NCBI RefSeq assembly: GCF_003970675.1
Contig: NZ_CP034562.1
Location: 1,550,001-1,614,000 of the forward strand
DNA from: Flammeovirga pectinis
Lineage (GTDB): Bacteria; Bacteroidota; Bacteroidia; Cytophagales; Flammeovirgaceae
Length of the DNA stretch: 64,000 bases
Direction of reading: 5' to 3'
The notes beneath the pieces are model-generated. The model had not been told where the DNA came from, did not search any database, and was given only the letters and a program-made list of their open reading frames with translations. The position numbers and the translations under genes were made by a program. Of the stretch, positions 1 to 64,000 are shown in pieces; the first letter of the stretch is position 1; every line of letters begins with the position of its first letter.

Positions 1-2
1 TA

Positions 3-434
3 TATACTGTTTCTTTATATTTAGATGAAAAATTATACGATAGTTGGAACAACGAAGATCGTTATATTTATATCTTTTTGTTAGAAAATGATGGTAGTAT
101 GCAACTTCTGTTCCCAGATAGAAACGCATCTGTAGAGAACAATACAGAGCAAATTGCTCAAGAAAAAGGGGATTATAAAAGTACAATTAAATTAGTAGAA
201 GCAGGTGAATTAGCTGTTTCTCCTCCTTTTACAACAGATAATATTTTAATGTTAAGTACTACTAGTGCTATTATTGATACTTCTATTTTTAATCAGACAG
301 GAGTAAGGTCTAGGGGTAGCGGAGAAGATGCTTCTTTAGAATCTCTGTTGGAAGAGGAAGATACAAGGAAAACAAATTCTGTTAGTAATTGGTACTTAGA
401 AAAACACACCTTTTACGGAGAAGAAGTTAACTAA
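3..434 (+). CDS. C-terminal part of a DUF4384-like protein (5' end outside window)
   Basis: The reading frame is open from base 3 and no start is visible; the first in-frame ATG (base 99) lies inside the domain, so the gene begins upstream of the window. The visible 143 residues include hydrophobic strands followed by YIYIFLLENDGSMQLLFPD and later a PPF turn. This resembles the DUF4384 domain, a beta-rich module often attached to caspase-like peptidases, kinases or secreted proteins. The end is acidic (LEEEDTRK). The N-terminal domain that would tell its role is missing. The family call is by motif impression only. Confidence 0.5.
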   Translation, partial: YTVSLYLDEKLYDSWNNEDRYIYIFLLENDGSMQLLFPDRNASVENNTEQIAQEKGDYKSTIKLVEAGELAVSPPFTTDNILMLSTTSAIIDTSIFNQTGVRSRGSGEDASLESLLEEEDTRKTNSVSNWYLEKHTFYGEEVN

Positions 435-440
435 AAAAGA

Positions 441-474
441 AAGCCTATCAAACTTAAATTTGATAGGCTTTTTT
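441..474 (+). terminator. Intrinsic terminator between convergent genes
   Basis: A perfect 12-bp inverted repeat (441-452 with 459-470, arm AAGCCTATCAAA) with a 6-base loop is followed by a T run. An A run precedes it, so it can also stop the convergent gene ending at 479. Confidence 0.85.
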
Positions 475-478
475 GTGC

Positions 479-1213
479 TTAATGAATAAACCAATTTCCT
501 AAGAAATGCGGAAGCATCTGACGCCAAGTAGGCCAATCATGATGAATATCGTGACCCCATACTTCTAAATGGTTATGGATGCCTTTTGCATTTAAAACAT
601 GTGATAATTCAATAGCAGCAGATGGTTTTTCGTGGTTACCTTGTCCGGTTGCTAAAACAATTTCTTTTTGTTTTAATTGATCAATGATATAATGATCATT
701 CCACCCCGGTAAATAACTTAAAGGTGAATTAAAGAATGTAAGATCATCAGCATATCCTTTTGTATAAGAATGTAACTGGTAATCGCCACTCATTGCAATT
801 AAACCCCAAAATAAATCAGGACGCTTAAAGAAGATATTTGCTGAATGTAAAGCTCCAAAAGAAGCACCTGATAGAATAATTGGAGTGTGTCCTCCGCAAT
901 CATTAAAAATGTAAGGAACTACCTCGTCATAGATATAATGATTAAAAGCTTCTTGTCTTTCAGCTTTATGTCTTGGGTGCATCTGATTGTTCATCCAAGA
1001 CTCCGTATTTATACTATTAATTGAATACACTTTAAGTTTACCGGCATCGATAAAAGGTTTTAAAGCATCAATTAATTGAAATCTTTCGTATTCTAAAAAG
1101 TCTGCAGCAGCAGTAGGGAATAAAAGTAATGCAGGTCCATAATGACCATAACTTACTATATCCATCCATTTATTTAAACGTGGACTATGCCACCCACTAA
1201 TATCTCTTTTCAT
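479..1213 (-). CDS. Single-domain esterase/alpha-beta hydrolase of the ligase cluster
   Basis: A 244-residue protein of the putative esterase group (COG4947-like). The nucleophile elbow GASFGA near residue 117 gives the catalytic Ser, and GHDIHHDWP near the C terminus gives the probable catalytic His. No signal peptide is seen, so it is probably cytoplasmic. It is the last gene of a leftward set, 33 bases after the ATP-grasp gene, so co-transcription is likely. In this setting it could release or cleave an ester or amide product made by the neighbouring ligases; that role is inference. The fold assignment is fairly secure and the substrate is unknown. Confidence 0.8.
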   Translation of the reverse strand: MKRDISGWHSPRLNKWMDIVSYGHYGPALLLFPTAAADFLEYERFQLIDALKPFIDAGKLKVYSINSINTESWMNNQMHPRHKAERQEAFNHYIYDEVVPYIFNDCGGHTPIILSGASFGALHSANIFFKRPDLFWGLIAMSGDYQLHSYTKGYADDLTFFNSPLSYLPGWNDHYIIDQLKQKEIVLATGQGNHEKPSAAIELSHVLNAKGIHNHLEVWGHDIHHDWPTWRQMLPHFLGNWFIH

Positions 1214-1246
1214 TGTAGTATCTTATAAAGTTTATTTGTATTTCTC

Positions 1247-2467
1247 TTATGTAGTAGGTCTATCTCTTGTAGAAGGTAGAGTTGCAAAAAAGTCTTCGTA
1301 AAAACGAGAAGCATACTGCTCAAGTAATTCTGTTACTCTTTCTAATTTATCTGAAGAAACAATAACACCAGCATGGTATTGTTTATTCATTTTCCAAACA
1401 ACTTCCGCATCATTATATTGAGATAATTCTGGCCATTCTTGTTTAGCTAATGAAACAATGATTCCGGAATAATCATTCTTTAAAGTAGGTAAGTTGTATG
1501 TAGTATTTGTTGCAACAGCATACTCAATTTTAGCCCACTCTTTCCAAAGGTTTACATTAGATGAAGCCTCTAACATTTCTGCAATGTTTGCACCACCAAC
1601 TCTAGAAGCAGTCTCTAGAAAGATATATTTTCCCGTTGCGTGGTCTTTGATATACTCAGAATGAGATGCACCATGTTTTAAACCAAAACCACTTAAAAGT
1701 TGTTCGTTTAAAGCTAAAACTTCTTCTGTTTCTTTTGCATCATGTTCCATGGTATGTGTTCTGAAAACCCCACCATCATGTGCTACTTCCATTGGCGTAT
1801 TCATGTACCTGTGCGCACGAGAGAAAATGATTTTACCATTTAATGATAAACTATCTACGTGTAACACATCACCAGGACGGAATGCTTCTGCAAGAAAGTC
1901 ATCTCTTTCATCCCCAAGACCGTTAACAGCATCCCAAAATTCTTGATGCGTGTGCACTTTTTGGATTCCAGAAGCTGATGCTTCAGAGCGAGGTTTAATT
2001 AACCAAGGTCCTTCCACATTTTCTAGAAAATCATGAATCATTTCATTAGAGAAAAGCCCCGTAAATTTAGGTATGGGTAAGCCAAGATCTTCAGCTTTCA
2101 TTCTCATACCTAACTTATCTCTAAAATGTCTAACCGTTGTTTGCCCCATTCCTGGAGTTCTGAAATGCTCTCTAAGATAAGCCGCTTTTTCAACATCAAA
2201 ATCATCTAATGCAACAATAATATCGAAAGGTTCTTCTCTAAATTTGAAAGCCAATCCTTTGATAACGTGCTCGTAGTTCCAGTCTTTTGCTGACTGTCCA
2301 CTAAATATCATTTCATCAATGCTGTCTTTTGGCCAAGCATGATGCTCTAAATCTTTAACAGTAAGTAAAGTTACTTTTGCACCAGTTTCTTTTGCTCCAA
2401 TAAGGAAGTCTTCACCTTTGAAATAACAAGAAACACACAGAATCGATAAAGGTCTTTGATGACTCAT
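1247..2467 (-). CDS. ATP-grasp carboxylate-amine ligase
   Basis: A 406-residue ATP-grasp protein. Residues 1-110 form a Rossmann-like pre-ATP-grasp domain. LIKPRSEASASGI (156-168) carries the ATP-binding Lys158 and the flexible loop, and FLETASRVGGAN (283-294) gives the Mg-binding Glu285 and Arg289-x-Gly-Gly. This resembles carbamoyl-phosphate-synthase/biotin-carboxylase-type members. It would activate a carboxylate as an acyl phosphate and join it to an amine. It lies between an aminopeptidase and an esterase on the same strand. The 155-base gap before it holds a long inverted repeat. The substrate cannot be read from sequence. Confidence 0.88.
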   Translation of the reverse strand: MSHQRPLSILCVSCYFKGEDFLIGAKETGAKVTLLTVKDLEHHAWPKDSIDEMIFSGQSAKDWNYEHVIKGLAFKFREEPFDIIVALDDFDVEKAAYLREHFRTPGMGQTTVRHFRDKLGMRMKAEDLGLPIPKFTGLFSNEMIHDFLENVEGPWLIKPRSEASASGIQKVHTHQEFWDAVNGLGDERDDFLAEAFRPGDVLHVDSLSLNGKIIFSRAHRYMNTPMEVAHDGGVFRTHTMEHDAKETEEVLALNEQLLSGFGLKHGASHSEYIKDHATGKYIFLETASRVGGANIAEMLEASSNVNLWKEWAKIEYAVATNTTYNLPTLKNDYSGIIVSLAKQEWPELSQYNDAEVVWKMNKQYHAGVIVSSDKLERVTELLEQYASRFYEDFFATLPSTRDRPTT

Positions 2468-2491
2468 AGTACTATAAAATAGGTTTAATAA

Positions 2492-2569
2492 GTATGTTTG
2501 GAAGTTTAACTAAGGTTGAAAACAAACCACTAAGGTGTGTATTCAAAAGGGTTTATCTTCCAAACATAC
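2492..2569. repeat. 78-bp inverted repeat in the intergenic gap
   Basis: Perfect 13-bp arms (GTATGTTTGGAAG at 2492-2504 and its complement at 2557-2569) enclose 52 bases that contain two CTAAGGT copies 20 bases apart (near 2510 and 2530). There is no T run, so a simple terminator is unlikely. It may be an operator, an RNA hairpin or a remnant of a small mobile repeat. Confidence 0.6.
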
Positions 2570-2622
2570 GCTGAATTGAATGTTTATTACCTCAACTGAA
2601 AAATAGAGGTAGGGTATTTATA

Positions 2623-4065
2623 TTATTGATTAGCGATGATTTTGGCAAATTCAAGCAATAAGTGAACGCCAAAACCTGTTGCATTTCTATCTTTTCCATA
2701 GCCATTTGCAGCAAATGCTACTCCGGCAATATCTAAGTGAGCCCATTTTGTGTTTTCTTGAACAAAGGCTTCTATAAATTTAGCTGCATGGATAGCACCA
2801 GCGGCTGGGTTACCTGGGTAATTTTTTACATCGGCAACATCAGATTGAATGCCTTTATTGTACACATCCCATAATGGTAATTGCCATATTTTTTCATCAG
2901 TAGAGATACTAGCCTCAGTTAAGAGTTGTGCAGTCTCTACGTTATTACTTAACATTGCACCTGCTTCATAGCCTAATGTCATAACAGAGGAACCCGTAAG
3001 TGTTGCAATATCAACTATATGGTCAAAGTTCTTCATTTTACAAGCAAAAGAGACACCATCAGCAAGGCATAATCTACCTTCTGCATCTGTGTCAATTACT
3101 TCAATGGTTTTTCCAGAATGACTTTGAATAACGTCTCCAGGTTTTACAGAAGCACCATCTACCATGTTATCAGTAGCAGGAATGAAACCAGTAACAGCAA
3201 TAGGTAATCGCATTCCAGCAATAGCAGCAATTGCTCCAGCTACTGCAGCAGCTCCACCCATGTCACATTTCATCCAATGCATATTTTGAGAACCCTTCAT
3301 AGAAATTCCACCTGTATCGAAAGTTACACCTTTACCTACAAATGCAATTGAAGCAACTGGATTTTTTGGTGTGTATTCTAAGATAGAAAACGAAGGATTG
3401 TTTTTACTACCTGCGTTTACAGCAAGAACAGCATGTAAACCAAGTGTTTTTAAACCTTCTCTACTTCTAAAAGTAGTAGCATCAAACCCAAATTCGTTAG
3501 ATTTTGCCTCAATCTCGTCAGCAAATCCTTGAGGGTCTATAATGTTAGAAGGAGTATCAACAAGGTACATCGCCCATAATTTGGCTTCAGCTACCTTTTT
3601 GGCATCTTCAATAAGAATAATATGTTTTGCTCTATTTTCTTTAGGAAGAATAAGGTGAATATCAACATTAGTTGGTATACCTTTTAGTTGATAATGTCCT
3701 AATAGAACACCTGATATAATAGGAGAGATAACATTTTCTAAATGATCTCCTAAATGTTTTAAATTTAAAGTATATGATTTACCTACTTTATCTCGATTAG
3801 CAAAAACATGCTTTCTTACAGCATCTTCAATTACTTTAAAAGCGATAGAATCTCCAATACCCAATAATGTTACTTTTTTATCATTATTTCTTAAAACAAT
3901 TGATTCTCCTGCTTTAGCCAGAAAATCATTTTTTAAGATAGGTACAGAGATATTCCACTTTTGAGCAGCTCTTTCCAATCGTTTTTCCCAAGTAGACTCG
4001 GTATAAATTACTAACGAAGGAATTTCCCAAGATTCAGTATTATCAATTAATAAATTAGTTAACAT
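2623..4065 (-). CDS. M17 leucyl aminopeptidase family protein
   Basis: A 480-residue M17 peptidase. The two-metal site is complete compared with E. coli PepA: Lys245 and Asp250 in GKGVTFDTGG, Lys257, Asp268 in CDMGG, and Asp327, Glu329 and Arg331 in DTDAEGRL (usual form NTDAEGRL). Residues 1-160 are the variable N-terminal domain. It would remove N-terminal residues from peptides in the cytoplasm as a hexamer. It lies 32 bases after the tandem-esterase gene and upstream of an ATP-grasp gene. It may be a general peptidase or a dedicated processing enzyme of the cluster. Confidence 0.93.
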   Translation of the reverse strand: MLTNLLIDNTESWEIPSLVIYTESTWEKRLERAAQKWNISVPILKNDFLAKAGESIVLRNNDKKVTLLGIGDSIAFKVIEDAVRKHVFANRDKVGKSYTLNLKHLGDHLENVISPIISGVLLGHYQLKGIPTNVDIHLILPKENRAKHIILIEDAKKVAEAKLWAMYLVDTPSNIIDPQGFADEIEAKSNEFGFDATTFRSREGLKTLGLHAVLAVNAGSKNNPSFSILEYTPKNPVASIAFVGKGVTFDTGGISMKGSQNMHWMKCDMGGAAAVAGAIAAIAGMRLPIAVTGFIPATDNMVDGASVKPGDVIQSHSGKTIEVIDTDAEGRLCLADGVSFACKMKNFDHIVDIATLTGSSVMTLGYEAGAMLSNNVETAQLLTEASISTDEKIWQLPLWDVYNKGIQSDVADVKNYPGNPAAGAIHAAKFIEAFVQENTKWAHLDIAGVAFAANGYGKDRNATGFGVHLLLEFAKIIANQ

Positions 4066-4097
4066 TATGTATATGGTTTATGTAGTATTTCTTGTGG

Positions 4098-5750
4098 TTA
4101 ATAAAAGAGTATATTCATGGCTTCTTCAAATTCTTGACCCCAAACAGCTTCTGAATGGTTGGCATCATGATTTATTTTAAGCGGAAGGTGCTGACCTTCA
4201 AAACCTCTATCTTTTAAAATTTCAATTAACTCATCAATTTCATCTAATAGTGTTTCACTTTCTTTTCCTCCACCGTAAAAATAGATCATTGATTTCAAGA
4301 AAGGGGTAACCCTCTTGGCTAAAGCAAATATTTTACTAGAATACCACAATGATGGAGAGAAAATCATGTATTTACCAAATGCTTCTGGTCTATAAAGACC
4401 TGCATACAAGCTTACTAATCCTCCCATAGAACTTCCACCTATTCCAGTATTTTCTCTATCTTGTTTAGAAGGGAAGTTTCTATTTATGTATGGAACTAGT
4501 GTATCAACAATAAAATTAATATATCTTTTTCCGCTTCCACCTGTACCGTTTTCATCTGCAAAAGGGGCAAACTCTTCAATACGTTCTTCATCACCATGTT
4601 CAATAGCAATCACAATTATCTTCTTGCCCTGATCAATCATTTCGGACATAACCTTATGAATACCCCACATTCCAAATGGAGCATTTTTATTGAACAGGTT
4701 TTGTGCATCGTGTAAATACATAACAGGATAACGTTCCGTAAAAGAATCCCATCCTTTCGGTAACAATGCCCAAACAGCCCTTTTTTTTCCTAATTGCGGC
4801 ATATCAAACTTATCGCTGATAAGCATGATATCTACATTTGGAGCTTCGGACATAGCATCTAAATGAAACCACATTTTGTGTCTTCTTTCTGCTAATTGTT
4901 GACGGTCAGTTTTAACATAATCATTACCACCAAAAGCCCATGTTAAAAAGTTAGGTAAAACAGCAGACCAAGTATTAAAGTTATGTTCACCATCTGTTAT
5001 TTCAACATAAGTAATATCATCGTGGATATCATAACCTTTTTTGTCAAGCTCTTTAATTATATCAAGGGTATCATCTATAGAATCTATAATGCCGTTATTA
5101 TTTCTGTCAGATGTTTCGTCTTTAGTACCCGTTTGCAACCAGAATTTCAATCCTTCTTTTTTAGAAGAGTTTTGAATTGTTCTATGCATTATACGGTCTA
5201 TATCATCATTGTAATCTCCTTCGGCAGGTTTATCCCTCCACCAAAATGAACCAGAGAATACTCCAATTTTGTTAAAATATTGAGGGTAGTGCCAAGAGAT
5301 ATCTAAAGCAGCCAATCCTCCTAATGAAAAACCTGCAAAAGCAATGTCTTTTGGAGAAGAGGAAATGTTAAAGCTCTTTCTGCAATAGGGAATTAGTTCT
5401 TCAATAACAAAACGGGAAAAATCGTGTGCTTTATCTCCTCTGTTCATATAATCAGCAGAAGAAATACAGCCATATTCATCAATTCTTAAAGCACTACAAT
5501 GTATTCCTATAACCGCTATAGGGTTAATTACTTTAAGGTCATAAAGGTGATTTAAAGTAGAATACATCTGAACAGCTTCCATATCTTGTCCGTCATTAAA
5601 AAAAGCAGCCTGTATAGGAGAAGGCTCTTTTTTATGAGGAAGAAAAATAGAAAGAACTACATCTCTTCTTAAGAAATTGGAATAATAGGTCTGTTCAATG
5701 TGATCAAAATACTGATTTTCATCATTATTCTGTGATTGATGGTGGTTCAT
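4098..5750 (-). CDS. Tandem two-domain esterase (esterase D-like repeats)
   Basis: A 550-residue protein made of two esterase D-type alpha/beta-hydrolase domains. Domain 1 (about 15-275) has GFSLGG with Ser142 and GEHNFNTW with His256. Domain 2 (about 290-550) has GSSMGG with Ser441 and ANHSEAVW with His532. Domain 1 also holds an EF-hand-like loop (DRNNNGIIDSID, 215-226) that could bind calcium. Such esterases act on siderophore or ester-linked products and on acyl esters. No signal peptide is seen. It is the first gene of the leftward set, opposite the rightward ligase operon. Both domains appear catalytically intact. Confidence 0.85.
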   Translation of the reverse strand: MNHHQSQNNDENQYFDHIEQTYYSNFLRRDVVLSIFLPHKKEPSPIQAAFFNDGQDMEAVQMYSTLNHLYDLKVINPIAVIGIHCSALRIDEYGCISSADYMNRGDKAHDFSRFVIEELIPYCRKSFNISSSPKDIAFAGFSLGGLAALDISWHYPQYFNKIGVFSGSFWWRDKPAEGDYNDDIDRIMHRTIQNSSKKEGLKFWLQTGTKDETSDRNNNGIIDSIDDTLDIIKELDKKGYDIHDDITYVEITDGEHNFNTWSAVLPNFLTWAFGGNDYVKTDRQQLAERRHKMWFHLDAMSEAPNVDIMLISDKFDMPQLGKKRAVWALLPKGWDSFTERYPVMYLHDAQNLFNKNAPFGMWGIHKVMSEMIDQGKKIIVIAIEHGDEERIEEFAPFADENGTGGSGKRYINFIVDTLVPYINRNFPSKQDRENTGIGGSSMGGLVSLYAGLYRPEAFGKYMIFSPSLWYSSKIFALAKRVTPFLKSMIYFYGGGKESETLLDEIDELIEILKDRGFEGQHLPLKINHDANHSEAVWGQEFEEAMNILFY

Positions 5751-6027
5751 TAAACTTTTGATTTGAAAACAACAAGCACGGGGTCTTATACACTGTGTTA
5801 GGGCATCCTAACTTAAATCGACTGCAATGATACATCAAATAAATGAAAATACTATTGAAATTTTACAAATAATTTACAATGATTAATAATTGTTTTTGTA
5901 GCTTTGCACTCGTTATGGATAATTGATCAATTCATTTAAAGGATTAATCTTTTATTTATTACAACGATTTGGTGACCCAAATTACCCATTATAACAATAA
6001 CCTAGTCATTCAATTAAAATATTATCC
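5751..6027. promoter_or_regulatory. Divergent control region of the ligase cluster
   Basis: This 277-base region separates the two gene sets and must hold both promoters. A TAnnTTTG match (TAGCTTTG, 5899-5906) faces the rightward operon; no good -33 TTTG is seen at the right distance. A one-mismatch leftward match (complement of 5825-5832) could serve the esterase gene. The rightward leader would be about 115 bases. Confidence 0.4.
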
Positions 6028-7161
6028 ATGAAAAAAATTGGTATCCTCTTTGGTAAGGAGCGTAGTTTTCCTCAAGCTTTTATTGATAAAGTAAACGAAA
6101 TTGCTCCTAAAGGTATTACTGCAGAAGCAGTTTCTATCGACAAAGTAGTCCAAGGTAAAGCAACTGAATACGCTGTTATTATTGACCGTATTTCTCAGGA
6201 TGTACCCTTTTACCGTGCTTTCTTAAAGAACGCTGCAATTTGTGGTACAGCTGTAATCAATAACCCATTCTGGTGGAGTGCTGATGAGAAATTTTTCAAT
6301 AATGCATTAGCATTAAAAGTTGGTGTACCTGTACCAAAGACTGTTTTATTACCGTCTAACCAATGGCCTGATGATACAAACCAAGATTCTTTCACAAACT
6401 TGGCTTACCCATTAGATTGGAATAGTATTTTTGATTATATCGGTTTTCCTGCCTACATGAAACCACATGATGGTGGAGGTTGGAAAAGTGTTTATAAAGT
6501 AAATGATTCTAATGAACTTTTTGAAAAGCATGCTGAAACTGAACGTTTAGTAATGATGCTTCAAGAAGAAATTAAATTTACGGAGTACTTCCGTTGTTAT
6601 TGTTTAGGAGGTAAGTATGTTCACATCATGCCTTACGCTCCAGAAAATCAACCTCATTTACGTTATGTAGTTGATCAAGACAAACCAACTGATCCAAAAT
6701 TATTGAAAACTATCGAGGAGTATGTTCTTAAATTGAATCATGCTTTAGGGTATGATTTCAATACTGTAGAATTTGCAATCAGAGATGGTGTTCCTTATGC
6801 AATTGATTTCTGTAACCCAGCACCAGATGCAGGTTTAGAGTCAGTAGGACAAGAAAATTTTGCATGGATCGTTGAACACGCAGCTAAGTTTGCCATCGAA
6901 AGAGCAGAAGCTCAAGTAGAAGGACAAGATAACTTAACTTGGGGTACTTATGTACAAGAAGGTGTACAACAATCTTTAAAAAAGGCTGTTAAAAAAGCTC
7001 CTGTAGCAAAGAAAGCACCGGCAACACGTAAGCCTGCTGCTAAAAAAACTACAGCTGCTGAAAAGAAAACAACTGCAGCTAAAAAGGCTCCAGCAAAAAA
7101 AGCCCCAGTAAAAAAGGCAACAACTGCTAAGAAAACTTCGACAAGAGCGAAGAAAGCTTAG
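6028..7161 (+). CDS. ATP-grasp ligase with Lys/Ala-rich histone H1-like tail
   Basis: A 377-residue protein. Residues 1-315 are an ATP-grasp enzyme: an N-terminal alpha/beta domain, AYMKPHDGGGWKSV (142-155, Lys145 for ATP) and FAIRDGVPYAIDFCNPAPD (249-267), with Asp260 and Asn263 as metal ligands. Residues 318-377 are a low-complexity tail of KKA, KKAP and KKTT units with about 21 Lys, 2 Arg and a single Glu. It is like histone H1 C-terminal tails and may bind DNA, RNA or polyphosphate, or be a lysine-rich acceptor for modification. It is the first gene of the rightward operon. Confidence 0.88.
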   Translation: MKKIGILFGKERSFPQAFIDKVNEIAPKGITAEAVSIDKVVQGKATEYAVIIDRISQDVPFYRAFLKNAAICGTAVINNPFWWSADEKFFNNALALKVGVPVPKTVLLPSNQWPDDTNQDSFTNLAYPLDWNSIFDYIGFPAYMKPHDGGGWKSVYKVNDSNELFEKHAETERLVMMLQEEIKFTEYFRCYCLGGKYVHIMPYAPENQPHLRYVVDQDKPTDPKLLKTIEEYVLKLNHALGYDFNTVEFAIRDGVPYAIDFCNPAPDAGLESVGQENFAWIVEHAAKFAIERAEAQVEGQDNLTWGTYVQEGVQQSLKKAVKKAPVAKKAPATRKPAAKKTTAAEKKTTAAKKAPAKKAPVKKATTAKKTSTRAKKA

Positions 7162-7170
7162 TTTTAAATA

Positions 7171-7214
7171 ATTAAGAGTTACCAATTTTCTTAGGAGTAT
7201 TGGTAACTCTTAAT
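7171..7214 (+). repeat. 16-bp perfect hairpin between ATP-grasp and GCS2 genes
   Basis: Arms 7171-7186 and 7199-7214 (ATTAAGAGTTACCAAT and its complement) pair perfectly around 12 bases. It is not followed by T residues (GCTATATATCCCCCC), so it is probably an mRNA processing or stability hairpin or a partial terminator rather than a full stop. Confidence 0.6.
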
Positions 7215-7272
7215 GCTATATATCCCCCCTTGATAATCTTAAAAAAAACCTATTTTTACCTACTGAATTATT

Positions 7273-8418
7273 ATGAGCAAAAAATTTACAATTGGTATAG
7301 AGGAGGAGTTCCAAACTGTAAGTATGGAAGACCTATCTCTAAAGGCTCACTTGTATGAAATCCTAGATCAAGATAAGAAGTATTTTCATGAGCATGTAAA
7401 GCCTGAAATGCATAAAGCAGTTCTTGAGGTAGGAACGCATATTTGTGAAAATATCGATGAAGCTCGTAAGGATGTAGTTCGTCTTAGAAATATGGCTGCT
7501 CAAATGGCAGGAGATCAAGATCAGTATATTGCTGCTGCTGGTTCTCATCCGTTTTCTTCGTGGACAGAACAATTAATGACGGATGACCCTCGTTACAATC
7601 AAATTGTCAACGAACTTCAAGATGCTGCAAGATCAAATTTAATTTTTGGTATGCACGTTCATGTAGGAATAGAAAATCGTAACCAAGCGTTACATTTAAT
7701 GAATCAGGCGAGGTATTTCTTACCTCATATATTTGCTCTTTCTACAAACTCACCATTCTGGGAAGGTAGAAATACAGGATACATGTCTTACAGGACAAAA
7801 GTTTTTGATAAATTTCCAAGAACGGGTATTCCTGAATTTTATGCTTCTGCAGCAGAATATGATGAGTACATAGAAATGCTAACTACTACAAATTGTATTG
7901 ATAATGCAAAGAAAATATGGTGGGATATCCGTATGCATCCATTTTACAATACAATAGAATTTAGAATCTGTGATGTACAGATGACTACAGAAGAAACTCT
8001 AGCTATTGCCTCTTTAGTACAAGCGATTGTTTGTAAACTAGATAAATTAATGAGACAGAATATGTCTTTCAGAATATATAGAAGAGCATTAGTGAACGAA
8101 AATAAGTGGAGAGCCGCAAGGTACGGTTTAGAAGGCAAACTAATTGATTTTGGTAAACGTGAAGAAGTAGATTCTAAACAACTAATCTTAGAAATTCTTG
8201 ATTTTGTAGATGATGTTGTAGATGAACTTGGTAGCCGAGATGTTCTAGAAACCATTCCTGCTTTATTAGAAAAAGGAACTGGTGCTAGAAGACAATTAGA
8301 AATATTTAAGCAAACAAATAGTCTTGAAGATGTAGCTAAATATATTGTTCAAGAAACAAATAAAGACTTAGATACCAAATTACCTTGGAATTTAACAATA
8401 CCTAGTGTGGGTGTGTAA
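7273..8418 (+). CDS. GCS2-family carboxylate-amine ligase (COG2170, YbdK-like)
   Basis: A 381-residue glutamate-cysteine-ligase-type-2 family enzyme. GIEEEFQ (8-14) gives the metal/ATP-binding glutamates, GMHVHVGIENR the central strand, and WWDIRMHPFYNTIEFRICDV the family signature, here with the same spacing as in COG2170 proteins. These enzymes have a glutamine-synthetase-like fold and use ATP to join an amino-acid carboxylate to an amine. The E. coli member YbdK has weak glutamate-cysteine ligase activity. The gene is followed after 26 bases by the amidotransferase-like gene. The true amine and acid substrates are unknown. Confidence 0.9.
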   Translation: MSKKFTIGIEEEFQTVSMEDLSLKAHLYEILDQDKKYFHEHVKPEMHKAVLEVGTHICENIDEARKDVVRLRNMAAQMAGDQDQYIAAAGSHPFSSWTEQLMTDDPRYNQIVNELQDAARSNLIFGMHVHVGIENRNQALHLMNQARYFLPHIFALSTNSPFWEGRNTGYMSYRTKVFDKFPRTGIPEFYASAAEYDEYIEMLTTTNCIDNAKKIWWDIRMHPFYNTIEFRICDVQMTTEETLAIASLVQAIVCKLDKLMRQNMSFRIYRRALVNENKWRAARYGLEGKLIDFGKREEVDSKQLILEILDFVDDVVDELGSRDVLETIPALLEKGTGARRQLEIFKQTNSLEDVAKYIVQETNKDLDTKLPWNLTIPSVGV

Positions 8419-8444
8419 TTAATAAAGAACATTTTTAAAGTTTA

Positions 8445-9260
8445 ATGGGTCGATTAAGATTAGCATTGATTGATATGTACAACAAAGTTCCTAACGAAGG
8501 AATGCGTTGTATTAAAGATATCTTGGGAGAAGTAAAGGAAGAAGTTGATTATCAAATTTTTGATTTAAGAGGAGAAGATCAGCTTCCAGATACATCATTT
8601 GATATTTATTTATCTACAGGTGGACCTGGAAATCCTTTAGAAGAAGAAGGTTGGGAGCAAGGATACTTCGATTTATTGCAAAAGTTATGGGAGCATAACC
8701 TCACTCATTCAAGAAAAAAATATGTATTCTTTATTTGTCATTCATTTCAAATGGCAAGTAGATTTTTCGGTTTAGGTCAACTTTCTCAGCGACATTCAAC
8801 GGCATTTGGTGCTATGAGAGTGCACAAAACTGAAGAAGGTAAAAAAGATCCATTCTTATCTGTTTTTGGCGATACTTTTTATGCTATTGATTCTAGAGAT
8901 CATCAATTATTGAATGTGACTCAAGAGCAATTGAATAAAATAGGGGCTAAAATTGTTTGTATGGAAAAGATAAGACCGCATACAGATTATAAACGTGCTG
9001 TAATGGCTATCCGATTTTCTGATGAATTTTTTGGGACACAGTTCCACCCAGAAGCAGACGCAGAAGGGTTGATACCTTACTTTGGAGTTGACCCTCAGAA
9101 AAAAGGTATAATAGAAAAATTTGGAGAAAAGAAATTTAATAAATTGATGAAGATTTTAGAAGATCCTAGTCGATTGAATATGGCGTTTAGACCAATAATT
9201 CCTTCTTTTTTACAGTATGCTATCCAGGCATTAACGAAACAAGAAGAACCTCAAAATTAG
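8445..9260 (+). CDS. Class I glutamine amidotransferase-like protein
   Basis: A 271-residue GATase1-fold protein. The Cys98-His201-Glu203 triad is visible (FFICHSFQ at 95-102; FHPEAD at 200-205), and STGGPGNP (57-64) is the usual oxyanion loop. The nucleophile elbow is unusual: the normal GxCxGxQ is FICHSFQ, so both glycines are replaced. It may supply ammonia from glutamine to a neighbouring ligase, or hydrolyse gamma-glutamyl bonds. It lies 26 bases after the GCS2 gene and 18 before the last ATP-grasp gene, in one operon. Confidence 0.85.
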   Translation: MGRLRLALIDMYNKVPNEGMRCIKDILGEVKEEVDYQIFDLRGEDQLPDTSFDIYLSTGGPGNPLEEEGWEQGYFDLLQKLWEHNLTHSRKKYVFFICHSFQMASRFFGLGQLSQRHSTAFGAMRVHKTEEGKKDPFLSVFGDTFYAIDSRDHQLLNVTQEQLNKIGAKIVCMEKIRPHTDYKRAVMAIRFSDEFFGTQFHPEADAEGLIPYFGVDPQKKGIIEKFGEKKFNKLMKILEDPSRLNMAFRPIIPSFLQYAIQALTKQEEPQN

Positions 9261-9278
9261 TTATAACTAATAGTAAAT

Positions 9279-10469
9279 ATGATCAAGTCTTTAAGAGGAG
9301 AATTTAATAAGAATTTCTCAGACGATAAATATAAGTCACTTACTAAATATTTTGATGATAAATTTGGTGAAGAATTGGCTTTCAGAATGGCTGAAACACC
9401 AATTTTTTTTCCACCAGAATTTATCGAAAGAGTAAAAGAGGCATGTGATGACGTTGTTAAAGTTTTAAAGCGAAAAGACTTTAAAAAGATAACAGAAGAG
9501 GCAATACCGAAAGATTGTATTGTTCCAAATGAAGACGATCATACGAACTTTTTAGCGGTAGATTTTGCTGTTTGTAAAAACGAAAAAGGAGAATTAGAAC
9601 CTCAAATGATAGAGTTACAAGGTTTTCCTTCAATTTTTGCATTTAACATCTTCAAGCAAGAAGCATATAAAAAAATATATAATTTAGACGATACGTTAAC
9701 TCCGTTTTTTGATAATTCTGAACAGGAATATATCGAAAAATTGAAGAATGTTATTCTAAATGGACATGCTCCGGAAAATGTAATTTTATTAGAAATTTTT
9801 CCTGATAAGCAACATACAAGAGTTGATTTTGCTGCAACAAAAGAAGTTGTAGGTATAGAAACAGTGTGTATTACTGATGTAATTAAAGAAGGTAAAGATT
9901 TATTTTATATCAATAACGGTAAGAAAACACCAATAAAAAGGATATATAATAGACTTATTTTTGATGAAATTGAAAATTGGGAACCTTTAGACCTTCAATT
10001 TAGATTAACTGATGATGTTAATGTAGAATGGGCAGGTCACCCTAATTGGTTCTTTAGAATAAGTAAATCTCTAATGCCTTATTTGGAAAGTAAGTTTGTG
10101 CCAGAAACAAAATTTTTGACAGATTACACTACTTACCCTAAAGATTTGGAAAACTATGTTTTAAAGCCATTGTACTCTTTTGCTGGAGCAGGAGTAGTTT
10201 TTCATTTAGAGCAGAAGCATTTGGATGCAATTGCTGAAGAAGAAAGAGGAAACTATATTTTACAAAGAAAAATTAATTACGAACCAATTGTTGAAGCTGC
10301 AGACGGTGGAGATGTAAAGGTAGAAGTAAGATTGATGTTTATTTGGGCTGATAATGAAGAATCACCTGAGTTAATTGTCAATCTTTGTAGAATGAGTAGA
10401 GGAGAGATGATTGGAGTAAAATACAATCACAATAAAACTTTTGTAGGCGCTTCTATTGGACTTATGTAA
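9279..10469 (+). CDS. Divergent ATP-grasp-like ligase, last gene of the operon
   Basis: A 396-residue protein whose C-terminal third looks like ATP-grasp: ENYVLKPLYSFAGAGVVF (291-308) with Lys296 and a Gly-rich loop, NYILQRK (325-331), VEVRLMFI (348-355) with Arg351, and LIVNLCRMSRG (365-375) with Asn368 and Arg371. The order of elements, with the short motif MIELQGFPS (110-118) earlier in the chain, resembles circularly permuted ATP-grasp enzymes of peptide synthesis. The rightward operon ends after it at a strong terminator. Activity and substrate are unknown; the fold call is moderately sure. Confidence 0.72.
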   Translation: MIKSLRGEFNKNFSDDKYKSLTKYFDDKFGEELAFRMAETPIFFPPEFIERVKEACDDVVKVLKRKDFKKITEEAIPKDCIVPNEDDHTNFLAVDFAVCKNEKGELEPQMIELQGFPSIFAFNIFKQEAYKKIYNLDDTLTPFFDNSEQEYIEKLKNVILNGHAPENVILLEIFPDKQHTRVDFAATKEVVGIETVCITDVIKEGKDLFYINNGKKTPIKRIYNRLIFDEIENWEPLDLQFRLTDDVNVEWAGHPNWFFRISKSLMPYLESKFVPETKFLTDYTTYPKDLENYVLKPLYSFAGAGVVFHLEQKHLDAIAEEERGNYILQRKINYEPIVEAADGGDVKVEVRLMFIWADNEESPELIVNLCRMSRGEMIGVKYNHNKTFVGASIGLM

Positions 10470-10514
10470 AATAAAGAGGTTGTTTTAAATTCAATTAAAA
10501 CAACCTCTTTATTT
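10469..10514. terminator. Strong bidirectional terminator
   Basis: A perfect 20-bp stem (10469-10488 with 10495-10514) with a 6-base loop (centre AAGAGGTTGTTTTAA) lies between convergent genes. The A-rich and T-rich ends let it work in both directions. Confidence 0.85.
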
Positions 10515-10529
10515 ATTGTAATTTCTATT

Positions 10530-11234
10530 TTAATAAAATAATGATAAAATAGAAGGCGTTAGAAGAGCTGTGAAAATACCCATTAAACCAATGGATAAGC
10601 CACTAATTGCACCTTCAACAATACCCATTTGTATTGCTGCTGCTGTTCCAATTCCATGAGCGCAAGTACCCATTGCTAATCCTTTTCCAATTGGTTTAGT
10701 AATGCCCACTTTATGCAAAACCATTGGACCAACTGTAGCACCAAGAATTCCGACAATAATTACAAAAACTGCTGTTAGAGAGGGGATACCTCCATTCTGA
10801 AAAGAGACAGCCATTGCAATAGGTGTTGTAACAGACTTTGGAGCCATAGAAACTATAAGCGTTTCGTCTGCTCCAAATAATTTACCAACTATAATAACAG
10901 AAAGAATACCCATAACACTCCCTGCAAAAGTAGCAGCAAGAATAGTTAATGCATTTTTTCCTATTGTATGTAATTGTTCATAAAGTAAGTAACCTAATGC
11001 AACAACAGATGGCCCTAACATGAAGTTAATCATATGAGCATTTGTTTTGTAGGTCTCATAGCTAACATTGGTACTTTTTAGGATAACGATTAATGTAAGT
11101 ATAGTTAGTAAAACAGGATTTAAAATTGGACTTTTTACTTTTTGATAAATCGCTTCAAAAATTAAGAACAACCCTAAAGTAGCTGCAAGAACAAACGTTT
11201 CGCTTTCAAAAAGATGATGTAGTAATTCTTTCAT
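10530..11234 (-). CDS. lrgB: LrgB/CidB-type membrane protein
   Basis: A 234-residue integral membrane protein with about six hydrophobic segments and the family patterns MAPKSVTTPIAMAVS and GTCAHGIGTAAA. LrgB pairs with LrgA in a membrane system first linked to murein hydrolase control and programmed lysis in staphylococci, and elsewhere to glycolate/glycerate or pyruvate transport. Its start overlaps the lrgA stop by one base (TAATG), which suggests translational coupling. It is expressed away from the ligase cluster and ends at the shared terminator. Confidence 0.92.
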   Translation of the reverse strand: MKELLHHLFESETFVLAATLGLFLIFEAIYQKVKSPILNPVLLTILTLIVILKSTNVSYETYKTNAHMINFMLGPSVVALGYLLYEQLHTIGKNALTILAATFAGSVMGILSVIIVGKLFGADETLIVSMAPKSVTTPIAMAVSFQNGGIPSLTAVFVIIVGILGATVGPMVLHKVGITKPIGKGLAMGTCAHGIGTAAAIQMGIVEGAISGLSIGLMGIFTALLTPSILSLFY

Positions 11235-11578
11235 TATTTATTATCTTTTTTTCCTAAAAACTGCCCAGTATAACCGGCAGATAACATAACAGCAAACATA
11301 GAGATTACAATGGTAACTGAAATCATAAGCCAGTTTTCTTGTAAAACATCAAGATATTCCATCATTCCAACACCAGCAGGTATAAAAAATAATGACATCC
11401 TTTTAGTTAAGGACGTTGCTGCATCTTTTACCCATTGATAAGGAATAATTTTAAGATATAGACATAGAAATAGTATAACCATTCCAATCACATTACCAGG
11501 TATTGGAACCCCTGTTGCTTCATTAATTAATGTTCCTAACGCTAGCATTGTTAGGATCAGCATAAACCCGCGTATCAT
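11234..11578 (-). CDS. lrgA: LrgA/CidA-type holin-like membrane protein
   Basis: A 114-residue protein with four hydrophobic segments and PIPGNVIGMVILFLCLY followed by LFFIPAGVGMMEYL, both signatures of the LrgA/CidA (CPBP-independent, holin-like) family. It forms the membrane partner of LrgB, and the two genes overlap by one base. The transport substrate here is not known, and no lytSR-like regulator is adjacent. Confidence 0.92.
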   Translation of the reverse strand: MIRGFMLILTMLALGTLINEATGVPIPGNVIGMVILFLCLYLKIIPYQWVKDAATSLTKRMSLFFIPAGVGMMEYLDVLQENWLMISVTIVISMFAVMLSAGYTGQFLGKKDNK

Positions 11579-11718
11579 GTATTTTGTATTAAATGTTTTA
11601 ATTTTTTATAAATATACATCGATATTTCTTAAGGAATTAGTTCTATTAGATTTATTAAATAGTGGCGATTTAACGCTTTATTATGTATATTCATATAGGC
11701 TTACCACAAAAACTAGTT

Positions 11719-12309
11719 ATGAAAAGATTATCAATAGAAGAATTACTTACAAAGAAAAAATACGATGAAGTCATTATCGTGTTAGAAGAAAGAGTCGACA
11801 AATTTGAAACAGTAAATCTAGAAGAGTTTTTAATATGGGCATCTTGCTACGAGAAGAGAGGCGATTATGAAGCGGCTCTTCATGTATTATCAATTGCTTA
11901 TTTAGAAGAGTATGATTCTATCCAATTAGATAATGAATTTGATAGGATAAGAACATTGCAAGAGAATGTAAATCAAGGTATTATTCAACTCGGAGAAGGG
12001 CTAACTTCTAGCAATGAAATATCTTTGATTAAATCAACTTTTCAATCGCTTTTAGATCATAATGTATATGATGAAGCGTTAAGAATTTGGGATGATATTA
12101 TTGTTCAACTTAGAGGAAATGACATTGGAGAATTGTGGTTTGGAAACATTGCTTCCAACCTTTTTCAGAAGTTAGATGAAAACGTAATAATGAAATTACC
12201 AAATAGGAAAAAACTCCTAGATACGGTAATTTATTATTATATATCAACGTCTAAAGTATATGATTCAAATTATCAACAAGCACTTCGATTACGACAAAGG
12301 TCGTTTTAA
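11719..12309 (+). CDS. Hypothetical helical protein with TPR-like repeats
   Basis: A 196-residue acidic protein that I do not recognise. MKRLSIEELLTKKKYDEVI at the N terminus and FLIWASCYEKRGDYEAALHV look like two helix-turn-helix TPR-type repeats, so it may bind a partner protein. I take the ATG at 11719; the ATG at 11683 would add a 12-residue extension unlike the rest. It has no signal peptide or membrane segment. It is convergent with the OmpA gene, with only 6 bases between stops, and lies divergently from lrgA. Function unknown. Confidence 0.65.
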   Translation: MKRLSIEELLTKKKYDEVIIVLEERVDKFETVNLEEFLIWASCYEKRGDYEAALHVLSIAYLEEYDSIQLDNEFDRIRTLQENVNQGIIQLGEGLTSSNEISLIKSTFQSLLDHNVYDEALRIWDDIIVQLRGNDIGELWFGNIASNLFQKLDENVIMKLPNRKKLLDTVIYYYISTSKVYDSNYQQALRLRQRSF

Positions 12310-12315
12310 AAGTGA

Positions 12316-14301
12316 TTAGTTTATAGGCGATATTTCAGTAATTTGAAACTCAACACGTCTATTTTTTTGTTTTCCTTCAACAGAATCATTAGTGGCAATT
12401 GGGTTTTCTTCCCCTTTACCACTAATGGTTAATCTATTTGCATCAATTCCATTTTTTACAAGATAATTTTTTACAGAGGCAGCTCTTTTTTCACTTAACC
12501 ATTTGTTGTAATTAGCGCTCCCTTGGTTATCTGTGTAGCCTGTAATCTCAACTTTTTTAATAGATTGTTCTACACTCAATAAGTCAACCATTCTATCTAG
12601 TTCATCATAAGATGATTTTTGTAAATAGCTGCTATTGTGTTCATAGAATATATTCTTTAAAATTAGCGTAGCAGTTTCTTCCAAAGGAACTAAATGCAGG
12701 TTTTGAATTGCTTGAACTTCTAATTTCTGATCTGTTAAATCTATATGTTCACTCTGCGACATAAAGCCAGTTGATGTTGCAAGAAATGAGTATTCTTTTC
12801 CAAGAGGTAATGTTATGTAGTAGGTACCTGTTGTGGCGTTAGAAAATACAGTTCCAACTTCTTCTTGCGTTGTTAAATCTGTATATATAATTTTTGTATG
12901 AATAGGTTGCTGTGTTGTCTTATTTATAACTTTTCCACTCACTAAAGCAACAGGCTCAGGAGGGAGTAAAATAGGTAGTTTAACAGTGTAAATATCTTTG
13001 TCTCCATTTTCTGTTACTCTGCTAAAAAATCCAATATCACCAGATACGGGAATACATAAATCAGATTCATCAGTAGCCGAATTAATTGTCGGTCCTAAAT
13101 TTTCTGGAGTACTCCAATTCTCCCAAGAATCATCAAGTCTTTTTGTAGCAAAAATATCACTTCCGCCAAACCCTTGATGCCCAGTAGAAGAGAAGTACAA
13201 TGTCTTTTCATCCGTTGATAAAAAAGGAGACGTTTCTTTTCCTAAAGTATTAATACTTGAGCCTAATGATTGAGGGGCTGACCATCTATTATTTTCATCT
13301 TTAAAACTAACATACAAATTGGTTACAGATTCTGTTCTATTATCAGTCAATGCCATAAGCATAACTTTTCGACTGTTTGATAAGAAGAAATCAGATTTTT
13401 GCTCTAGTAACTGTATATTAGGTATTATAATTTGCTCTTGTTCAATCCAACTAGAATCTTCTAGTTCTAAAGTGCTTAATTGAAAGTCTGTGCCACTCTC
13501 ATCAATAACAGATAATGCAGTAATGCCATCTGGACTTAATGCCGTAATATATTTATGAAGAAAATTTATACTAGAATCTATCGTAACAGCTTTTGATACC
13601 CATTGATCTAGACTATCTAAATAGGCCTCATAGAGTAAAGGAGATCCTTCTTTGCTTGTTCTTGTAAATAATAATTTATCACCTCTAATATCCAAGGTAG
13701 GGTTAGACTCATCTGCAGATGTATTTAAAGCAGTACTCAGAGGTTTAGTCAGAACAGTTGGAGCAAGATCTTTACTTATCTGTGGTAAAATGCTTATTGC
13801 TTTAGAAGATTCTGAAACGCCAATAGCATCAATACCACATAAACGAATTGATGACTTTGCTTTTAATGTTATTTTAATTGATGTGATGGGAGTATCAATC
13901 CTTTTAAAAAAATAATTACTATTCTGACTGCCAAATTTAATATGAGCAGGTTCTTGATCATAAACAGTTAAAAACTGATCATTACTTAAAACTTCAATTT
14001 TTTGGATAGCATTATGGTAAAAAGCTTCACAAATAATTATCTGATTTATATTGCTAATTGGCGCTGCAAAACCAATTTGTAGAAATGCAGTAGTATCCTC
14101 ATCAGATAACCAAGCAAGTGGATTTCTGTTAGATTTGAGTGGGACATTAGGAAGACCAACTACTTGAGTTGCTCCAAATGCAGCCTCACTATACTGCGAC
14201 GAGTAATCTTGCACAGTATCTGCCCAATAAATAGTTTGTGAAAAACCATTACTATTACTTAAAATAAAAAAGAGAAGCGATATATATAAATACTTAATCA
14301 A
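12316..14301 (-). CDS. OmpA-family envelope protein with PD40 propeller repeats
   Basis: A 661-residue secreted protein. It has a signal peptide ending near SNGFSQ (about 1-22), a beta-rich N-terminal region (about 30-165), PD40/WD40-like blades (about 195-440, for example FLSTDEKTLYFSSTG), a carboxypeptidase-like beta-sandwich (about 450-530), and a C-terminal OmpA peptidoglycan-binding domain (about 545-655, ending NRRVEFQI). Such proteins link the outer membrane to the wall in Bacteroidota; some are near type IX secretion or gliding genes. No such genes are next to it here. It is alone on its strand. Confidence 0.9.
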   Translation of the reverse strand: MIKYLYISLLFFILSNSNGFSQTIYWADTVQDYSSQYSEAAFGATQVVGLPNVPLKSNRNPLAWLSDEDTTAFLQIGFAAPISNINQIIICEAFYHNAIQKIEVLSNDQFLTVYDQEPAHIKFGSQNSNYFFKRIDTPITSIKITLKAKSSIRLCGIDAIGVSESSKAISILPQISKDLAPTVLTKPLSTALNTSADESNPTLDIRGDKLLFTRTSKEGSPLLYEAYLDSLDQWVSKAVTIDSSINFLHKYITALSPDGITALSVIDESGTDFQLSTLELEDSSWIEQEQIIIPNIQLLEQKSDFFLSNSRKVMLMALTDNRTESVTNLYVSFKDENNRWSAPQSLGSSINTLGKETSPFLSTDEKTLYFSSTGHQGFGGSDIFATKRLDDSWENWSTPENLGPTINSATDESDLCIPVSGDIGFFSRVTENGDKDIYTVKLPILLPPEPVALVSGKVINKTTQQPIHTKIIYTDLTTQEEVGTVFSNATTGTYYITLPLGKEYSFLATSTGFMSQSEHIDLTDQKLEVQAIQNLHLVPLEETATLILKNIFYEHNSSYLQKSSYDELDRMVDLLSVEQSIKKVEITGYTDNQGSANYNKWLSEKRAASVKNYLVKNGIDANRLTISGKGEENPIATNDSVEGKQKNRRVEFQITEISPIN

Positions 14302-14532
14302 ACTGATAGCTGTTTAAAAGGAAAAAGAATCCCTTCTTTCAAAAAATAGAATTGAAAGGATTTCTTTGAAGAACTCAATATAATACAAAAATAGAGATGT
14401 TTGAGGAATATAGAAAGGATAAGAAACTTCATTTTGCTGATCAGAAGTGGTAATAAATCGTTAACAATTACATTTTATTAAAATAATTGAAAGATAATTG
14501 ACCAAAACATGTTTCTTTTTTTTTAATGTACT

Positions 14533-14540
14533 TAGCTTTG
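14533..14540 (+). promoter_or_regulatory. Candidate -7 promoter element
   Basis: TAGCTTTG matches the Bacteroidota -7 consensus TAnnTTTG, 21 bases before the phosphatase-helicase start. A TGTTTC at 14510-14515 is only a weak -33 candidate, so the call rests on one motif. Confidence 0.35.
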
Positions 14541-14561
14541 TAGCTTAATTCAAAATCAGAT

Positions 14562-16634
14562 ATGAGTAATTCAAAAAGAATTTATTTAGTTCGTCATGGT
14601 CAGACGGCATACAATACTAAAAGGATTGTACAAGGTCGTAAAATTGATGCAGATTTAAACGAAATTGGTCAGAAGCAGGGAAAGTTATTATTCGATGCTT
14701 ACAAAGACTTTAAATTCGATAAATTATATGTTACATCTTTAAAAAGAACACATCAGACAGCTAAAGGATTTATTGATAAGGGATTAGATTATGAAATCAT
14801 TCCTGAATTTGATGAAATGAATTACGGTGATTTTGAAGGTAACTCTATTGATGATTTTACAGTTGATGGAAAAACCGTTCAAAGTATCTCTGACGAATGG
14901 GAAGCAGGTAATTTTGATGCATTTCCTAAAAATGGAGAAATGCTTTTCGATGTTTTACAACGATTAGCAGTTGGTTTAGAGAACATAATGCAAAACGAAA
15001 ATGAACGTAATGTTCTTATTTGTATGCATAGTCGCTCTATTCGTATATTCTTATGTCTTCTTCTTGATCTTGATTTTGATGAAATGAAGAATTTTGCTCC
15101 TAAAAATACAGGGGTAACTACTTTAGAATACAACGAGTACTCTGGAACATTTAAATTAATTGAATTTAATAATGTGGATCATCTTGGAAATGATCCTGAG
15201 CTAACATACCTACCTCAAAAGCCTGGAGCTGAAAATGAGCAAGCGGCTGCAATTGAGGAGAAGAGAAAAGAAGACGAGGGGTTAGGTTTCAGAAAATTCA
15301 AATTAAACAAACAACTCTATTCTGTTTGTGATGAACTTGGGTATACAGAACCAACACCTATACAAGATAAAGCTATTCCACTTGTTTTATCTGGACACGA
15401 TTTGTTCGGTATAGCACAAACAGGAACAGGTAAAACAGCAGCTTATTTATTACCACTTCTTTATAAGGCAAAATATGCTCAAGGAAATGATCCGAGAGTA
15501 CTGATTTTAGTACCTACAAGAGAATTGGCAATTCAAGTAGGAAAAGAAGTCGAAAAATTAGCAGTTTATACTGGTTTAAGACATGCTGTAGTTTATGGTG
15601 GTATTGGCCCCAAAACGCAGATTGAAGAAGTAGAAAAAGGGATTGATTTATTAGTAGGTACACCTGGTAGAGTAATGGATATTTATTCTAGAGGTAAATT
15701 GAAAACGAAGTCAATTAAATATATGGTACTTGACGAAGCGGATAGAATTATGGATATGGGATTCATGCCACAAATTCGTCAGATGTTGGAAATTATTCCA
15801 AGAAAACGTCAGAACCTTTTGTTCTCGGCAACAATGCCAGATGTAGTTGTTCGTTTAAGTGAAGAGTTCTTAGAATTTCCTCAGAGAGTTGAAATTACAC
15901 CGCAAGCTACTACCGCAGAAATGGTAGATCAGTTTGTGTATAATGTACCCAACTTTATGACGAAACTTCATCTTCTTTCTTATTTAATGAATACAGATGC
16001 TTCATTATCAAGAATTATGGTATTTGTACGTAAGAAAGAACAAGCCAATGGCGTAGCTGCTTTCTTACAAAGACACACTGAAGGCGAGGTAAGAGTAATC
16101 CATGCTAATAAGGGTCAGAATGCTCGAATAAATAGTATTGATGATTTTAAAGATGGTGACATCCGAGTTTTAGTAGCAACAGATGTAGCTGCAAGAGGTA
16201 TTGATGTTAGTATGGTATCTCACGTGGTTAACTTTGATGTTCCAGTGATGTATCATGATTATGTTCACCGTGTAGGTAGAACAGGTAGAGCAAACAATAC
16301 GGGTGTTGCATATACTTTCTGTAATCCTGCGGAGAAATATCATTTATTAAAAATTGAAGAAGTAATTAATAAAGAGATTCCTGTTTTAGAGATGCCAGAA
16401 GGAGTAGAAGAACAAGAAGCTACTCAGCATGAAGCACGTGACATGGCGATGGAAATTGATCGTCAGAAACGTAAAGAAGACCCTAACTTTAAGGGAGCCT
16501 TTCATGAAAGGAAAAAGAATAAAGATAAGGTGGATAAAAACCGTAGAAATAAAAATAAAGCTTCTATCGATAAGCAGCGAGCAAGTGGTAAAGTAAGTGC
16601 TTATATCACACAAGGTAAGTCGAAGAAGAAATAA
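14562..16634 (+). CDS. Histidine phosphatase-DEAD-box RNA helicase fusion
   Basis: One uninterrupted 690-codon frame joins two enzymes. Residues 5-205 are a phosphoglycerate-mutase-type phosphatase: LVRHGQT with catalytic His12, Arg11 and Arg62, Glu85 in FDEMNYGDFEG, and His156 in CMHSRS. After an acidic linker (205-242), residues 243-610 are a complete DEAD-box helicase: FKLNKQ and PTPIQ of the Q motif, AQTGTGKT (285-292), PTRELA (318-323), TPGR, DEAD (391-394), SAT (422-424), ATDVAARGID and HRVGRTGR (569-576). The C terminus (620-690) is a basic tail rich in Lys and Arg, as in RhlE-type helicases. The phosphatase may tune the helicase or act on a linked metabolite. Confidence 0.93.
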   Translation: MSNSKRIYLVRHGQTAYNTKRIVQGRKIDADLNEIGQKQGKLLFDAYKDFKFDKLYVTSLKRTHQTAKGFIDKGLDYEIIPEFDEMNYGDFEGNSIDDFTVDGKTVQSISDEWEAGNFDAFPKNGEMLFDVLQRLAVGLENIMQNENERNVLICMHSRSIRIFLCLLLDLDFDEMKNFAPKNTGVTTLEYNEYSGTFKLIEFNNVDHLGNDPELTYLPQKPGAENEQAAAIEEKRKEDEGLGFRKFKLNKQLYSVCDELGYTEPTPIQDKAIPLVLSGHDLFGIAQTGTGKTAAYLLPLLYKAKYAQGNDPRVLILVPTRELAIQVGKEVEKLAVYTGLRHAVVYGGIGPKTQIEEVEKGIDLLVGTPGRVMDIYSRGKLKTKSIKYMVLDEADRIMDMGFMPQIRQMLEIIPRKRQNLLFSATMPDVVVRLSEEFLEFPQRVEITPQATTAEMVDQFVYNVPNFMTKLHLLSYLMNTDASLSRIMVFVRKKEQANGVAAFLQRHTEGEVRVIHANKGQNARINSIDDFKDGDIRVLVATDVAARGIDVSMVSHVVNFDVPVMYHDYVHRVGRTGRANNTGVAYTFCNPAEKYHLLKIEEVINKEIPVLEMPEGVEEQEATQHEARDMAMEIDRQKRKEDPNFKGAFHERKKNKDKVDKNRRNKNKASIDKQRASGKVSAYITQGKSKKK

Positions 16635-16646
16635 GTATATTTTAAG

Positions 16647-16682
16647 AAGGTAAGTTGAAATTTAAATCAGCTTACCTTTTTT
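16647..16682. terminator. Intrinsic terminator downstream of the fusion gene
   Basis: A 12-bp stem with one G-T pair (16647-16658 with 16667-16678, arm AAGGTAAGTTGA) and an 8-base loop is followed by TTTT. It overlaps the end of the convergent DoxX gene. Confidence 0.8.
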
Positions 16683-17098
16683 GTATTTATATAGTCCATA
16701 GACCATAAACCTCCTCCGTTAATCAGTAAAAAAAGACTGCCTAATAACATTGCAAAATCTGTTCTACTAGCATGCATCATTACCCAAAAACCGTCATTCT
16801 GTAAAATTGTAAATTTGGTTGTAGCCAATGCTGTAAGCATTATCATAAATGTAAAAAAGCTACCTAAGCGAGTTATAAAGCCAACTAAAATTAATACTCC
16901 ACAAATTATTTCTATACCGCCAATAAGATTACCTAATATTTCTGGGTTGGGTAAACCGATTTTCTCAAATCTTCCAACACCTCGAAGTGCAGGAAATATA
17001 AATTTTTGAATTCCCTCTGATAAAAAAACTACTCCTACCATAATCCTAATTAGAAGAATAGATTTTGAATTGTTTGTTTGAATGAGTTGTTTAAACAT
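16667..17098 (-). CDS. DoxX-family membrane protein
   Basis: A 143-residue protein with four hydrophobic segments. It has the family layout: LLIRIMVGVVFLSEGIQKF near the start, GLPNPEILGNLIGGIEIICG in the middle and a C-terminal membrane helix. DoxX proteins are small inner-membrane proteins; the name came from a thiosulfate:quinone oxidoreductase subunit, but most members have no known function or act with redox or thiol partners. It stands alone, so no partner is suggested. Its stop lies within the terminator stem. Confidence 0.85.
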   Translation of the reverse strand: MFKQLIQTNNSKSILLIRIMVGVVFLSEGIQKFIFPALRGVGRFEKIGLPNPEILGNLIGGIEIICGVLILVGFITRLGSFFTFMIMLTALATTKFTILQNDGFWVMMHASRTDFAMLLGSLFLLINGGGLWSMDYINTKKVS

Positions 17099-17246
17099 AC
17101 TATTTTTTTATTGTGTTATGGATCAATTGCAAAGATGGATTTTTAAATCACTTTTACTGAGGTGTTTTTGAAAATTTGATAGGATAAATGAATAATTAGA
17201 TCATCGATAATCTTAAAAAATCAAAATATGGTGTATTTTTGCAATT

Positions 17247-19592
17247 ATGTTGCAAAAACTCATCATTACTTTAATAATCAGTTTATTTCCCTTTTGCGTA
17301 TTCGCTCAACAAACCACTTTTAAAGGTGTAATTGTTGATGATGAAACCAAATCTCCATTAGAAGGCGTAACCATTCTTGTTGAAAAAACAGGTAATGTAG
17401 TTGCTGTTACTACTCATGATGGCCGTTTTCAATTCGTAGATGAAGGAAATAAAAAATCGATTCAAACAATTGTTCATTTTCTAGGCTTTAACGAGAAAAA
17501 AGTAACGTTATATGCTAATAAAATGAATGAAGTTGAGATAGACCCATCTTTAGAAGAATTAGAGCAAGTCGAAATTCACGAACATGGGCATGATGAATTG
17601 TCACTTTCGGGTATGAACTTGATGAGTGTAAATTCTTTTATGCTTGAAACACAAAAGGCTACTACAATTTCTGAGACGTTAGCAAAAACTCCAGGTGTAT
17701 CTTACATAAGTACAGGTGTAGGTATTTCTAAGCCTACAGTAAGAGGTATGGCAGGGTCTAGAGTTGTTGTAAGTGTAGATGGTGTAAAGCTTGAAGATCA
17801 GCAATGGGGCATGGATCATGGTTTATCTGTAGGGCAATCTACTGTAGACGAAGTAGAAATAGCCAAAGGTGCTGCAACATTGAAATATGGCTCAGATGGT
17901 TTGGGAGGTGTAATTAGAATGAAATCACCAGAACCTTTAGGAGAAAATAGTATAGAAGGAAAAGCAGGAATTACTTACCGTAGTAACAACCAATATGTTG
18001 GAGCAGATTTTAAAGTAAATGCTCAAAAAGAAAGAGTATTTTATCAGTTATCTGGAGGGTACGAAGATTTTGGTAATTATAGAGTCCCTGCAGAAACATT
18101 TGATTATTTAGGAGGAATTTATAGAATTGACAATGGCGTATTAGTAAATACTGGTGGTGATATTGGCAATTTAAAAGCTACTGTTGGATTAGAAACTAAC
18201 AATTGGATTAGTAGTATTTCATATTCTATGTTTAAAGAATCTGTTGGTTTGTTTCCAGGGGCAACAGGTATTCCTTCTCAGAGTTGGTTAGATAGTTTTG
18301 GCAATGAACGAAATCCATCTGTACCTAAGCAAGAAATTTTACATCAAATGATAACTTGGAACTCCCACCTAGATATAGGCAATGGTGTTTTATGGTTTGA
18401 TCTTGGGCAACAATTCAATAATAGACAAGAACTATCTGACCCAATTAGGCATGGAAGACCTGAAAGTGAATATGGTTCTGTAGCAAATGAACTAAATCTT
18501 AGAACTTCCTCTGTAAATGTGCATTATGATGTAGAGAAAGAAAATTTGAAGTGGGAGACAGGTATCAATTACGAATATCAAGAAAATGAGCGTAGTGGTT
18601 ATGATTTTCTTATTCCAAATTATCGTCAAAATACAGCAGGTGGTTATGGTATGATAGGTTGGGAAATGAGTGAGAAGCTAGAATTAATTGGTGGTTTAAG
18701 ATTCGATTACATATCATTTGATTCTGATGAATACGTTGATAATTACTTTGATGACCCTTCAAATTCAGGAACCCCTTGGGTGAGGGCACAAGCCATTTCT
18801 AATGATTATTACAATTTTACGGGGTCTGTTGGTTTAAAATGGAAGCTATTGAAAGTAATAGATGCAAATACAAATTTCGCGAAGACTTTTAGAGCACCTA
18901 CTGCAAATGAATTAGCTGCTAATGGTGTTCATCATGGTACTTTTAGACACGAACAAGGTACAGCAGATTTATCTCCTGAAACGGGATACCAATGGGACCT
19001 TAATTTAAGTTACTCGACTAAAAAAGTAGCTTTAAGTATTAATCCTTATTTTAATTACTATTCAAATTACATTTACTTAGCTGCTTCTGGGACACCATCA
19101 ACATTACCTGATGGAGGGCAAATTTATAAGTATACAGAAAGTGAAGGCTTCTTTACGGGTTATGAATTTTCTTTAAATTGGAATATTTCAAAGAAATTTG
19201 TCTTTACTAATTCTGTAGAATATGTTTATTCCGTAAATACTGAAACGAAGAGATCGTTTCCGTTTGTACCTCCTTTAGCAACTTTAAATGAGCTTACTTT
19301 TACACAACCTGTAAAGAGTAGTTTTTTTAGTAAACCATATATTTCTGTTAATGCAGAATTGGTTCAAGCCCAAAATAGGGTTGATAGAAATGAATTAGCC
19401 ACAGATGGTTATGCTGTAATGGGCCTTAAAATGGGGACAGGCTTCCATATGAAATCAGTATATGGCAACCTTACATTTAGAGTAGATAACCTTACAAATG
19501 CCAATTATATGAGGCATTTATCACGATATAGAATATTAAATTTACCAGAACCCGGACGTAACTTTACAGTTAGTTTATCTAGTTGGTTTTAA
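17247..19592 (+). CDS. TonB-dependent outer-membrane receptor with His-rich segment
   Basis: A 781-residue receptor: signal peptide (1-20, ending FCVFAQ), carboxypeptidase-like domain (about 22-105), plug (about 125-230, with PTVRGMAGSRVVVSVDGVK) and a 22-strand barrel ending LSSWF. A short HEHGHDE segment sits just before the plug, at about residue 111, and could bind zinc, copper or another metal. It would import a metal complex or similar ligand with TonB energy. A TATTTTTG at 17234-17241, only 5 bases before the ATG, is a possible -7 element that would give almost no leader. The substrate is inferred only. Confidence 0.9.
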   Translation: MLQKLIITLIISLFPFCVFAQQTTFKGVIVDDETKSPLEGVTILVEKTGNVVAVTTHDGRFQFVDEGNKKSIQTIVHFLGFNEKKVTLYANKMNEVEIDPSLEELEQVEIHEHGHDELSLSGMNLMSVNSFMLETQKATTISETLAKTPGVSYISTGVGISKPTVRGMAGSRVVVSVDGVKLEDQQWGMDHGLSVGQSTVDEVEIAKGAATLKYGSDGLGGVIRMKSPEPLGENSIEGKAGITYRSNNQYVGADFKVNAQKERVFYQLSGGYEDFGNYRVPAETFDYLGGIYRIDNGVLVNTGGDIGNLKATVGLETNNWISSISYSMFKESVGLFPGATGIPSQSWLDSFGNERNPSVPKQEILHQMITWNSHLDIGNGVLWFDLGQQFNNRQELSDPIRHGRPESEYGSVANELNLRTSSVNVHYDVEKENLKWETGINYEYQENERSGYDFLIPNYRQNTAGGYGMIGWEMSEKLELIGGLRFDYISFDSDEYVDNYFDDPSNSGTPWVRAQAISNDYYNFTGSVGLKWKLLKVIDANTNFAKTFRAPTANELAANGVHHGTFRHEQGTADLSPETGYQWDLNLSYSTKKVALSINPYFNYYSNYIYLAASGTPSTLPDGGQIYKYTESEGFFTGYEFSLNWNISKKFVFTNSVEYVYSVNTETKRSFPFVPPLATLNELTFTQPVKSSFFSKPYISVNAELVQAQNRVDRNELATDGYAVMGLKMGTGFHMKSVYGNLTFRVDNLTNANYMRHLSRYRILNLPEPGRNFTVSLSSWF

Positions 19593-21085
19593 TCAAAAAG
19601 AGAGGGTTCTTTACAACTGAAATTTATTAGAAATCTTTCTGCGTGAGTGGAAAGATTTTCTTTTTTTGTACTATCCATTTTATCGTAATTATTAATGAGC
19701 ATACTAAGTCTAGGGTTCTTTTTCATGGTATTTCTCTGTTTATCCATGAATCGCCAGAATAAACCATCCCAAGTCTTTTGCCATTCTCCTTTTTTATAAT
19801 TACTCATTTTTAATACATAATTGCTACTACTTATATAAGGTTTTGAGGCCATTAACCCACCATCAGCAAACTGACTCATTCCGTAAACATTGGTAACCAT
19901 TACCCAATCATAGGCGTCAATAAATAACTCCATAAACCATTTGTAAACTTCATTTGGATGGAACTCACATAAGAGCATAAAGTTACCAAGTACCATCAAA
20001 CGTTCAATATGATGACAATAACCTGTAGCTAGAACTTTATTAATACAATCATCAATAGGGGGTATTCCTGTGGTTCCATTATAAAAAGAGTTCGGTATTT
20101 TAGTGGTAAAATTCCAATAATTAATGCTTCTTTCATCACTTCCTCTTATTTCGTAAATTCCTCTAATAAATTCTCTCCACCCAATAAGTTGTCTAATTAA
20201 ACCTTCAGTAGAGTTAATTGGAATTTCGTTTTTAGTAGCAAAATCGAGAATACGGTGTACTACATATTGGATAGATAATAACCCAGTATTTAAAAGAGGA
20301 GATAGTAAGCTATGGTTTAGAATGTTTTCATTATTTACTATTGCATCTTCATAACTACCGAACTCAGAAAATCTTTCTTCTAAAAATTGCTCTAACCATA
20401 TTTCAGCAGATTGAAAATCTATAGGGTAAAAGTTACTTGTATTAATCTCACCATAATTTTTAGAGAAATGATTTTCAGTATACTCAATAGCTTCTTCATA
20501 AATTTTTGAAGATGTGCAAAATTGAACTTTAGGAGGCGTTTTTTTAGCAGGGTACTTTTTTCTGTTATCACCATCAAAAGACCATTGACCACCTATGGGT
20601 TGAGCTTCTTTATCCACTAAAATATTTAATCGAACTCTTTGTGCTTTATAAAATTTAGAATGATAATATTTCTTTGCTGTTTTATTGAGTAACCTTTCAT
20701 TAATCTGTTTTGAATTTAGAAAAGAAGGGTTCTCTAAAAGAGTTAATGTGATGTTATTTTTTGAACAAGTGGATTTTAATCGTTTTTCTAACCAATTATC
20801 TGTTGGGTCAATTGAAACAATTTCTTTTACATCGTTATCTATAAATTCAATAACGTTTCTAATGTCATTCTTTTGGTGACTATCTATATATAAAACATCT
20901 TTACCCAATTGCTTTAAATAACTTTCATAGTTTTTCATGGATGCTCTATGAAATGCAATTTTTTGTTTGTGAAATTTATACTGATTGAAGTATAAATGCT
21001 CTTCAATTAAAAGAAATGAATTATAGTGAAGTAAAGGGGACTCTTTAAATAATTGATGAGGAAAAACAATGGCAATAGTTTTCAT
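19589..21085 (-). CDS. Photolyase-related protein (FeS-BCP/CryPro group) lacking cluster cysteines
   Basis: A 498-residue protein of the deoxyribodipyrimidine photolyase-related family (COG3046, PhrB-like). N-terminal alpha/beta domain (1-130); FAD domain with IGWREFIRGIYE (301-312), GYCHHIERLMVLGNFML (355-371) and NVYGMSQFADGGLMASKPY (399-417). Members normally hold a 4Fe-4S cluster with four Cys, one before the FAD motif and three in a stretch like MSDYC-x2-C ... CPFN. Here only Cys347 (IDDCINK) matches; the later stretch is MSNYKKGEWQKTWDGLFW (427-444), with no Cys. It likely repairs (6-4) photoproducts or senses light, without the cluster. Its start abuts the stop of the next photolyase gene. 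Confidence 0.85.
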   Translation of the reverse strand: MKTIAIVFPHQLFKESPLLHYNSFLLIEEHLYFNQYKFHKQKIAFHRASMKNYESYLKQLGKDVLYIDSHQKNDIRNVIEFIDNDVKEIVSIDPTDNWLEKRLKSTCSKNNITLTLLENPSFLNSKQINERLLNKTAKKYYHSKFYKAQRVRLNILVDKEAQPIGGQWSFDGDNRKKYPAKKTPPKVQFCTSSKIYEEAIEYTENHFSKNYGEINTSNFYPIDFQSAEIWLEQFLEERFSEFGSYEDAIVNNENILNHSLLSPLLNTGLLSIQYVVHRILDFATKNEIPINSTEGLIRQLIGWREFIRGIYEIRGSDERSINYWNFTTKIPNSFYNGTTGIPPIDDCINKVLATGYCHHIERLMVLGNFMLLCEFHPNEVYKWFMELFIDAYDWVMVTNVYGMSQFADGGLMASKPYISSSNYVLKMSNYKKGEWQKTWDGLFWRFMDKQRNTMKKNPRLSMLINNYDKMDSTKKENLSTHAERFLINFSCKEPSLFD

Positions 21086-22558
21086 TTAAATAGCTTTTTT
21101 GTTGAGATTATTTCTTGTGTGAAGTACTAAAATTCGTTTTTTATCTTCCTTTACTGCACTCTCTTTTCTGTGTCCCCAAATTCTTGTCCGTGCCTTTTTA
21201 CCACTTTCAATTAAATCTACAATTGGGTCGGGGTATTCGAGATCTCCTAAATTATTAAACGCTCTATCTAGTCGTGTCATTTTCCAAGGTTCATGAATAT
21301 AGTTATCTGGAATATTTTTCAATTCTGGTATCCAACTACGAATAAATTTCCCTTTTGGATCATGTTCAAGAGATTGTTTTAAAGGATTATAAATTCTAAT
21401 TGTATTCACTCCAGTTGTACCCGCTTGCATTTGAAACTGGGTGTAGTGAATACCTGGTTCATAATCTAAAAATAAATTTGCCAAGTGGTAAACACCTCGT
21501 CTCCAATCTTGATCTAAATGATGACATAAAAATGAAACAACCATTGCACGCATTCTAAAATTTAACCAACCTGTTTCTATTAAACATCGCATACATGCAT
21601 CAACTAACGGATAGCCTGTTTTACCCTCTTTCCAAGCAGTTAAAAAAGCGTCGTTATTATCATTTACTAGTGTTTCATACCCTTTATTCACACATTCTGT
21701 TTCGTATGTACATTCACTTTCAAATTTTTGAATAAAGTGACAATGCCATTTTAAACGTGTCATTATTCCAGAAAAAGCTTTTTTGTTATTAGGCCTGTTG
21801 GGGTGATTTTTCAGAAACAAATAGCATTGTTTAATAGATAAATTACCCCATGCTAAGTAAGGTGATAACCTTCCACAAGAAGTTCTACTTTCTAATGGTT
21901 TTGATATAAATTTATGGTATCCAAATCCTCTTCCATTAGCAAAGGATTCAAGGTATTTGTTACCATATTCTTCTCCTGCTGGCTGATATGATTTTGAATA
22001 ATTTGTGTATTTATTTTTAATGTGAGTGGGTAGTGGAGCTGGATTAATTATATTGATAGATTTACTGTCATTGTATTTATTCTCAATGACGTTTGTGTTC
22101 ATGGTTGAATACCAATTTTTATCCCAATCTAGTCTGTTTTTTATTCCACGCTGTATTCCATCTCTCTGAAATTCTACCCATTTAATGCCGTTTGATTTAA
22201 ATGCATTACTAAGATCTATGTCTCGTAAATAAGTCTTTTGTATGCCGCTCTCTTGGTAACTATAAACGGATTTAATACGGTAGGTGAAAGATATTTTTTC
22301 AAATATATCAATAGCTTCTCCATACATTATCTGCACCTTATGGTTGTTTTTTTGGAGAATGGAATTCATTATTAATAAAGACTGATATTGAAATTGAAGG
22401 TGGCGTAAGGAGGTGTCTTTGTAGTAAATACAACTTGGTTCAAAAATGAAAATTATTAAATAGGGTAGGTTACTTTTTTCTGCTTCGTGTAGTGCTTTAT
22501 GGTCTTGAGTTCTTAAATCTCTCTTTAACCAAACAATATTAATTTCTTTAGTTTCCAT
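21086..22558 (-). CDS. Cryptochrome/deoxyribodipyrimidine photolyase
   Basis: A 490-residue photolyase-superfamily protein. N-terminal antenna alpha/beta domain ([18 protein letters not shown], 6-23) and C-terminal FAD domain with [36 protein letters not shown] and [17 protein letters not shown]. It is a blue-light flavoprotein that repairs pyrimidine dimers or acts as a cryptochrome; sequence alone does not separate these. It precedes the FeS-BCP-like gene with stop TAA directly joined to ATG, so one operon. A DUF2805 gene lies 31 bases upstream. Confidence 0.9.
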
Positions 22559-22589
22559 GAGAATAGATCAATTGATGTGGGTGATTAGA

Positions 22590-22883
22590 TTATCTTTTTG
22601 ATATTTTATTACCAGATATCATTCTTTGTCTGGAACATTTAAATCTTGAAATTTCATTGTTCCTTTTTTTGATATGTTTATGGTTTGTAACGGAGTGTAC
22701 CCTTTTTCTCCAGAGGTTAAAACTTGATCTTTTAAGTTCCTTTCTCATTATAGAAATAACGTCTGCTTCGCTACATTGAAATTGATATTTTATAGCAGAA
22801 AAAGGTGTTCTATCTTCCCATGCCATTTGAATTATTCTGTCAATTTCTTCAGAGGTTAATTGCGGTGTTGTCATTTTTATCAT
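22590..22883 (-). CDS. DUF2805/TIGR03643-family small protein
   Basis: A 97-residue basic protein with the family signature: LTSEEIDRIIQMAWEDRTPF, then QFQCSEADVISIMRKELKRSSF and LWRKRV. The family is small, helix-rich (possible HTH) and is often found near photolyases in Bacteroidota, but its role is not known. It heads the light-repair operon, so it might act in DNA repair or its regulation. A start at the second Met (22874) is also possible. Confidence 0.85.
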   Translation of the reverse strand: MIKMTTPQLTSEEIDRIIQMAWEDRTPFSAIKYQFQCSEADVISIMRKELKRSSFNLWRKRVHSVTNHKHIKKRNNEISRFKCSRQRMISGNKISKR

Positions 22884-22942
22884 TTTATATAAAACAGAAA
22901 CACCATCTAATTGTTTTTAGAATTCAAGGGTAAATAATTAAT

Positions 22943-22978
22943 CATAAAAAAAAGGTGAACCATTTCTGATTCACCTTT
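22943..22978 (-). terminator. Terminator after ackA
   Basis: A perfect 9-bp stem (22951-22959 with 22970-22978, arm AAAGGTGAA) is followed on the minus strand by a T run (complement of AAAAAAAA), just past the ackA stop. Confidence 0.85.
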
Positions 22979-23002
22979 CTGTATAAATTGAATTGGAATA
23001 AA

Positions 23003-24211
23003 TTATCCAATAATTTTTTGAGTCAATAAAGCAATTTCTAATTCTTCATTAGTTGGAACAACCAACACTTTAATTTTAGAATCAGCTGTTTGAATTTCTT
23101 CAATATCAGAAGCTCTTAACTTATCATTTTTGGCAACATCAACTGCAATGCCTAAATGTTCTAAATCATTAGCTGCTAATAAACGAACCCCATGATCATT
23201 TTCTCCAACACCTGCAGTAAACACGATAGCATCTGCACCATTTAATGCCGCTAAGTAAGCACCAATATACTTTTTAATACGGTAAGTATACATGTGTAAA
23301 CCTAAGATTGCTGCTTCATCACCTGCATTAAATCTTGCTTCGATATCACGCATATCACTGTCGCCAGTAATACCTAACATACCAGATTTCTTATTAAGCA
23401 AGTCATAAACATCATCAGATTTCATACCTAATTTGTCTATTAAATAGAAAACGACAGCAGGATCGATATCTCCAGAACGAGTACCCATCATTAAGCCATC
23501 AAGAGGAGAGAAGCCCATAGAAGTATCAATACACTCACCATTACGTACAGCCGACATAGAGCAACCGTTACCTAAGTGAATTGTAATTACCTTAGAATTT
23601 TTTCCTTTAAGACCTAAATAATCTATTGCTGTTTCTGATACATATTTATGAGAAGTACCATGCATACCGTACACACGAACTCCATTCTTTTCATATAATT
23701 CTGCAGGTACTGCATAGCGATATGATTTAGAAGGCATAGTTTGGTGAAAAGCAGTATCGAATACAGCTACTTGAGTTGCCTTAGCAAATATGTTAGTACA
23801 ATCTTCTATTCCCTGTAAATTGGCAGGGTTATGAAGTGGTGCAAGTTGGAAACATTCTCTAATTTTTTCTTTTACCTCAGTAGTAATAACTGTAGGCTTA
23901 TTAAAGAACTCTCCACCGTGAACAACTCTGTGTCCAACAGCTTGAATATCATCTGTGTTTTGAATTACACCATTTTCTCCATCTGTAAGTAAAGCCACTA
24001 CTTCTGTAAGGCCAACATTGTGATTAGGAATAGGTAACTCTTTTTTTACTTTAGTAGCATTTCCTTCGGCATCAAATGTTTTGTGCGTTATGATACCAGA
24101 TTCTAAACCGATTCTTTCTACAATACCTGAGCAAAGTACTACAGTACCTTCCATTTCAAATAGTTGGTATTTTAACGAAGAACTACCTGCGTTGATTACA
24201 AGAATTTTCAT
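23003..24211 (-). CDS. ackA: Acetate kinase
   Basis: A 402-residue acetate kinase, the usual length. MKILVINAGSSSLKYQLF is the first phosphate-binding signature; HRVVHGGE, FDTAFHQTMP, YGMHGTSHKYVS and IHLGNGCS follow in order, and FTAGVGEN lies near the C terminus. It makes acetate and ATP from acetyl phosphate and ADP in the cytoplasm. It pairs with pta upstream on the same strand, 120 bases away, with a hairpin between them. Confidence 0.97.
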   Translation of the reverse strand: MKILVINAGSSSLKYQLFEMEGTVVLCSGIVERIGLESGIITHKTFDAEGNATKVKKELPIPNHNVGLTEVVALLTDGENGVIQNTDDIQAVGHRVVHGGEFFNKPTVITTEVKEKIRECFQLAPLHNPANLQGIEDCTNIFAKATQVAVFDTAFHQTMPSKSYRYAVPAELYEKNGVRVYGMHGTSHKYVSETAIDYLGLKGKNSKVITIHLGNGCSMSAVRNGECIDTSMGFSPLDGLMMGTRSGDIDPAVVFYLIDKLGMKSDDVYDLLNKKSGMLGITGDSDMRDIEARFNAGDEAAILGLHMYTYRIKKYIGAYLAALNGADAIVFTAGVGENDHGVRLLAANDLEHLGIAVDVAKNDKLRASDIEEIQTADSKIKVLVVPTNEELEIALLTQKIIG

Positions 24212-24245
24212 TTGAATATAAGGAGTTATTATGATTATTAATGTG

Positions 24246-24288
24246 CAAAAATAAGAAGATTACCTCTCCTAATAGAAGAGGTAATCTT
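24246..24288 (-). terminator. Hairpin/terminator between pta and ackA
   Basis: A perfect 12-bp stem (24256-24267 with 24277-24288, arm AAGATTACCTCT) is followed on the minus strand by TTATTTTTG. It would stop or attenuate pta reading into ackA. The tail (complement of 24246-24253) also equals a TAnnTTTG -7 element, so ackA may have its own promoter there. Confidence 0.7.
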
Positions 24289-24331
24289 AATATGTCTAAA
24301 GGCTGTTATTATTCAACCGCCATAAAATACT

Positions 24332-26425
24332 TTATGATTGGTTACCTTGGATAGCAGTTATAATAACTGTATTCAAGACATCTTCTACTAAACAACCTCT
24401 TGATAAATCGTTTACTGGTTTATTTAAACCTTGTAGAACAGGACCGATAGCTAATGCTCCAGTCTCTCTTTGTACTGCTTTGTAAGTATTGTTACCTGTA
24501 TTCAAATCAGGGAAAATCAATACATTTGCTTGACCAGCAACGTCAGAACCAGGCATTTTTTGAGCACCCACTTTTGCATCTACAGCTGCATCGTATTGAA
24601 TTGGACCTTCGATTTTTAAGTCAGGACGTTTTTCTTTTGCAATTGCTGTAGCTTTACGTACTTTTTCTACTTCTTCACCAGATCCCGAAGCACCTGAAGA
24701 ATAAGATAGCATTGCAATTTTTGGCTCAATACCGAATGACATAGCTGTTTCTGCAGAAGAGATAGCTATTTCTGATAATTGTTCTGAGTTAGGGTTAGGG
24801 TTTACAGCACAATCGCCATAAACTAAAACTCTATCTGGTAAACTCATAAAGAAAACTGAAGATACTACAGAAGTACCTGGTTTTGTTTTAATTATCTGTA
24901 ATGCCGGACGGATTGTTGCTGCAGTTGTATGTACTGCACCAGATACCATACCGTTTGCATCACCCATTTGTACCATCATAGTACCAAAGTAAGAAACGTC
25001 AGACATTGCATCAGTTGCCATATCTAAGTTCATTCCCTTATGCTTTCTTAATTCGTAAAGAGTATTTACATACTCATTAAATTTAGAATATTTTACAGGG
25101 TCGATAATTTCTACTTGAGAGAAGTCGATATTAACGTGGTTGTTACGCGCAACGTCAATTATTTCTTCTTCTTTACCCAATAAGATAATATCTACAATAT
25201 TTTGAGTTGCTAAGATAGCAGAAGCTTCTAAGATTCTTGGATCGTTTCCTTCTGGAAGAACAATTCTTGATCTTTTCTGTTTCGCTCTCTGTGTAAGCAT
25301 GTATTGGAACATCTTAGGTGTCATTCCTTCCACCTTAACTGTACTTAGCAAGTTATCTAATAACTTGTTATCTACATGCTTCGCAAATAACTCTTTTGCA
25401 TAAGAAATACGCGTTAAATCATTTGCACGCATAGATGCTGTTACTTCGTTAGCATCATTTGCAGTAACATATGTGTTATGATCTACTGAAAGTACAGGGA
25501 TCATGTCTTGCATACCTTCAATTACACGTTTAATCGACTCATCTGGCGCTAAACCTGTAGTCAATAAAATACCTGCAATGTTTGGGTAACTTTGAGAACG
25601 GTGAGCTGAAATTGTTCCTAAAACAATATCACCTCTATCACCTGGTGTGATAACTAAAGAATTAGGTTTTACTTTAGGTAAGAAGTTTTGCATTTGCATT
25701 GCAGCAATAGTGATATTGTCTACAAGTACATCTAAATTATCTTCTCCGTATAAAACTTTAGCTTTTAAATGTTCTGCTATATCTCTAATAGTAGGGCTAG
25801 AGATTCTTTCGTCGCCAGGAATAGTTGCTAACAGCATTTCTTCCTGAGCAAAATTATCTGCAAGAACTACATTTAATTCATTTATGATATCTGCTTCAAC
25901 ACGGTTAACTACAGCACCAATAACCTTACAGTCATTAGAACTAAAGTCATCAATAGATACTCTAAGAGCATCAGTACACTCGTGAACAGATTTATTATTT
26001 GCATTGGTTAATACCAACACTGGAGATGCTAAGTTTTTAGCAAACTCAATATTAAGGCTATGTTCTAATGTAATTGAATTTTTGTAATCGCTACTTTCAA
26101 TTAAAATAAAATCAAAACGCTCTTCTAATTTCTTATACTTAGAGATAACAATCTCTAGCATTTCGTCTTTTTTACCTTGTGATATTAGCTCGTTAGCCTT
26201 TTTTAAAGTTAAACCGTAAGCTTCTTCGTGAGTTAGGTTTAATCCAAAATGTTCGATGACCAAAGAAATATGTTCATCTCCTTTTCCTGATTGATAGTCC
26301 CCGATAACTGGTTTAAAGAATCCTACTTTAGAACTTTTTCTTAGTGAATTCTCTAAAATACCTAAAGCAACTAAAGCTTTACCACTATTGGGCTCAGCTG
26401 TGCTAATGTAAATCGAATTTGTCAT
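24332..26425 (-). CDS. pta: Phosphate acetyltransferase, long form
   Basis: A 697-residue long-type Pta. Residues 1-210 form a BioD-like P-loop-derived domain (YISTAEPNSGKALVALGI), about 220-330 a DRTGG domain, and about 375-695 the catalytic PTA domain (RIVLPEGNDPRILEA, MVSGAVHT, YSSGASGSGEEVEKVRKAT, LIFPDLNTGNNTYKAVQR). It converts acetyl-CoA and phosphate to acetyl phosphate for ackA. An inverted repeat 40 bases upstream may bear on its control. Confidence 0.96.
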   Translation of the reverse strand: MTNSIYISTAEPNSGKALVALGILENSLRKSSKVGFFKPVIGDYQSGKGDEHISLVIEHFGLNLTHEEAYGLTLKKANELISQGKKDEMLEIVISKYKKLEERFDFILIESSDYKNSITLEHSLNIEFAKNLASPVLVLTNANNKSVHECTDALRVSIDDFSSNDCKVIGAVVNRVEADIINELNVVLADNFAQEEMLLATIPGDERISSPTIRDIAEHLKAKVLYGEDNLDVLVDNITIAAMQMQNFLPKVKPNSLVITPGDRGDIVLGTISAHRSQSYPNIAGILLTTGLAPDESIKRVIEGMQDMIPVLSVDHNTYVTANDANEVTASMRANDLTRISYAKELFAKHVDNKLLDNLLSTVKVEGMTPKMFQYMLTQRAKQKRSRIVLPEGNDPRILEASAILATQNIVDIILLGKEEEIIDVARNNHVNIDFSQVEIIDPVKYSKFNEYVNTLYELRKHKGMNLDMATDAMSDVSYFGTMMVQMGDANGMVSGAVHTTAATIRPALQIIKTKPGTSVVSSVFFMSLPDRVLVYGDCAVNPNPNSEQLSEIAISSAETAMSFGIEPKIAMLSYSSGASGSGEEVEKVRKATAIAKEKRPDLKIEGPIQYDAAVDAKVGAQKMPGSDVAGQANVLIFPDLNTGNNTYKAVQRETGALAIGPVLQGLNKPVNDLSRGCLVEDVLNTVIITAIQGNQS

Positions 26426-26464
26426 TTGATTTTAATGGTGGTTTTATAATTTCTCGTTTATTTT

Positions 26465-26503
26465 TTTATCACAGGTCAAAATAAATAGATGACCTGTGAT
26501 AAA
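26465..26503. repeat. 14-bp inverted repeat upstream of pta
   Basis: Arms 26465-26478 and 26490-26503 (TTTATCACAGGTCA and its complement) pair perfectly over an 11-base spacer. In the direction of transcription it is followed by A, not T, so it is not a standard terminator. It lies between ridA and pta and may be an operator or RNA hairpin. Confidence 0.55.
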
Positions 26504-26532
26504 TGCTAATATTTATATGTAATAAACCGTAA

Positions 26533-26913
26533 TTACTTTACGGCTATACATGATATTTCTATACCCACATCTTTTGGTAAGCGAGCAACTTGTACAGTTT
26601 CTCTTGCAGGGGCTGTTTCTTCTTTAAAGTAGGTAGCGTATACAGAGTTGATTTTAGCAAAATCATCCATATCACGTACAAAAATGCTACATTTTACAAC
26701 TTCCTCGAAAGTCATATTTGCAGCAGCCAAGACATGGCCTAAGTTTTTCATTACTTGGTGTGTTTCATTTTCAATAGAATCGTTAATGAAATTACCTGTA
26801 GACTGATCAATACCTATTTGACCAGATACGTAAAGAGTGTCTTTTGATAAAGTAGCTTGAGAATAAGGACCTAGCGGAGATGGTGCTAAATCACTGAAAA
26901 TTATTTTTTTCAT
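26533..26913 (-). CDS. ridA: RidA-family enamine/imine deaminase
   Basis: A 126-residue RidA (YjgF/YER057c/UK114) protein. LGPYSQA near the N terminus and the C-terminal end ARETVQVARLPKDVGIEISC are the family signatures; the Arg in ARETV is the substrate-carboxylate binder. It hydrolyses reactive enamines and imines from amino-acid metabolism, as a cytoplasmic trimer. I chose the ATG at 26913 because the 19 residues before it (from 26970) do not match the family. Confidence 0.93.
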   Translation of the reverse strand: MKKIIFSDLAPSPLGPYSQATLSKDTLYVSGQIGIDQSTGNFINDSIENETHQVMKNLGHVLAAANMTFEEVVKCSIFVRDMDDFAKINSVYATYFKEETAPARETVQVARLPKDVGIEISCIAVK

Positions 26914-26993
26914 GAGAGTGGTATAATTATTAAACGATCTACAAAAATATATAGATAGTTTTACCCTCATAGTGACACATGTCAGTTTTTACA

Positions 26994-27356
26994 TTATTTA
27001 TGTAAAATTTGCTGTGTTTGTATTAACAAAGTTCTACAATTTTCAAGAAAAGCATCAGTTTTCTCAATCAAACTGTTCTCATTAAAATTTTCTGTTTTGT
27101 AGTCATTCTCTAAAGAACAGATTAAATCTTTAAGTGAATTGACACCAAGAATTTGCATTGAGGGCTTTAACTTATGGACTTGCTTAGACAAGTTTTCCCA
27201 ATCATTATATTTCTTTGCTTCGTTAATACCAGAAATGCCTTCTTTTAGTGTAGAATTAAAAGAATCGAGCATTTTAGTAATAAATGAGTCGTCTCCTCTA
27301 GATAATAATTCTAACTGAGACAGGTCGTACATCTTATTATTTTGTGGGGTACTCAT
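26994..27356 (-). CDS. Hpt-domain histidine phosphotransfer protein
   Basis: A 120-residue all-helical protein. The motif VHKLKPSMQILG (60-71) places the phosphorylated His at residue 61, followed by the usual Gly. It relays phosphate in multi-step phosphorelays in the cytoplasm. It lies 16 bases after the sigma-54 activator gene on the same strand. No hybrid kinase is nearby, so its donor is elsewhere. It may serve the neighbouring regulator, but that protein's receiver domain is degenerate. Confidence 0.88.
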   Translation of the reverse strand: MSTPQNNKMYDLSQLELLSRGDDSFITKMLDSFNSTLKEGISGINEAKKYNDWENLSKQVHKLKPSMQILGVNSLKDLICSLENDYKTENFNENSLIEKTDAFLENCRTLLIQTQQILHK

Positions 27357-27372
27357 AGTAATTAGGCTGATG

Positions 27373-28686
27373 TTAATATTTGGATAATTTCTTTTCTTGA
27401 ATCAATTTATAAATTTTAGACTTACTCATCTCAAGTTTGTCTGATACAAAGTTCACCTTTCCTTTGTACTTTTTCAAAAAATATTCAATAATCTCTATGT
27501 TATATTCTTCTAAAGTACGCTCTTTTTTGAGTGAAATATCTTCAATTTCTTCATTTTCTATCAACAAATCACTTGCTCTTATGGTCTTGAAATCAGAAAT
27601 TATAACAGAAAGCTCTATTAAAGATTTCAACTGACGGACATTACCAGGGAAATGATACGTTACTAATTTTCTTTGTGCATCGGCATGTAATTTTTTAATA
27701 GGAGTAATCTTGTTATAAATACAAGCTTCCTCTATAAATAGCTCTGCTAAATTTAAAATATCACCTTTACGCTCTCTTAAAGGAGGTATATTTAAAGGCA
27801 AACCTAGTAATCTATAATAAAGGTCTTCTCTAAATTTATTTTCGAAGACTTCATTTCTAAGGTTTTTATGTGTAGCAGTAACTAACCGAATATCTGTTTT
27901 TATAACTTCATTACTACCAATCCGTGTTACTTCGTTTTCTTGTAAAACTCGAAGTAACTTAGTCTGTAAATCAAGAGATAGCTCACCAATTTCATCTAGA
28001 AAGAGAGTCCCATTCTTGGCTTCTTCAAATTTACCCAACCTACGTTTTGTGGCACCAGTAAAAGCACCTTCTTCATGGCCAAATAATTCGCTTTCTATCA
28101 AATCTTTGGGTATTGCAGCAATATTAACGGCAATAAAAGGGTTCTGATTTCTAGTAGACTGTTTATGTATGGCTTGTGCAACAAGTTCTTTACCTGTTCC
28201 TGTTTCTCCAGTAATATTTACATTAATTTTTGTCGTTGAAGCCTTCTTAATTACTTCAAAAACTTTCTTAATTTCTTCAGAATCACCCTTAATTATATCA
28301 CTTATTTCTGTAGAGGCATGTAACTGAAAAAAGTTGTGTCTCACTGAATTTAAGCATTTTTGCAATCTTTTAAAAAAGAAATCATTATTAAGCAGATAAA
28401 AATCAAAACCACAATCTATAAGTGCATCAGCATAATCTATATCATTCGCATTAGAAATAGCAACGAGTTGCACCTCAGAAGATTTCTTTTTAACCTGTCT
28501 AATTTCCTTTTTTATCGAATCGAAATTGATTAAAGTATCGTCAATAAATAAGACGTTGGGTATAACTTCAGAACTAAAGAAATCTTTAAAAGAGCTGTAA
28601 TATTTAATTACATCTTCTTCAGAATTATTATTTTCTAAAATGATTTGTGATAAATGATATGTTCGAGATAGAACGCCTAATTGCAT
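27373..28686 (-). CDS. Sigma-54-dependent transcriptional activator with degenerate receiver
   Basis: A 437-residue regulator. Residues 1-115 look like a receiver (FIDD, 47-50; strands at 72-78 and 93-99), but the conserved Lys position is LLNN, so phosphorylation is doubtful. Residues 130-370 are the AAA+ domain: GETGTGKE with Lys166, GAFTGA (207-212) that contacts sigma-54, and GTLFLDEIGEL. The C terminus is a Fis-like HTH (VNFVSDKLEMSKSKIYKLI). It would activate sigma-54 promoters. Target genes are not seen here. It shares an operon with the Hpt gene. Confidence 0.92.
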   Translation of the reverse strand: MQLGVLSRTYHLSQIILENNNSEEDVIKYYSSFKDFFSSEVIPNVLFIDDTLINFDSIKKEIRQVKKKSSEVQLVAISNANDIDYADALIDCGFDFYLLNNDFFFKRLQKCLNSVRHNFFQLHASTEISDIIKGDSEEIKKVFEVIKKASTTKINVNITGETGTGKELVAQAIHKQSTRNQNPFIAVNIAAIPKDLIESELFGHEEGAFTGATKRRLGKFEEAKNGTLFLDEIGELSLDLQTKLLRVLQENEVTRIGSNEVIKTDIRLVTATHKNLRNEVFENKFREDLYYRLLGLPLNIPPLRERKGDILNLAELFIEEACIYNKITPIKKLHADAQRKLVTYHFPGNVRQLKSLIELSVIISDFKTIRASDLLIENEEIEDISLKKERTLEEYNIEIIEYFLKKYKGKVNFVSDKLEMSKSKIYKLIQEKKLSKY

Positions 28687-28761
28687 ATAGTTGTACTAAA
28701 AATTCTAGTAGTTTAAGATATAAATTTAAAATTTTTAATGTGATAAGAAAATTTTAAACAA

Positions 28762-28794
28762 AAAAAGAGACCGAATTTAATATTCAGCCTCTTG
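28762..28794 (-). terminator. Terminator after carbonic anhydrase
   Basis: An 11-bp stem with two mismatches (28768-28778 with 28784-28794) is followed on the minus strand by CTTTTTTTG, downstream of the stop at 28823. Confidence 0.65.
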
Positions 28795-28822
28795 ATATAA
28801 TATTTAGATAAAGATTACTTAG

Positions 28823-29584
28823 TTATCTTACTGAAGAAACTAATAAATCTTCTTTTTCTACATGTCTTCCTTTTAATGCTTGAATATGTCTAGCATTGTT
28901 TCCTTCAATCTTATTAATTATTTGAATTTGCTCCGCAGAAGCTTCAAAAATTATTTGATTGATGTGCCAAGATACAGTTTCTGTATATGGAGGAGTAGTT
29001 AAAGAACCATTATAATGGTAATAATGCTTCATTTCTTCACAACCATATTTCCCAAAAAGGTCTTCTAAATTAACTTCATTCTTATTAACGCTAACAATAC
29101 CAGTATGGTCTTTAGGAATACGATTAATAAACTCATTCAAGAATTTATTTTCTTTTCCCATTTTAAATAAAACGCCAATAACTAAATAATGTGGTTTATC
29201 AGAAGAATCATTTTGAAGTACGTTTACCATATGCATTTCCATAGGGTAAGTAATACCATCAATCTGATGTTCCGATGGAGTATGAAAATGTAGTTGTTTA
29301 AAATTGTAACTAACATCATCATAAACTAGTTGAGAAGTACTGTCAAAGTCAAGTTGTACAGAGTGTCCTGTATTTTCTACAGCATTACAGTGTACATCCA
29401 AATTTAATTTCGATTTCTTAACTCCTTCAACAGAAGTAGATAAAATATTAATTGGAGATTGAATGTCTCCAAATTCTCCAGTAGGGACTGCGTACGCAAT
29501 ATTTTCTGATGAAGTAGTATGCGTAGAATCACAAGAAGTGAATGACAATCCTATAAAAGTGAAAATTATGAGTAAGTTTTTCAT
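28823..29584 (-). CDS. Alpha-class carbonic anhydrase lipoprotein
   Basis: A 253-residue alpha carbonic anhydrase. The signal ends at a lipobox with Cys18 (LSFTSC), so it is likely anchored to the outer membrane facing the periplasm. The zinc ligands are His99 and His101 in LHFHTPSEH and His118 in MEMHMV; SLTTPPYTETVSWHI is the C-terminal signature. It interconverts CO2 and bicarbonate. It is monocistronic. The 297-base gap upstream to the aspartate kinase gene holds only AT-rich leader and promoter DNA. Confidence 0.95.
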   Translation of the reverse strand: MKNLLIIFTFIGLSFTSCDSTHTTSSENIAYAVPTGEFGDIQSPINILSTSVEGVKKSKLNLDVHCNAVENTGHSVQLDFDSTSQLVYDDVSYNFKQLHFHTPSEHQIDGITYPMEMHMVNVLQNDSSDKPHYLVIGVLFKMGKENKFLNEFINRIPKDHTGIVSVNKNEVNLEDLFGKYGCEEMKHYYHYNGSLTTPPYTETVSWHINQIIFEASAEQIQIINKIEGNNARHIQALKGRHVEKEDLLVSSVR

Positions 29585-29881
29585 ATTGAAAGTGATAATA
29601 CAATTAGCTCTTTAAATAACACATCACAAAAGTCTTTAAAAAAAATATTGGCTATGGTGATTATCGATTACAAATTTAGGTAATATTCATCACTATAATT
29701 AAAAATGGTTATTTATAACGATTTGTTTGGAATGTGTGTAGAAAGTTGTTGATTGTTTTATTTATAACAGATTGTGTTATTTAGGTATTTTAAACGTTAT
29801 TATTTCTTCTAGAGGCAAGTACCTATCATATTTGTATTATTAATTAGATAACAATACAGAAAAATATAAAGTGTTAGTGCG

Positions 29882-31207
29882 ATGTTAGTTTACAAATTCG
29901 GAGGAACTTCAGTAGGGTCAGCAGAAAGAATGATCCAAGTAGCAAGTCTAGTAAAAGGTGGCGAGTCTAAGATTGTTGTTTTATCAGCAGTTTCTGGAAC
30001 TACAAACTCTTTAGTTGGTATTTGTGATGCTTATTATGCAGGAGACAAGACTTTAGTTGCGTCGCTTGTAGAGGAGTTTCGTCCTAAATATGATAAACAC
30101 ATTTATGAGCTTCTTCAAAACGAAAATTCTATTGCTGAGGCAAATGAATTAATGGAAGGAAAATACGCTTTATTAAGATCTTATGATGTTGCTTCTTTTT
30201 CTGGAGTTCAAGAAAGAGAAATTCATGCTCAAGGTGAATTGATTTCTACAAAATTAATGCACATGTATTTAGCTGAACAAGGCTTAAATGCAGCTTTAAT
30301 TCCTGCTTTAGATTTTATGCGTACAGAAAATGGGGAACCAATGTACGATGAAATTGAATCTAGAATTAAAGAGGTTCTTGCAACTTACCCAGCAACTGAT
30401 CTATTTATTACACAAGGTTATATCTGTACTAATGAATTTGGTCAGGTTGATAACTTACAAAGAGGAGGGAGTGATTATACAGCATCCATTATTGGTGCAT
30501 GTATTGAAGCAACTGAAGTTCAAATATGGACTGATATTGACGGAATGCATAACAATGATCCTCGTTTTGTTGAAGGTACAAAAGCAGTTGAACGCTTAAC
30601 GTATGATGAAGCTGCTGAATTAGCATATTTTGGTGCTAAAATTCTTCATCCTTTAGCAGTATTACCTGCACAAAAGAAAGATATTCCTGTTCGTCTAAAA
30701 AATACCATGCAGCCTGAAGCATTTGGAACTCTTATCGGACCAACTTCTGATGAATCAATTCCAGTGAAATCTGTTGCGGCAAAAAATGGAATCGTTGCAA
30801 TTAAAATACGTTCAAGTAGAATGTTAATGGCGTACGGTTTCTTAAAGAATGTTTTTGAGGTTTTCGAAACATACAAAACGCCAATTGATATGATTACTAC
30901 TTCTGAAGTAGCCGTATCACTTACAATTGATAATGATGAAAATCTTGAAGCAATAGTAAAAGATTTAGAGGCTTTTGGTTGTGTTGAGGTTGACACTGAT
31001 CAAACAATTGTATGTGTTGTTGGTCAACTTTTAGTTGAAGATTCTAAAGTGGTATCTTCTGTAGTAGATGCATTGGAATCTTTACCAATTCGTATGATAT
31101 CATATGGTGGAAGTAAGAGTAATATTTCTGTATTGATTCCAACTCAATATAAGAATCAAGCACTTAATTTATTGCACCAAAAATTATATTCTGTGGAATT
31201 AGTATAA
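29882..31207 (+). CDS. lysC: Aspartate kinase (monofunctional)
   Basis: A 441-residue aspartokinase. VYKFGGTSVGS (3-13) is the nucleotide-binding signature; FITQGYI and LQRGGSDYTASIIGA are catalytic; the C-terminal region (about 300-440) holds two ACT-type domains for feedback control. It phosphorylates aspartate for lysine, threonine, methionine and diaminopimelate synthesis. No homoserine dehydrogenase domain is attached. It is alone with its own terminator. It may be one of two paralogues, which cannot be seen here. Confidence 0.95.
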   Translation: MLVYKFGGTSVGSAERMIQVASLVKGGESKIVVLSAVSGTTNSLVGICDAYYAGDKTLVASLVEEFRPKYDKHIYELLQNENSIAEANELMEGKYALLRSYDVASFSGVQEREIHAQGELISTKLMHMYLAEQGLNAALIPALDFMRTENGEPMYDEIESRIKEVLATYPATDLFITQGYICTNEFGQVDNLQRGGSDYTASIIGACIEATEVQIWTDIDGMHNNDPRFVEGTKAVERLTYDEAAELAYFGAKILHPLAVLPAQKKDIPVRLKNTMQPEAFGTLIGPTSDESIPVKSVAAKNGIVAIKIRSSRMLMAYGFLKNVFEVFETYKTPIDMITTSEVAVSLTIDNDENLEAIVKDLEAFGCVEVDTDQTIVCVVGQLLVEDSKVVSSVVDALESLPIRMISYGGSKSNISVLIPTQYKNQALNLLHQKLYSVELV

Positions 31208-31233
31208 CTACTAATCATCCTCAAATAAAAGAG

Positions 31234-31269
31234 AAGTCATCTATTTTAAAGGAATAGGTGACTTTTTTA
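31234..31269 (+). terminator. Terminator after lysC
   Basis: A 12-bp stem with one G-T pair (31234-31245 with 31253-31264, arm AAGTCATCTATT) is followed by TTTTT. Confidence 0.8.
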
Positions 31270-31584
31270 TGTTTAAAATTGACGATTCATTACAGTAGGT
31301 TTTACTGACAATTAAAGTATACAGTAAAGTTTATCAACTAGTTAACAATAAATAATAAATTGATTTAGTATCTATTTTGATTGAAATTTCACTTTTTATC
31401 AAAAAAATAAGTGGTACCTATGCAGATTATATAAGTTTTATCGTTTATATCTTGATAATACTATAGATTATTCAACATAAAGTGATGAGATTTTATATAT
31501 TATATCATTAACTTTTTTCTTATACCTATATTTACAGGTTTAAAAAATAATTCACATCTCAGACAAATACTTTTACTCCCATAA
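31270..31584. other. Intergenic region before the amidase gene
   Basis: This 315-base AT-rich stretch holds no ORF of note, no strong hairpin and no clear TAnnTTTG promoter. It must contain the promoter of the downstream amidase gene. Confidence 0.6.
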
Positions 31585-32910
31585 ATGAAGTTAAAATTTG
31601 GACATATCATGCTTACTTTCTTACTTAGTTTTTTACTAAGTGGAGTGGCTTCTTATGCTCAAATGAACTCTCAATTAGCACAATACTATAAACGTAGAGC
31701 AAAAAAGTATTTAGTTAAAAGTCCTCACCTTTACGAGTATTTTTCTATTACGAATAGGGGGATTACAATATATCCATCACCTCAACATAGAAAGCAGGGT
31801 ATTGCAGAATTTTATGTTGGGTGGAACGAACTAAGTACTTTAAAAGATGTTTTTGAATATGGTGATAGATCATTTCAGTATGAAGTGTATCAATCAAAAG
31901 GAGTAAAGCCATTTACACAAGAATTTAAACAAACGGTAAACATATTAAAAAGCATTACAACGTTTGTTCCTACCTCAATCATGAAACCACTTTCGGGAAT
32001 TCGTATAGCAATAGACCCTGGTCATATTGCTGCAGATATGGATATGGCAAAAATTGAAGGAAGGTTTTTGGAAATGAAGTTAGAAGATGGATCAAAAGTT
32101 AACCTTAAAGAGGGAGACCTTACTCTGACAACGGCTTATATTTTAAGAGATTCATTAATCAAATACGGTGCAGAAGTTTACCTTACTAGAGATATAGCAG
32201 GAAATACTGGAGCCTCAAAAGTTCCTTATCAATCTTGGAAAAAAAGATATTTACGTTCAAAACTACATGAACAGAAGCTAACTAAAAAGCAGATGTTACA
32301 TGTTATAAATCATGCTCCTGAATCAAGAATTTACCGCCAATATTATTTACAAGATGACCTTGAAATAAGGGCAGAAAATATAAATTATTTTAAACCTGAT
32401 GTAACGGTTGTTCTTCATTATAATGCTGATGAATTAAATGTAGGTTGGAAGAAGCCCACAGAAAGAAATTTTAGTATGGTGTTTGTGCCAGGTTCTTTTA
32501 TGAAAAATGAACTTGCATCTAAAAGAGATAGGTATGATTTTCTTCGTATTTTGGTAAGTGATTATACAAAAGATTCTTACTACCTAAGTAAGTTTATAAT
32601 GGATGAATTTGTCGATTATTTAAAAGTGCCAGCTGTAGATCCTATTACTGAACCAAAATATTTAAAGGTGGTAGGTCTTCCGTTAGGTACGGGTATCTAT
32701 GCTAGAAATTTACGACTCTGTAGGTTGTTAAATAGTCCTATGTGCTATGGAGAACCGCTATTACAAGATAATGTTGACGAGCTCAAGGGCTTGAATAATA
32801 ATAATTATGCTGAAGGAAAAATTGCTCCACGTGTTATAGAAGTGGCAAATAGTTATTTTTATGGCATTTTGAATTATATAAACTATCAAAAAAGCAAAAA
32901 TACACCTTAG
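31585..32910 (+). CDS. N-acetylmuramoyl-L-alanine amidase-like secreted protein
   Basis: A 441-residue protein with a signal peptide (about 1-25, ending ASYAQ). The catalytic domain starts at IRIAIDPGHIAADM (about residue 145), with the zinc His of DPGH; VTVVLHYNADE near residue 280 gives the second zinc His. This is the amidase_3 fold, which cuts the amide between MurNAc and L-Ala in the periplasm. The family also needs a Glu ligand, which may lie in the insert GRFLEMKLEDG. The 65-residue insert after the first motif is larger than in AmiC-type enzymes. Confidence 0.8.
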   Translation: MKLKFGHIMLTFLLSFLLSGVASYAQMNSQLAQYYKRRAKKYLVKSPHLYEYFSITNRGITIYPSPQHRKQGIAEFYVGWNELSTLKDVFEYGDRSFQYEVYQSKGVKPFTQEFKQTVNILKSITTFVPTSIMKPLSGIRIAIDPGHIAADMDMAKIEGRFLEMKLEDGSKVNLKEGDLTLTTAYILRDSLIKYGAEVYLTRDIAGNTGASKVPYQSWKKRYLRSKLHEQKLTKKQMLHVINHAPESRIYRQYYLQDDLEIRAENINYFKPDVTVVLHYNADELNVGWKKPTERNFSMVFVPGSFMKNELASKRDRYDFLRILVSDYTKDSYYLSKFIMDEFVDYLKVPAVDPITEPKYLKVVGLPLGTGIYARNLRLCRLLNSPMCYGEPLLQDNVDELKGLNNNNYAEGKIAPRVIEVANSYFYGILNYINYQKSKNTP

Positions 32911-33050
32911 TAGTTTTATAGTGTTTAAGTATTGTATTACCAATCTGTCCGAAATTTTAGTTGGTCAAATTCGTATAAAACAAAATATTATAATAAATTG
33001 CACCTAACATAATAACAACACATATATATTTAAATAACAAACAATCAAAA

Positions 33051-33536
33051 ATGTCAACGTTAAAGAAAGCAGTTTTAAGACTCGATCAGACCGATCGAAG
33101 AATCTTAGATATACTACAAAAACAAGCCAAGATAACTAACGCTCAGTTATCTAAAGAGATTGACTTGTCTCCAGCGCCTACGTTAGAGCGTGTAAAAAAA
33201 CTTGAAAATTCAGGTATTATTGAGAGTTATCACGCAAAATTAAATACAAAAGCATTAGGCTTAGGTGTTACAACTTTCGTGAACGTCAAAATTGAGAAGC
33301 ATAATCAAGAAAATCATACTTCTTTTTTAAAACAAGTTGATCAAATTTCTGAAGTAATAGAATGTCATCATGTTACTGGTAATAGTCATTATTTATTAAA
33401 AGTAATCACTACAGATATAGAAGAATATCAGAGAGTTCTTTTAAATAAATTAAGTGAAATTAAAGAGGTAGATGATCTACAATCAATGATTGTTTTATCA
33501 TCTCCTAAAGATGCTCACACTATTCCAGTTCCTTAA
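33051..33536 (+). CDS. Lrp/AsnC-family transcriptional regulator
   Basis: A 161-residue regulator: LDQTDRRILDILQKQ and LSKEIDLSPAPTLERVKKLE form the N-terminal HTH (about 10-70), and the C-terminal ligand-binding RAM domain (about 80-155) has HHVTGNSHYLLKV. Family members sense leucine or other amino acids and act as multimers. The downstream neighbour on the same strand is an M28 peptidase (63-base gap), which would release amino acids, so a shared role is possible but unproved. Confidence 0.95.
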   Translation: MSTLKKAVLRLDQTDRRILDILQKQAKITNAQLSKEIDLSPAPTLERVKKLENSGIIESYHAKLNTKALGLGVTTFVNVKIEKHNQENHTSFLKQVDQISEVIECHHVTGNSHYLLKVITTDIEEYQRVLLNKLSEIKEVDDLQSMIVLSSPKDAHTIPVP

Positions 33537-33599
33537 CGGAAATACTAGCTACTTTCTACTACAATTTACATTTAAACCTCTTATACCGTTCAATTTTTA

Positions 33600-35177
33600 A
33601 TGAAAAAAAACTTCTTAATCACCGCTGCCTTAACAATGGCAATGTCTTCATTGAATGCACAAGACATTCAACTCTCATCAGATAAAGCTGATGTAGAGAA
33701 ATACATGAATACAATTACTCAAGAAGATCTTAAAAGTCACCTTTCAATCTTAGCTTCGGACGAATACGAAGGAAGAGAAACAGGAGAAAGAGGACAAAAA
33801 ATGGCTGCAGATTATATTGCAAAATATTTTATGCAACAAGGGTTAGTTGGTCCAGTTAAAGATGTACCTAATCCTTATTTCCAACAATTTGATTTATACC
33901 AACAAAAATATTCTCATTTTTATTTAAAAACGAATGGATATACTTTAAATCTATTCGAAGATATTTTCCCCTATGGTAAATTCTCAATTGAAGAAAACGC
34001 TGAAGTAGTTTTTGTAGGTTATGGAGAAATTACTGATGAGGTAAACGATTACAAAGGCCTTGATGTAAAAGATAAAGGCGTAATCTTTTTTGAAAAAACA
34101 CCAGAAGAATATGGTGCTTCTAATAAAATGAATGGCCTAAGAAGAAAAGCAAAATTAGCAGCAGAACAAGGTGCGGCATTTGCTATTATTCTTCCTAATT
34201 CTGACGAGGATTTTAATACACAAATTCAACGTTACGGTAGTTACATAAAGAAAGGTAGTTTATCTTTTAAAAAACCAACAGAAACTGATAATGCGAAAAG
34301 CTTTGGTTTAATGCTCGGTAAGCCTTCTTCTTTTTACGAAGCATTTGAAATAGATACTAAGAAATTAAATAAGACAATTGCTAAAGCCTTAAAATCGGCT
34401 AAATCTGCAGCAACAGGTCGTGTATTTAATGTATCCATAGATGCAAAATATCAATCTAGAGTAATGCCTACAGAAAATGTATTAGGCTTTATGGAAGGAA
34501 CAGATTTAAAAGAAGAAATTTTAGTAGTGACTTCTCATTATGACCATGTTGGTATTATTGATGGTAAAATCCACAATGGTGCAGATGATGATGGTTCTGG
34601 TACTACGGGTCTAATAGAAATAGTAGATGCTTTTGTACAAGCAAAAAAAGATGGAAAAGGACCGAGACGTTCTATTCTATTTATGACAGTTACAGGTGAA
34701 GAAAAAGGACTTTTAGGTTCTGAATATTATTCTGAAAACCCTGTTTTCCCGTTAGAGAATACAATTACAGATTTAAATATCGATATGATTGGCAGGGGAG
34801 ATGATGCACATAAAGAGCAAGAAAACTTTGTGTATGTTATTGGATCTGACATGTTATCAAGTGATCTTGATAAAATTAGTAAAGAAGTTGCAAAAACATA
34901 TCTTCCTGATTTTACTTTAGATTACAAGTACAATGCTAAAGACGATCCGAACAGATATTACTACCGTTCAGACCATTATAACTTTGCAAAACATGGTATT
35001 CCTGTAATTTTCTATTTTAATGGAACGCACGAAGATTACCACCAACCAACAGATACAGTAGATAAAATTACTTTTGGACCTATGGCAAAAAGAGCTCAGC
35101 TAGTTTTTGCAACAGCATGGGAGTTGGCTAACAGAGATCAAAGACCTGTTGTTGATAAAAAACCAAACGATCAGTAA
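33600..35177 (+). CDS. M28-family zinc peptidase with PA domain
   Basis: A 525-residue secreted peptidase. Signal peptide 1-20 (SSLNAQ); PA-like insert about 130-235; M28 catalytic domain about 280-515. Zinc and catalytic residues: SHYDHVG (His), NGADDDGSGTTG (Asp), TGEEKGLLGS (Glu), LNIDMIGRG (Asp) and EDYHQPTDT (His). It removes N-terminal residues from peptides or acts as an aminopeptidase/glutaminyl-cyclase-like enzyme in the periplasm or outside. It follows the Lrp gene and ends at a strong terminator. Confidence 0.93.
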   Translation: MKKNFLITAALTMAMSSLNAQDIQLSSDKADVEKYMNTITQEDLKSHLSILASDEYEGRETGERGQKMAADYIAKYFMQQGLVGPVKDVPNPYFQQFDLYQQKYSHFYLKTNGYTLNLFEDIFPYGKFSIEENAEVVFVGYGEITDEVNDYKGLDVKDKGVIFFEKTPEEYGASNKMNGLRRKAKLAAEQGAAFAIILPNSDEDFNTQIQRYGSYIKKGSLSFKKPTETDNAKSFGLMLGKPSSFYEAFEIDTKKLNKTIAKALKSAKSAATGRVFNVSIDAKYQSRVMPTENVLGFMEGTDLKEEILVVTSHYDHVGIIDGKIHNGADDDGSGTTGLIEIVDAFVQAKKDGKGPRRSILFMTVTGEEKGLLGSEYYSENPVFPLENTITDLNIDMIGRGDDAHKEQENFVYVIGSDMLSSDLDKISKEVAKTYLPDFTLDYKYNAKDDPNRYYYRSDHYNFAKHGIPVIFYFNGTHEDYHQPTDTVDKITFGPMAKRAQLVFATAWELANRDQRPVVDKKPNDQ

Positions 35178-35192
35178 TTGATCTCAAAAAGG

Positions 35193-35227
35193 AAAGGCCA
35201 ACGAAGTAAAATCGTTGGCCTTTTTTT
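35193..35227. terminator. Bidirectional terminator
   Basis: A perfect 12-bp stem (35193-35204 with 35212-35223, arm AAAGGCCAACGA) is followed by a T run. It separates convergent genes whose stops lie at 35177 and 35226. Confidence 0.9.
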
Positions 35228-38141
35228 ATTGTCCCATTTTCATAATGTACTCTTCTAAACTGTCATCACTTTCTAATTCTAGCCTTTTCCGTAACCTCTT
35301 TCTAGCTACTTTTACACTATTAGAAGAAATTCCCATTATAGAAGCAATATCTTTACTCGACATGTTCAATTTTATCAAATAACACATTCTAATGTTACCT
35401 TCTGTAAGTGTAGGGTGTGTTTTAGTTAGGGTCTCAATAAAAGGTTTATGTACTTCTGCAAAAAGAGAGTTTAAAACTTTCCAATCTTTTTCAAGGTCAT
35501 CAACTTCTTTAATTTCCCTTCGAATACTATTTATTTTTGATGGGGAAAATTCTTCTGGAGTTTTTTGGATTGACTCTAATTTTTTATCAATATGATCAAT
35601 TAAAGTGTTGAGGTGAACGAGGCGTAATGCATGTGTGGTTAATTCTTTTTCTCGCATTGCTAAAGCCTCTTTTATTAATTCAGCTTTTTGATTATTCATT
35701 TCAAGAATGTCCATTTCTTTTGCCAATAATGCCTGAGAACGTTCTTTTACCATCTGATCAAGCATTTCTTTCTGCTTTTTCAAATTCCTCACATAGATAT
35801 AGTAAATACCTACGAGCGCAAGTGCGATTAATAAAGCAATTGAAAGTTTAAAGTAAAGTGTTTCCCAATAATTGGCCTGTAACAGTACTTCAATTTTTGT
35901 TAGTTCACCCCATTTTTGTCCTTTATATCTACATTGAACTTCGAAAGAGTAATTTCCATACAAAAGATTTGAATAAATAACTGTTTTGGTTGATTTACTT
36001 TTATGCCAATGTTCTTCAAAACCCTTTAATCGATATCTGTATTCTATATTGTGATGATAATTATAATCGAGTCCTACAAATCCCAAACTAAAAGTTCTAT
36101 GGTGCGGAGGTAATTGCAAGGATTCTTGGTTCGATATATCCATAGTATTTGCATTCTGAAACTCATTATAGAGCGTTAAAGAAGTAACTTTTACATTTGG
36201 ATTTTCTTGCAAGAAGTGCATAGCTTTTACACCATTAAAAACATTGAGGCCTTCTGTTCCTCCAAAAGCTAAATTGCCATTGTTTAATAAAAAAGACGCA
36301 CCAACATTAAATTGTTTTCCTTGTAATCCATCTTCAGCACTAAAACACCTAATAGTGTTTTCTAGAGAGTTAAATGCAACTAACCCTTTGTTTGTAGAAA
36401 GCCATAAAATACCATCAAGATCATTTTCTATTGAATATATTACTTGATTAGGCAATTGTTGATTAATCGCAGCAGGAGAGAAGGTATCCGTTTGGCGATC
36501 TAATTTCCAAAGGCCATTTCCAAAAGTACCAATCCATAAATTAAAGTTATTATCCTCGCAAATAGAGATTATTGCATTATTTGTATTCAGACTATCGTTC
36601 TTTGTTTGGTTAAGATACAATTGTTCAAAGTTGTCATTTGCCTTGTTGTATTTATTTAAGCCGTTAAAAGAACCAATCCAGATATCCCCCTTAATATCTA
36701 AATATACTTTTCGGGTATCATTATTAGAGAGAGTGTTTTTTATATTATTCTGATGAAGGTAACGTGTAACGCTTTCAGTATTTTGATTGTATTTTATGAC
36801 CCCAACCGTAGTAGCGAGCCACATATTGTTTTCTAAATCAAATTGAATATCCCAAATGTTATCAGTTGATAAAGATTTCCCGAATTGGTCTTTTAGAGTA
36901 AACTGATGTATTTTATCGTTTTTATCAAAATAGGAAAGACCATCATGGTATTTACCTACCCATACTTTATCATCATTTTTTTCAAGTGAAATCACAAATT
37001 TATTAGACAAGACATTCTCTATCTTTCCATTTTTAAGGTTCACTTTATCAACCCCACCACCATCAGTACCTACAAATAATTGATTGTCTTTTACCTCAGT
37101 AATTGATGTGACTGAATTGTGTGATAATCCTAAACTGTATGTTTTTTCTTCCGTGAAAAGAAAGAAAGGGTCACTTTCGTTATACAATTGCAAGCCATCT
37201 CCAAATGTTCCAATCCATATATTATTCTCAACACCTTTGTAGATATAATTAATTGTTTTGCCATTACTTTTGTGGTGTAAAAGTGTAAACGATTTGTATT
37301 GCTTGGCTTTTTCTAACAAAATAATTCCATTTCCTTCTGTGCCAATCCATATATTTTGCTTATGATCGAGAGAAACGGTTTTAATTTTATTTTTTCCTGA
37401 ATATAGTTTTTGAGGCTTTAACTGATTATCAATTGAATATAGACTTCCATCTTTAGTACCTACAAAAAGTTGGTTATTAATTCTCTTTAAAATAAATATA
37501 TTTTGTTTTTTAAATTGGTGAAGGGTTGGGATTGATATTTCCGAAAAAGTTCTATTTGATATTGTTATTAACCCTTTGTCAGAAGCTAAAAAGAGCGTAT
37601 TTTTAAAAGCCGCTATACTCTGAATTGCACCTTCTGTACCTTCAATTTTTTGATAGTTTTCAAGGCCTTTATCTTTTACAAATAACCCAATATGATTTAT
37701 ACCGACCCACTGTTTATTATTACACCAAGTGATGCCTTTTATATCTTCTACGGTATGTTTGTTTTGAACTTTAACTTTAGTGAAAATTTTAGTTTCAAAG
37801 TCATAAACTTCTAAACTACCATTGGTGCCAATCCATAATTTATCCTCAAGAGGATCATTTTTTAAACATCGGATTGAGCTAAAAGATAATCCATTTATGG
37901 AATTGGAGGTGAATTTCTGAAAGGAATGCCCATCAAATTTATTTAAACCATCATCTGTTCCTATCCATAAAAAGCCATACTTATCATACAGAATATCGTT
38001 AACGTTATTCTGTGATAACCCATTTTTAGTGGAAAAAGAGGATAATTTAATAGGCTTGAGATCTGTTGCTTTTGTCGTTAACGCAATTACATTTAGAAAC
38101 AAAAATCCCAAGGCAAATTTAGTTAGTAGAGTTGCTTTCAT
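35226..38141 (-). CDS. Membrane-spanning Reg_prop/Y_Y_Y regulator with LuxR-type HTH
   Basis: A 971-residue protein like the sensor half of Bacteroidota hybrid two-component systems. Signal peptide 1-25; two seven-blade Reg_prop propellers (about 30-680, with repeats such as FLWIGTDDGLNKFDG and NMWLATTVGVIKYN); Y_Y_Y domain (about 690-755); membrane helix (about 765-785); cytoplasmic coiled coil (790-830); C-terminal LuxR/GerE-type HTH (about 905-965, DIASIMGISSNSVKVARKRL). There is no kinase or receiver. It would bind a ligand, possibly a glycan, in the periplasm and bind DNA from the membrane. No obvious target operon adjoins it. Confidence 0.9.
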   Translation of the reverse strand: MKATLLTKFALGFLFLNVIALTTKATDLKPIKLSSFSTKNGLSQNNVNDILYDKYGFLWIGTDDGLNKFDGHSFQKFTSNSINGLSFSSIRCLKNDPLEDKLWIGTNGSLEVYDFETKIFTKVKVQNKHTVEDIKGITWCNNKQWVGINHIGLFVKDKGLENYQKIEGTEGAIQSIAAFKNTLFLASDKGLITISNRTFSEISIPTLHQFKKQNIFILKRINNQLFVGTKDGSLYSIDNQLKPQKLYSGKNKIKTVSLDHKQNIWIGTEGNGIILLEKAKQYKSFTLLHHKSNGKTINYIYKGVENNIWIGTFGDGLQLYNESDPFFLFTEEKTYSLGLSHNSVTSITEVKDNQLFVGTDGGGVDKVNLKNGKIENVLSNKFVISLEKNDDKVWVGKYHDGLSYFDKNDKIHQFTLKDQFGKSLSTDNIWDIQFDLENNMWLATTVGVIKYNQNTESVTRYLHQNNIKNTLSNNDTRKVYLDIKGDIWIGSFNGLNKYNKANDNFEQLYLNQTKNDSLNTNNAIISICEDNNFNLWIGTFGNGLWKLDRQTDTFSPAAINQQLPNQVIYSIENDLDGILWLSTNKGLVAFNSLENTIRCFSAEDGLQGKQFNVGASFLLNNGNLAFGGTEGLNVFNGVKAMHFLQENPNVKVTSLTLYNEFQNANTMDISNQESLQLPPHHRTFSLGFVGLDYNYHHNIEYRYRLKGFEEHWHKSKSTKTVIYSNLLYGNYSFEVQCRYKGQKWGELTKIEVLLQANYWETLYFKLSIALLIALALVGIYYIYVRNLKKQKEMLDQMVKERSQALLAKEMDILEMNNQKAELIKEALAMREKELTTHALRLVHLNTLIDHIDKKLESIQKTPEEFSPSKINSIRREIKEVDDLEKDWKVLNSLFAEVHKPFIETLTKTHPTLTEGNIRMCYLIKLNMSSKDIASIMGISSNSVKVARKRLRKRLELESDDSLEEYIMKMGQ

Positions 38142-38599
38142 TTAATAAAATAAGCTGTAGTAGATATATTAAAATGTCGTATTTACACGTAATATGATTC
38201 ATTAATATTTTTAAATCAAGTATTTCTATTGAAATTCTAAGGTAACAGAAGTGAATAGCTAAAAATAATAAGAGAGTAGTTAAAGTACGTTAGTGGTTGA
38301 TAAATCGGAGTGCTTATCTCATGAATTGATATCACCTGTTGATGTATTGGGATACATTATGCAGATAACATTAAGCTACTTTTAGATTGATAATTAGCTC
38401 ATCAGACAACAACTTAGAACTGCTTATAATAGTCGCGTTGTAATACATACAATAGTAAATAGTTTGAAAATGATAGTTTTAATGCACACATTAGCATTTT
38501 TAAAATGCTAAAAACAAAAGTATAACGATATGGATTTTTATGAAATACCTAAAAAGAGGGATTTACATAGAAAAGCGCTTATCAATAAAAATAATTTAA
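38142..38599. promoter_or_regulatory. Divergent intergenic region with palindrome
   Basis: This 458-base region separates the membrane-bound regulator and the HAD gene. A near-perfect palindrome (TTAGCATTTTTAAAATGCTA, 38491-38510, plus A) lies 90 bases before the HAD start and could be an operator. No clear promoter match or gene was found. Confidence 0.4.
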
Positions 38600-39190
38600 A
38601 TGAGTAATAAGAAAATTGAAATTCCATCAGATGTAAAAGGACTTATTTTTGATATGGATGGAACGCTTGCAGACACAATGCCTACACATTATTTAGCTTG
38701 GAAAGCAACATTCGCAAAAGTAGGTTACCATTTTTCAGAAGAAGAATTTTATTCGTTGGCAGGAATGTCTACAGAAAGAATTGTGCTGAAAATTGCTGCT
38801 GAGAATAATATGCAATTAGAAGTACAAAAAATGTCTGATGATAAAGAACAAGAATATTTAAATTTAACAAGGGCTGTAAAACCAATAGATATAGTATTTG
38901 ATATCGCAAAAAAATATAAAGGGAAACTACCAATGGCAATTGGTACTGGAAATATAAAATTACTTATAGATCATACATTAGAAGCAATTGATGCTGTTGG
39001 TATGTTTGATGCTTTGGTAGGAGCAGATGATGTGTCAGAACCTAAACCTTCTCCAGAAACTTTTCTTAAATGTGCCGACCTCATAAACGTTTTACCTAAA
39101 GATTGTATAGTATTTGAAGATGGTCAGCCGGGTATTGATGCTGCTTTAGCAGCTGGTATGAAAGTAGTTGATGTAAGAGAATATTTGTAA
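38600..39190 (+). CDS. HAD-superfamily phosphatase (beta-phosphoglucomutase-like)
   Basis: A 196-residue HAD hydrolase. FDMDGTLADT (17-26) has the nucleophile Asp18 and acid Asp20; MAIGTGN, a Lys in EPKPSPETFLK and FEDGQPGIDAA complete motifs II-IV. A short helical cap lies at about 30-85. It would dephosphorylate or isomerise a small sugar phosphate in the cytoplasm; the closest look is beta-phosphoglucomutase/phosphoglycolate phosphatase type. The substrate is not known. Enolase follows 271 bases away with its own leader. Confidence 0.9.
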   Translation: MSNKKIEIPSDVKGLIFDMDGTLADTMPTHYLAWKATFAKVGYHFSEEEFYSLAGMSTERIVLKIAAENNMQLEVQKMSDDKEQEYLNLTRAVKPIDIVFDIAKKYKGKLPMAIGTGNIKLLIDHTLEAIDAVGMFDALVGADDVSEPKPSPETFLKCADLINVLPKDCIVFEDGQPGIDAALAAGMKVVDVREYL

Positions 39191-39446
39191 AAAAGAGATC
39201 TATATTATTGATTATTAATATGTTGAAATTACACTTATAATAATTAAAGATTAAATAAATGTTAATTTATTACTTTTTGTATGTCTTTAAACATTGTCGT
39301 AAAAGGTGTGTAAATTGGTCATAAACAAAGGATTATTAAAGAAACATTTAGAAACTTATTAAGGTCTTTGTTATAGACTGACAATAGTCATGTTTTAAGA
39401 CGTTTCTGTTCCCTAATATTGAACTGTTTTTAAAAATCATTAATAA

Positions 39447-40760
<1,314 letters not shown>

Positions 40761-40794
40761 TTAGAAGTTAGAAAATATTCTGAGTAATCAGGTG

Positions 40795-40826
40795 GGGCAT
40801 TCCTTTATAGGAATGCCCTTTTTTTT
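40795..40826 (+). terminator. Terminator after enolase
   Basis: A perfect 9-bp GC-rich stem (40795-40803 with 40810-40818, arm GGGCATTCC, loop TTTATA) is followed by eight T residues. Confidence 0.92.
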
Positions 40827-40952
40827 GTATGTAAGGGTAGTTTTTTTACCTTATTTAAAATTAGTTTAAATAAATTAACTTATTATTTGTAATTAATCTT
40901 AATAAGATCTAAGTTTGTTCCTGTATAAAAATAACAAACATTTTTTTTCATT

Positions 40953-42026
40953 ATGACAATTTCTTCGTCACTTAAAAAGACAATTATCGCATCTACTTTG
41001 ATTGCAACTTCTTTATTTTCATGTTCAGAAGTGGAGGATGCTATCAACGATATAATCACTCCTGAAATTCCAACTACTTACACATTCGAGCACGTAAATT
41101 ATTCTGGTCAAACTGCTCGTATTCAAATGTTGGATTCTCTAGAAAGATATATTAAATCTGGAAATGATGGCGTAACAAAGTTATCAACATCTGATATGAA
41201 TGCTATCTATACAAATGAATCAGGTGATTTGTTTGGATCTTCAAAAGATGTAGAAAGCAAAACCGCTAATGATACAGATTTAAAAGTAAATGTTTATGGT
41301 AAAATTCCAACTTATTTTATTTCTGCTGCTGATGCTTCTGGAAACCAAGATAATATCAATGGAGGACGTTTATTTAATGTAAATGGTCATGAGCCAGCAC
41401 AAATGGTTGCTAAAGGTTTAATGGGTGCTACTTTGTATTACCAATCAGTATCTAATTACTTAACAAACGAGAAATTGGATGGTGCTGATAACGAAACTGT
41501 TGAGGAAGGTGAAGGAACTGCAATGGAACATTACTGGGACGAAGGTTTCGGTTATTTTGGTGCAGCAACAGATTATGCTGACAATACTGAAGCAAAAAAT
41601 TGGTATTGGGCAAAATATGCAAAATCAAGAGCTGATGTATATGATGTTTCAGGAGATATATTTAATGCATTTATTGCAGGTCGTGTAGCGATTGCTTCTA
41701 AAGATTATGAAGAAAGAAATAAGCAAAGAGATATTATTATAGCAAAATGGGAAGAATTAGTAGCTATTAATGTAATCCATTATTTAAATTCATTAGCAAC
41801 AGATACAGAAGTTGGAGATCAAATGCACCATTGGTCTGAAGCACTTGCTTTTGCATGGTGTTTACAATACAATAGTTCTAAAGTGATTTCATCATCTGAA
41901 ATTAGTAACATAATTGATTTGTTAGGAGATAGCGTTAATGACGTTTCTTCAGACGATATAACTGCAGTGAAAGCAGCATTAAAATCTACATACGGTTTTT
42001 CTGATGAAGTAGTGAATAATTTATAG
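40953..42026 (+). CDS. DUF4856-family lipoprotein
   Basis: A 357-residue lipoprotein with lipobox Cys24 (SLFSC). Family traits: FEHVNYSGQTARIQMLDSL near the N terminus, EEGEGTAMEHYWDEGFGYFG, YWAKYAKSRADVYDVSGDIF and QMHHWSEALAFAW. DUF4856 proteins are surface-exposed helical lipoproteins in Bacteroidota that travel with imelysin, HTTM and TonB genes; the association with iron starvation is from other species. The exact role is unknown; iron or ligand capture is likely. Confidence 0.88.
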   Translation: MTISSSLKKTIIASTLIATSLFSCSEVEDAINDIITPEIPTTYTFEHVNYSGQTARIQMLDSLERYIKSGNDGVTKLSTSDMNAIYTNESGDLFGSSKDVESKTANDTDLKVNVYGKIPTYFISAADASGNQDNINGGRLFNVNGHEPAQMVAKGLMGATLYYQSVSNYLTNEKLDGADNETVEEGEGTAMEHYWDEGFGYFGAATDYADNTEAKNWYWAKYAKSRADVYDVSGDIFNAFIAGRVAIASKDYEERNKQRDIIIAKWEELVAINVIHYLNSLATDTEVGDQMHHWSEALAFAWCLQYNSSKVISSSEISNIIDLLGDSVNDVSSDDITAVKAALKSTYGFSDEVVNNL

Positions 42027-42055
42027 TATTTACTATTTTTGCAAAATATTAATAG

Positions 42056-42082
42056 ATCACGGTAACATTTTGTTATCGTGAT
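42056..42082 (+). repeat. Hairpin between DUF4856 and imelysin genes
   Basis: A 12-bp stem with one G-T pair (42056-42067 with 42071-42082, arm ATCACGGTAACA) has a three-base loop and no T run. It could stabilise the upstream mRNA or lower downstream expression. Confidence 0.5.
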
Positions 42083-42117
42083 TTATCTATATAATCCCTA
42101 ATTACAATTTTTGATAA

Positions 42118-43206
42118 ATGAAAAAGGTCAACCTAATAGTATTTATTGCTTTTATAGCAGCATTCTTCTCTTGTGAATCGGAATCAAATGTAAGTGTAGA
42201 CTTCTCACAAGATGAGATGTTGACGAATTATGCAAATAATTTAATTGTACCTTCATTTGAATCATATAAAAACGCTACTAACGCATTAAAAGAGAAAACA
42301 GCCGTCTTTACTGCTACTCCAAGCGAAGAGACTTTGAATTCTTTAAAAGAGGCATTAAAAGATAGCTATAATGCTTGGTCTAAAGTGAATGCTTACCAAT
42401 TTGGCCCAGCTATGGAGGCATCATTATTATCTAATTCAAATACATTTCCTACTAAATATCTTGAGGTAGAAAGTAGTATTGTATCAAATAATTGGAATTT
42501 AGGGAGCATTACTTCAAATAATAAAAAAGGGCTACCAGCAGTTGATTATTTAATCTTTAATCAAGATGCTGCAGAAACTGTAACTGCCTTTGCTGATGAT
42601 AATCGTAAAAGGTATTTAACGGAGTGCGTAGCTGATTTAGATAACAGAGCAAGTTCAGTTTATGAGTTATGGGTAAATGGTTATGCAGCTGAATTTAGTG
42701 CCAATACAGGAAATGACCCAAGTAGTGCATTGTCATTTTTAGTGAATGAATATAACAAAGCTTACGAAAGATGTAAAAATCAAAGAGTAGGTTATCCATT
42801 GGCAAAATTTAGTAGTGACCTTACACCTCAAGTATCGCCAAAATCTGTTGAAGCATATTATAGTCAAGAAACATTAGCACTATTAGTTTCTAATATTGAA
42901 AGCTTAGAGAATATTTTCTTAGGTAAAGGAGAAACTGACGGAGAAGGTTTAGCAGATTATTTGGATGCATATTATAAATCAGGTGCTTCTGAAAAAGACT
43001 TAACTGCTGAAATTTTAAATCAGTTTGATATGATTAAAGCTAAGCTTGATGCTTGTAATGATCCCTTTTCAGAGCATATATCAAATAATGACCAAGTAGT
43101 AAATGATTTATATGATGAATTGACTAAATTAGTAGTACTGATTAAATCAGATATGTCTTCTGTTTTATCAGTTAAAATTACTTATCAAGATTCAGACGGT
43201 GATTAA
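42118..43206 (+). CDS. Imelysin-family (M75-like) lipoprotein
   Basis: A 362-residue lipoprotein with Cys19 (AFFSC). It has two helical-bundle halves; AWSKVNAYQFGPA and KGLPAVDYLIF (compare GLPALEYLLF) mark the imelysin fold. Imelysin-like proteins, such as IrpA and Algp7, bind iron or glycans at the outer membrane and are usually iron-regulated; peptidase activity is doubtful for most. The next gene starts 2 bases after the stop, so the operon is tightly coupled. Confidence 0.88.
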   Translation: MKKVNLIVFIAFIAAFFSCESESNVSVDFSQDEMLTNYANNLIVPSFESYKNATNALKEKTAVFTATPSEETLNSLKEALKDSYNAWSKVNAYQFGPAMEASLLSNSNTFPTKYLEVESSIVSNNWNLGSITSNNKKGLPAVDYLIFNQDAAETVTAFADDNRKRYLTECVADLDNRASSVYELWVNGYAAEFSANTGNDPSSALSFLVNEYNKAYERCKNQRVGYPLAKFSSDLTPQVSPKSVEAYYSQETLALLVSNIESLENIFLGKGETDGEGLADYLDAYYKSGASEKDLTAEILNQFDMIKAKLDACNDPFSEHISNNDQVVNDLYDELTKLVVLIKSDMSSVLSVKITYQDSDGD

Positions 43207-43208
43207 CC

Positions 43209-44552
43209 ATGAAAATTAAGGATTACATTAACAAACAAGTCTCTATTGCTCCTTTAGTTGTATTCAGAATAATATTCGGTATAATGATGGCCAGTAGTGC
43301 AATAAGATTTTGGGCAAACGGTTGGATTGATACTCAATTTATCCAACCGACCCACTTTTTTCATTATTATGGTTTCTCATGGATAACTCCATTGGATAGC
43401 ACTGGAATGTATGTTATTTTCTCAGTTATGATACTGAGTGCGATAGCAATAGCATTTGGTGCTTTTTATCGTTTTTCAGCATTAGTTTACTTTTTAACTT
43501 TTACTTATGTTGAATTATTAGATGTAACCAATTATCTAAATCATTATTATTTTGTGAGCTTAATGGCTTTTATAATGATTTTTTTACCTGCACATCGTCG
43601 TTTTTCTTATGATGTATACAGGAATCCAGAAACATTTAGATCAACAGTTTCTGCATGGACAGTCGATGCCATAAAGTTACAACTGAGCATTGTTTATTTT
43701 TATGCAGGAATAGCAAAATTAAATACAGATTGGTTATTTAATGCACAACCATTACGCTTGTGGTTAGCTTCTAGAACAGATTTGTTTTTAATAGGACCAC
43801 TTTTAAAATATACATGGGTTGCGTTTGTTTTTAGTTGGGTAGGATGTATTTATGATTTAGTAATTCCATTTTTCTTAGTAAATAAGAGAACTAGAGTATA
43901 TGCTTACATAGCTGTTGTTGTATTCCATGTAGCGACATCTATTTTGTTCCCTATTGGAATGTTCCCTTATATCATGATTTTAAGTACTTTAATATTCTTT
44001 TCTTCTGATTTTCATGAGAAAATTATTATTGCTTTAGGTCGATTCTTTAGCTCCGAAAATTTAGCTATTGAAGTGAAAAGAGGGAGAATAAATTCTATTC
44101 CACAGCAATTGATTCGTTTGGGTTTTGCTCTGTTCTTTATTTTTCAATTGATATTCCCTTTTAGATATGCTTTTTATAAGGATAATTTATTTTGGACTGA
44201 GCAAGGTTTTAGATTCTCTTGGAGAGTAATGCTCATTGAAAAATCAGGTAGTGCTACTTTTTATGTACTCAATCCAGATACAAACCGAAAAATTGAAATA
44301 AATAACAGCGATTACTTAACGCCTTTGCAAGAAAAAATGATGGCAACTCAGCCAGATTTAATCTTACAATATGCACAAATAATCAAACAAGCATTCGAAG
44401 AAAAAGGATTTAAAGATCCAGCTGTTTATGTTGATGCTTATGTAACCTTAAACGGTAGAAGTAGCCAACAATATATTGATCCTTCAGTTGATCTAACAAA
44501 ATTAAAAGATACATTCGCTTCAAAAAATTGGGTACTCCCGTTTAAAGGGTAA
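43209..44552 (+). CDS. HTTM/vitamin K-dependent carboxylase-like membrane protein
   Basis: A 447-residue membrane protein with about eight hydrophobic segments in the first 300 residues and a soluble C-terminal part (about 310-447). FRIIFGIMMASSAIRFWANGW, NHYYFVSLMAFIMIFLPAHR and YFYAGIAKLNTDWL match the HTTM (gamma-carboxylase-like) family. The animal homologue carboxylates glutamates with vitamin K; the bacterial role is open. It sits between imelysin and the TonB receptor with 2- and 8-base gaps, so it works in the same uptake system. Confidence 0.88.
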   Translation: MKIKDYINKQVSIAPLVVFRIIFGIMMASSAIRFWANGWIDTQFIQPTHFFHYYGFSWITPLDSTGMYVIFSVMILSAIAIAFGAFYRFSALVYFLTFTYVELLDVTNYLNHYYFVSLMAFIMIFLPAHRRFSYDVYRNPETFRSTVSAWTVDAIKLQLSIVYFYAGIAKLNTDWLFNAQPLRLWLASRTDLFLIGPLLKYTWVAFVFSWVGCIYDLVIPFFLVNKRTRVYAYIAVVVFHVATSILFPIGMFPYIMILSTLIFFSSDFHEKIIIALGRFFSSENLAIEVKRGRINSIPQQLIRLGFALFFIFQLIFPFRYAFYKDNLFWTEQGFRFSWRVMLIEKSGSATFYVLNPDTNRKIEINNSDYLTPLQEKMMATQPDLILQYAQIIKQAFEEKGFKDPAVYVDAYVTLNGRSSQQYIDPSVDLTKLKDTFASKNWVLPFKG

Positions 44553-44560
44553 TCAAACTT

Positions 44561-46960
44561 ATGAAATCAACGATACTAACAAACTTACTTCTATTCATCT
44601 TTACTTTTAGTGCTTATGCTCAACAGGTTGCAATTACTGGAAAGGTAATTCAGTATGATACGCAAAAGGGTATTTCTGGTGCGGATGTATATATTAAAGG
44701 AACGTCAACTAAAGTAAAAACAAATAAAGATGGCGTTTATTCTGTTACAGGTTTAACTGTGGGTAAAACCTATTCTATAGGTGTTTTTAAGCATGGTCTT
44801 ACACCAATGGAAAAAGATATTTCTCCTAAACAAGGAGGGAATAGTTTAAACTTTACATTAAGAGTAATAGAAAAAATTTTAGAAGAAGTAGCTGTTATAG
44901 AGACTGATGAAACAAATGAAATTACTAGGTTAGAAGCGATAGAAGGCACTTCAATTTATGAAGGCAAAAAAAGTGAAGTAATTCAGATTGATAATCTTAC
45001 AGCAAACTTAGCAACTAATAATTCTCGTCAGGTATACAATAGAGTACCTGGTTTAAATATTTGGGAAAGTGATGGAGCTGGTATTCAATTAGGTATTGGT
45101 GGTAGAGGATTGAGTCCAGATAGAACATCAAATTTCAATACACGCCAGAATGGATATGATATTGCTGCAGATGCCCTTGGTTATCCAGAAAGTTATTATA
45201 CACCTCCTTTAGAAGCTGTAGATGAAGTACAGATTGTTAGAGGAGCAGCTTCTTTACAATATGGAACTCAGTTTGGAGGGTTATTAAACTTTAAAATGAA
45301 AAAAGGGAACCCTTCAAAACCATTTGAGCTTGTTTCTAGACAAACAGGAGGTTCTTTTGGTTTATTTAATTCATTTAATAGTATTGGCGGTCAAAAAGGA
45401 GATGTAAACTATTATGCGCTTTACCAATACAAAAGAGGTGATGGTTGGAGACCAAATTCTGGATTTAATGTAAACACCTTTTTTACGGCAGTTAATTACG
45501 ATGTTTCTGATAAGTTTAAGATAGGCGTGGAGTTTACACACATGAATTATCTTGCACAACAACCGGGAGGTTTAACAGACGATGAATTTTATTCTGATCC
45601 AAGAGCATCTTATACAGATCAGAATTGGTTTAAAGTGAATTGGAATGTTGCATCTGTAAAATTGGAATATAAAATATCATCAAGTGCTAAAATTGAAATG
45701 CGTAATTTTGGGCTTTTAGCATCAAGAGATGCTTTAGGTTTAAATTTAAATAAGCAAGATCCTTACAATGAACCTCGTTTATTAGTGGCAGATCAGTTTA
45801 GAAATTATGGTACAGAAATAAGGTATTTAAAACGTTATAAAATAAAAGGTAAACCTTCTGCTCTTGTTGTGGGAACACGTCTTTACCATGGTAATGATGA
45901 TAAGAAACAAGGAGATGCCTCTGATGGTAACGATGCTGATTTTACATTTTCACATCCAGATAGCTTACTTTCAGATCATGATTTTACGATTCAGAATTAT
46001 GCATTCTTTGCAGAAAATATTTTCCAAGTAACCGATAAATTTAGTGTTACTCCAGGTGTACGTTACGAATTAATAGGAACAAAAGGTGAGGGGTACTATC
46101 AAAAGGTATTTTACGAAGTTGGTGACGATGGCTTGATAGAAGAAATTACTCGAGCTGAACCAGATTCTATCGTTAATAATAGATCTATCTTTATTGCAGG
46201 TGTAGGTTTTAGTTACAAAGTGAATCCAGATTTGGAGGTTTATGCTAATATCTCGCAAAACTATAGAGCAATTACATATTCGGACCTTCGCTCATTGAAT
46301 TCAAATGTACGTATAGACCCAGATATGAAAGATGAAAAAGGCTATTCTGCTGATTTAGGAATGAGAGGGAAACTTAAATTTTTAAATTACGATATTAGTG
46401 CTTTTTACTTAAGATATAATGATAAAATTGGTTTAGCCAATCCTGCAAACCCAATACGTACAAATATTGCAGATGCATATACAGTTGGTGTAGAATCTTA
46501 TGCGGAGTTAAATTTTATGCATTTTATCAATCCTTTGTCTAATTATCATTTTAATCTATTCGGTAATGTGTCCTTTATTCTAGGTAAATATATTTCCGAT
46601 GACAAAGTATACGATGGTAATGATGTAGAACTTGTACCTCCTTTCAATATAAAAACGGGTATTAATACAGGGTATAAGGCATTTAATTTATCATTACAAT
46701 ATACCCACGTAGACAAGCAGTATACTGATGCTGCAAACACAGAGGTGCCACTTTCAGATGCTGTATATGGCCCAATTCCATCGTATTATGTAATGGATTT
46801 ATCTATGAAATATCATTACAATTGGTTTGGAATAGAGACTGGAATAAACAATTTGACGGATAATATGTACTTTACTAGAAGAGCAACTGGTTATCCTGGT
46901 CCTGGTATTATCCCTTCTGATGGAAGAAATTATTATTTCACATTTCAATTTAAGATCTAG
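44561..46960 (+). CDS. TonB-dependent receptor of the FecA type
   Basis: A 799-residue outer-membrane receptor: signal peptide 1-20 (TFSAYAQ), carboxypeptidase-like domain about 22-105, plug about 140-245 (NRVPGLNIWESDGAGIQLG; VRGAASLQYGTQFGGLLNF) and barrel to the C-terminal YYFTFQFKI. It would import a ferric complex such as ferric citrate, given its operon with DUF4856, imelysin and HTTM genes. No sigma/anti-sigma pair is adjacent. The operon ends here, 173 bases before a TetR gene. Confidence 0.92.
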   Translation: MKSTILTNLLLFIFTFSAYAQQVAITGKVIQYDTQKGISGADVYIKGTSTKVKTNKDGVYSVTGLTVGKTYSIGVFKHGLTPMEKDISPKQGGNSLNFTLRVIEKILEEVAVIETDETNEITRLEAIEGTSIYEGKKSEVIQIDNLTANLATNNSRQVYNRVPGLNIWESDGAGIQLGIGGRGLSPDRTSNFNTRQNGYDIAADALGYPESYYTPPLEAVDEVQIVRGAASLQYGTQFGGLLNFKMKKGNPSKPFELVSRQTGGSFGLFNSFNSIGGQKGDVNYYALYQYKRGDGWRPNSGFNVNTFFTAVNYDVSDKFKIGVEFTHMNYLAQQPGGLTDDEFYSDPRASYTDQNWFKVNWNVASVKLEYKISSSAKIEMRNFGLLASRDALGLNLNKQDPYNEPRLLVADQFRNYGTEIRYLKRYKIKGKPSALVVGTRLYHGNDDKKQGDASDGNDADFTFSHPDSLLSDHDFTIQNYAFFAENIFQVTDKFSVTPGVRYELIGTKGEGYYQKVFYEVGDDGLIEEITRAEPDSIVNNRSIFIAGVGFSYKVNPDLEVYANISQNYRAITYSDLRSLNSNVRIDPDMKDEKGYSADLGMRGKLKFLNYDISAFYLRYNDKIGLANPANPIRTNIADAYTVGVESYAELNFMHFINPLSNYHFNLFGNVSFILGKYISDDKVYDGNDVELVPPFNIKTGINTGYKAFNLSLQYTHVDKQYTDAANTEVPLSDAVYGPIPSYYVMDLSMKYHYNWFGIETGINNLTDNMYFTRRATGYPGPGIIPSDGRNYYFTFQFKI

Positions 46961-47132
46961 GAATTGTTTTGTGAATTACTGATTTGTCTTGAAAATAGAT
47001 CAAAACATACTGTGTTAAGCAATAAAATTTACTAGGAAGATGTTATGTTTGTGATTAATTTGTATAATTGAGTAATGAAAACTTGTTCATTCACTTTATT
47101 TGTGTGTACAGAAATTACAAAAAAACAGGATA

Positions 47133-47714
47133 ATGGCAAAGAGTATAGACGAAACTAAACTACAACGAATTAAAGAAGCAACTATAGAAATGGTTGTAAG
47201 TAAAGGATATGGAGGAGCGTCAGTTTCGTCGATTGCAAAAAAAGCACAAGTTGCAGATGGATATTTATATAGACATTATCCAAGTAAAGCAGCTTTAGTA
47301 CAAGCTCTTTATTCATCAAACATAGAATATTACAGAAATATTATATTCAAAAACATGGAAGATAAAGAATCACTGGAAGAGGTGATCTATCATTTCTGTG
47401 TAGAAATATTCAATCTAGCAAACGATAATCCTTCTAGAGCAAAATTTATTAATATGCTTATGAACGATTATACTTTCTTAATGTCGAAAGAAATGACATT
47501 AAAAATACCTGAATCTTTAAAAGCAATGGTAGAAAGAGGCCATAAATCTGGTGAAGTGGGAAGCGAAATTAATGTAGAAATGTTTACAGCTGTATTTCCA
47601 GCAATTCCTATTCAATATGCATCTTCTAGAGCAACGTCTGTTTTTAGTTCTGAACGATTAACGGAAGATGATGCCAAAATTGTAACAAAATTATGTATCA
47701 AAGCATTAGCTTAA
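47133..47714 (+). CDS. TetR-family transcriptional regulator
   Basis: A 193-residue regulator. The N-terminal HTH (about 7-55) has RIKEATIEMVVSKGYGGASV, IAKKAQVADGYLYRHYPSK and the usual LVQALY helix; the C-terminal ligand domain is about 60-193. I chose the ATG at 47133 because the 11 residues before it (from 47100) are not family-like. TetR proteins usually repress a nearby transporter or redox gene; the candidate targets here are the upstream receptor operon or its own promoter. Confidence 0.9.
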   Translation: MAKSIDETKLQRIKEATIEMVVSKGYGGASVSSIAKKAQVADGYLYRHYPSKAALVQALYSSNIEYYRNIIFKNMEDKESLEEVIYHFCVEIFNLANDNPSRAKFINMLMNDYTFLMSKEMTLKIPESLKAMVERGHKSGEVGSEINVEMFTAVFPAIPIQYASSRATSVFSSERLTEDDAKIVTKLCIKALA

Positions 47715-47743
47715 AGTATACATTTTATATAAAATAATAGAAG

Positions 47744-47768
47744 AGCAACTGTAATGGTTGCTTTTTTT
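47744..47768 (+). terminator. Terminator after tetR gene
   Basis: A perfect 6-bp stem (47744-47749 with 47757-47762, arm AGCAAC) is followed by seven T residues. Confidence 0.75.
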
Positions 47769-47864
47769 GTACGTCAAAATATAATGATTTAAAGAACATA
47801 TTCGCTACAATCGGTAGTTATTTGTAATAATTTTAGATTGTGTGTATTTATTTAAACTTTCTTT

Positions 47865-47872
47865 TAACTTTG
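47865..47872 (+). promoter_or_regulatory. Candidate -7 promoter element of a small RNA
   Basis: TAACTTTG matches TAnnTTTG; a TTG at 47838-47840 is 24 bases upstream, slightly long for the -33 element. Transcription would begin near 47879. Confidence 0.4.
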
Positions 47873-47878
47873 GCTTTA

Positions 47879-48038
47879 GAATAGATTGTTTACAGTCTAT
47901 TAGAAGTCTATGTTTAAACATAGTTTGGACTAGACTTTGCTATCATATAGAAAATGTCGTGTAAAAGGGGTAGTAGCCTTTTACATTTATATTACTGAAG
48001 GTTAGAGGGAACTGGTTCTACTAGGTTCCTCTTTTTTT
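47879..48038 (+). ncRNA. Candidate structured small RNA or attenuator leader
   Basis: About 160 bases with no ORF contain three stems in a row. The first (about 47894-47936) has outer arms AGTCTA/TAGACT and an inner perfect palindrome CTATGTTTAAACATAG (47908-47923). The second is a perfect 9-bp stem (47960-47968 with 47977-47985, arm TGTAAAAGG). The third is a terminator (48004-48012 with 48025-48032, one bulged G, seven T residues). A -7-like box precedes it. It may be a free RNA or the leader of the next gene. I match it to no known family. Confidence 0.5.
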
Positions 48039-48137
48039 ATACACAAAATTTATTTTTTTAGAGAATTATTTAATCATTTATCAAAATGATTAAATTACGT
48101 TCCAGTTCATTTTTTAGTATTTACATTTCCCCTCACA

Positions 48138-51100
48138 ATGTTTAAACAGATTTTTTTAATAGTACTGATTTTTTCATTCATACCAACAATCACTTCTGCT
48201 CAATCAATTAAAGATGTTAAATCTAAATTCGATGAGTATATATTACATGCAAAGTTAGGTGAATTCACTTATCAGCCAGATTCTACGGCTAGATTAGATA
48301 CTGTATCGATCAATAAAAAAACAAAAAAAGTATATTTATTTTTAGGTAAACAATGGGAATATAAACCTGTTAGAAGGGAAGATGTTGAAGATGTATATAC
48401 CCAAACAAGAAAATTTTTAGGTGATAAATATGCTAAATATGATTTTGTCTTTTTTGTCGGAAAAACAGATGATAAAAATCAAAAGAAAATTGCGAAGAAG
48501 AATAAATGGCCACAGACACCAAAATGTAAGTTTGCAGATCTAGTTCCAAACATATATCGATATAAACATCATTTTGATCATAAAAGAAATACAGTACATA
48601 AACACAAAGGTATTCCTCATGTGCAAAAAATTAGTAAAGAAAAATCGCCTACAAAAGGATTATATAATAACCATTTAGCTATTTGGAACAGCCATGGATG
48701 GTATTATGAGAAATCTTTAAACAGATGGGAATGGCAGAGGGCAAGGTTATTTCAGACAGTTGAAGATTTATTGCCTACAGCGTTTGTATTGCCCTATTTA
48801 GTACCAATGTTAGAAAATGCTGGTGCGAATGTTTACTTACCCAGAGAAAGAGATATACAATCTAAAATGTTGATTGTAGATAATGATGGTGATAGAAGGG
48901 GCTACACAGAAAAAGAAGGTGTATTTGCGGGTGGAAAAGGTTTTAAATACAAAGAAGAGTATTCTGAAGAAAAACCATTCTCTATTGGGACTTACAGAAA
49001 AGTGAAGTCAACTAAAAAAGAGAATGTTGTTTTTGAATGGCAAACTGAAGGTGAAATAAAAGGGGAGTTTGGAGTTTATATTTCTTACGCAACATTACCA
49101 ATTTCTATTGATGATGCTCATTATGTTATTAAACATCAAAAACAAGAAACTGCTTACCTTGTAAATCAAAAAATAGCAGGAGGAACATGGGTTTATCTAG
49201 GTACTTTTAAATTTGATGGGAGTCCAGAGGAAGGAGTATATCTATCATCAAAATCAAAACATAAAGATAAAATTATTACTGCCGATGCTGTAAGGTTTGG
49301 TGGTGGTTCAGGTAATATTAAAAGAGGGAATACAACGAGTGGTAGACCAAGGTTTATGGAAGGTGCTCGTTATCATTTACAATTCTCTGGGGCACCAACA
49401 GAAGTGTATGCTCCAAAGAATGAAGGGAATGATTATAAAGATGATTACCAATCAAGAGGTGAATGGGTGAACTGGCTAACAGGAGCTCCTTTTGCAATAA
49501 ACCCTGATGTAGCGAATAGTGGTTTAAATGTACCTATTGATTTAGCACTGGCTTTACATACCGATTCTGGAGTTTCGGATTCAGATACTACAAAAGGTAC
49601 TCTATTAATCTATAGTACTACCGATATGAAAAAGAATACAACTTTCCCTAATGGACAATCGAGGTATACAAATAGAGATTTAGCAGATATTATACAAACC
49701 CAAATTGTAGCAGATTTAAGAGTATTACACGACTCTATTTGGAACAGAAGAGAACTATGGGACCGTAGATATAGCGAAGCTGTTTACCCAAATGTACCTA
49801 CTATATTGATTGAGTTGCTTTCTCATCAAAATTTTAAAGACATGAGATTTGCATTAGATCCTCAATTTAGATTTGATGTAAGTAGAGCTATTTATAAAGG
49901 AATTGTAAAATACCTGTCGTATCAAGAAAATAGACCTTTTGTTATCCAACCCCTTAAACCAAAAGAATTTGCGGTCACTCTACAAAATCAGAAAGCTTTT
50001 TTACAGTGGAAAGTTCAATTAGATTCATTAGAAAAAACAGCAGTACCAAGCTACTATAAATTATATACCAATAAAGATAACCAAGGTTGGGATGCCGGTA
50101 GCATCGTTTACGGCAACAATTTAGAAGTAGCAATTGAAAAGGCTCATTTTTATAGATTTAAAATAGCGGCTGTAAATGAGGGTGGTGAGAGCTTTACCAC
50201 AGAAGAGTTGAGTATTGCTGACTTTGGAAACAAACCTGCGCTTATAGTAAATGGGTTTGATAGAATAGGAGCTCCATCTGTTATAGATACACCATCTTAT
50301 AAAGGTTTTACAACTTCTGATGATGGAGTCGCAGATGGTGTAGATATATCGTTCACTGGCAATCAATATGATTATAATCCTAAGTCGGATTGGCTAGATG
50401 ATGATGCTCCAGGACATGGTGCTAGTTATGCTGATGCAGAAACAATATTGATTAGAGGTAATACACATGATTTTACACGTGTTCATGGAGAGGCTTTTTA
50501 CTATTTAAAACAATCTTTTGTATCTGTAAGCATTGAAGCTATAGAAAATGGTTTGATTAAGTTAGAAGATTATGAAGTAGTAGATGTTTTATTTGGGGAA
50601 CAAAAATCTACTGAACCTGTGCAAGAAGGTAAGGGGAAAGTCTACTCTTGTTTTAGTAGTTCTTTTAAAAAGAAACTATCTGTATTTTTGGAACAACCAT
50701 CTTCAAAATTATTTATATCTGGAGCGTATATAGGCACAGATTTATTTGAAAAGCCTAATGGTTTAAGAAAAGGGAGAAAGCATACAGATGTTTTATATGC
50801 AAAGAAGAAGTTACATTTTATAGGCAGAACTAACTACGCAGATAAAGTAGGTACAGTATTTAGCGTCAATTCAAACTTTAAGAGCTTGAACAATCTTTCT
50901 TATGCTAACACCATAGATACAAAATTATATAGAGTAGAAGCACCAGATGCTTTAGATCCTGCTGATAAAGCTACAAAAGTGATTGGTAGATATACAGGTA
51001 ATAATAAAAGTATAGGTATAGCTTATTCAGATGATGAAAATAAAATTGTAGCTCTTGGTTTTCCTTTTGAGACAATTACAAGTGAACAGAAAAGAATAGA

Positions 51101-51143
51101 ATTTATGGAGGAAGTGATCGTGTTTTTCCAATCCATTAACTGA
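48138..51143 (+). CDS. Large secreted golvesin/amidase-type protein
   Basis: A 1001-residue secreted protein: signal peptide 1-21 (TITSAQ). The catalytic part is amidase_3-like and interrupted: HLAIWNSHGWYY (179-190) with His186 as DPGH-like zinc ligand, LALALHTDSG with a second His, and TILIELLSHQ with a Glu. A golvesin C-terminal-like beta domain (about 270-390) is inserted between the first and second motif; an FnIII domain follows (about 630-710); the C-terminal 290 residues are not recognised. Homologues are often called xanthan lyase, which is probably wrong. It may cut cell-wall or surface glycopeptides. Confidence 0.8.
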   Translation: MFKQIFLIVLIFSFIPTITSAQSIKDVKSKFDEYILHAKLGEFTYQPDSTARLDTVSINKKTKKVYLFLGKQWEYKPVRREDVEDVYTQTRKFLGDKYAKYDFVFFVGKTDDKNQKKIAKKNKWPQTPKCKFADLVPNIYRYKHHFDHKRNTVHKHKGIPHVQKISKEKSPTKGLYNNHLAIWNSHGWYYEKSLNRWEWQRARLFQTVEDLLPTAFVLPYLVPMLENAGANVYLPRERDIQSKMLIVDNDGDRRGYTEKEGVFAGGKGFKYKEEYSEEKPFSIGTYRKVKSTKKENVVFEWQTEGEIKGEFGVYISYATLPISIDDAHYVIKHQKQETAYLVNQKIAGGTWVYLGTFKFDGSPEEGVYLSSKSKHKDKIITADAVRFGGGSGNIKRGNTTSGRPRFMEGARYHLQFSGAPTEVYAPKNEGNDYKDDYQSRGEWVNWLTGAPFAINPDVANSGLNVPIDLALALHTDSGVSDSDTTKGTLLIYSTTDMKKNTTFPNGQSRYTNRDLADIIQTQIVADLRVLHDSIWNRRELWDRRYSEAVYPNVPTILIELLSHQNFKDMRFALDPQFRFDVSRAIYKGIVKYLSYQENRPFVIQPLKPKEFAVTLQNQKAFLQWKVQLDSLEKTAVPSYYKLYTNKDNQGWDAGSIVYGNNLEVAIEKAHFYRFKIAAVNEGGESFTTEELSIADFGNKPALIVNGFDRIGAPSVIDTPSYKGFTTSDDGVADGVDISFTGNQYDYNPKSDWLDDDAPGHGASYADAETILIRGNTHDFTRVHGEAFYYLKQSFVSVSIEAIENGLIKLEDYEVVDVLFGEQKSTEPVQEGKGKVYSCFSSSFKKKLSVFLEQPSSKLFISGAYIGTDLFEKPNGLRKGRKHTDVLYAKKKLHFIGRTNYADKVGTVFSVNSNFKSLNNLSYANTIDTKLYRVEAPDALDPADKATKVIGRYTGNNKSIGIAYSDDENKIVALGFPFETITSEQKRIEFMEEVIVFFQSIN

Positions 51144-51306
51144 TTGATTTTTAGAGATTAAACTCTTTTTTAAGGCTTTTACCTAAATAAAAGTGAATTA
51201 ATAGTCACTTATTCCTTAAAATCTCATAAACATGTTAAGGATGATTAATTTTTGACACAAAAAATCGTTTGCCTACGTCTAATAAAACAGACAAAGACAA
51301 ATAGAT

Positions 51307-51357
51307 ATGAAAAGTCAAAGAGCGACAAGGTTCTTTTCACTTGATAAACTATACTAA
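51307..51357 (+). CDS. Possible 16-codon leader ORF before a terminator
   Basis: ATG at 51307 opens MKSQRATRFFSLDKLY with TAA at 51355-51357. It ends 6 bases before the terminator stem at 51364 and 120 bases before pyrC. It may be a leader peptide or chance; there is no Shine-Dalgarno clue, and no regulated codon run is visible. Confidence 0.25.
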   Translation: MKSQRATRFFSLDKLY

Positions 51358-51363
51358 CAATAC

Positions 51364-51396
51364 AAAAGGTCACCATTATGGTGGCCTTTTTGTTTT
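51364..51396 (+). terminator. Intrinsic terminator upstream of pyrC
   Basis: A 12-bp stem with one G-T pair (51364-51375 with 51379-51390, arm AAAAGGTCACCA) has a three-base loop and is followed by TGTTTTT. It lies 220 bases past the preceding stop, so it closes a long 3' tail or a separate short transcript. Confidence 0.8.
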
Positions 51397-51476
51397 TATA
51401 AAAATATCCGTTTAAAAAGTATATATAATTAGTTGTTCATATTATCTTCGTGCAACATATTCAACGAACTAATATT

Positions 51477-52811
51477 ATGACGAAGCTTCTGATCAAAAAC
51501 GCTCAAATTGTAAACGAGGGTAAAGTTTTTAAAGGTGATGTGCGTGTTGTGGATGGAAAGATTGATAGTGTATCAGCATCCATTGCAGTACAAGACGAAA
51601 AAGTAATTGATGCTGAAGGAAAGTATCTATTACCTGGTTTAATAGACGACCAAGTTCATTTTAGAGAGCCAGGGTTAACTGAAAAAGCAAATATTGAAAC
51701 AGAAGCAAGAGCAGCTGTATCTGGAGGTATTACATCTTTTATGGAAATGCCAAATACAAAGCCACCTACAGTTACTATGGAGGCGCTAGAAGATAAATAT
51801 GCAATAGCAAATAAAACTTCTTTGGCAAACTACTCTTTCTATATTGGTGCAACAAACGATAACCTAGAAGAAGTATTAAAAGCTGATCCTAAAAATGTTT
51901 GTGGAATAAAGGTATTTATGGGTTCTTCTACGGGTAATATGCTTGTAGATAATGAAGTAACATTAGGAAATTTATTTGCAAAAGCACAGATGATTATTGC
52001 ATCGCATTGCGAAGATGATCCTATGATTGCAGAGAATTTAGAAAAATACAAAGAAAAGTATGGAGAGGATATTCCTATGGAGTGCCATCCAGAAATTAGA
52101 AGTGCAGAAGCTTGTTATTCATCATCTTCTAAAGCAGTAGCTTTAGCAAAGAAACATGGGGCAAGATTGCATATTCTACATATATCTACAGCTAAGGAGT
52201 TAGAGTTATTCCAAAATGATATTCCTTTAAAAGAGAAGAAAATAACATCAGAAGCATGTGTACACCATATGTGGTTCTCTGATGAAGATTATAAAGAAAA
52301 AGGGGCATTTATTAAATGGAACCCTGCTGTTAAAACTAAAGAGGATGGAGCAGGTATTCTTGCAGGTGTGTTAAGTGATAAGATTGATGTTATAGCAACA
52401 GATCATGCACCACACACACTTCAAGAAAAATCAAATACTTATTTGACAGCACCTTCTGGAGGACCATTAGTACAACATTCATTACAAGTACTCTTGGATT
52501 TTTATAAGCAAGGTAAAATCTCTTTAGAGAAAATTGTAGAAAAAGCTTGTCATAATCCTGCAATACTTTTTGAAGTAGAAAATAGAGGTTATATCAAAGA
52601 AGGCTACTGGGCAGATTTAGTTTTAGTAGATTTGGATGCACCACAGAAGGTAGAGAAATCTAACTTAAATTATAAATGTGGATGGTCTCCATTTGAAGGA
52701 CATACTTTCTCTTCTTCAATTACACATACCATAGTTTCAGGGCATCTAGCTTATGAAAACGGTAAATTCAATGAAGATGTAAAAGGAAAGCGTCTGACTT
52801 TCAATAGATAA
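51477..52811 (+). CDS. pyrC: Dihydroorotase
   Basis: A 444-residue class I dihydroorotase. LPGLIDDQVHFREPGLTEKA has the zinc-binding HxR pattern; IKVFMGSSTGNMLVD, SHCEDD, LHILHIS and ATDHAPH complete the metal site, with the Asp in TDHAPH as catalytic base. It closes carbamoyl aspartate to dihydroorotate in pyrimidine synthesis. The start is taken at the ATG at 51477; the GTG at 51450 would add nine residues not seen in the family. Confidence 0.95.
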   Translation: MTKLLIKNAQIVNEGKVFKGDVRVVDGKIDSVSASIAVQDEKVIDAEGKYLLPGLIDDQVHFREPGLTEKANIETEARAAVSGGITSFMEMPNTKPPTVTMEALEDKYAIANKTSLANYSFYIGATNDNLEEVLKADPKNVCGIKVFMGSSTGNMLVDNEVTLGNLFAKAQMIIASHCEDDPMIAENLEKYKEKYGEDIPMECHPEIRSAEACYSSSSKAVALAKKHGARLHILHISTAKELELFQNDIPLKEKKITSEACVHHMWFSDEDYKEKGAFIKWNPAVKTKEDGAGILAGVLSDKIDVIATDHAPHTLQEKSNTYLTAPSGGPLVQHSLQVLLDFYKQGKISLEKIVEKACHNPAILFEVENRGYIKEGYWADLVLVDLDAPQKVEKSNLNYKCGWSPFEGHTFSSSITHTIVSGHLAYENGKFNEDVKGKRLTFNR

Positions 52812-52842
52812 TAAAGAATTTAATTTTGTTTACGAATTTATA

Positions 52843-52875
52843 TTTGGAAAATCGTTCTGTGATTTCCTATATTTG
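52843..52875 (+). promoter_or_regulatory. Promoter of first tRNA-His gene
   Basis: TTTG (52843-52846), 21 bases, then TATATTTG (52868-52875) is a full match to the Bacteroidota -33/-7 pair. The second tRNA-His gene has the same arrangement. Confidence 0.8.
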
Positions 52876-52886
52876 CATTACAAAAT

Positions 52887-52961
52887 GGCGATCGTAGCTC
52901 AGTCGGTTAGAGCACTGGTTTGTGGTTCCAGGGGTCGTGGGTTCGATTCCCATCGTTCGCC
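52887..52961 (+). tRNA. tRNA-His (GTG), copy 1
   Basis: A cloverleaf folds with anticodon GTG (52922-52924). The extra G at position -1 faces C73, a mark of tRNA-His. T:T mismatches fall at acceptor pair 5-68 and anticodon pair 31-39. Full CCA is not encoded, although CA follows C73. Confidence 0.95.
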
Positions 52962-52970
52962 CAACTTGTA

Positions 52971-53004
52971 AAAGACTTTTCAAGCAATTGAAAGGTCTTT
53001 TTTT
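52971..53004 (+). terminator. Terminator of first tRNA-His gene
   Basis: A 13-bp stem with one G-T pair (52971-52983 with 52988-53000) is closed by a GCAA loop of the GNRA kind and followed by a T run. Confidence 0.9.
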
Positions 53005-53218
53005 ATGTTTAATTTTTCAAGGTTGCTTATTCATTAAATGAGAGTGACTAACTTTAGTCAGCTTATAAAGTTAGTTTCATCATTAAAAATCTATCTTAAA
53101 AGTATTTTAAACTCTTATAATTTTAGAGTATTTTACTTAATTACGAGTAGTAATACTATTTTTTGTTGTTGAAGATCAATCTTTTATTGAATATTATTCT
53201 TCATTAATAAAATATTTG

Positions 53219-53250
53219 TTGGATAAGATCAGATCAATCTATTATATTTG
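53219..53250 (+). promoter_or_regulatory. Promoter of second tRNA-His gene
   Basis: TTG (53219-53221), 21 bases, then TATATTTG (53243-53250), the same -7 sequence and spacing as copy 1. Confidence 0.8.
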
Positions 53251-53266
53251 CACTGCAATAAAAAAT

Positions 53267-53341
53267 GGCGATCGTAGCTCAGTCGGTTAGAGCACTGGTT
53301 TGTGGTTCCAGGGGTCGTGGGTTCGATTCCCATCGTTCGCC
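53267..53341 (+). tRNA. tRNA-His (GTG), copy 2
   Basis: Identical in sequence to copy 1, 380 bases away, with the same GTG anticodon, the same G-1:C73 pair and the same two T:T mismatches. Confidence 0.95.
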
Positions 53342-53350
53342 CAAATTGTA

Positions 53351-53386
53351 AAAGACTTTTCAAGTAATTGGAAGGTCTTTTTTTTT
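53351..53386 (+). terminator. Terminator of second tRNA-His gene
   Basis: A stem like that of copy 1 (53351-53363 with 53368-53380), closed by GTAA (also GNRA), and a longer T run. Two base changes relative to copy 1 preserve pairing. Confidence 0.9.
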
Positions 53387-53585
53387 ATGTGCTTTTTCTG
53401 ATGATTCAGTCAGTGTTCTGATAATCAACACCTTGTATTAATGGTGTTAAGAGTTGAGCTATTAAGAAAAAAATAATGGTAAGGAATAATAAATAGACAC
53501 TATTAAAGTAATTTTTGATTCAAATTAGGAAATCAGGTGACGCAAAAGACACGTTTTAGTTACTATCATCAAAAAGTAATTAAAA

Positions 53586-53780
53586 ATGAAAAAAATAATT
53601 CTACTCATTAGTTTATTCTCAACACTTACTGTTGCCTCATTCGCAGAAAGTTATTCTCCAGTTCCTGTAAAAAAAGAACAAAAAAGAGTATTAAAACAAA
53701 AGAAGAAAAAGAAAAAGGCGCATACTAAATTTTTAAATAGTTATTACGGGAAATCTCAAAGAGGAACAAAACGAAAATAA
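53586..53780 (+). CDS. Small secreted Lys-rich protein
   Basis: A 64-residue protein with a clear signal peptide (1-20, ending ASFAES) and a 43-residue basic mature part: PVKKEQKRVLKQKKKKKKAH, then FLNSYYGKSQRGTKRK. About a third of the mature part is Lys or Arg. It has no family I recognise. Possible roles are a surface or DNA-binding peptide. It lies alone between the second tRNA-His and the first susC leader. The start is well placed after an A-rich leader. Confidence 0.7.
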   Translation: MKKIILLISLFSTLTVASFAESYSPVPVKKEQKRVLKQKKKKKKAHTKFLNSYYGKSQRGTKRK

Positions 53781-54268
53781 CTTATTTTTAATAAATACGC
53801 TAAAGAGTTGCTGATTTCATAACAGTGACTCTTTTTTGTTGAAAATAGTTTAATAAAAAAAGATATACTTTTCGAAGTGTATAATGTTAAATATTAATTT
53901 CTATTAAAAATAAGTAAATGATAGTTATCCGAGTAAAATAATGTTAATTCATTGTAACCTTCTCATAACATTCTATTATTCTTGTGGAAGATATAGCTAA
54001 TCAACCAATTAATTAAAGGAAGATTTACTTCCCATTTTGTATTATAAACCAATTTAATATTGAATAAATTTTACTACTAAACACCAATTTTTGTGCTATA
54101 AACTATAGCACTTTTAAGTATAATCATTGAGTTTATGGGCAATTTCGCTCACTTTATATTTTGTAAGTGATACCTTATATTCTCATTTTTTAATGTCAAT
54201 ACACTGTTACTAAAACCAATAACAGTGCTAAGACCAACCAATTTTATTAATCAACTTTATCTTATTTT
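53781..54268 (+). promoter_or_regulatory. Structured 488-base leader region of first susC
   Basis: No gene. Three hairpins lie in the last 200 bases: 54093-54100 with 54104-54111 (GTGCTATA, followed by TTTT), 54149-54154 with 54165-54170 (TCACTT), and 54202-54209 with 54220-54227 (CACTGTTA). They suggest a long, folded 5' leader with possible attenuation. Confidence 0.45.
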
Positions 54269-57200
54269 ATGATGAAAAGAGTATTATTCTTACTCTCTTT
54301 TATCTTGTGTAGCATTTCTATGTCATTTGCACAAGAGAGAAGAGTAGAAGGTGTAATTTCTGATGCCAATGGCGATACAATGCCGGGCGCAACTGTACTT
54401 GTTGTAGGAACTACAATCGGTGCTGTTACAGATTTTAATGGACACTTCTCTATCAATGTTCCAGAAAGTGGAACACAACTACAAGCTAGACTTATCGGCT
54501 ACACTACTCAAATTGTAGAAATAGGTACACAATCAGTTATCAATCTTGTTATGCAAGAAGACGCCCAAGAACTTGATGAAGTTGTTGTTACGGCGTTAGG
54601 CATGGAGAAAGATAAAAAATCATTAGGTTACTCTGTTACAGAGGTAAAAGGAGATGATTTAAAAACAGCTGATAACAATATTCTAAGCTCTTTAAACGGT
54701 CAAGTTGCTGGTGTTCAAGTAACATCTTCTTCAGGTGCTGTTGGATCTTCTTCTCGTGTAGTAATTCGTGGTAACTCATCTTTAACAGGTGATAACCAAC
54801 CGTTATATGTAGTAGACGGTGTACCCGTGGATAACACATATAATTCAGGCAACACTTCTTCTGGAGGTGCAGATTTTGGTTCTCCTATCTCAGATATTAA
54901 CCCTGATGATATTGAGGCTATGACAGTATTGAAAGGACCAAACGCAGCTGCTTTGTACGGTTCTCGTGCGGTAAACGGTGCAATTATCATCACTACAAAA
55001 AAAGGTAAAGGTTCTAAAGGATTAGGTGTTTCTTTATCGAATACAACTACATTCCAAACACCTTTAATTTTACCAGATTACCAAAACACATACGGGCAAG
55101 GTTTAGGAGGTCAATTCTCTTTTGTAGATGGTAAAGGTGGTGGTACATTTGATGGTGTGGACGAATCTTGGGGTCCTAAAATGGATGTAGGCTTAATGGT
55201 GCCTCAATTCCATTCAAATGGAGAAGCAGTCCCATTTAATTCTAACCCAAATAATGTTAGAGATTTCTTCGAAACGGGTCACGTTTCTACATCGAACTTA
55301 TCTATTGCACATAGTAATGATGACACAAACGTACGTTTTAGCTTAATGTATTCAGATCAAAAAGGGATGTCACCTAATACAGGTCTTAATACATATAGTG
55401 CTTCAATGGCATTTGGTCATAAGATAAATGAAAAATTGAGATTTGATGCAAAAGCAACCTATTCTCATAGAGGAGCAGACAACCTACCTTCTCAAGGATA
55501 TGGTGCAAATAACGTAATGCAACAATTTGTATGGTTTGGTAGACAAGTTGATACAAACGAATTGAAGAACTATAAAAAGGCAGACGGTACGCCATATAAC
55601 TGGAACTACAACTACCACGATAACCCGTATTGGATTTCTTATGAAAATACGAATTCTCAACGCCGTGATCGTGTAAATGGTTATGCTTCTATGAAATATA
55701 ACTTTACAGATTATTTGAGTCTTCAAGTTAAAGGTGGTACAGATTTCTATTCTGAAAACCGTATGGCTAGAACTGCAAAATATTCTATCAACAACCCAAC
55801 AGGTGGTTTTACAGAAGAAAATTATTTTGTAAGTGAATCTAACTTCGATTTCCTTTTATCTTTCTCTAAAGATTTTGGTAACGATTGGAATGTATCTGCA
55901 AACGCAGGTGGTAACAATATGTACAGAAATTATAAGAGAGACGGTATGATTGTTACAGGTCTTGCTACTCCAGGTATTTATACACCTGCCAATGCAGTAG
56001 GACAAGTAGATGCATCAACTTACTTTGAAGAGCAAGTGATTAACTCGCTTTATGCAACTGCTTCTGTTGGTTTTAGAGATTACTTATTCATGGATGTTTC
56101 TGTGCGTAATGACTGGTCTTCTACATTACCTGCAGCAAACGATAGTTTCTTATATCCTGCAATCAACTTATCTTATGTATTTTCTGAGCATCTCGAAATG
56201 CCTGATTTTATTTCACAAGGTAAAGTTCGTGGTGGTTGGGCACAAGTGGGTGCATCTGCAAACCCTTATATGTTAAGTAATGTATACATGTCGCCATTAC
56301 CATGGGATGGAAATCCTATGTTTAAATACGATAATGTTCAAGCTAACCCTAATTTAAAACCTGAAACTACCAATGCGTGGGAGACTGGTTTAGAAATGGG
56401 CTTCTTAAATAACCGTTTAGGATTTGAAGCTGTTTACTATAAGAAAAATACTTTTGATCAAATTGTTCAAGCAGATGTATCTTCTACATCTGGATTTAGA
56501 TATTCTGCAATTAATGCTGGTGAAATTGAAAATAAAGGATTTGAATTCCTTTTATACGGTACGCCAATACAAACAGTAGATTTCCAATGGGATGTTTCAT
56601 TCAACTTTACAAGAAACATCAACACTGTTGTGTCTTTAGCTGATGGAGTAGACTCGTTTATTTTAGGTGATTATTGGGGTTTAACTACTGAAGCTCGTCC
56701 TGGTGAACAATTAGGTACTTTCTATGGTATTGCTTATCAAAGATCTCCTGAAGGTGATATTATAGTGGATGAAAGTGGTATTCCATTAAGAACAGATGAA
56801 AAAGAAGCATTAGGTTCTATCAACCCAGATTGGAGAGGTGGTATTCGTAACTCGATTACTTACAAAGGTTTCACACTATCTGCATTAATTGATATTCAAA
56901 AAGGCGGTAGCATCTTCTCTGTAACAAATATGTTCGGTGAGTATGCTGGTGTTCTTGAGTCTACTGCTGTAGATCGTGAAGCAGGTAGAAAAGTTGGTGT
57001 TGTACCTGATGGAAATGGTGGTTATAAACCAAACGAAGTTTCTGCGGATGCAATGGATTATTACTGGGGCTTATACGGTATTCATGAAGAGTATATTTAT
57101 GATGCTACATATGTAAAACTTGCTCAGTTATCTATTGGTTATAACGTTCCTCAAAAATGGTTAGGCAATACTGGTATCAAAGGTTTATATGTTGCTGCTG

Positions 57201-57349
57201 TAGGTAATGACCTTTGGATGATGTATAAAAATGCACCTAACATTGATCCTCAAGCAGGTTTCGGTGCAGGAATGTCTGGTCAAGGTTTCGAATTTGGTCA
57301 GTTACCAACTGCAAGAAGCTTTGGTTTTGATATCAAAATGAAATTCTAG
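54269..57349 (+). CDS. SusC/RagA-family TonB-linked receptor, copy 1
   Basis: A 1026-residue outer-membrane transporter: signal peptide 1-22 (SMSFAQ), carboxypeptidase-like domain about 24-110 (GATVLVVGTTIGAVTDFNG), the LDEVVVTALG link, plug about 115-225 (SSRVVIRGNSSLTGDNQPLY; VLKGPNAAALYGSRAVNGAI) and a barrel to FDIKMKF. It takes up oligosaccharides or peptides together with its SusD lipoprotein, encoded 51 bases later. No sigma/anti-sigma or glycoside hydrolase genes adjoin, so the substrate is not shown. Copy 2 (59892) is closely similar. Confidence 0.96.
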   Translation: MMKRVLFLLSFILCSISMSFAQERRVEGVISDANGDTMPGATVLVVGTTIGAVTDFNGHFSINVPESGTQLQARLIGYTTQIVEIGTQSVINLVMQEDAQELDEVVVTALGMEKDKKSLGYSVTEVKGDDLKTADNNILSSLNGQVAGVQVTSSSGAVGSSSRVVIRGNSSLTGDNQPLYVVDGVPVDNTYNSGNTSSGGADFGSPISDINPDDIEAMTVLKGPNAAALYGSRAVNGAIIITTKKGKGSKGLGVSLSNTTTFQTPLILPDYQNTYGQGLGGQFSFVDGKGGGTFDGVDESWGPKMDVGLMVPQFHSNGEAVPFNSNPNNVRDFFETGHVSTSNLSIAHSNDDTNVRFSLMYSDQKGMSPNTGLNTYSASMAFGHKINEKLRFDAKATYSHRGADNLPSQGYGANNVMQQFVWFGRQVDTNELKNYKKADGTPYNWNYNYHDNPYWISYENTNSQRRDRVNGYASMKYNFTDYLSLQVKGGTDFYSENRMARTAKYSINNPTGGFTEENYFVSESNFDFLLSFSKDFGNDWNVSANAGGNNMYRNYKRDGMIVTGLATPGIYTPANAVGQVDASTYFEEQVINSLYATASVGFRDYLFMDVSVRNDWSSTLPAANDSFLYPAINLSYVFSEHLEMPDFISQGKVRGGWAQVGASANPYMLSNVYMSPLPWDGNPMFKYDNVQANPNLKPETTNAWETGLEMGFLNNRLGFEAVYYKKNTFDQIVQADVSSTSGFRYSAINAGEIENKGFEFLLYGTPIQTVDFQWDVSFNFTRNINTVVSLADGVDSFILGDYWGLTTEARPGEQLGTFYGIAYQRSPEGDIIVDESGIPLRTDEKEALGSINPDWRGGIRNSITYKGFTLSALIDIQKGGSIFSVTNMFGEYAGVLESTAVDREAGRKVGVVPDGNGGYKPNEVSADAMDYYWGLYGIHEEYIYDATYVKLAQLSIGYNVPQKWLGNTGIKGLYVAAVGNDLWMMYKNAPNIDPQAGFGAGMSGQGFEFGQLPTARSFGFDIKMKF

Positions 57350-57352
57350 GAC

Positions 57353-57371
57353 ACTATATATAAAGTATAGT
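57353..57371 (+). repeat. Small hairpin between susC and susD, copy 1
   Basis: ACTATA (57353-57358) pairs with TATAGT (57366-57371) with no T run. It may lower or stabilise part of the transcript. Confidence 0.4.
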
Positions 57372-57400
57372 AACTGATAATCATTAATTAAGAATTCAAA

Positions 57401-59065
57401 ATGAAAAAATTCATTAAATATATATTTGCAGTAGTTGTGTTAATCAACATGACCTCTTGCTTCAAAAATTTCGATGAACTTCGTGAGAATCCAAACTACC
57501 CAAGCACAGTAGAGCCGGAAAGTTTGTTTGCGAACGTTCTTTATACAAACACAGGTAGTTTTTATGGTGCACAAGGTCAGTATTTTAATTTGACTGGAGC
57601 AGGACTATGGGGACAACAGTTTGCTAAAATTCAATACATAGACGAAGATTGGTACCAATACCGTGCGTCTGTAATGGATGAAAAATGGAAAAGAATGTAC
57701 TCTGGTATTTCGGGTACATCTAATTTAGCAGGCCTTTACGATTTAGAATTAGCAATTGCTGAAGTAAGAAATCGTAAAGCAGCTTATGAGTCAGATGGCA
57801 ATAGCCAAGGTGTTGCAGATGCTGAAGCACTAGAAGGAGCAATGCTTGTAGCTAAAGTTTATTTCTTCTCTGTAACTACAGATGTATGGGGTGATATACC
57901 TTATTCTGAAGCTTTTCAAACAATTGATTTAGGATTTGATCAAACAAACTTTCAGCCTACATACGATGCTCAAAAAGAAATTTATGATAATTTCTTTGAG
58001 GTATTAGAAGAGGCAAACACATTATTATCTAATAATGGGTCAATAGCGGCTGGATCAGATATTATTTACAGAGGTAATACAAGTAGATGGAGAATGTTAG
58101 CCAATTCTTTAGCCGCTAGATTGTATACAAGAATCTCAAAAGTTGATGCTACAAAATCTAGAGAAGGATTAGGTAAATTATTTACTGATAAGGGAACTTA
58201 TCCAATGTTTTCGGGCAATGAAGATGATGCGGAGTTAATCTATCTAGGTTCTCAACCTTATATGCAACCAATTTACTACAATGCATATATTGATAACAGA
58301 AATGATTTTGCAATTTCTGCAACTTTAATTGAGCTGTTAAAAGAGAATAATGATAAACGTTTATATGTTTATGCTCAACCTACGCAAGCTTCAATGACTA
58401 AACCTGATGATGCCGCTGATGATTGGAAGGCGAGCCCTGAATATGTAGGTCAAGAAAATGGTGTTCCAGCTTCAGAAGCTCCTGGTTTTACAGCAGTTTC
58501 TATGATTGGTAATCTTTATAGAGAACAACCAGCAGGTAAATCTTTCTGGATGACGTATTCTGAATTGAAGTTTATAGAAGCAGAAGCAGCTTTAAATGGT
58601 ATTGCAGGTGTTTCTGGAACTGTAGAAAGCTTAGTTAACGAAGGTATAGAAGCTTCATTTACAAAACAATATGCAGATGTAGAAGCTTATTCAGCTCCAA
58701 TTATACCTGTAGATGGAGATGTTGTTTCTGATCCTTTTACAGATGCTGCAATTGTAATTAATAATTTAGATTGGAGTAAAAATGGAGGAAAAGAAAGAGT
58801 AATTGCAGAGCAAAAGTACCTTTCTAACTTTACGAACGGACCAGAAGTATTTGCAGAGTTAAGAAGAACTGGATGGCCAGCAATCTCTGAGATTAGAGGG
58901 GGTACGGTGTACCAAGGAAAAGGTTTACCAAATAGATTCCCTTATCCGTTCTCAGAACAAACTACTAATTCAGCCAATTGGTCAGCTGCCTCTCAAGGTA
59001 TTAATGATACAATGTATGGTAAGAAAGTTTGGTTTGCTGAAAATTCTGAAGTGAATTATAAGTAG
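57401..59065 (+). CDS. SusD/RagB-family lipoprotein, copy 1
   Basis: A 554-residue surface lipoprotein with Cys20 (MTSC). NFDELRENPNYPS near the start, WGQQFAKIQYIDEDWYQYR, VTTDVWGDIPYSEAF and FIEAEAALNGI in the C-terminal half fit the SusD-like_2 branch, which has a TPR-rich fold. It captures ligand and hands it to the SusC channel of the preceding gene. A terminator follows at 59137. Confidence 0.95.
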   Translation: MKKFIKYIFAVVVLINMTSCFKNFDELRENPNYPSTVEPESLFANVLYTNTGSFYGAQGQYFNLTGAGLWGQQFAKIQYIDEDWYQYRASVMDEKWKRMYSGISGTSNLAGLYDLELAIAEVRNRKAAYESDGNSQGVADAEALEGAMLVAKVYFFSVTTDVWGDIPYSEAFQTIDLGFDQTNFQPTYDAQKEIYDNFFEVLEEANTLLSNNGSIAAGSDIIYRGNTSRWRMLANSLAARLYTRISKVDATKSREGLGKLFTDKGTYPMFSGNEDDAELIYLGSQPYMQPIYYNAYIDNRNDFAISATLIELLKENNDKRLYVYAQPTQASMTKPDDAADDWKASPEYVGQENGVPASEAPGFTAVSMIGNLYREQPAGKSFWMTYSELKFIEAEAALNGIAGVSGTVESLVNEGIEASFTKQYADVEAYSAPIIPVDGDVVSDPFTDAAIVINNLDWSKNGGKERVIAEQKYLSNFTNGPEVFAELRRTGWPAISEIRGGTVYQGKGLPNRFPYPFSEQTTNSANWSAASQGINDTMYGKKVWFAENSEVNYK

Positions 59066-59136
59066 CCCTAGATACTGTTTCATCTAAATATACCTCAAGA
59101 GTATTTTTTAGATTGATATAGAATGATTAGTAATAA

Positions 59137-59167
59137 AGAGGAGCCTTTTTAGGCCCCTCTTTTTTTT
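59137..59167 (+). terminator. Terminator after first susD
   Basis: A 10-bp stem with one A:C mismatch (59137-59146 with 59151-59160, arm AGAGGAGCCT, loop TTTT) is followed by seven T residues. Confidence 0.85.
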
Positions 59168-59891
59168 GTTTCAATAATTTATACTTGTTATAATTTTTAA
59201 CCTAAATGTTAATTTATGATAAAATAACAATTGACTTAACTTTCTTTTTAATTTGTATTTTTTGAAAAAACTTGATGTATCAACGTAATATATAACTAAC
59301 TATAAATTAACAGTATACACTACGTTGATTTTTAAAATTTAATTTCATTAAGAATAATAAATAACAAAGCACATGAGTTGTTTATAAGTGTAAATAGATT
59401 GATTGTCAATTGTTTGAGTTGCTAAAAATGTTAGAGACACTTTTCTTTACTTCTGTTAAAAAATTTTTGATTTATGATTGACTTCATTACAATTGTGAAG
59501 TGAACAATGTTAAAAGTAGATAGAGATTATCTATTTATAGGGTTCTTTTCATTAGAATCCGACCTAATTTAAGAGACAAAATACCTAATAGAATTTATCT
59601 AGCAAACAGATTTTATTACAACCTAATTTTTATAATTCTCAATAGTATAGCTGTTGATTTTTAAACTTTATAAGTAGATAACTATAAATAACAGCGTATT
59701 TTTTAACTGACCATATTGTGGTTGCAGCCACGTGAAATACTACGTCCTAGCTTTTGCTATGTGATGTAATATTAAACGAAGAGCAAATTCATAACAGGCA
59801 TTTTAAAATCACTGAAATTTATTGATAACTACTTAAGGATATTCGTGAGAGTATTCATTTTTTCCAATCAATTATTTATTAACAAATTATC
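59168..59891. other. 724-base leader and spacer before second susC
   Basis: AT-rich, with no ORF of note. It has a 9-bp inverted repeat (59279-59287 with 59321-59329, ATCAACGTA) followed by TTTT, a short GTGG/CCAC stem at 59718-59731, and a 6-bp stem with a GTGA loop (59839-59854) ahead of a T run only 32 bases before the ATG. I found no secure promoter. Confidence 0.4.
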
Positions 59892-62800
59892 ATGAAGAAA
59901 AGAGTACTTCAACTTCTCTTAATCTTTTTGGGACTGGCTTTTACAGCCTTAGCTCAGGAGAGAAAGATTGATGGCGTTGTAAAAGACGCAAATGGTGAGA
60001 CACTTCCTGGTGCCACTGTAATGATCGAAGGTACAACAATCGGTGCTGTTACAGACTTTAACGGTACCTTTGCAATTCAAGCTCCAGAAAGTGCTGTGAA
60101 TATTGTTGTTCGTCTAATCGGTTACACAACACAAAACGTAGCTATCGGAACTCAAGCAAAATTTGAGTTTGTAATGCAAGAAGACGTTGAACAACTCGAT
60201 GAAGTTGTTGTAACAGCTTTAGGTATCGAAAAAGATAAAAAATCACTTGGTTACTCTGTTACAGAAGTAAAAGGTGATGATTTAAAAGGTTCAGATTCTG
60301 GTGTTTTAAATAGTCTTAATGGTAAAGTTGCAGGTGTAATGGTAAATACTTCTTCGGGAGCTCCAGGTGCATCTTCTCGTATTACTATTCGTGGTAATTC
60401 ATCTTTAACAGGTAATAATCAACCGTTATTTGTAATTGATGGTGTACCTGTAGACAATACATACAACTCTGGTAATACATCTAGTGGAGGAACTGACTTC
60501 GGTTCGCCTATTAATGATATTAACCCAGATGATATTGAGTCAATGACTGTTTTGAAAGGACCAAACGCAGCCGCTTTATATGGTTCTCGTGCACAAAATG
60601 GTGCTATTGTAATTACAACAAAATCAGGTAAAGGTTCTGAAGGTTTAGGGGTTTCGTTGTCAAATAAAACAACTTTCCAAAATCCATTGATCTTACCAAA
60701 TTACCAAAACGAATATGGACAAGGTCTTAATGGTCAGTTCTCTTTTGTAGATGGTAAAAATGGTGGTGTTAATGATGGTGTTGATGAATCTTGGGGTCCT
60801 AAATTGGATGCTGGATTAATGATTCCTCAGTTTTATTCTAATGGTGAAGCTGCTCCTTGGGTTTCTTCTCCTAACAATGTAGAAGACTTTTTTGAAACTG
60901 GATACGTTTCTACTACAAACTTATCTATTCAAAATTCAACAGATAAGTCGAATGTACGTTTCTCTATGATGTATTCTGATCAAGAAGGTATGGTTCCAAA
61001 CACTGGGTTAGAAAATTATTCTGCTTCTTTAAACTTTGGTCATAAGATTTCGGATAATTTACAATTAGACTCTAAAATTACATATTCTAGAAGACAATCA
61101 GATAACTTACCTCAACAGGGTTACGGTGCAAATAACGTAATGCAACAATTTGTATGGGGTGGACGTCAGGTAGATTATAACTTATTAAAAGATTATAAGA
61201 AAGCAGATGGTACTCCTTATAACTGGAACTACAACTACCACGATAACCCTTATTGGATCTTAAACGAGAATACTAACTCACAATTAAGAGATCGTGTAAA
61301 TGGTTTTGCTTCTTTAAAATGGAACATCACAGACTACTTAAACTTTAAGGTGAAAGGTGGTACTGATTTATATACTGAAAACCGTTTGTCTAAGTCAGCA
61401 ATGTATTCAATTAATGACCCTGATGGTGGTTTTTATGAATCAAATTACTTTGTAAACGAAACAAACTTTGATTTCCTATTCTCGTTCTCTAAAGACTTTG
61501 GTGAAGATTGGAATGTTAACGCAAATGTGGGTGGTAACAACATGTACCGTGTAACAAAAACATCTTCTATGGAAGCATTTGGTTTAGCATCTCCGGGGGT
61601 GTATACACCTGCTAATGCTACTGGACAAATTGATGCTTACAGTGAGTTTACTGAAAAAATTATTAACTCATTATATGCTACTGCTTCGGTAGGTTTCAGA
61701 GATTACTTATTTGCTGATGTATCTGTTCGTAACGATTGGACATCAACATTACCTGTACAGAATAATTCATTCATGTATCCATCAGTGAACTTATCTTATG
61801 TATTCTCTGAGCACATGGATCTTCCAGAGTGGATTTCTAATGGTAAAATTAGAGGTGGATGGGCTGAAGTTGGTAATGATACAGACCCTTACAATACTAC
61901 AAACGTTTATACAAGTGGATTGCCTTATAATGGCTACCCAATGTTTAAATACGAAACTACTCAAGCTAATCCTGATTTAAGATCTGAAAGAACTCAATCT
62001 TGGGAAATTGGTTTAGATATGGGCTTCTTCAATAACCGTTTAGGATTTGAAGCTGCTTATTATGAGAAATCTACTTATGATCAAATTGTACCTGCTGACA
62101 TTTCTGCAGCTTCTGGATATAGGTATTCTTATATCAATGCAGGTCAGATTGATAACAATGGTTTTGAATTGATGATTTTTGCTACTCCTGTTCAAACAGA
62201 AGCAGTGACTTGGGATATTTCATTAAACTTTGCAAAAAACAAAAACAAAGTAGTGGAATTAGCAGAAGGTGTTGATTCATTTGTTTTAGGTGAATACTGG
62301 GGTTTAACTACAGAAGCTCGTCCTGGTGAAGAACTTGGTACTTTCTATGGTTATGCTTACCAGAGAGACGAACAAGGTAACGTAATGGTAGATGATAACG
62401 GTTATGCAATGAAAACTGATGAGAAACAAAAGTTAGGTTCTATCAACCCAGATTGGAGAGGTGGTATCCGTAACTCGGTAACTTATAAAGGGTTCACATT
62501 ATCTGCATTAATTGATATTTCTAAAGGTGGTGATATTTTCTCTGTAACAAACATGTTTGGTGAATATGCAGGTGTATTAGATGTAACTGCTGTTAACCGT
62601 GAAGCTGGTAGAGTTACAAATGGTGTTGGTGTAGACGGTACTCCAAATAACATTGTAGTACCAACTCAAGATTACTACCAATCATTATATGGTATTCATG
62701 AAGAATACATCTATGATGCTACTTATGTAAAATTAGCAGAATTGTCTCTTGCGTATAACATCCCTTCTACTTTTACCAAAAAGTATGGAATCCAAGGAAT

Positions 62801-62963
62801 GAGTGTTGCATTTGTAGGTAATAACTTATGGATGATTCATAGTAATGCTCCAAACATTGATCCTCAAGCTGGTTTTGGTACTGGTTTAGATGGTCAAGGA
62901 TTCGAATTCGGTCAATTACCATCGCCTAGAAGCTTTGGATTTGATATCAAAATGAGATTCTAA
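59892..62963 (+). CDS. SusC/RagA-family TonB-linked receptor, copy 2
   Basis: A 1023-residue paralogue of the gene at 54269, similar over its whole length (VLKGPNAAALYGSRAQNGAI; ITDYLNFKVKGGTDLYTENR; EYWGLTTEARPGEELGTFYG). Signal peptide 1-21 (ALAQER), carboxypeptidase-like domain, plug and barrel as in copy 1. The two copies differ most in loop segments, as expected if they select different ligands. A susD gene follows 83 bases later, with a hairpin between. Confidence 0.96.
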   Translation: MKKRVLQLLLIFLGLAFTALAQERKIDGVVKDANGETLPGATVMIEGTTIGAVTDFNGTFAIQAPESAVNIVVRLIGYTTQNVAIGTQAKFEFVMQEDVEQLDEVVVTALGIEKDKKSLGYSVTEVKGDDLKGSDSGVLNSLNGKVAGVMVNTSSGAPGASSRITIRGNSSLTGNNQPLFVIDGVPVDNTYNSGNTSSGGTDFGSPINDINPDDIESMTVLKGPNAAALYGSRAQNGAIVITTKSGKGSEGLGVSLSNKTTFQNPLILPNYQNEYGQGLNGQFSFVDGKNGGVNDGVDESWGPKLDAGLMIPQFYSNGEAAPWVSSPNNVEDFFETGYVSTTNLSIQNSTDKSNVRFSMMYSDQEGMVPNTGLENYSASLNFGHKISDNLQLDSKITYSRRQSDNLPQQGYGANNVMQQFVWGGRQVDYNLLKDYKKADGTPYNWNYNYHDNPYWILNENTNSQLRDRVNGFASLKWNITDYLNFKVKGGTDLYTENRLSKSAMYSINDPDGGFYESNYFVNETNFDFLFSFSKDFGEDWNVNANVGGNNMYRVTKTSSMEAFGLASPGVYTPANATGQIDAYSEFTEKIINSLYATASVGFRDYLFADVSVRNDWTSTLPVQNNSFMYPSVNLSYVFSEHMDLPEWISNGKIRGGWAEVGNDTDPYNTTNVYTSGLPYNGYPMFKYETTQANPDLRSERTQSWEIGLDMGFFNNRLGFEAAYYEKSTYDQIVPADISAASGYRYSYINAGQIDNNGFELMIFATPVQTEAVTWDISLNFAKNKNKVVELAEGVDSFVLGEYWGLTTEARPGEELGTFYGYAYQRDEQGNVMVDDNGYAMKTDEKQKLGSINPDWRGGIRNSVTYKGFTLSALIDISKGGDIFSVTNMFGEYAGVLDVTAVNREAGRVTNGVGVDGTPNNIVVPTQDYYQSLYGIHEEYIYDATYVKLAELSLAYNIPSTFTKKYGIQGMSVAFVGNNLWMIHSNAPNIDPQAGFGTGLDGQGFEFGQLPSPRSFGFDIKMRF

Positions 62964-63000
62964 GAGTGTTATCACTCATCAGATATAAATAGTTAAATGG

Positions 63001-63028
63001 TGTTGGAGAGGAGCAATCTTCTCCAACA
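63001..63028 (+). repeat. Hairpin between susC and susD, copy 2
   Basis: A perfect 9-bp stem (63001-63009 with 63020-63028, TGTTGGAGA) with a 10-base loop and no T run, in the same position as the hairpin of copy 1. It may set susC/susD dosage. Confidence 0.55.
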
Positions 63029-63046
63029 AGAAAAACTGAAGGAATA

Positions 63047-64000
63047 ATGAAAAAATCAATAATATATATAGCATTAATCATCATGGCTTTTGGAACAACA
63101 TCTTGTTTCAAAAACTTTGAAGATATGCAAGTAAACCCTAACTACCCAACAGATGTAGATCCGGGTAGTTTATTTGCCAACGCAACATTCTCTAGAATTG
63201 GTGGTATTTATGGTGTTCAAGCAGAAGACTTTAATTTAACTGGTGCAGGTTTATGGGCACAACAGTTTGCTAAAATTCAATATATCGATGAAGATTGGTA
63301 CGAATACAGATCTAATGTAGTGGACGGCTACTGGAAGTACATGTATTCTGGTTCTTCATCAAATGGTTCTGGTTCATTATACGAATTAGAATTAGCCTTA
63401 AAAAAGACGCAAGATTTGAAAGAAGCGTTAATGGCTGAAGCTAATCGTGATGAAAAAGCAATTGCAGATGCAGAGGCAATGGAAGGTGCTATGTTAGTAG
63501 TTCGTTCTTATTTATTCTCGGTAATGACAGATGTTTGGGGTGATATTCCTTATTCTGAAGCATTGAAAACCGTTGCTTTAGGTTATGAGTCTACAATTAC
63601 TCAACCTAAATATGATGCACAAAAAGACATTTATACTGATTTGTTTAACCGTTTATCAGAAGCAAACGAGTTATTATCACACGGTGGTAATGTAGACACG
63701 CAAGCGGATATGATTTATGGTGGTGACACTCAGAAATGGCAAAAATTTGCGAACTCTTTAGCAGCTAGATTATATATCCATATTTCTAAGGTAGATCAAG
63801 CAACAGCTCAAAGTGGTTTAGAATTGATTTTTGCAAACCCAGCTAAATACCCTGTATTTACTTCTATTGAAGATGATGCAATGTTAACTTATGCGGGTAC
63901 GCAACCTTATGAGCACCCATTCTTTGAAAACTACGTACGTGATGCACGTGATGATCATGCAATGTCTTATACTATGGTAAACATGATGAAAGACCGTAAA
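63047..64000 (+). CDS. SusD/RagB-family lipoprotein, copy 2 (truncated by window end)
   Basis: ATG at 63047 opens 318 codons without a stop to base 64000. Cys20 (GTTSC) follows a signal peptide; FKNFEDMQVNPNYPTDV, WAQQFAKIQYIDEDWYEYR and VMTDVWGDIPYSEALK closely match copy 1. The 3' end lies beyond the window. It pairs with the second susC. Confidence 0.95.
   Translation, partial: MKKSIIYIALIIMAFGTTSCFKNFEDMQVNPNYPTDVDPGSLFANATFSRIGGIYGVQAEDFNLTGAGLWAQQFAKIQYIDEDWYEYRSNVVDGYWKYMYSGSSSNGSGSLYELELALKKTQDLKEALMAEANRDEKAIADAEAMEGAMLVVRSYLFSVMTDVWGDIPYSEALKTVALGYESTITQPKYDAQKDIYTDLFNRLSEANELLSHGGNVDTQADMIYGGDTQKWQKFANSLAARLYIHISKVDQATAQSGLELIFANPAKYPVFTSIEDDAMLTYAGTQPYEHPFFENYVRDARDDHAMSYTMVNMMKDRK

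Follow-up and report, generated by a model that had tools for sequence, protein, structure and literature searches.

Gene neighbourhoods that bring several unrelated ligases together with peptidases and other modifying enzymes were reportedly described in the 2009 amidoligase survey of Iyer et al. The locus analysed here lies in a 64,000-nucleotide stretch of the Flammeovirga pectinis genome (the window), and it resembles those neighbourhoods in that several unrelated ligases, a peptidase and modifying enzymes occur together. The survey is cited in the accessible portions of PMC4431377 and PMC8939145, and the open-licence literature that we searched, to which the survey itself does not belong, does not describe the set. 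In the E-64 and dapdiamide pathways (for E-64, the excerpts of PMC12568646) a small pseudo-peptide is put together by free-standing ligases that act one after another, which is a likeness to our locus, and the E-64 ligase Cp1B (9cjn) is a fold neighbour of one of its ligases, GSPl (Z 22.2 against the GSPl model). The eight genes of the window differ from these pathways in that, by Pfam and family profiles, they include neither an oxygenase nor an adenylating amide synthetase and have esterases and a YbdK-type ligase instead.

Three further systems share single ligase types with the locus. Glutathione and glutathionylspermidine synthesis likewise combines a GCS2-type ligase with a ligase of the GSS/YgiC fold, but the window set adds RimK-like and L-amino-acid-type ligases, and GSPl does not reach the Pfam GSP_synth cut-off (15.8 against 29.3 bits). 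L-amino acid ligases of the RizA/BacD type (4wd3, 3wo1) are matched by the grasp1 profile; however, grasp1 has an M17 aminopeptidase and an esterase as partners, and no known antibiotic genes lie beside it in the window. The R2K clade (PMC4431377, seen in part), for which the criterion is a conserved pair of lysines in the RAGNYA domain, gives weak Pfam matches to the RimK-like protein, but the scores lie under the curated cut-offs (R2K_2, 22.3 against 26.2 bits; R2K_3, 16.9 against 26.3 bits), RimK is the closest fold, and the gene contexts given in the accessible part of that paper do not name the window set. The accessible part of PMC11036162 reports an operon for sugar use that includes a RimK-type ligase.

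Layout of the eight-gene set

The sequence-only reading of this DNA had described eight genes with three ATP-grasp enzymes, a GCS2-type ligase, a GATase1-like protein and an M17 aminopeptidase, in two sets diverging from a 277-base control region. All eight ORFs are intact across 479-10469 on the strands given in Table 1, their content was confirmed by ORFs, Pfam, family profiles and structural models, and the intergenic region from which the arms diverge is exactly 277 bases long. Three esterase domains in two proteins had also been proposed, and PF00756 indeed matches estA once and the fused esterase in two stretches. The set has ATP-dependent ligases of four kinds (L-amino-acid-ligase type, RimK-like, YbdK-type and YgiC/glutathione-synthetase fold). 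Comparison with other genomes divides it into two modules: module A consists of an esterase, estA, the RimK-like ligase, the YbdK-type ligase, the amidotransferase (GAT) and the YgiC/GSS-fold ligase (GSPl), and module B of an esterase, the M17 aminopeptidase and the L-amino-acid-ligase-type ATP-grasp (grasp1). The sigma-70 consensus is unsuited to Bacteroidota promoters, and matches to it in positions 1-12000 were fewer (34) than in shuffled sequence (50.2).

Table 1. Positions of genes and other features at the locus, numbered from the first base of the window.
Feature	Coordinates	Strand	Basis or remark
Terminator-like hairpin closing the minus arm, outer end	440..471	-	
estA (PF00756 alpha/beta hydrolase)	479..1213	-	Pfam, alignment
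grasp1 (L-amino acid ligase type ATP-grasp, module B)	1247..2467	-	profile match 4wd3
M17 aminopeptidase (module B)	2623..4065	-	PF00883, 352.4 bits
Fused esterase, whole gene	4098..5750	-	PF00756, two stretches
Fused esterase C-half, residues 286-550	4098..4895	-	counterpart of module-B esterase
Fused esterase N-half, residues 1-285	4896..5750	-	counterpart of module-A divergent esterase
Divergent intergenic region, 277 bases	5751..6027	.	between the arms
RimK-like ATP-grasp ligase (module A), Lys/Ala-rich C-terminal tail	6028..7161	+	model, profiles
Inverted repeat, 16-base arms, 100% complementary	7171..7214	+	gap between RimK-like gene and GCS2
GCS2 (YbdK-type carboxylate-amine ligase, module A)	7273..8418	+	NF010039, 1r8g
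GAT (class I glutamine amidotransferase-like, module A)	8445..9260	+	Pfam, Cys-His-Glu intact
GSPl (YgiC/glutathione synthetase-fold ATP-grasp ligase, module A)	9279..10469	+	model, profiles
Terminator-like hairpin closing the plus arm, outer end	10469..10514	+	

Family and fold assignments

The three ATP-grasp genes each score under the Pfam curated cut-offs (19.6 against 27, 22.3 against 26.2 and 15.8 against 29.3 bits); the assignments hold despite these scores because family profiles and structural models match. The grasp1 profile matched the L-amino acid ligase 4wd3 (E 4.9e-27, profile residues 47-308) and BacD 3wo1 (E 1.2e-10), so that by its sequence grasp1 is of the L-amino acid ligase type and is predicted to form dipeptides. 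GCS2, with a Pfam domain score of 194.5 bits, passed the curated cut-off of NF010039 (YbdK/PRK13515; 510.2 against 371 bits) and matched YbdK 1r8g (E 7.4e-65); it is a YbdK-type carboxylate-amine ligase by family, with the corresponding activity predicted. The GSPl model aligned over the whole protein (residues 1-396) with YgiC 7uk8 (Z 25.0, rmsd 3.6, 341 aligned), followed by YjfC (Z 24.6), human glutathione synthetase (24.4) and GSP synthetase (24.1), the GSS entries lying within about 1 Z of 7uk8, whereas other ATP-grasps gave Z of about 8 or less, except 3k1t at 12.2. Ligase and amidotransferase residues are conserved across the aligned relatives.

The closest fold to the RimK-like model was RimK 5zct (Z 21.1, rmsd 2.9, 261 aligned, model residues 2-295), with LysX/ArgX within 1 Z unit of it, and the protein did not reach the curated cut-off of TIGR00768 (34.3 against 143.4 bits). 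Among 25 family members, K145 is invariant, K153 is replaced by Arg in 3 (Lys in 22) and K157 by Arg in 6 (Lys in 19). Could this ligase modify ribosomal S6 or some other protein by adding residues, the rest of the set making, editing or removing the tag? Besides the fold match, a basic tail in 12 of 25 family members, an apparent rpsF (named by eye) about 5 kb upstream in the window genome (L231:3074-3442) and the proposal, in the accessible part of PMC4431377, that R2K-clade relatives are protein modifiers speak for such tagging. However, LysX/ArgX, which make amino acids, are also close (Z about 20), no ribosomal gene is among the 25 commonest neighbour families, and the dipeptide ligase, aminopeptidase and several esterases of the set better suit a small molecule; we therefore regard protein tagging as improbable.

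GAT passed the class I GATase Pfam cut-off (28.2 against 22.8 bits), its triad (C98, H201, E203) is kept in 19 of 19 aligned members, and homoserine O-succinyltransferase is the only relative of solved structure that it has at E 0.001. As its role, gamma-glutamyl cleavage is as likely as ammonia supply. In eight relatives of the M17 aminopeptidase the strict motifs GKG..DTGG and NTDAEGR were found in six and three, respectively, with at least one motif in each. EstA reached 24.7 bits against PF00756 (cut-off 22) and, in the aligned set, shares 28-35% identity with the estA found ahead of the RimK-like gene in relatives. The fused esterase reached 164.5 bits. Its N-half is 45-50% identical to all seven module-A esterases compared, which elsewhere diverge from the plus arm, and its C-half 43-49% identical to all five module-B esterases compared, which belong to a separate esterase-M17-ligase operon (both groups were picked by hand from 94 est2-like ORFs). 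The window esterase is thus a Rosetta-stone fusion that physically joins modules A and B.

Conservation of the two modules

In the genus (nine genomes), the RimK-like, GSPl and grasp1 genes are present together in three genomes and all missing from six, and two of these six (G204 and G205) have an empty site without the whole ~10 kb block. The eight genes, to judge from these sequences, are inherited as one block, and the set is dispensable because it is carried by only three of the nine members. LrgAB (10530-11578) adjoins the set in the three carriers, yet G204 and G205 retain it at their empty site, and it was rejected as a member; LrgB is present in only 4 of the 198 phylum genomes sampled.

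Across these 198 genomes, the RimK-like gene was found in 72, about a third (including three distant matches of 33-42% identity, G007, G087 and G160), GSPl in 60 and grasp1 in 43. All 43 grasp1 genomes and 58 of the 60 GSPl genomes also carry the RimK-like gene (P 5e-5 by within-family shuffling, the floor of the test), and module B is absent from 29 of the 72. Counting one row per genome, the RimK-like gene lies within 6 kb of GSPl in 35/58 genomes (34/58 with best rows only, since for G066 the contig-cut GSPl row on C136, by the RimK-like gene, was used over the better C133 row) and within 6 kb of grasp1 in 7/43. M17 and grasp1 lie within 1 kb of each other in 13/43 grasp1 genomes, a count that took in 21 of 72 M17 rows and M17 genes at E 1e-80 or stronger only; the remaining M17 rows of the grasp1 genomes G079, G125, G137, G031 and G035 are, by eye, on other contigs or distant.

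The module A order was found in 80 named loci and is carried by named strains of Pedobacter, Dyadobacter and Mucilaginibacter; several of these loci end at contig ends, so that counts of distal genes are lower bounds. In the relatives L069 and L194, all eight functions are collinear on one strand. Gene calls were the longest ORFs, which are split or shifted at a few loci (e.g. L093, L112 and L158), and neighbours were counted among labelled ORFs and unlabelled ones of >150 aa. Distant families rebuild the set with the same kinds of parts, e.g. CP_ATPgrasp_2 or M29, and in seven of their loci (L197-L200, L203-L205) the RimK-like gene stands without another labelled cluster gene in the 12-20 kb examined. 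Relatives show a neighbourhood of the multi-ligase amidoligase type, in which several ligases and a peptidase are kept together; the peptidase is limited to loci with module B and to L067, where it is an M29. The plus arm with its esterases is the widespread core, and the M17-ligase module is found in fewer genomes.

Are the two arms unrelated operons that became neighbours by chance? Modules A and B are indeed >40 kb apart or on different contigs in 33 of the 43 grasp1 genomes. We nevertheless rejected this reading as barely credible on the esterase fusion, the empty site, the joint presence or absence in the genus, the collinear order in two relatives and the 43/43 co-occurrence. On the same five lines of evidence the arms are co-conserved in relatives, a point on which the sequence-only reading had staked its single pathway. 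Its view of one uncharacterised multi-ligase set of peptide/amide type with linked arms stood, but the arms are not equally conserved, as the smaller number of module-B genomes and the distance between the modules show.

Neighbour clustering at L041-L160 yielded families limited to particular lineages, and the most frequent of them occurred in 22 loci. Around grasp1 (20 loci, L211-L230), grasp1 itself (17), an esterase (7) and M17 (4) recurred in at least three, and nothing else did; further core genes were rejected on these grounds. By eye, the commonest families at L041-L160 resemble YceI, Crp, pirin and an EF-like GTPase, and none of the 25 commonest unlabelled families (ORFs >=60 aa) looks like a graspetide-type precursor peptide gene. 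Anti-phage defence was discarded with 0/8 proteins matching PADLOC at E 1e-5, as was plasmid spread, because a search of 72,556 plasmid records at E 1e-10 gave no match to the RimK-like protein.

The neighbours also bear on a role in catabolism or detoxification through temporary ligation, comparable to gamma-glutamyl-putrescine use, in which a ligase would mask an amine or acid, esterases, an amidase or a peptidase process it and GAT unmask it. The hydrolases are numerous, Amidohydro_3 proteins adjoin module-A genes in L072 and L075, a sodium:solute symporter adjoins GSPl in L053 and shares one frame with it in L057, and in the genus the set is an accessory trait. For breakdown, however, three to four ATP-dependent ligases are costly, and by family clustering transporters and oxidoreductases do not recur in the 80 named loci, so that we consider temporary ligation unlikely.

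Candidate pathway and product

The esterase fusion, the co-occurrence, the proximity and the empty site place the grouping of the eight genes beyond chance. We favour, as the probable explanation, that the eight genes work as a unit and encode a cytosolic pathway, independent of NRPSs, in which one small metabolite of peptide or amide type is assembled and trimmed. We infer substrates, order of steps and product from sequence as follows. The module-B ligase would join two amino acids, the RimK-like ligase would add a residue via a carboxyl phosphate, the YbdK-type enzyme would form a gamma-glutamyl or other carboxylate-amine bond, and the YgiC/GSS-fold enzyme would cap the chain with a last residue, an amine or a polyamine. 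The amidotransferase may feed ammonia to a ligase or strip a gamma-glutamyl group, and the aminopeptidase and esterases may take off surplus or protecting groups and recycle incorrect products. Module B would extend or remodel the module A product in some of the species. Two observations on the esterases count against such a pathway: three esterase domains exceed its needs, and the window estA, with Asn193 at the family's Asp position, is without that Asp.

The product is perhaps a gamma-glutamyl-type peptide or amide. A more specific form, which we hold as a tentative possibility, is a glutathione-like gamma-glutamyl peptide, perhaps conjugated to a polyamine. GCS2 would make gamma-Glu-X and the GSS/YgiC-fold enzyme would add a third residue or a polyamine; the amidotransferase would act as a gamma-glutamyl peptidase, M17 would trim the dipeptide and the PF00756 enzymes would cleave acyl (thio)esters. 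Plant GGP1 works in this way as a gamma-glutamyl peptidase, and each of the set's other parts has a counterpart in glutathione turnover. The YbdK type of GCS2 and the nearest folds of GSPl (YgiC/YjfC, human glutathione synthetase and GSP synthetase) also fit, YgiC and YjfC being termed peptidylpolyamine synthetases in the accessible part of PMC12568646. On the other side, the bacillithiol synthesis marker bshC occurs in 196 of the 198 genomes (192 over the cut-off), with or without the set, and for this reason a second thiol is not obviously needed and the set as the sole low-molecular thiol system is unsupported. In addition, the one solved relative of GAT at E 0.001 is the succinyltransferase named above, and the RimK-like enzyme is without a clear place.

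Multi-ligase sets are a known theme with mostly unknown products, and the two-module set with its fused esterase looks undescribed. It stands out by a clear boundary (the empty site), by the fusion that links its components and by wide conservation (RimK-like gene in 72/198). With these features and the named module-A strains, what such clusters make is therefore directly testable. It is conceivable, if rather unlikely in this full form, that about a third of the sampled Bacteroidota genomes (72/198 by the RimK-like marker) encode the making of an undescribed glutathione-like or polyamine-capped oligopeptide by stand-alone ligases, tuned by esterases and aminopeptidases, and that some lineages, that of the window among them, remodel it via a second ligase-peptidase module now physically fused to the first. 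For amide-bond chemistry, the set is a source of new stand-alone ligases.

The eight genes and their ligase families

All eight genes claimed by the sequence-only reading were present as intact ORFs exactly where it had placed them, and the two arms diverge from a gap of exactly 277 bases, as it had stated. Its M17, GCS2 and GATase1-like calls were upheld by Pfam and NCBIfam (class I GATase for GAT), with GCS2 scoring over the curated NCBIfam cut-off as YbdK/PRK13515 type, and Pfam likewise found the proposed three esterase domains in two proteins. Scored singly, the three proteins called ATP-grasp enzymes were each under the Pfam cut-off. Therefore we used family profiles and structure models, which supported the call for all three. 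The grasp1 profile matched the L-amino acid ligase 4wd3 (E 4.9e-27). The model of the RimK-like protein (mean pLDDT 79.8, stretches <50 confined to the C-terminal tail) matched RimK 5zct (Z 21.1, rmsd 2.9, 261 aligned), and that of GSPl (mean pLDDT 90.4) matched YgiC (Z 25.0, rmsd 3.6, 341 aligned). The scores of glutathione synthetases and GSP synthetase were only just lower, and RimK/Ddl-type ATP-grasps reached Z near 8 or less. The residues kept in the ligases, which we take to bind ATP or metal, were K145, E248, D260 and N263 in the RimK-like family (25/25 aligned), E112, K296, K331 and E349 in GSPl (23/23) and K158, E285 and R289 in grasp1 (21/21). GAT kept Cys98, His201 and Glu203 in 19/19 aligned.

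Features of the gene set and its surroundings
Feature	Window position	Location	Detail
estA	479-1213	minus arm	PF00756 x1
grasp1	1247-2467	minus arm	ATP-grasp
inverted repeat	2492-2569	155-base gap grasp1/M17	19-base arms, 89%
M17	2623-4065	minus arm	aminopeptidase
fused esterase	4098-5750	minus arm	PF00756 x2
divergence region	5751-6027	between arms	277 bases
RimK-like	6028-7161	plus arm	ATP-grasp
RimK-like C-terminal tail	6985-7158	plus arm	long, Lys/Ala/Thr-rich
inverted repeat	7171-7214	111-base gap RimK-like/GCS2	16-base fully complementary arms
GCS2	7273-8418	plus arm	YbdK type
GAT	8445-9260	plus arm	class I GATase
GSPl	9279-10469	plus arm	ATP-grasp
LrgB/LrgA pair	10530-11578	adjoins set

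The tail of the RimK-like protein has a histone-like look, and 12 of the 25 aligned family members carry a tail of >=15 residues with >=25% Lys+Arg. In estA, Asn193 replaces the Asp of the family consensus, so the protein may be altered; its identity to the aligned family is only 28-35%. The gene is distant from the RimK-like gene, whereas relatives have the two close together. Terminator-like hairpins stand at the outer end of both arms, and the repeat behind the RimK-like gene may act in processing or attenuation. What looks by eye like an rpsF-rpsR-rplI operon lies about 5 kb upstream, outside the window (L231:3074-4174, this genome's own DNA). S6 is the RimK target in other bacteria. Genes of this type were not among the commonest neighbour families at other loci.

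Two modules and their linkage

At least 584 RimK-like stretches were confirmed in the genome collection, and we surveyed the best 80, several of them cut by contig ends; judged by name, the titles that give a group are all of Bacteroidota. The recurrent order was esterase (divergent), estA, RimK-like, GCS2, GAT, GSPl, with RimK-like labelled in 78 loci, GCS2 in 72, the divergent-type esterase in 68, estA in 54, GAT in 53 and GSPl in 51. Same-strand neighbour pairs (RimK-like to GCS2 67, GAT to GSPl 49, estA to RimK-like and GCS2 to GAT 46 each) were spaced by 7.5 to 55 bases in the median. These six genes are module A. The minus-arm markers grasp1 and M17 were scarce in the same loci (1 each); esterase, M17 and grasp1 form module B, the minus arm, which occurred without module A nearby at L212, L221 and L226, with M17-grasp1 alone at L218. 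M17 lay <=1 kb from grasp1 in 13/43 grasp1 genomes.

Are the two modules one unit? We looked for co-conservation of both arms in relatives, as implied by the sequence-only reading, and found it in esterase fusion, collinear order, joint presence and absence, an empty site and co-occurrence. These five lines of evidence indicate that modules A and B are joined as one unit. The 550-aa esterase is a fusion of module-A and module-B esterases: residues 1-285 share 45-50% identity with 7/7 module-A esterases compared and residues 286-550 share 43-49% with 5/5 module-B esterases, cross matches being 22-28%. The one-strand order est, M17, grasp1, estA, RimK-like, GCS2, GAT, GSPl occurs in G012 (L069) and G095 (L194), genomes of one genus. 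Of 38 relatives, 9 carried RimK-like and GSPl, always together, and 6 of these 9 also had grasp1; within the window's own genus all three were present in 3/9 genomes and none in 6/9. In two of these six non-carriers (G204, G205) the whole block is absent as one piece, from after the left neighbour (end near window 434) to about 10,526, and the left neighbour and LrgBA are close together with a single ORF between; for G198, G200 and G202, the 20 kb examined did not show the expected flank genes, and the contig of G201 was too short. The small ORF at the empty site encodes 136-146 aa (L243:13373-13783, L244:6087-6527). The LrgB/LrgA pair adjoins the set, yet stays at the empty site; LrgB relatives occur in only 4/198 phylum genomes.

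Across those 198 genomes, RimK-like was present in 72, GSPl in 60 and grasp1 in 43, and RimK-like accompanied GSPl in 58/60 and grasp1 in 43/43 (P 5e-5 for each, the floor of a test that shuffled within 14 mixed families, 82 genomes). RimK-like lay <=6 kb from GSPl in 35/58 genomes and from grasp1 in 7/43.

Variants in distant families

Distant families rebuild the set from other parts of the same kinds. Loci L191-L193 hold RimK-like, a 450-470-aa protein, GAT, esterase and grasp1, the extra protein of L191 being CP_ATPgrasp_2 (37.3 bits, cut-off 32); its counterpart in L206 scored 20.9 bits, under that cut-off. A protein of this type, identified by a scan of L191, stands between RimK-like and GAT in L191-L193, L195 and L196, and L195 and L196 are without grasp1 in the stretch examined. 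In L067, GCS2 and GSPl flank an M29 aminopeptidase; L074 has a look-alike, judged by eye, and Amidohydro_3 proteins are present in L072 and L075. The swapping of one peptidase or ligase type for another across families points to a need for both ligation and trimming. A sodium:solute symporter adjoins GSPl in L053, and an 867-aa ORF at L057:8636-11239 has symporter and GSPl domains in one frame, either as a genuine fusion or through loss of a stop codon. RimK-like was without any other labelled cluster gene in stretches from seven distant genomes (L197-L200, L203-L205), and GSPl likewise in the stretches examined of L052-L054, L057, L061, L063, L073 and L075; such lone loci speak against a fixed set.

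A putative assembly line

Beyond the observed gene linkage and protein families, we infer all substrates and the step order. Linked ligase genes often act one after another, as argued in PMC4431377. The whole set would most likely be an assembly line of stand-alone ligases making one small peptide or amide. In this scheme grasp1 would form a dipeptide, the RimK-like enzyme would lengthen it, the YbdK-type GCS2 would add a gamma-glutamyl-type bond, and GSPl, with its YgiC/GSS fold, would cap the product with a residue, amine or polyamine; YgiC and YjfC are named peptidylpolyamine synthetases in PMC12568646. GAT would supply ammonia or remove gamma-glutamate, and the aminopeptidase and esterases would serve trimming and recycling. 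The product might take a glutathione-like form, against which speaks the presence of bshC in 196/198 genomes. Inspection of the eight N-termini by eye showed no signal peptide, so the proteins behind this small peptide or amide probably work in the cytosol.

Multi-ligase amidoligase neighbourhoods are a known kind. The two-module set with its fused esterase was not found in the open-licence literature searched, a scope without the 2009 survey likeliest to contain it. We regard the set as a variant of such a neighbourhood, with the small peptide or amide as its candidate product.
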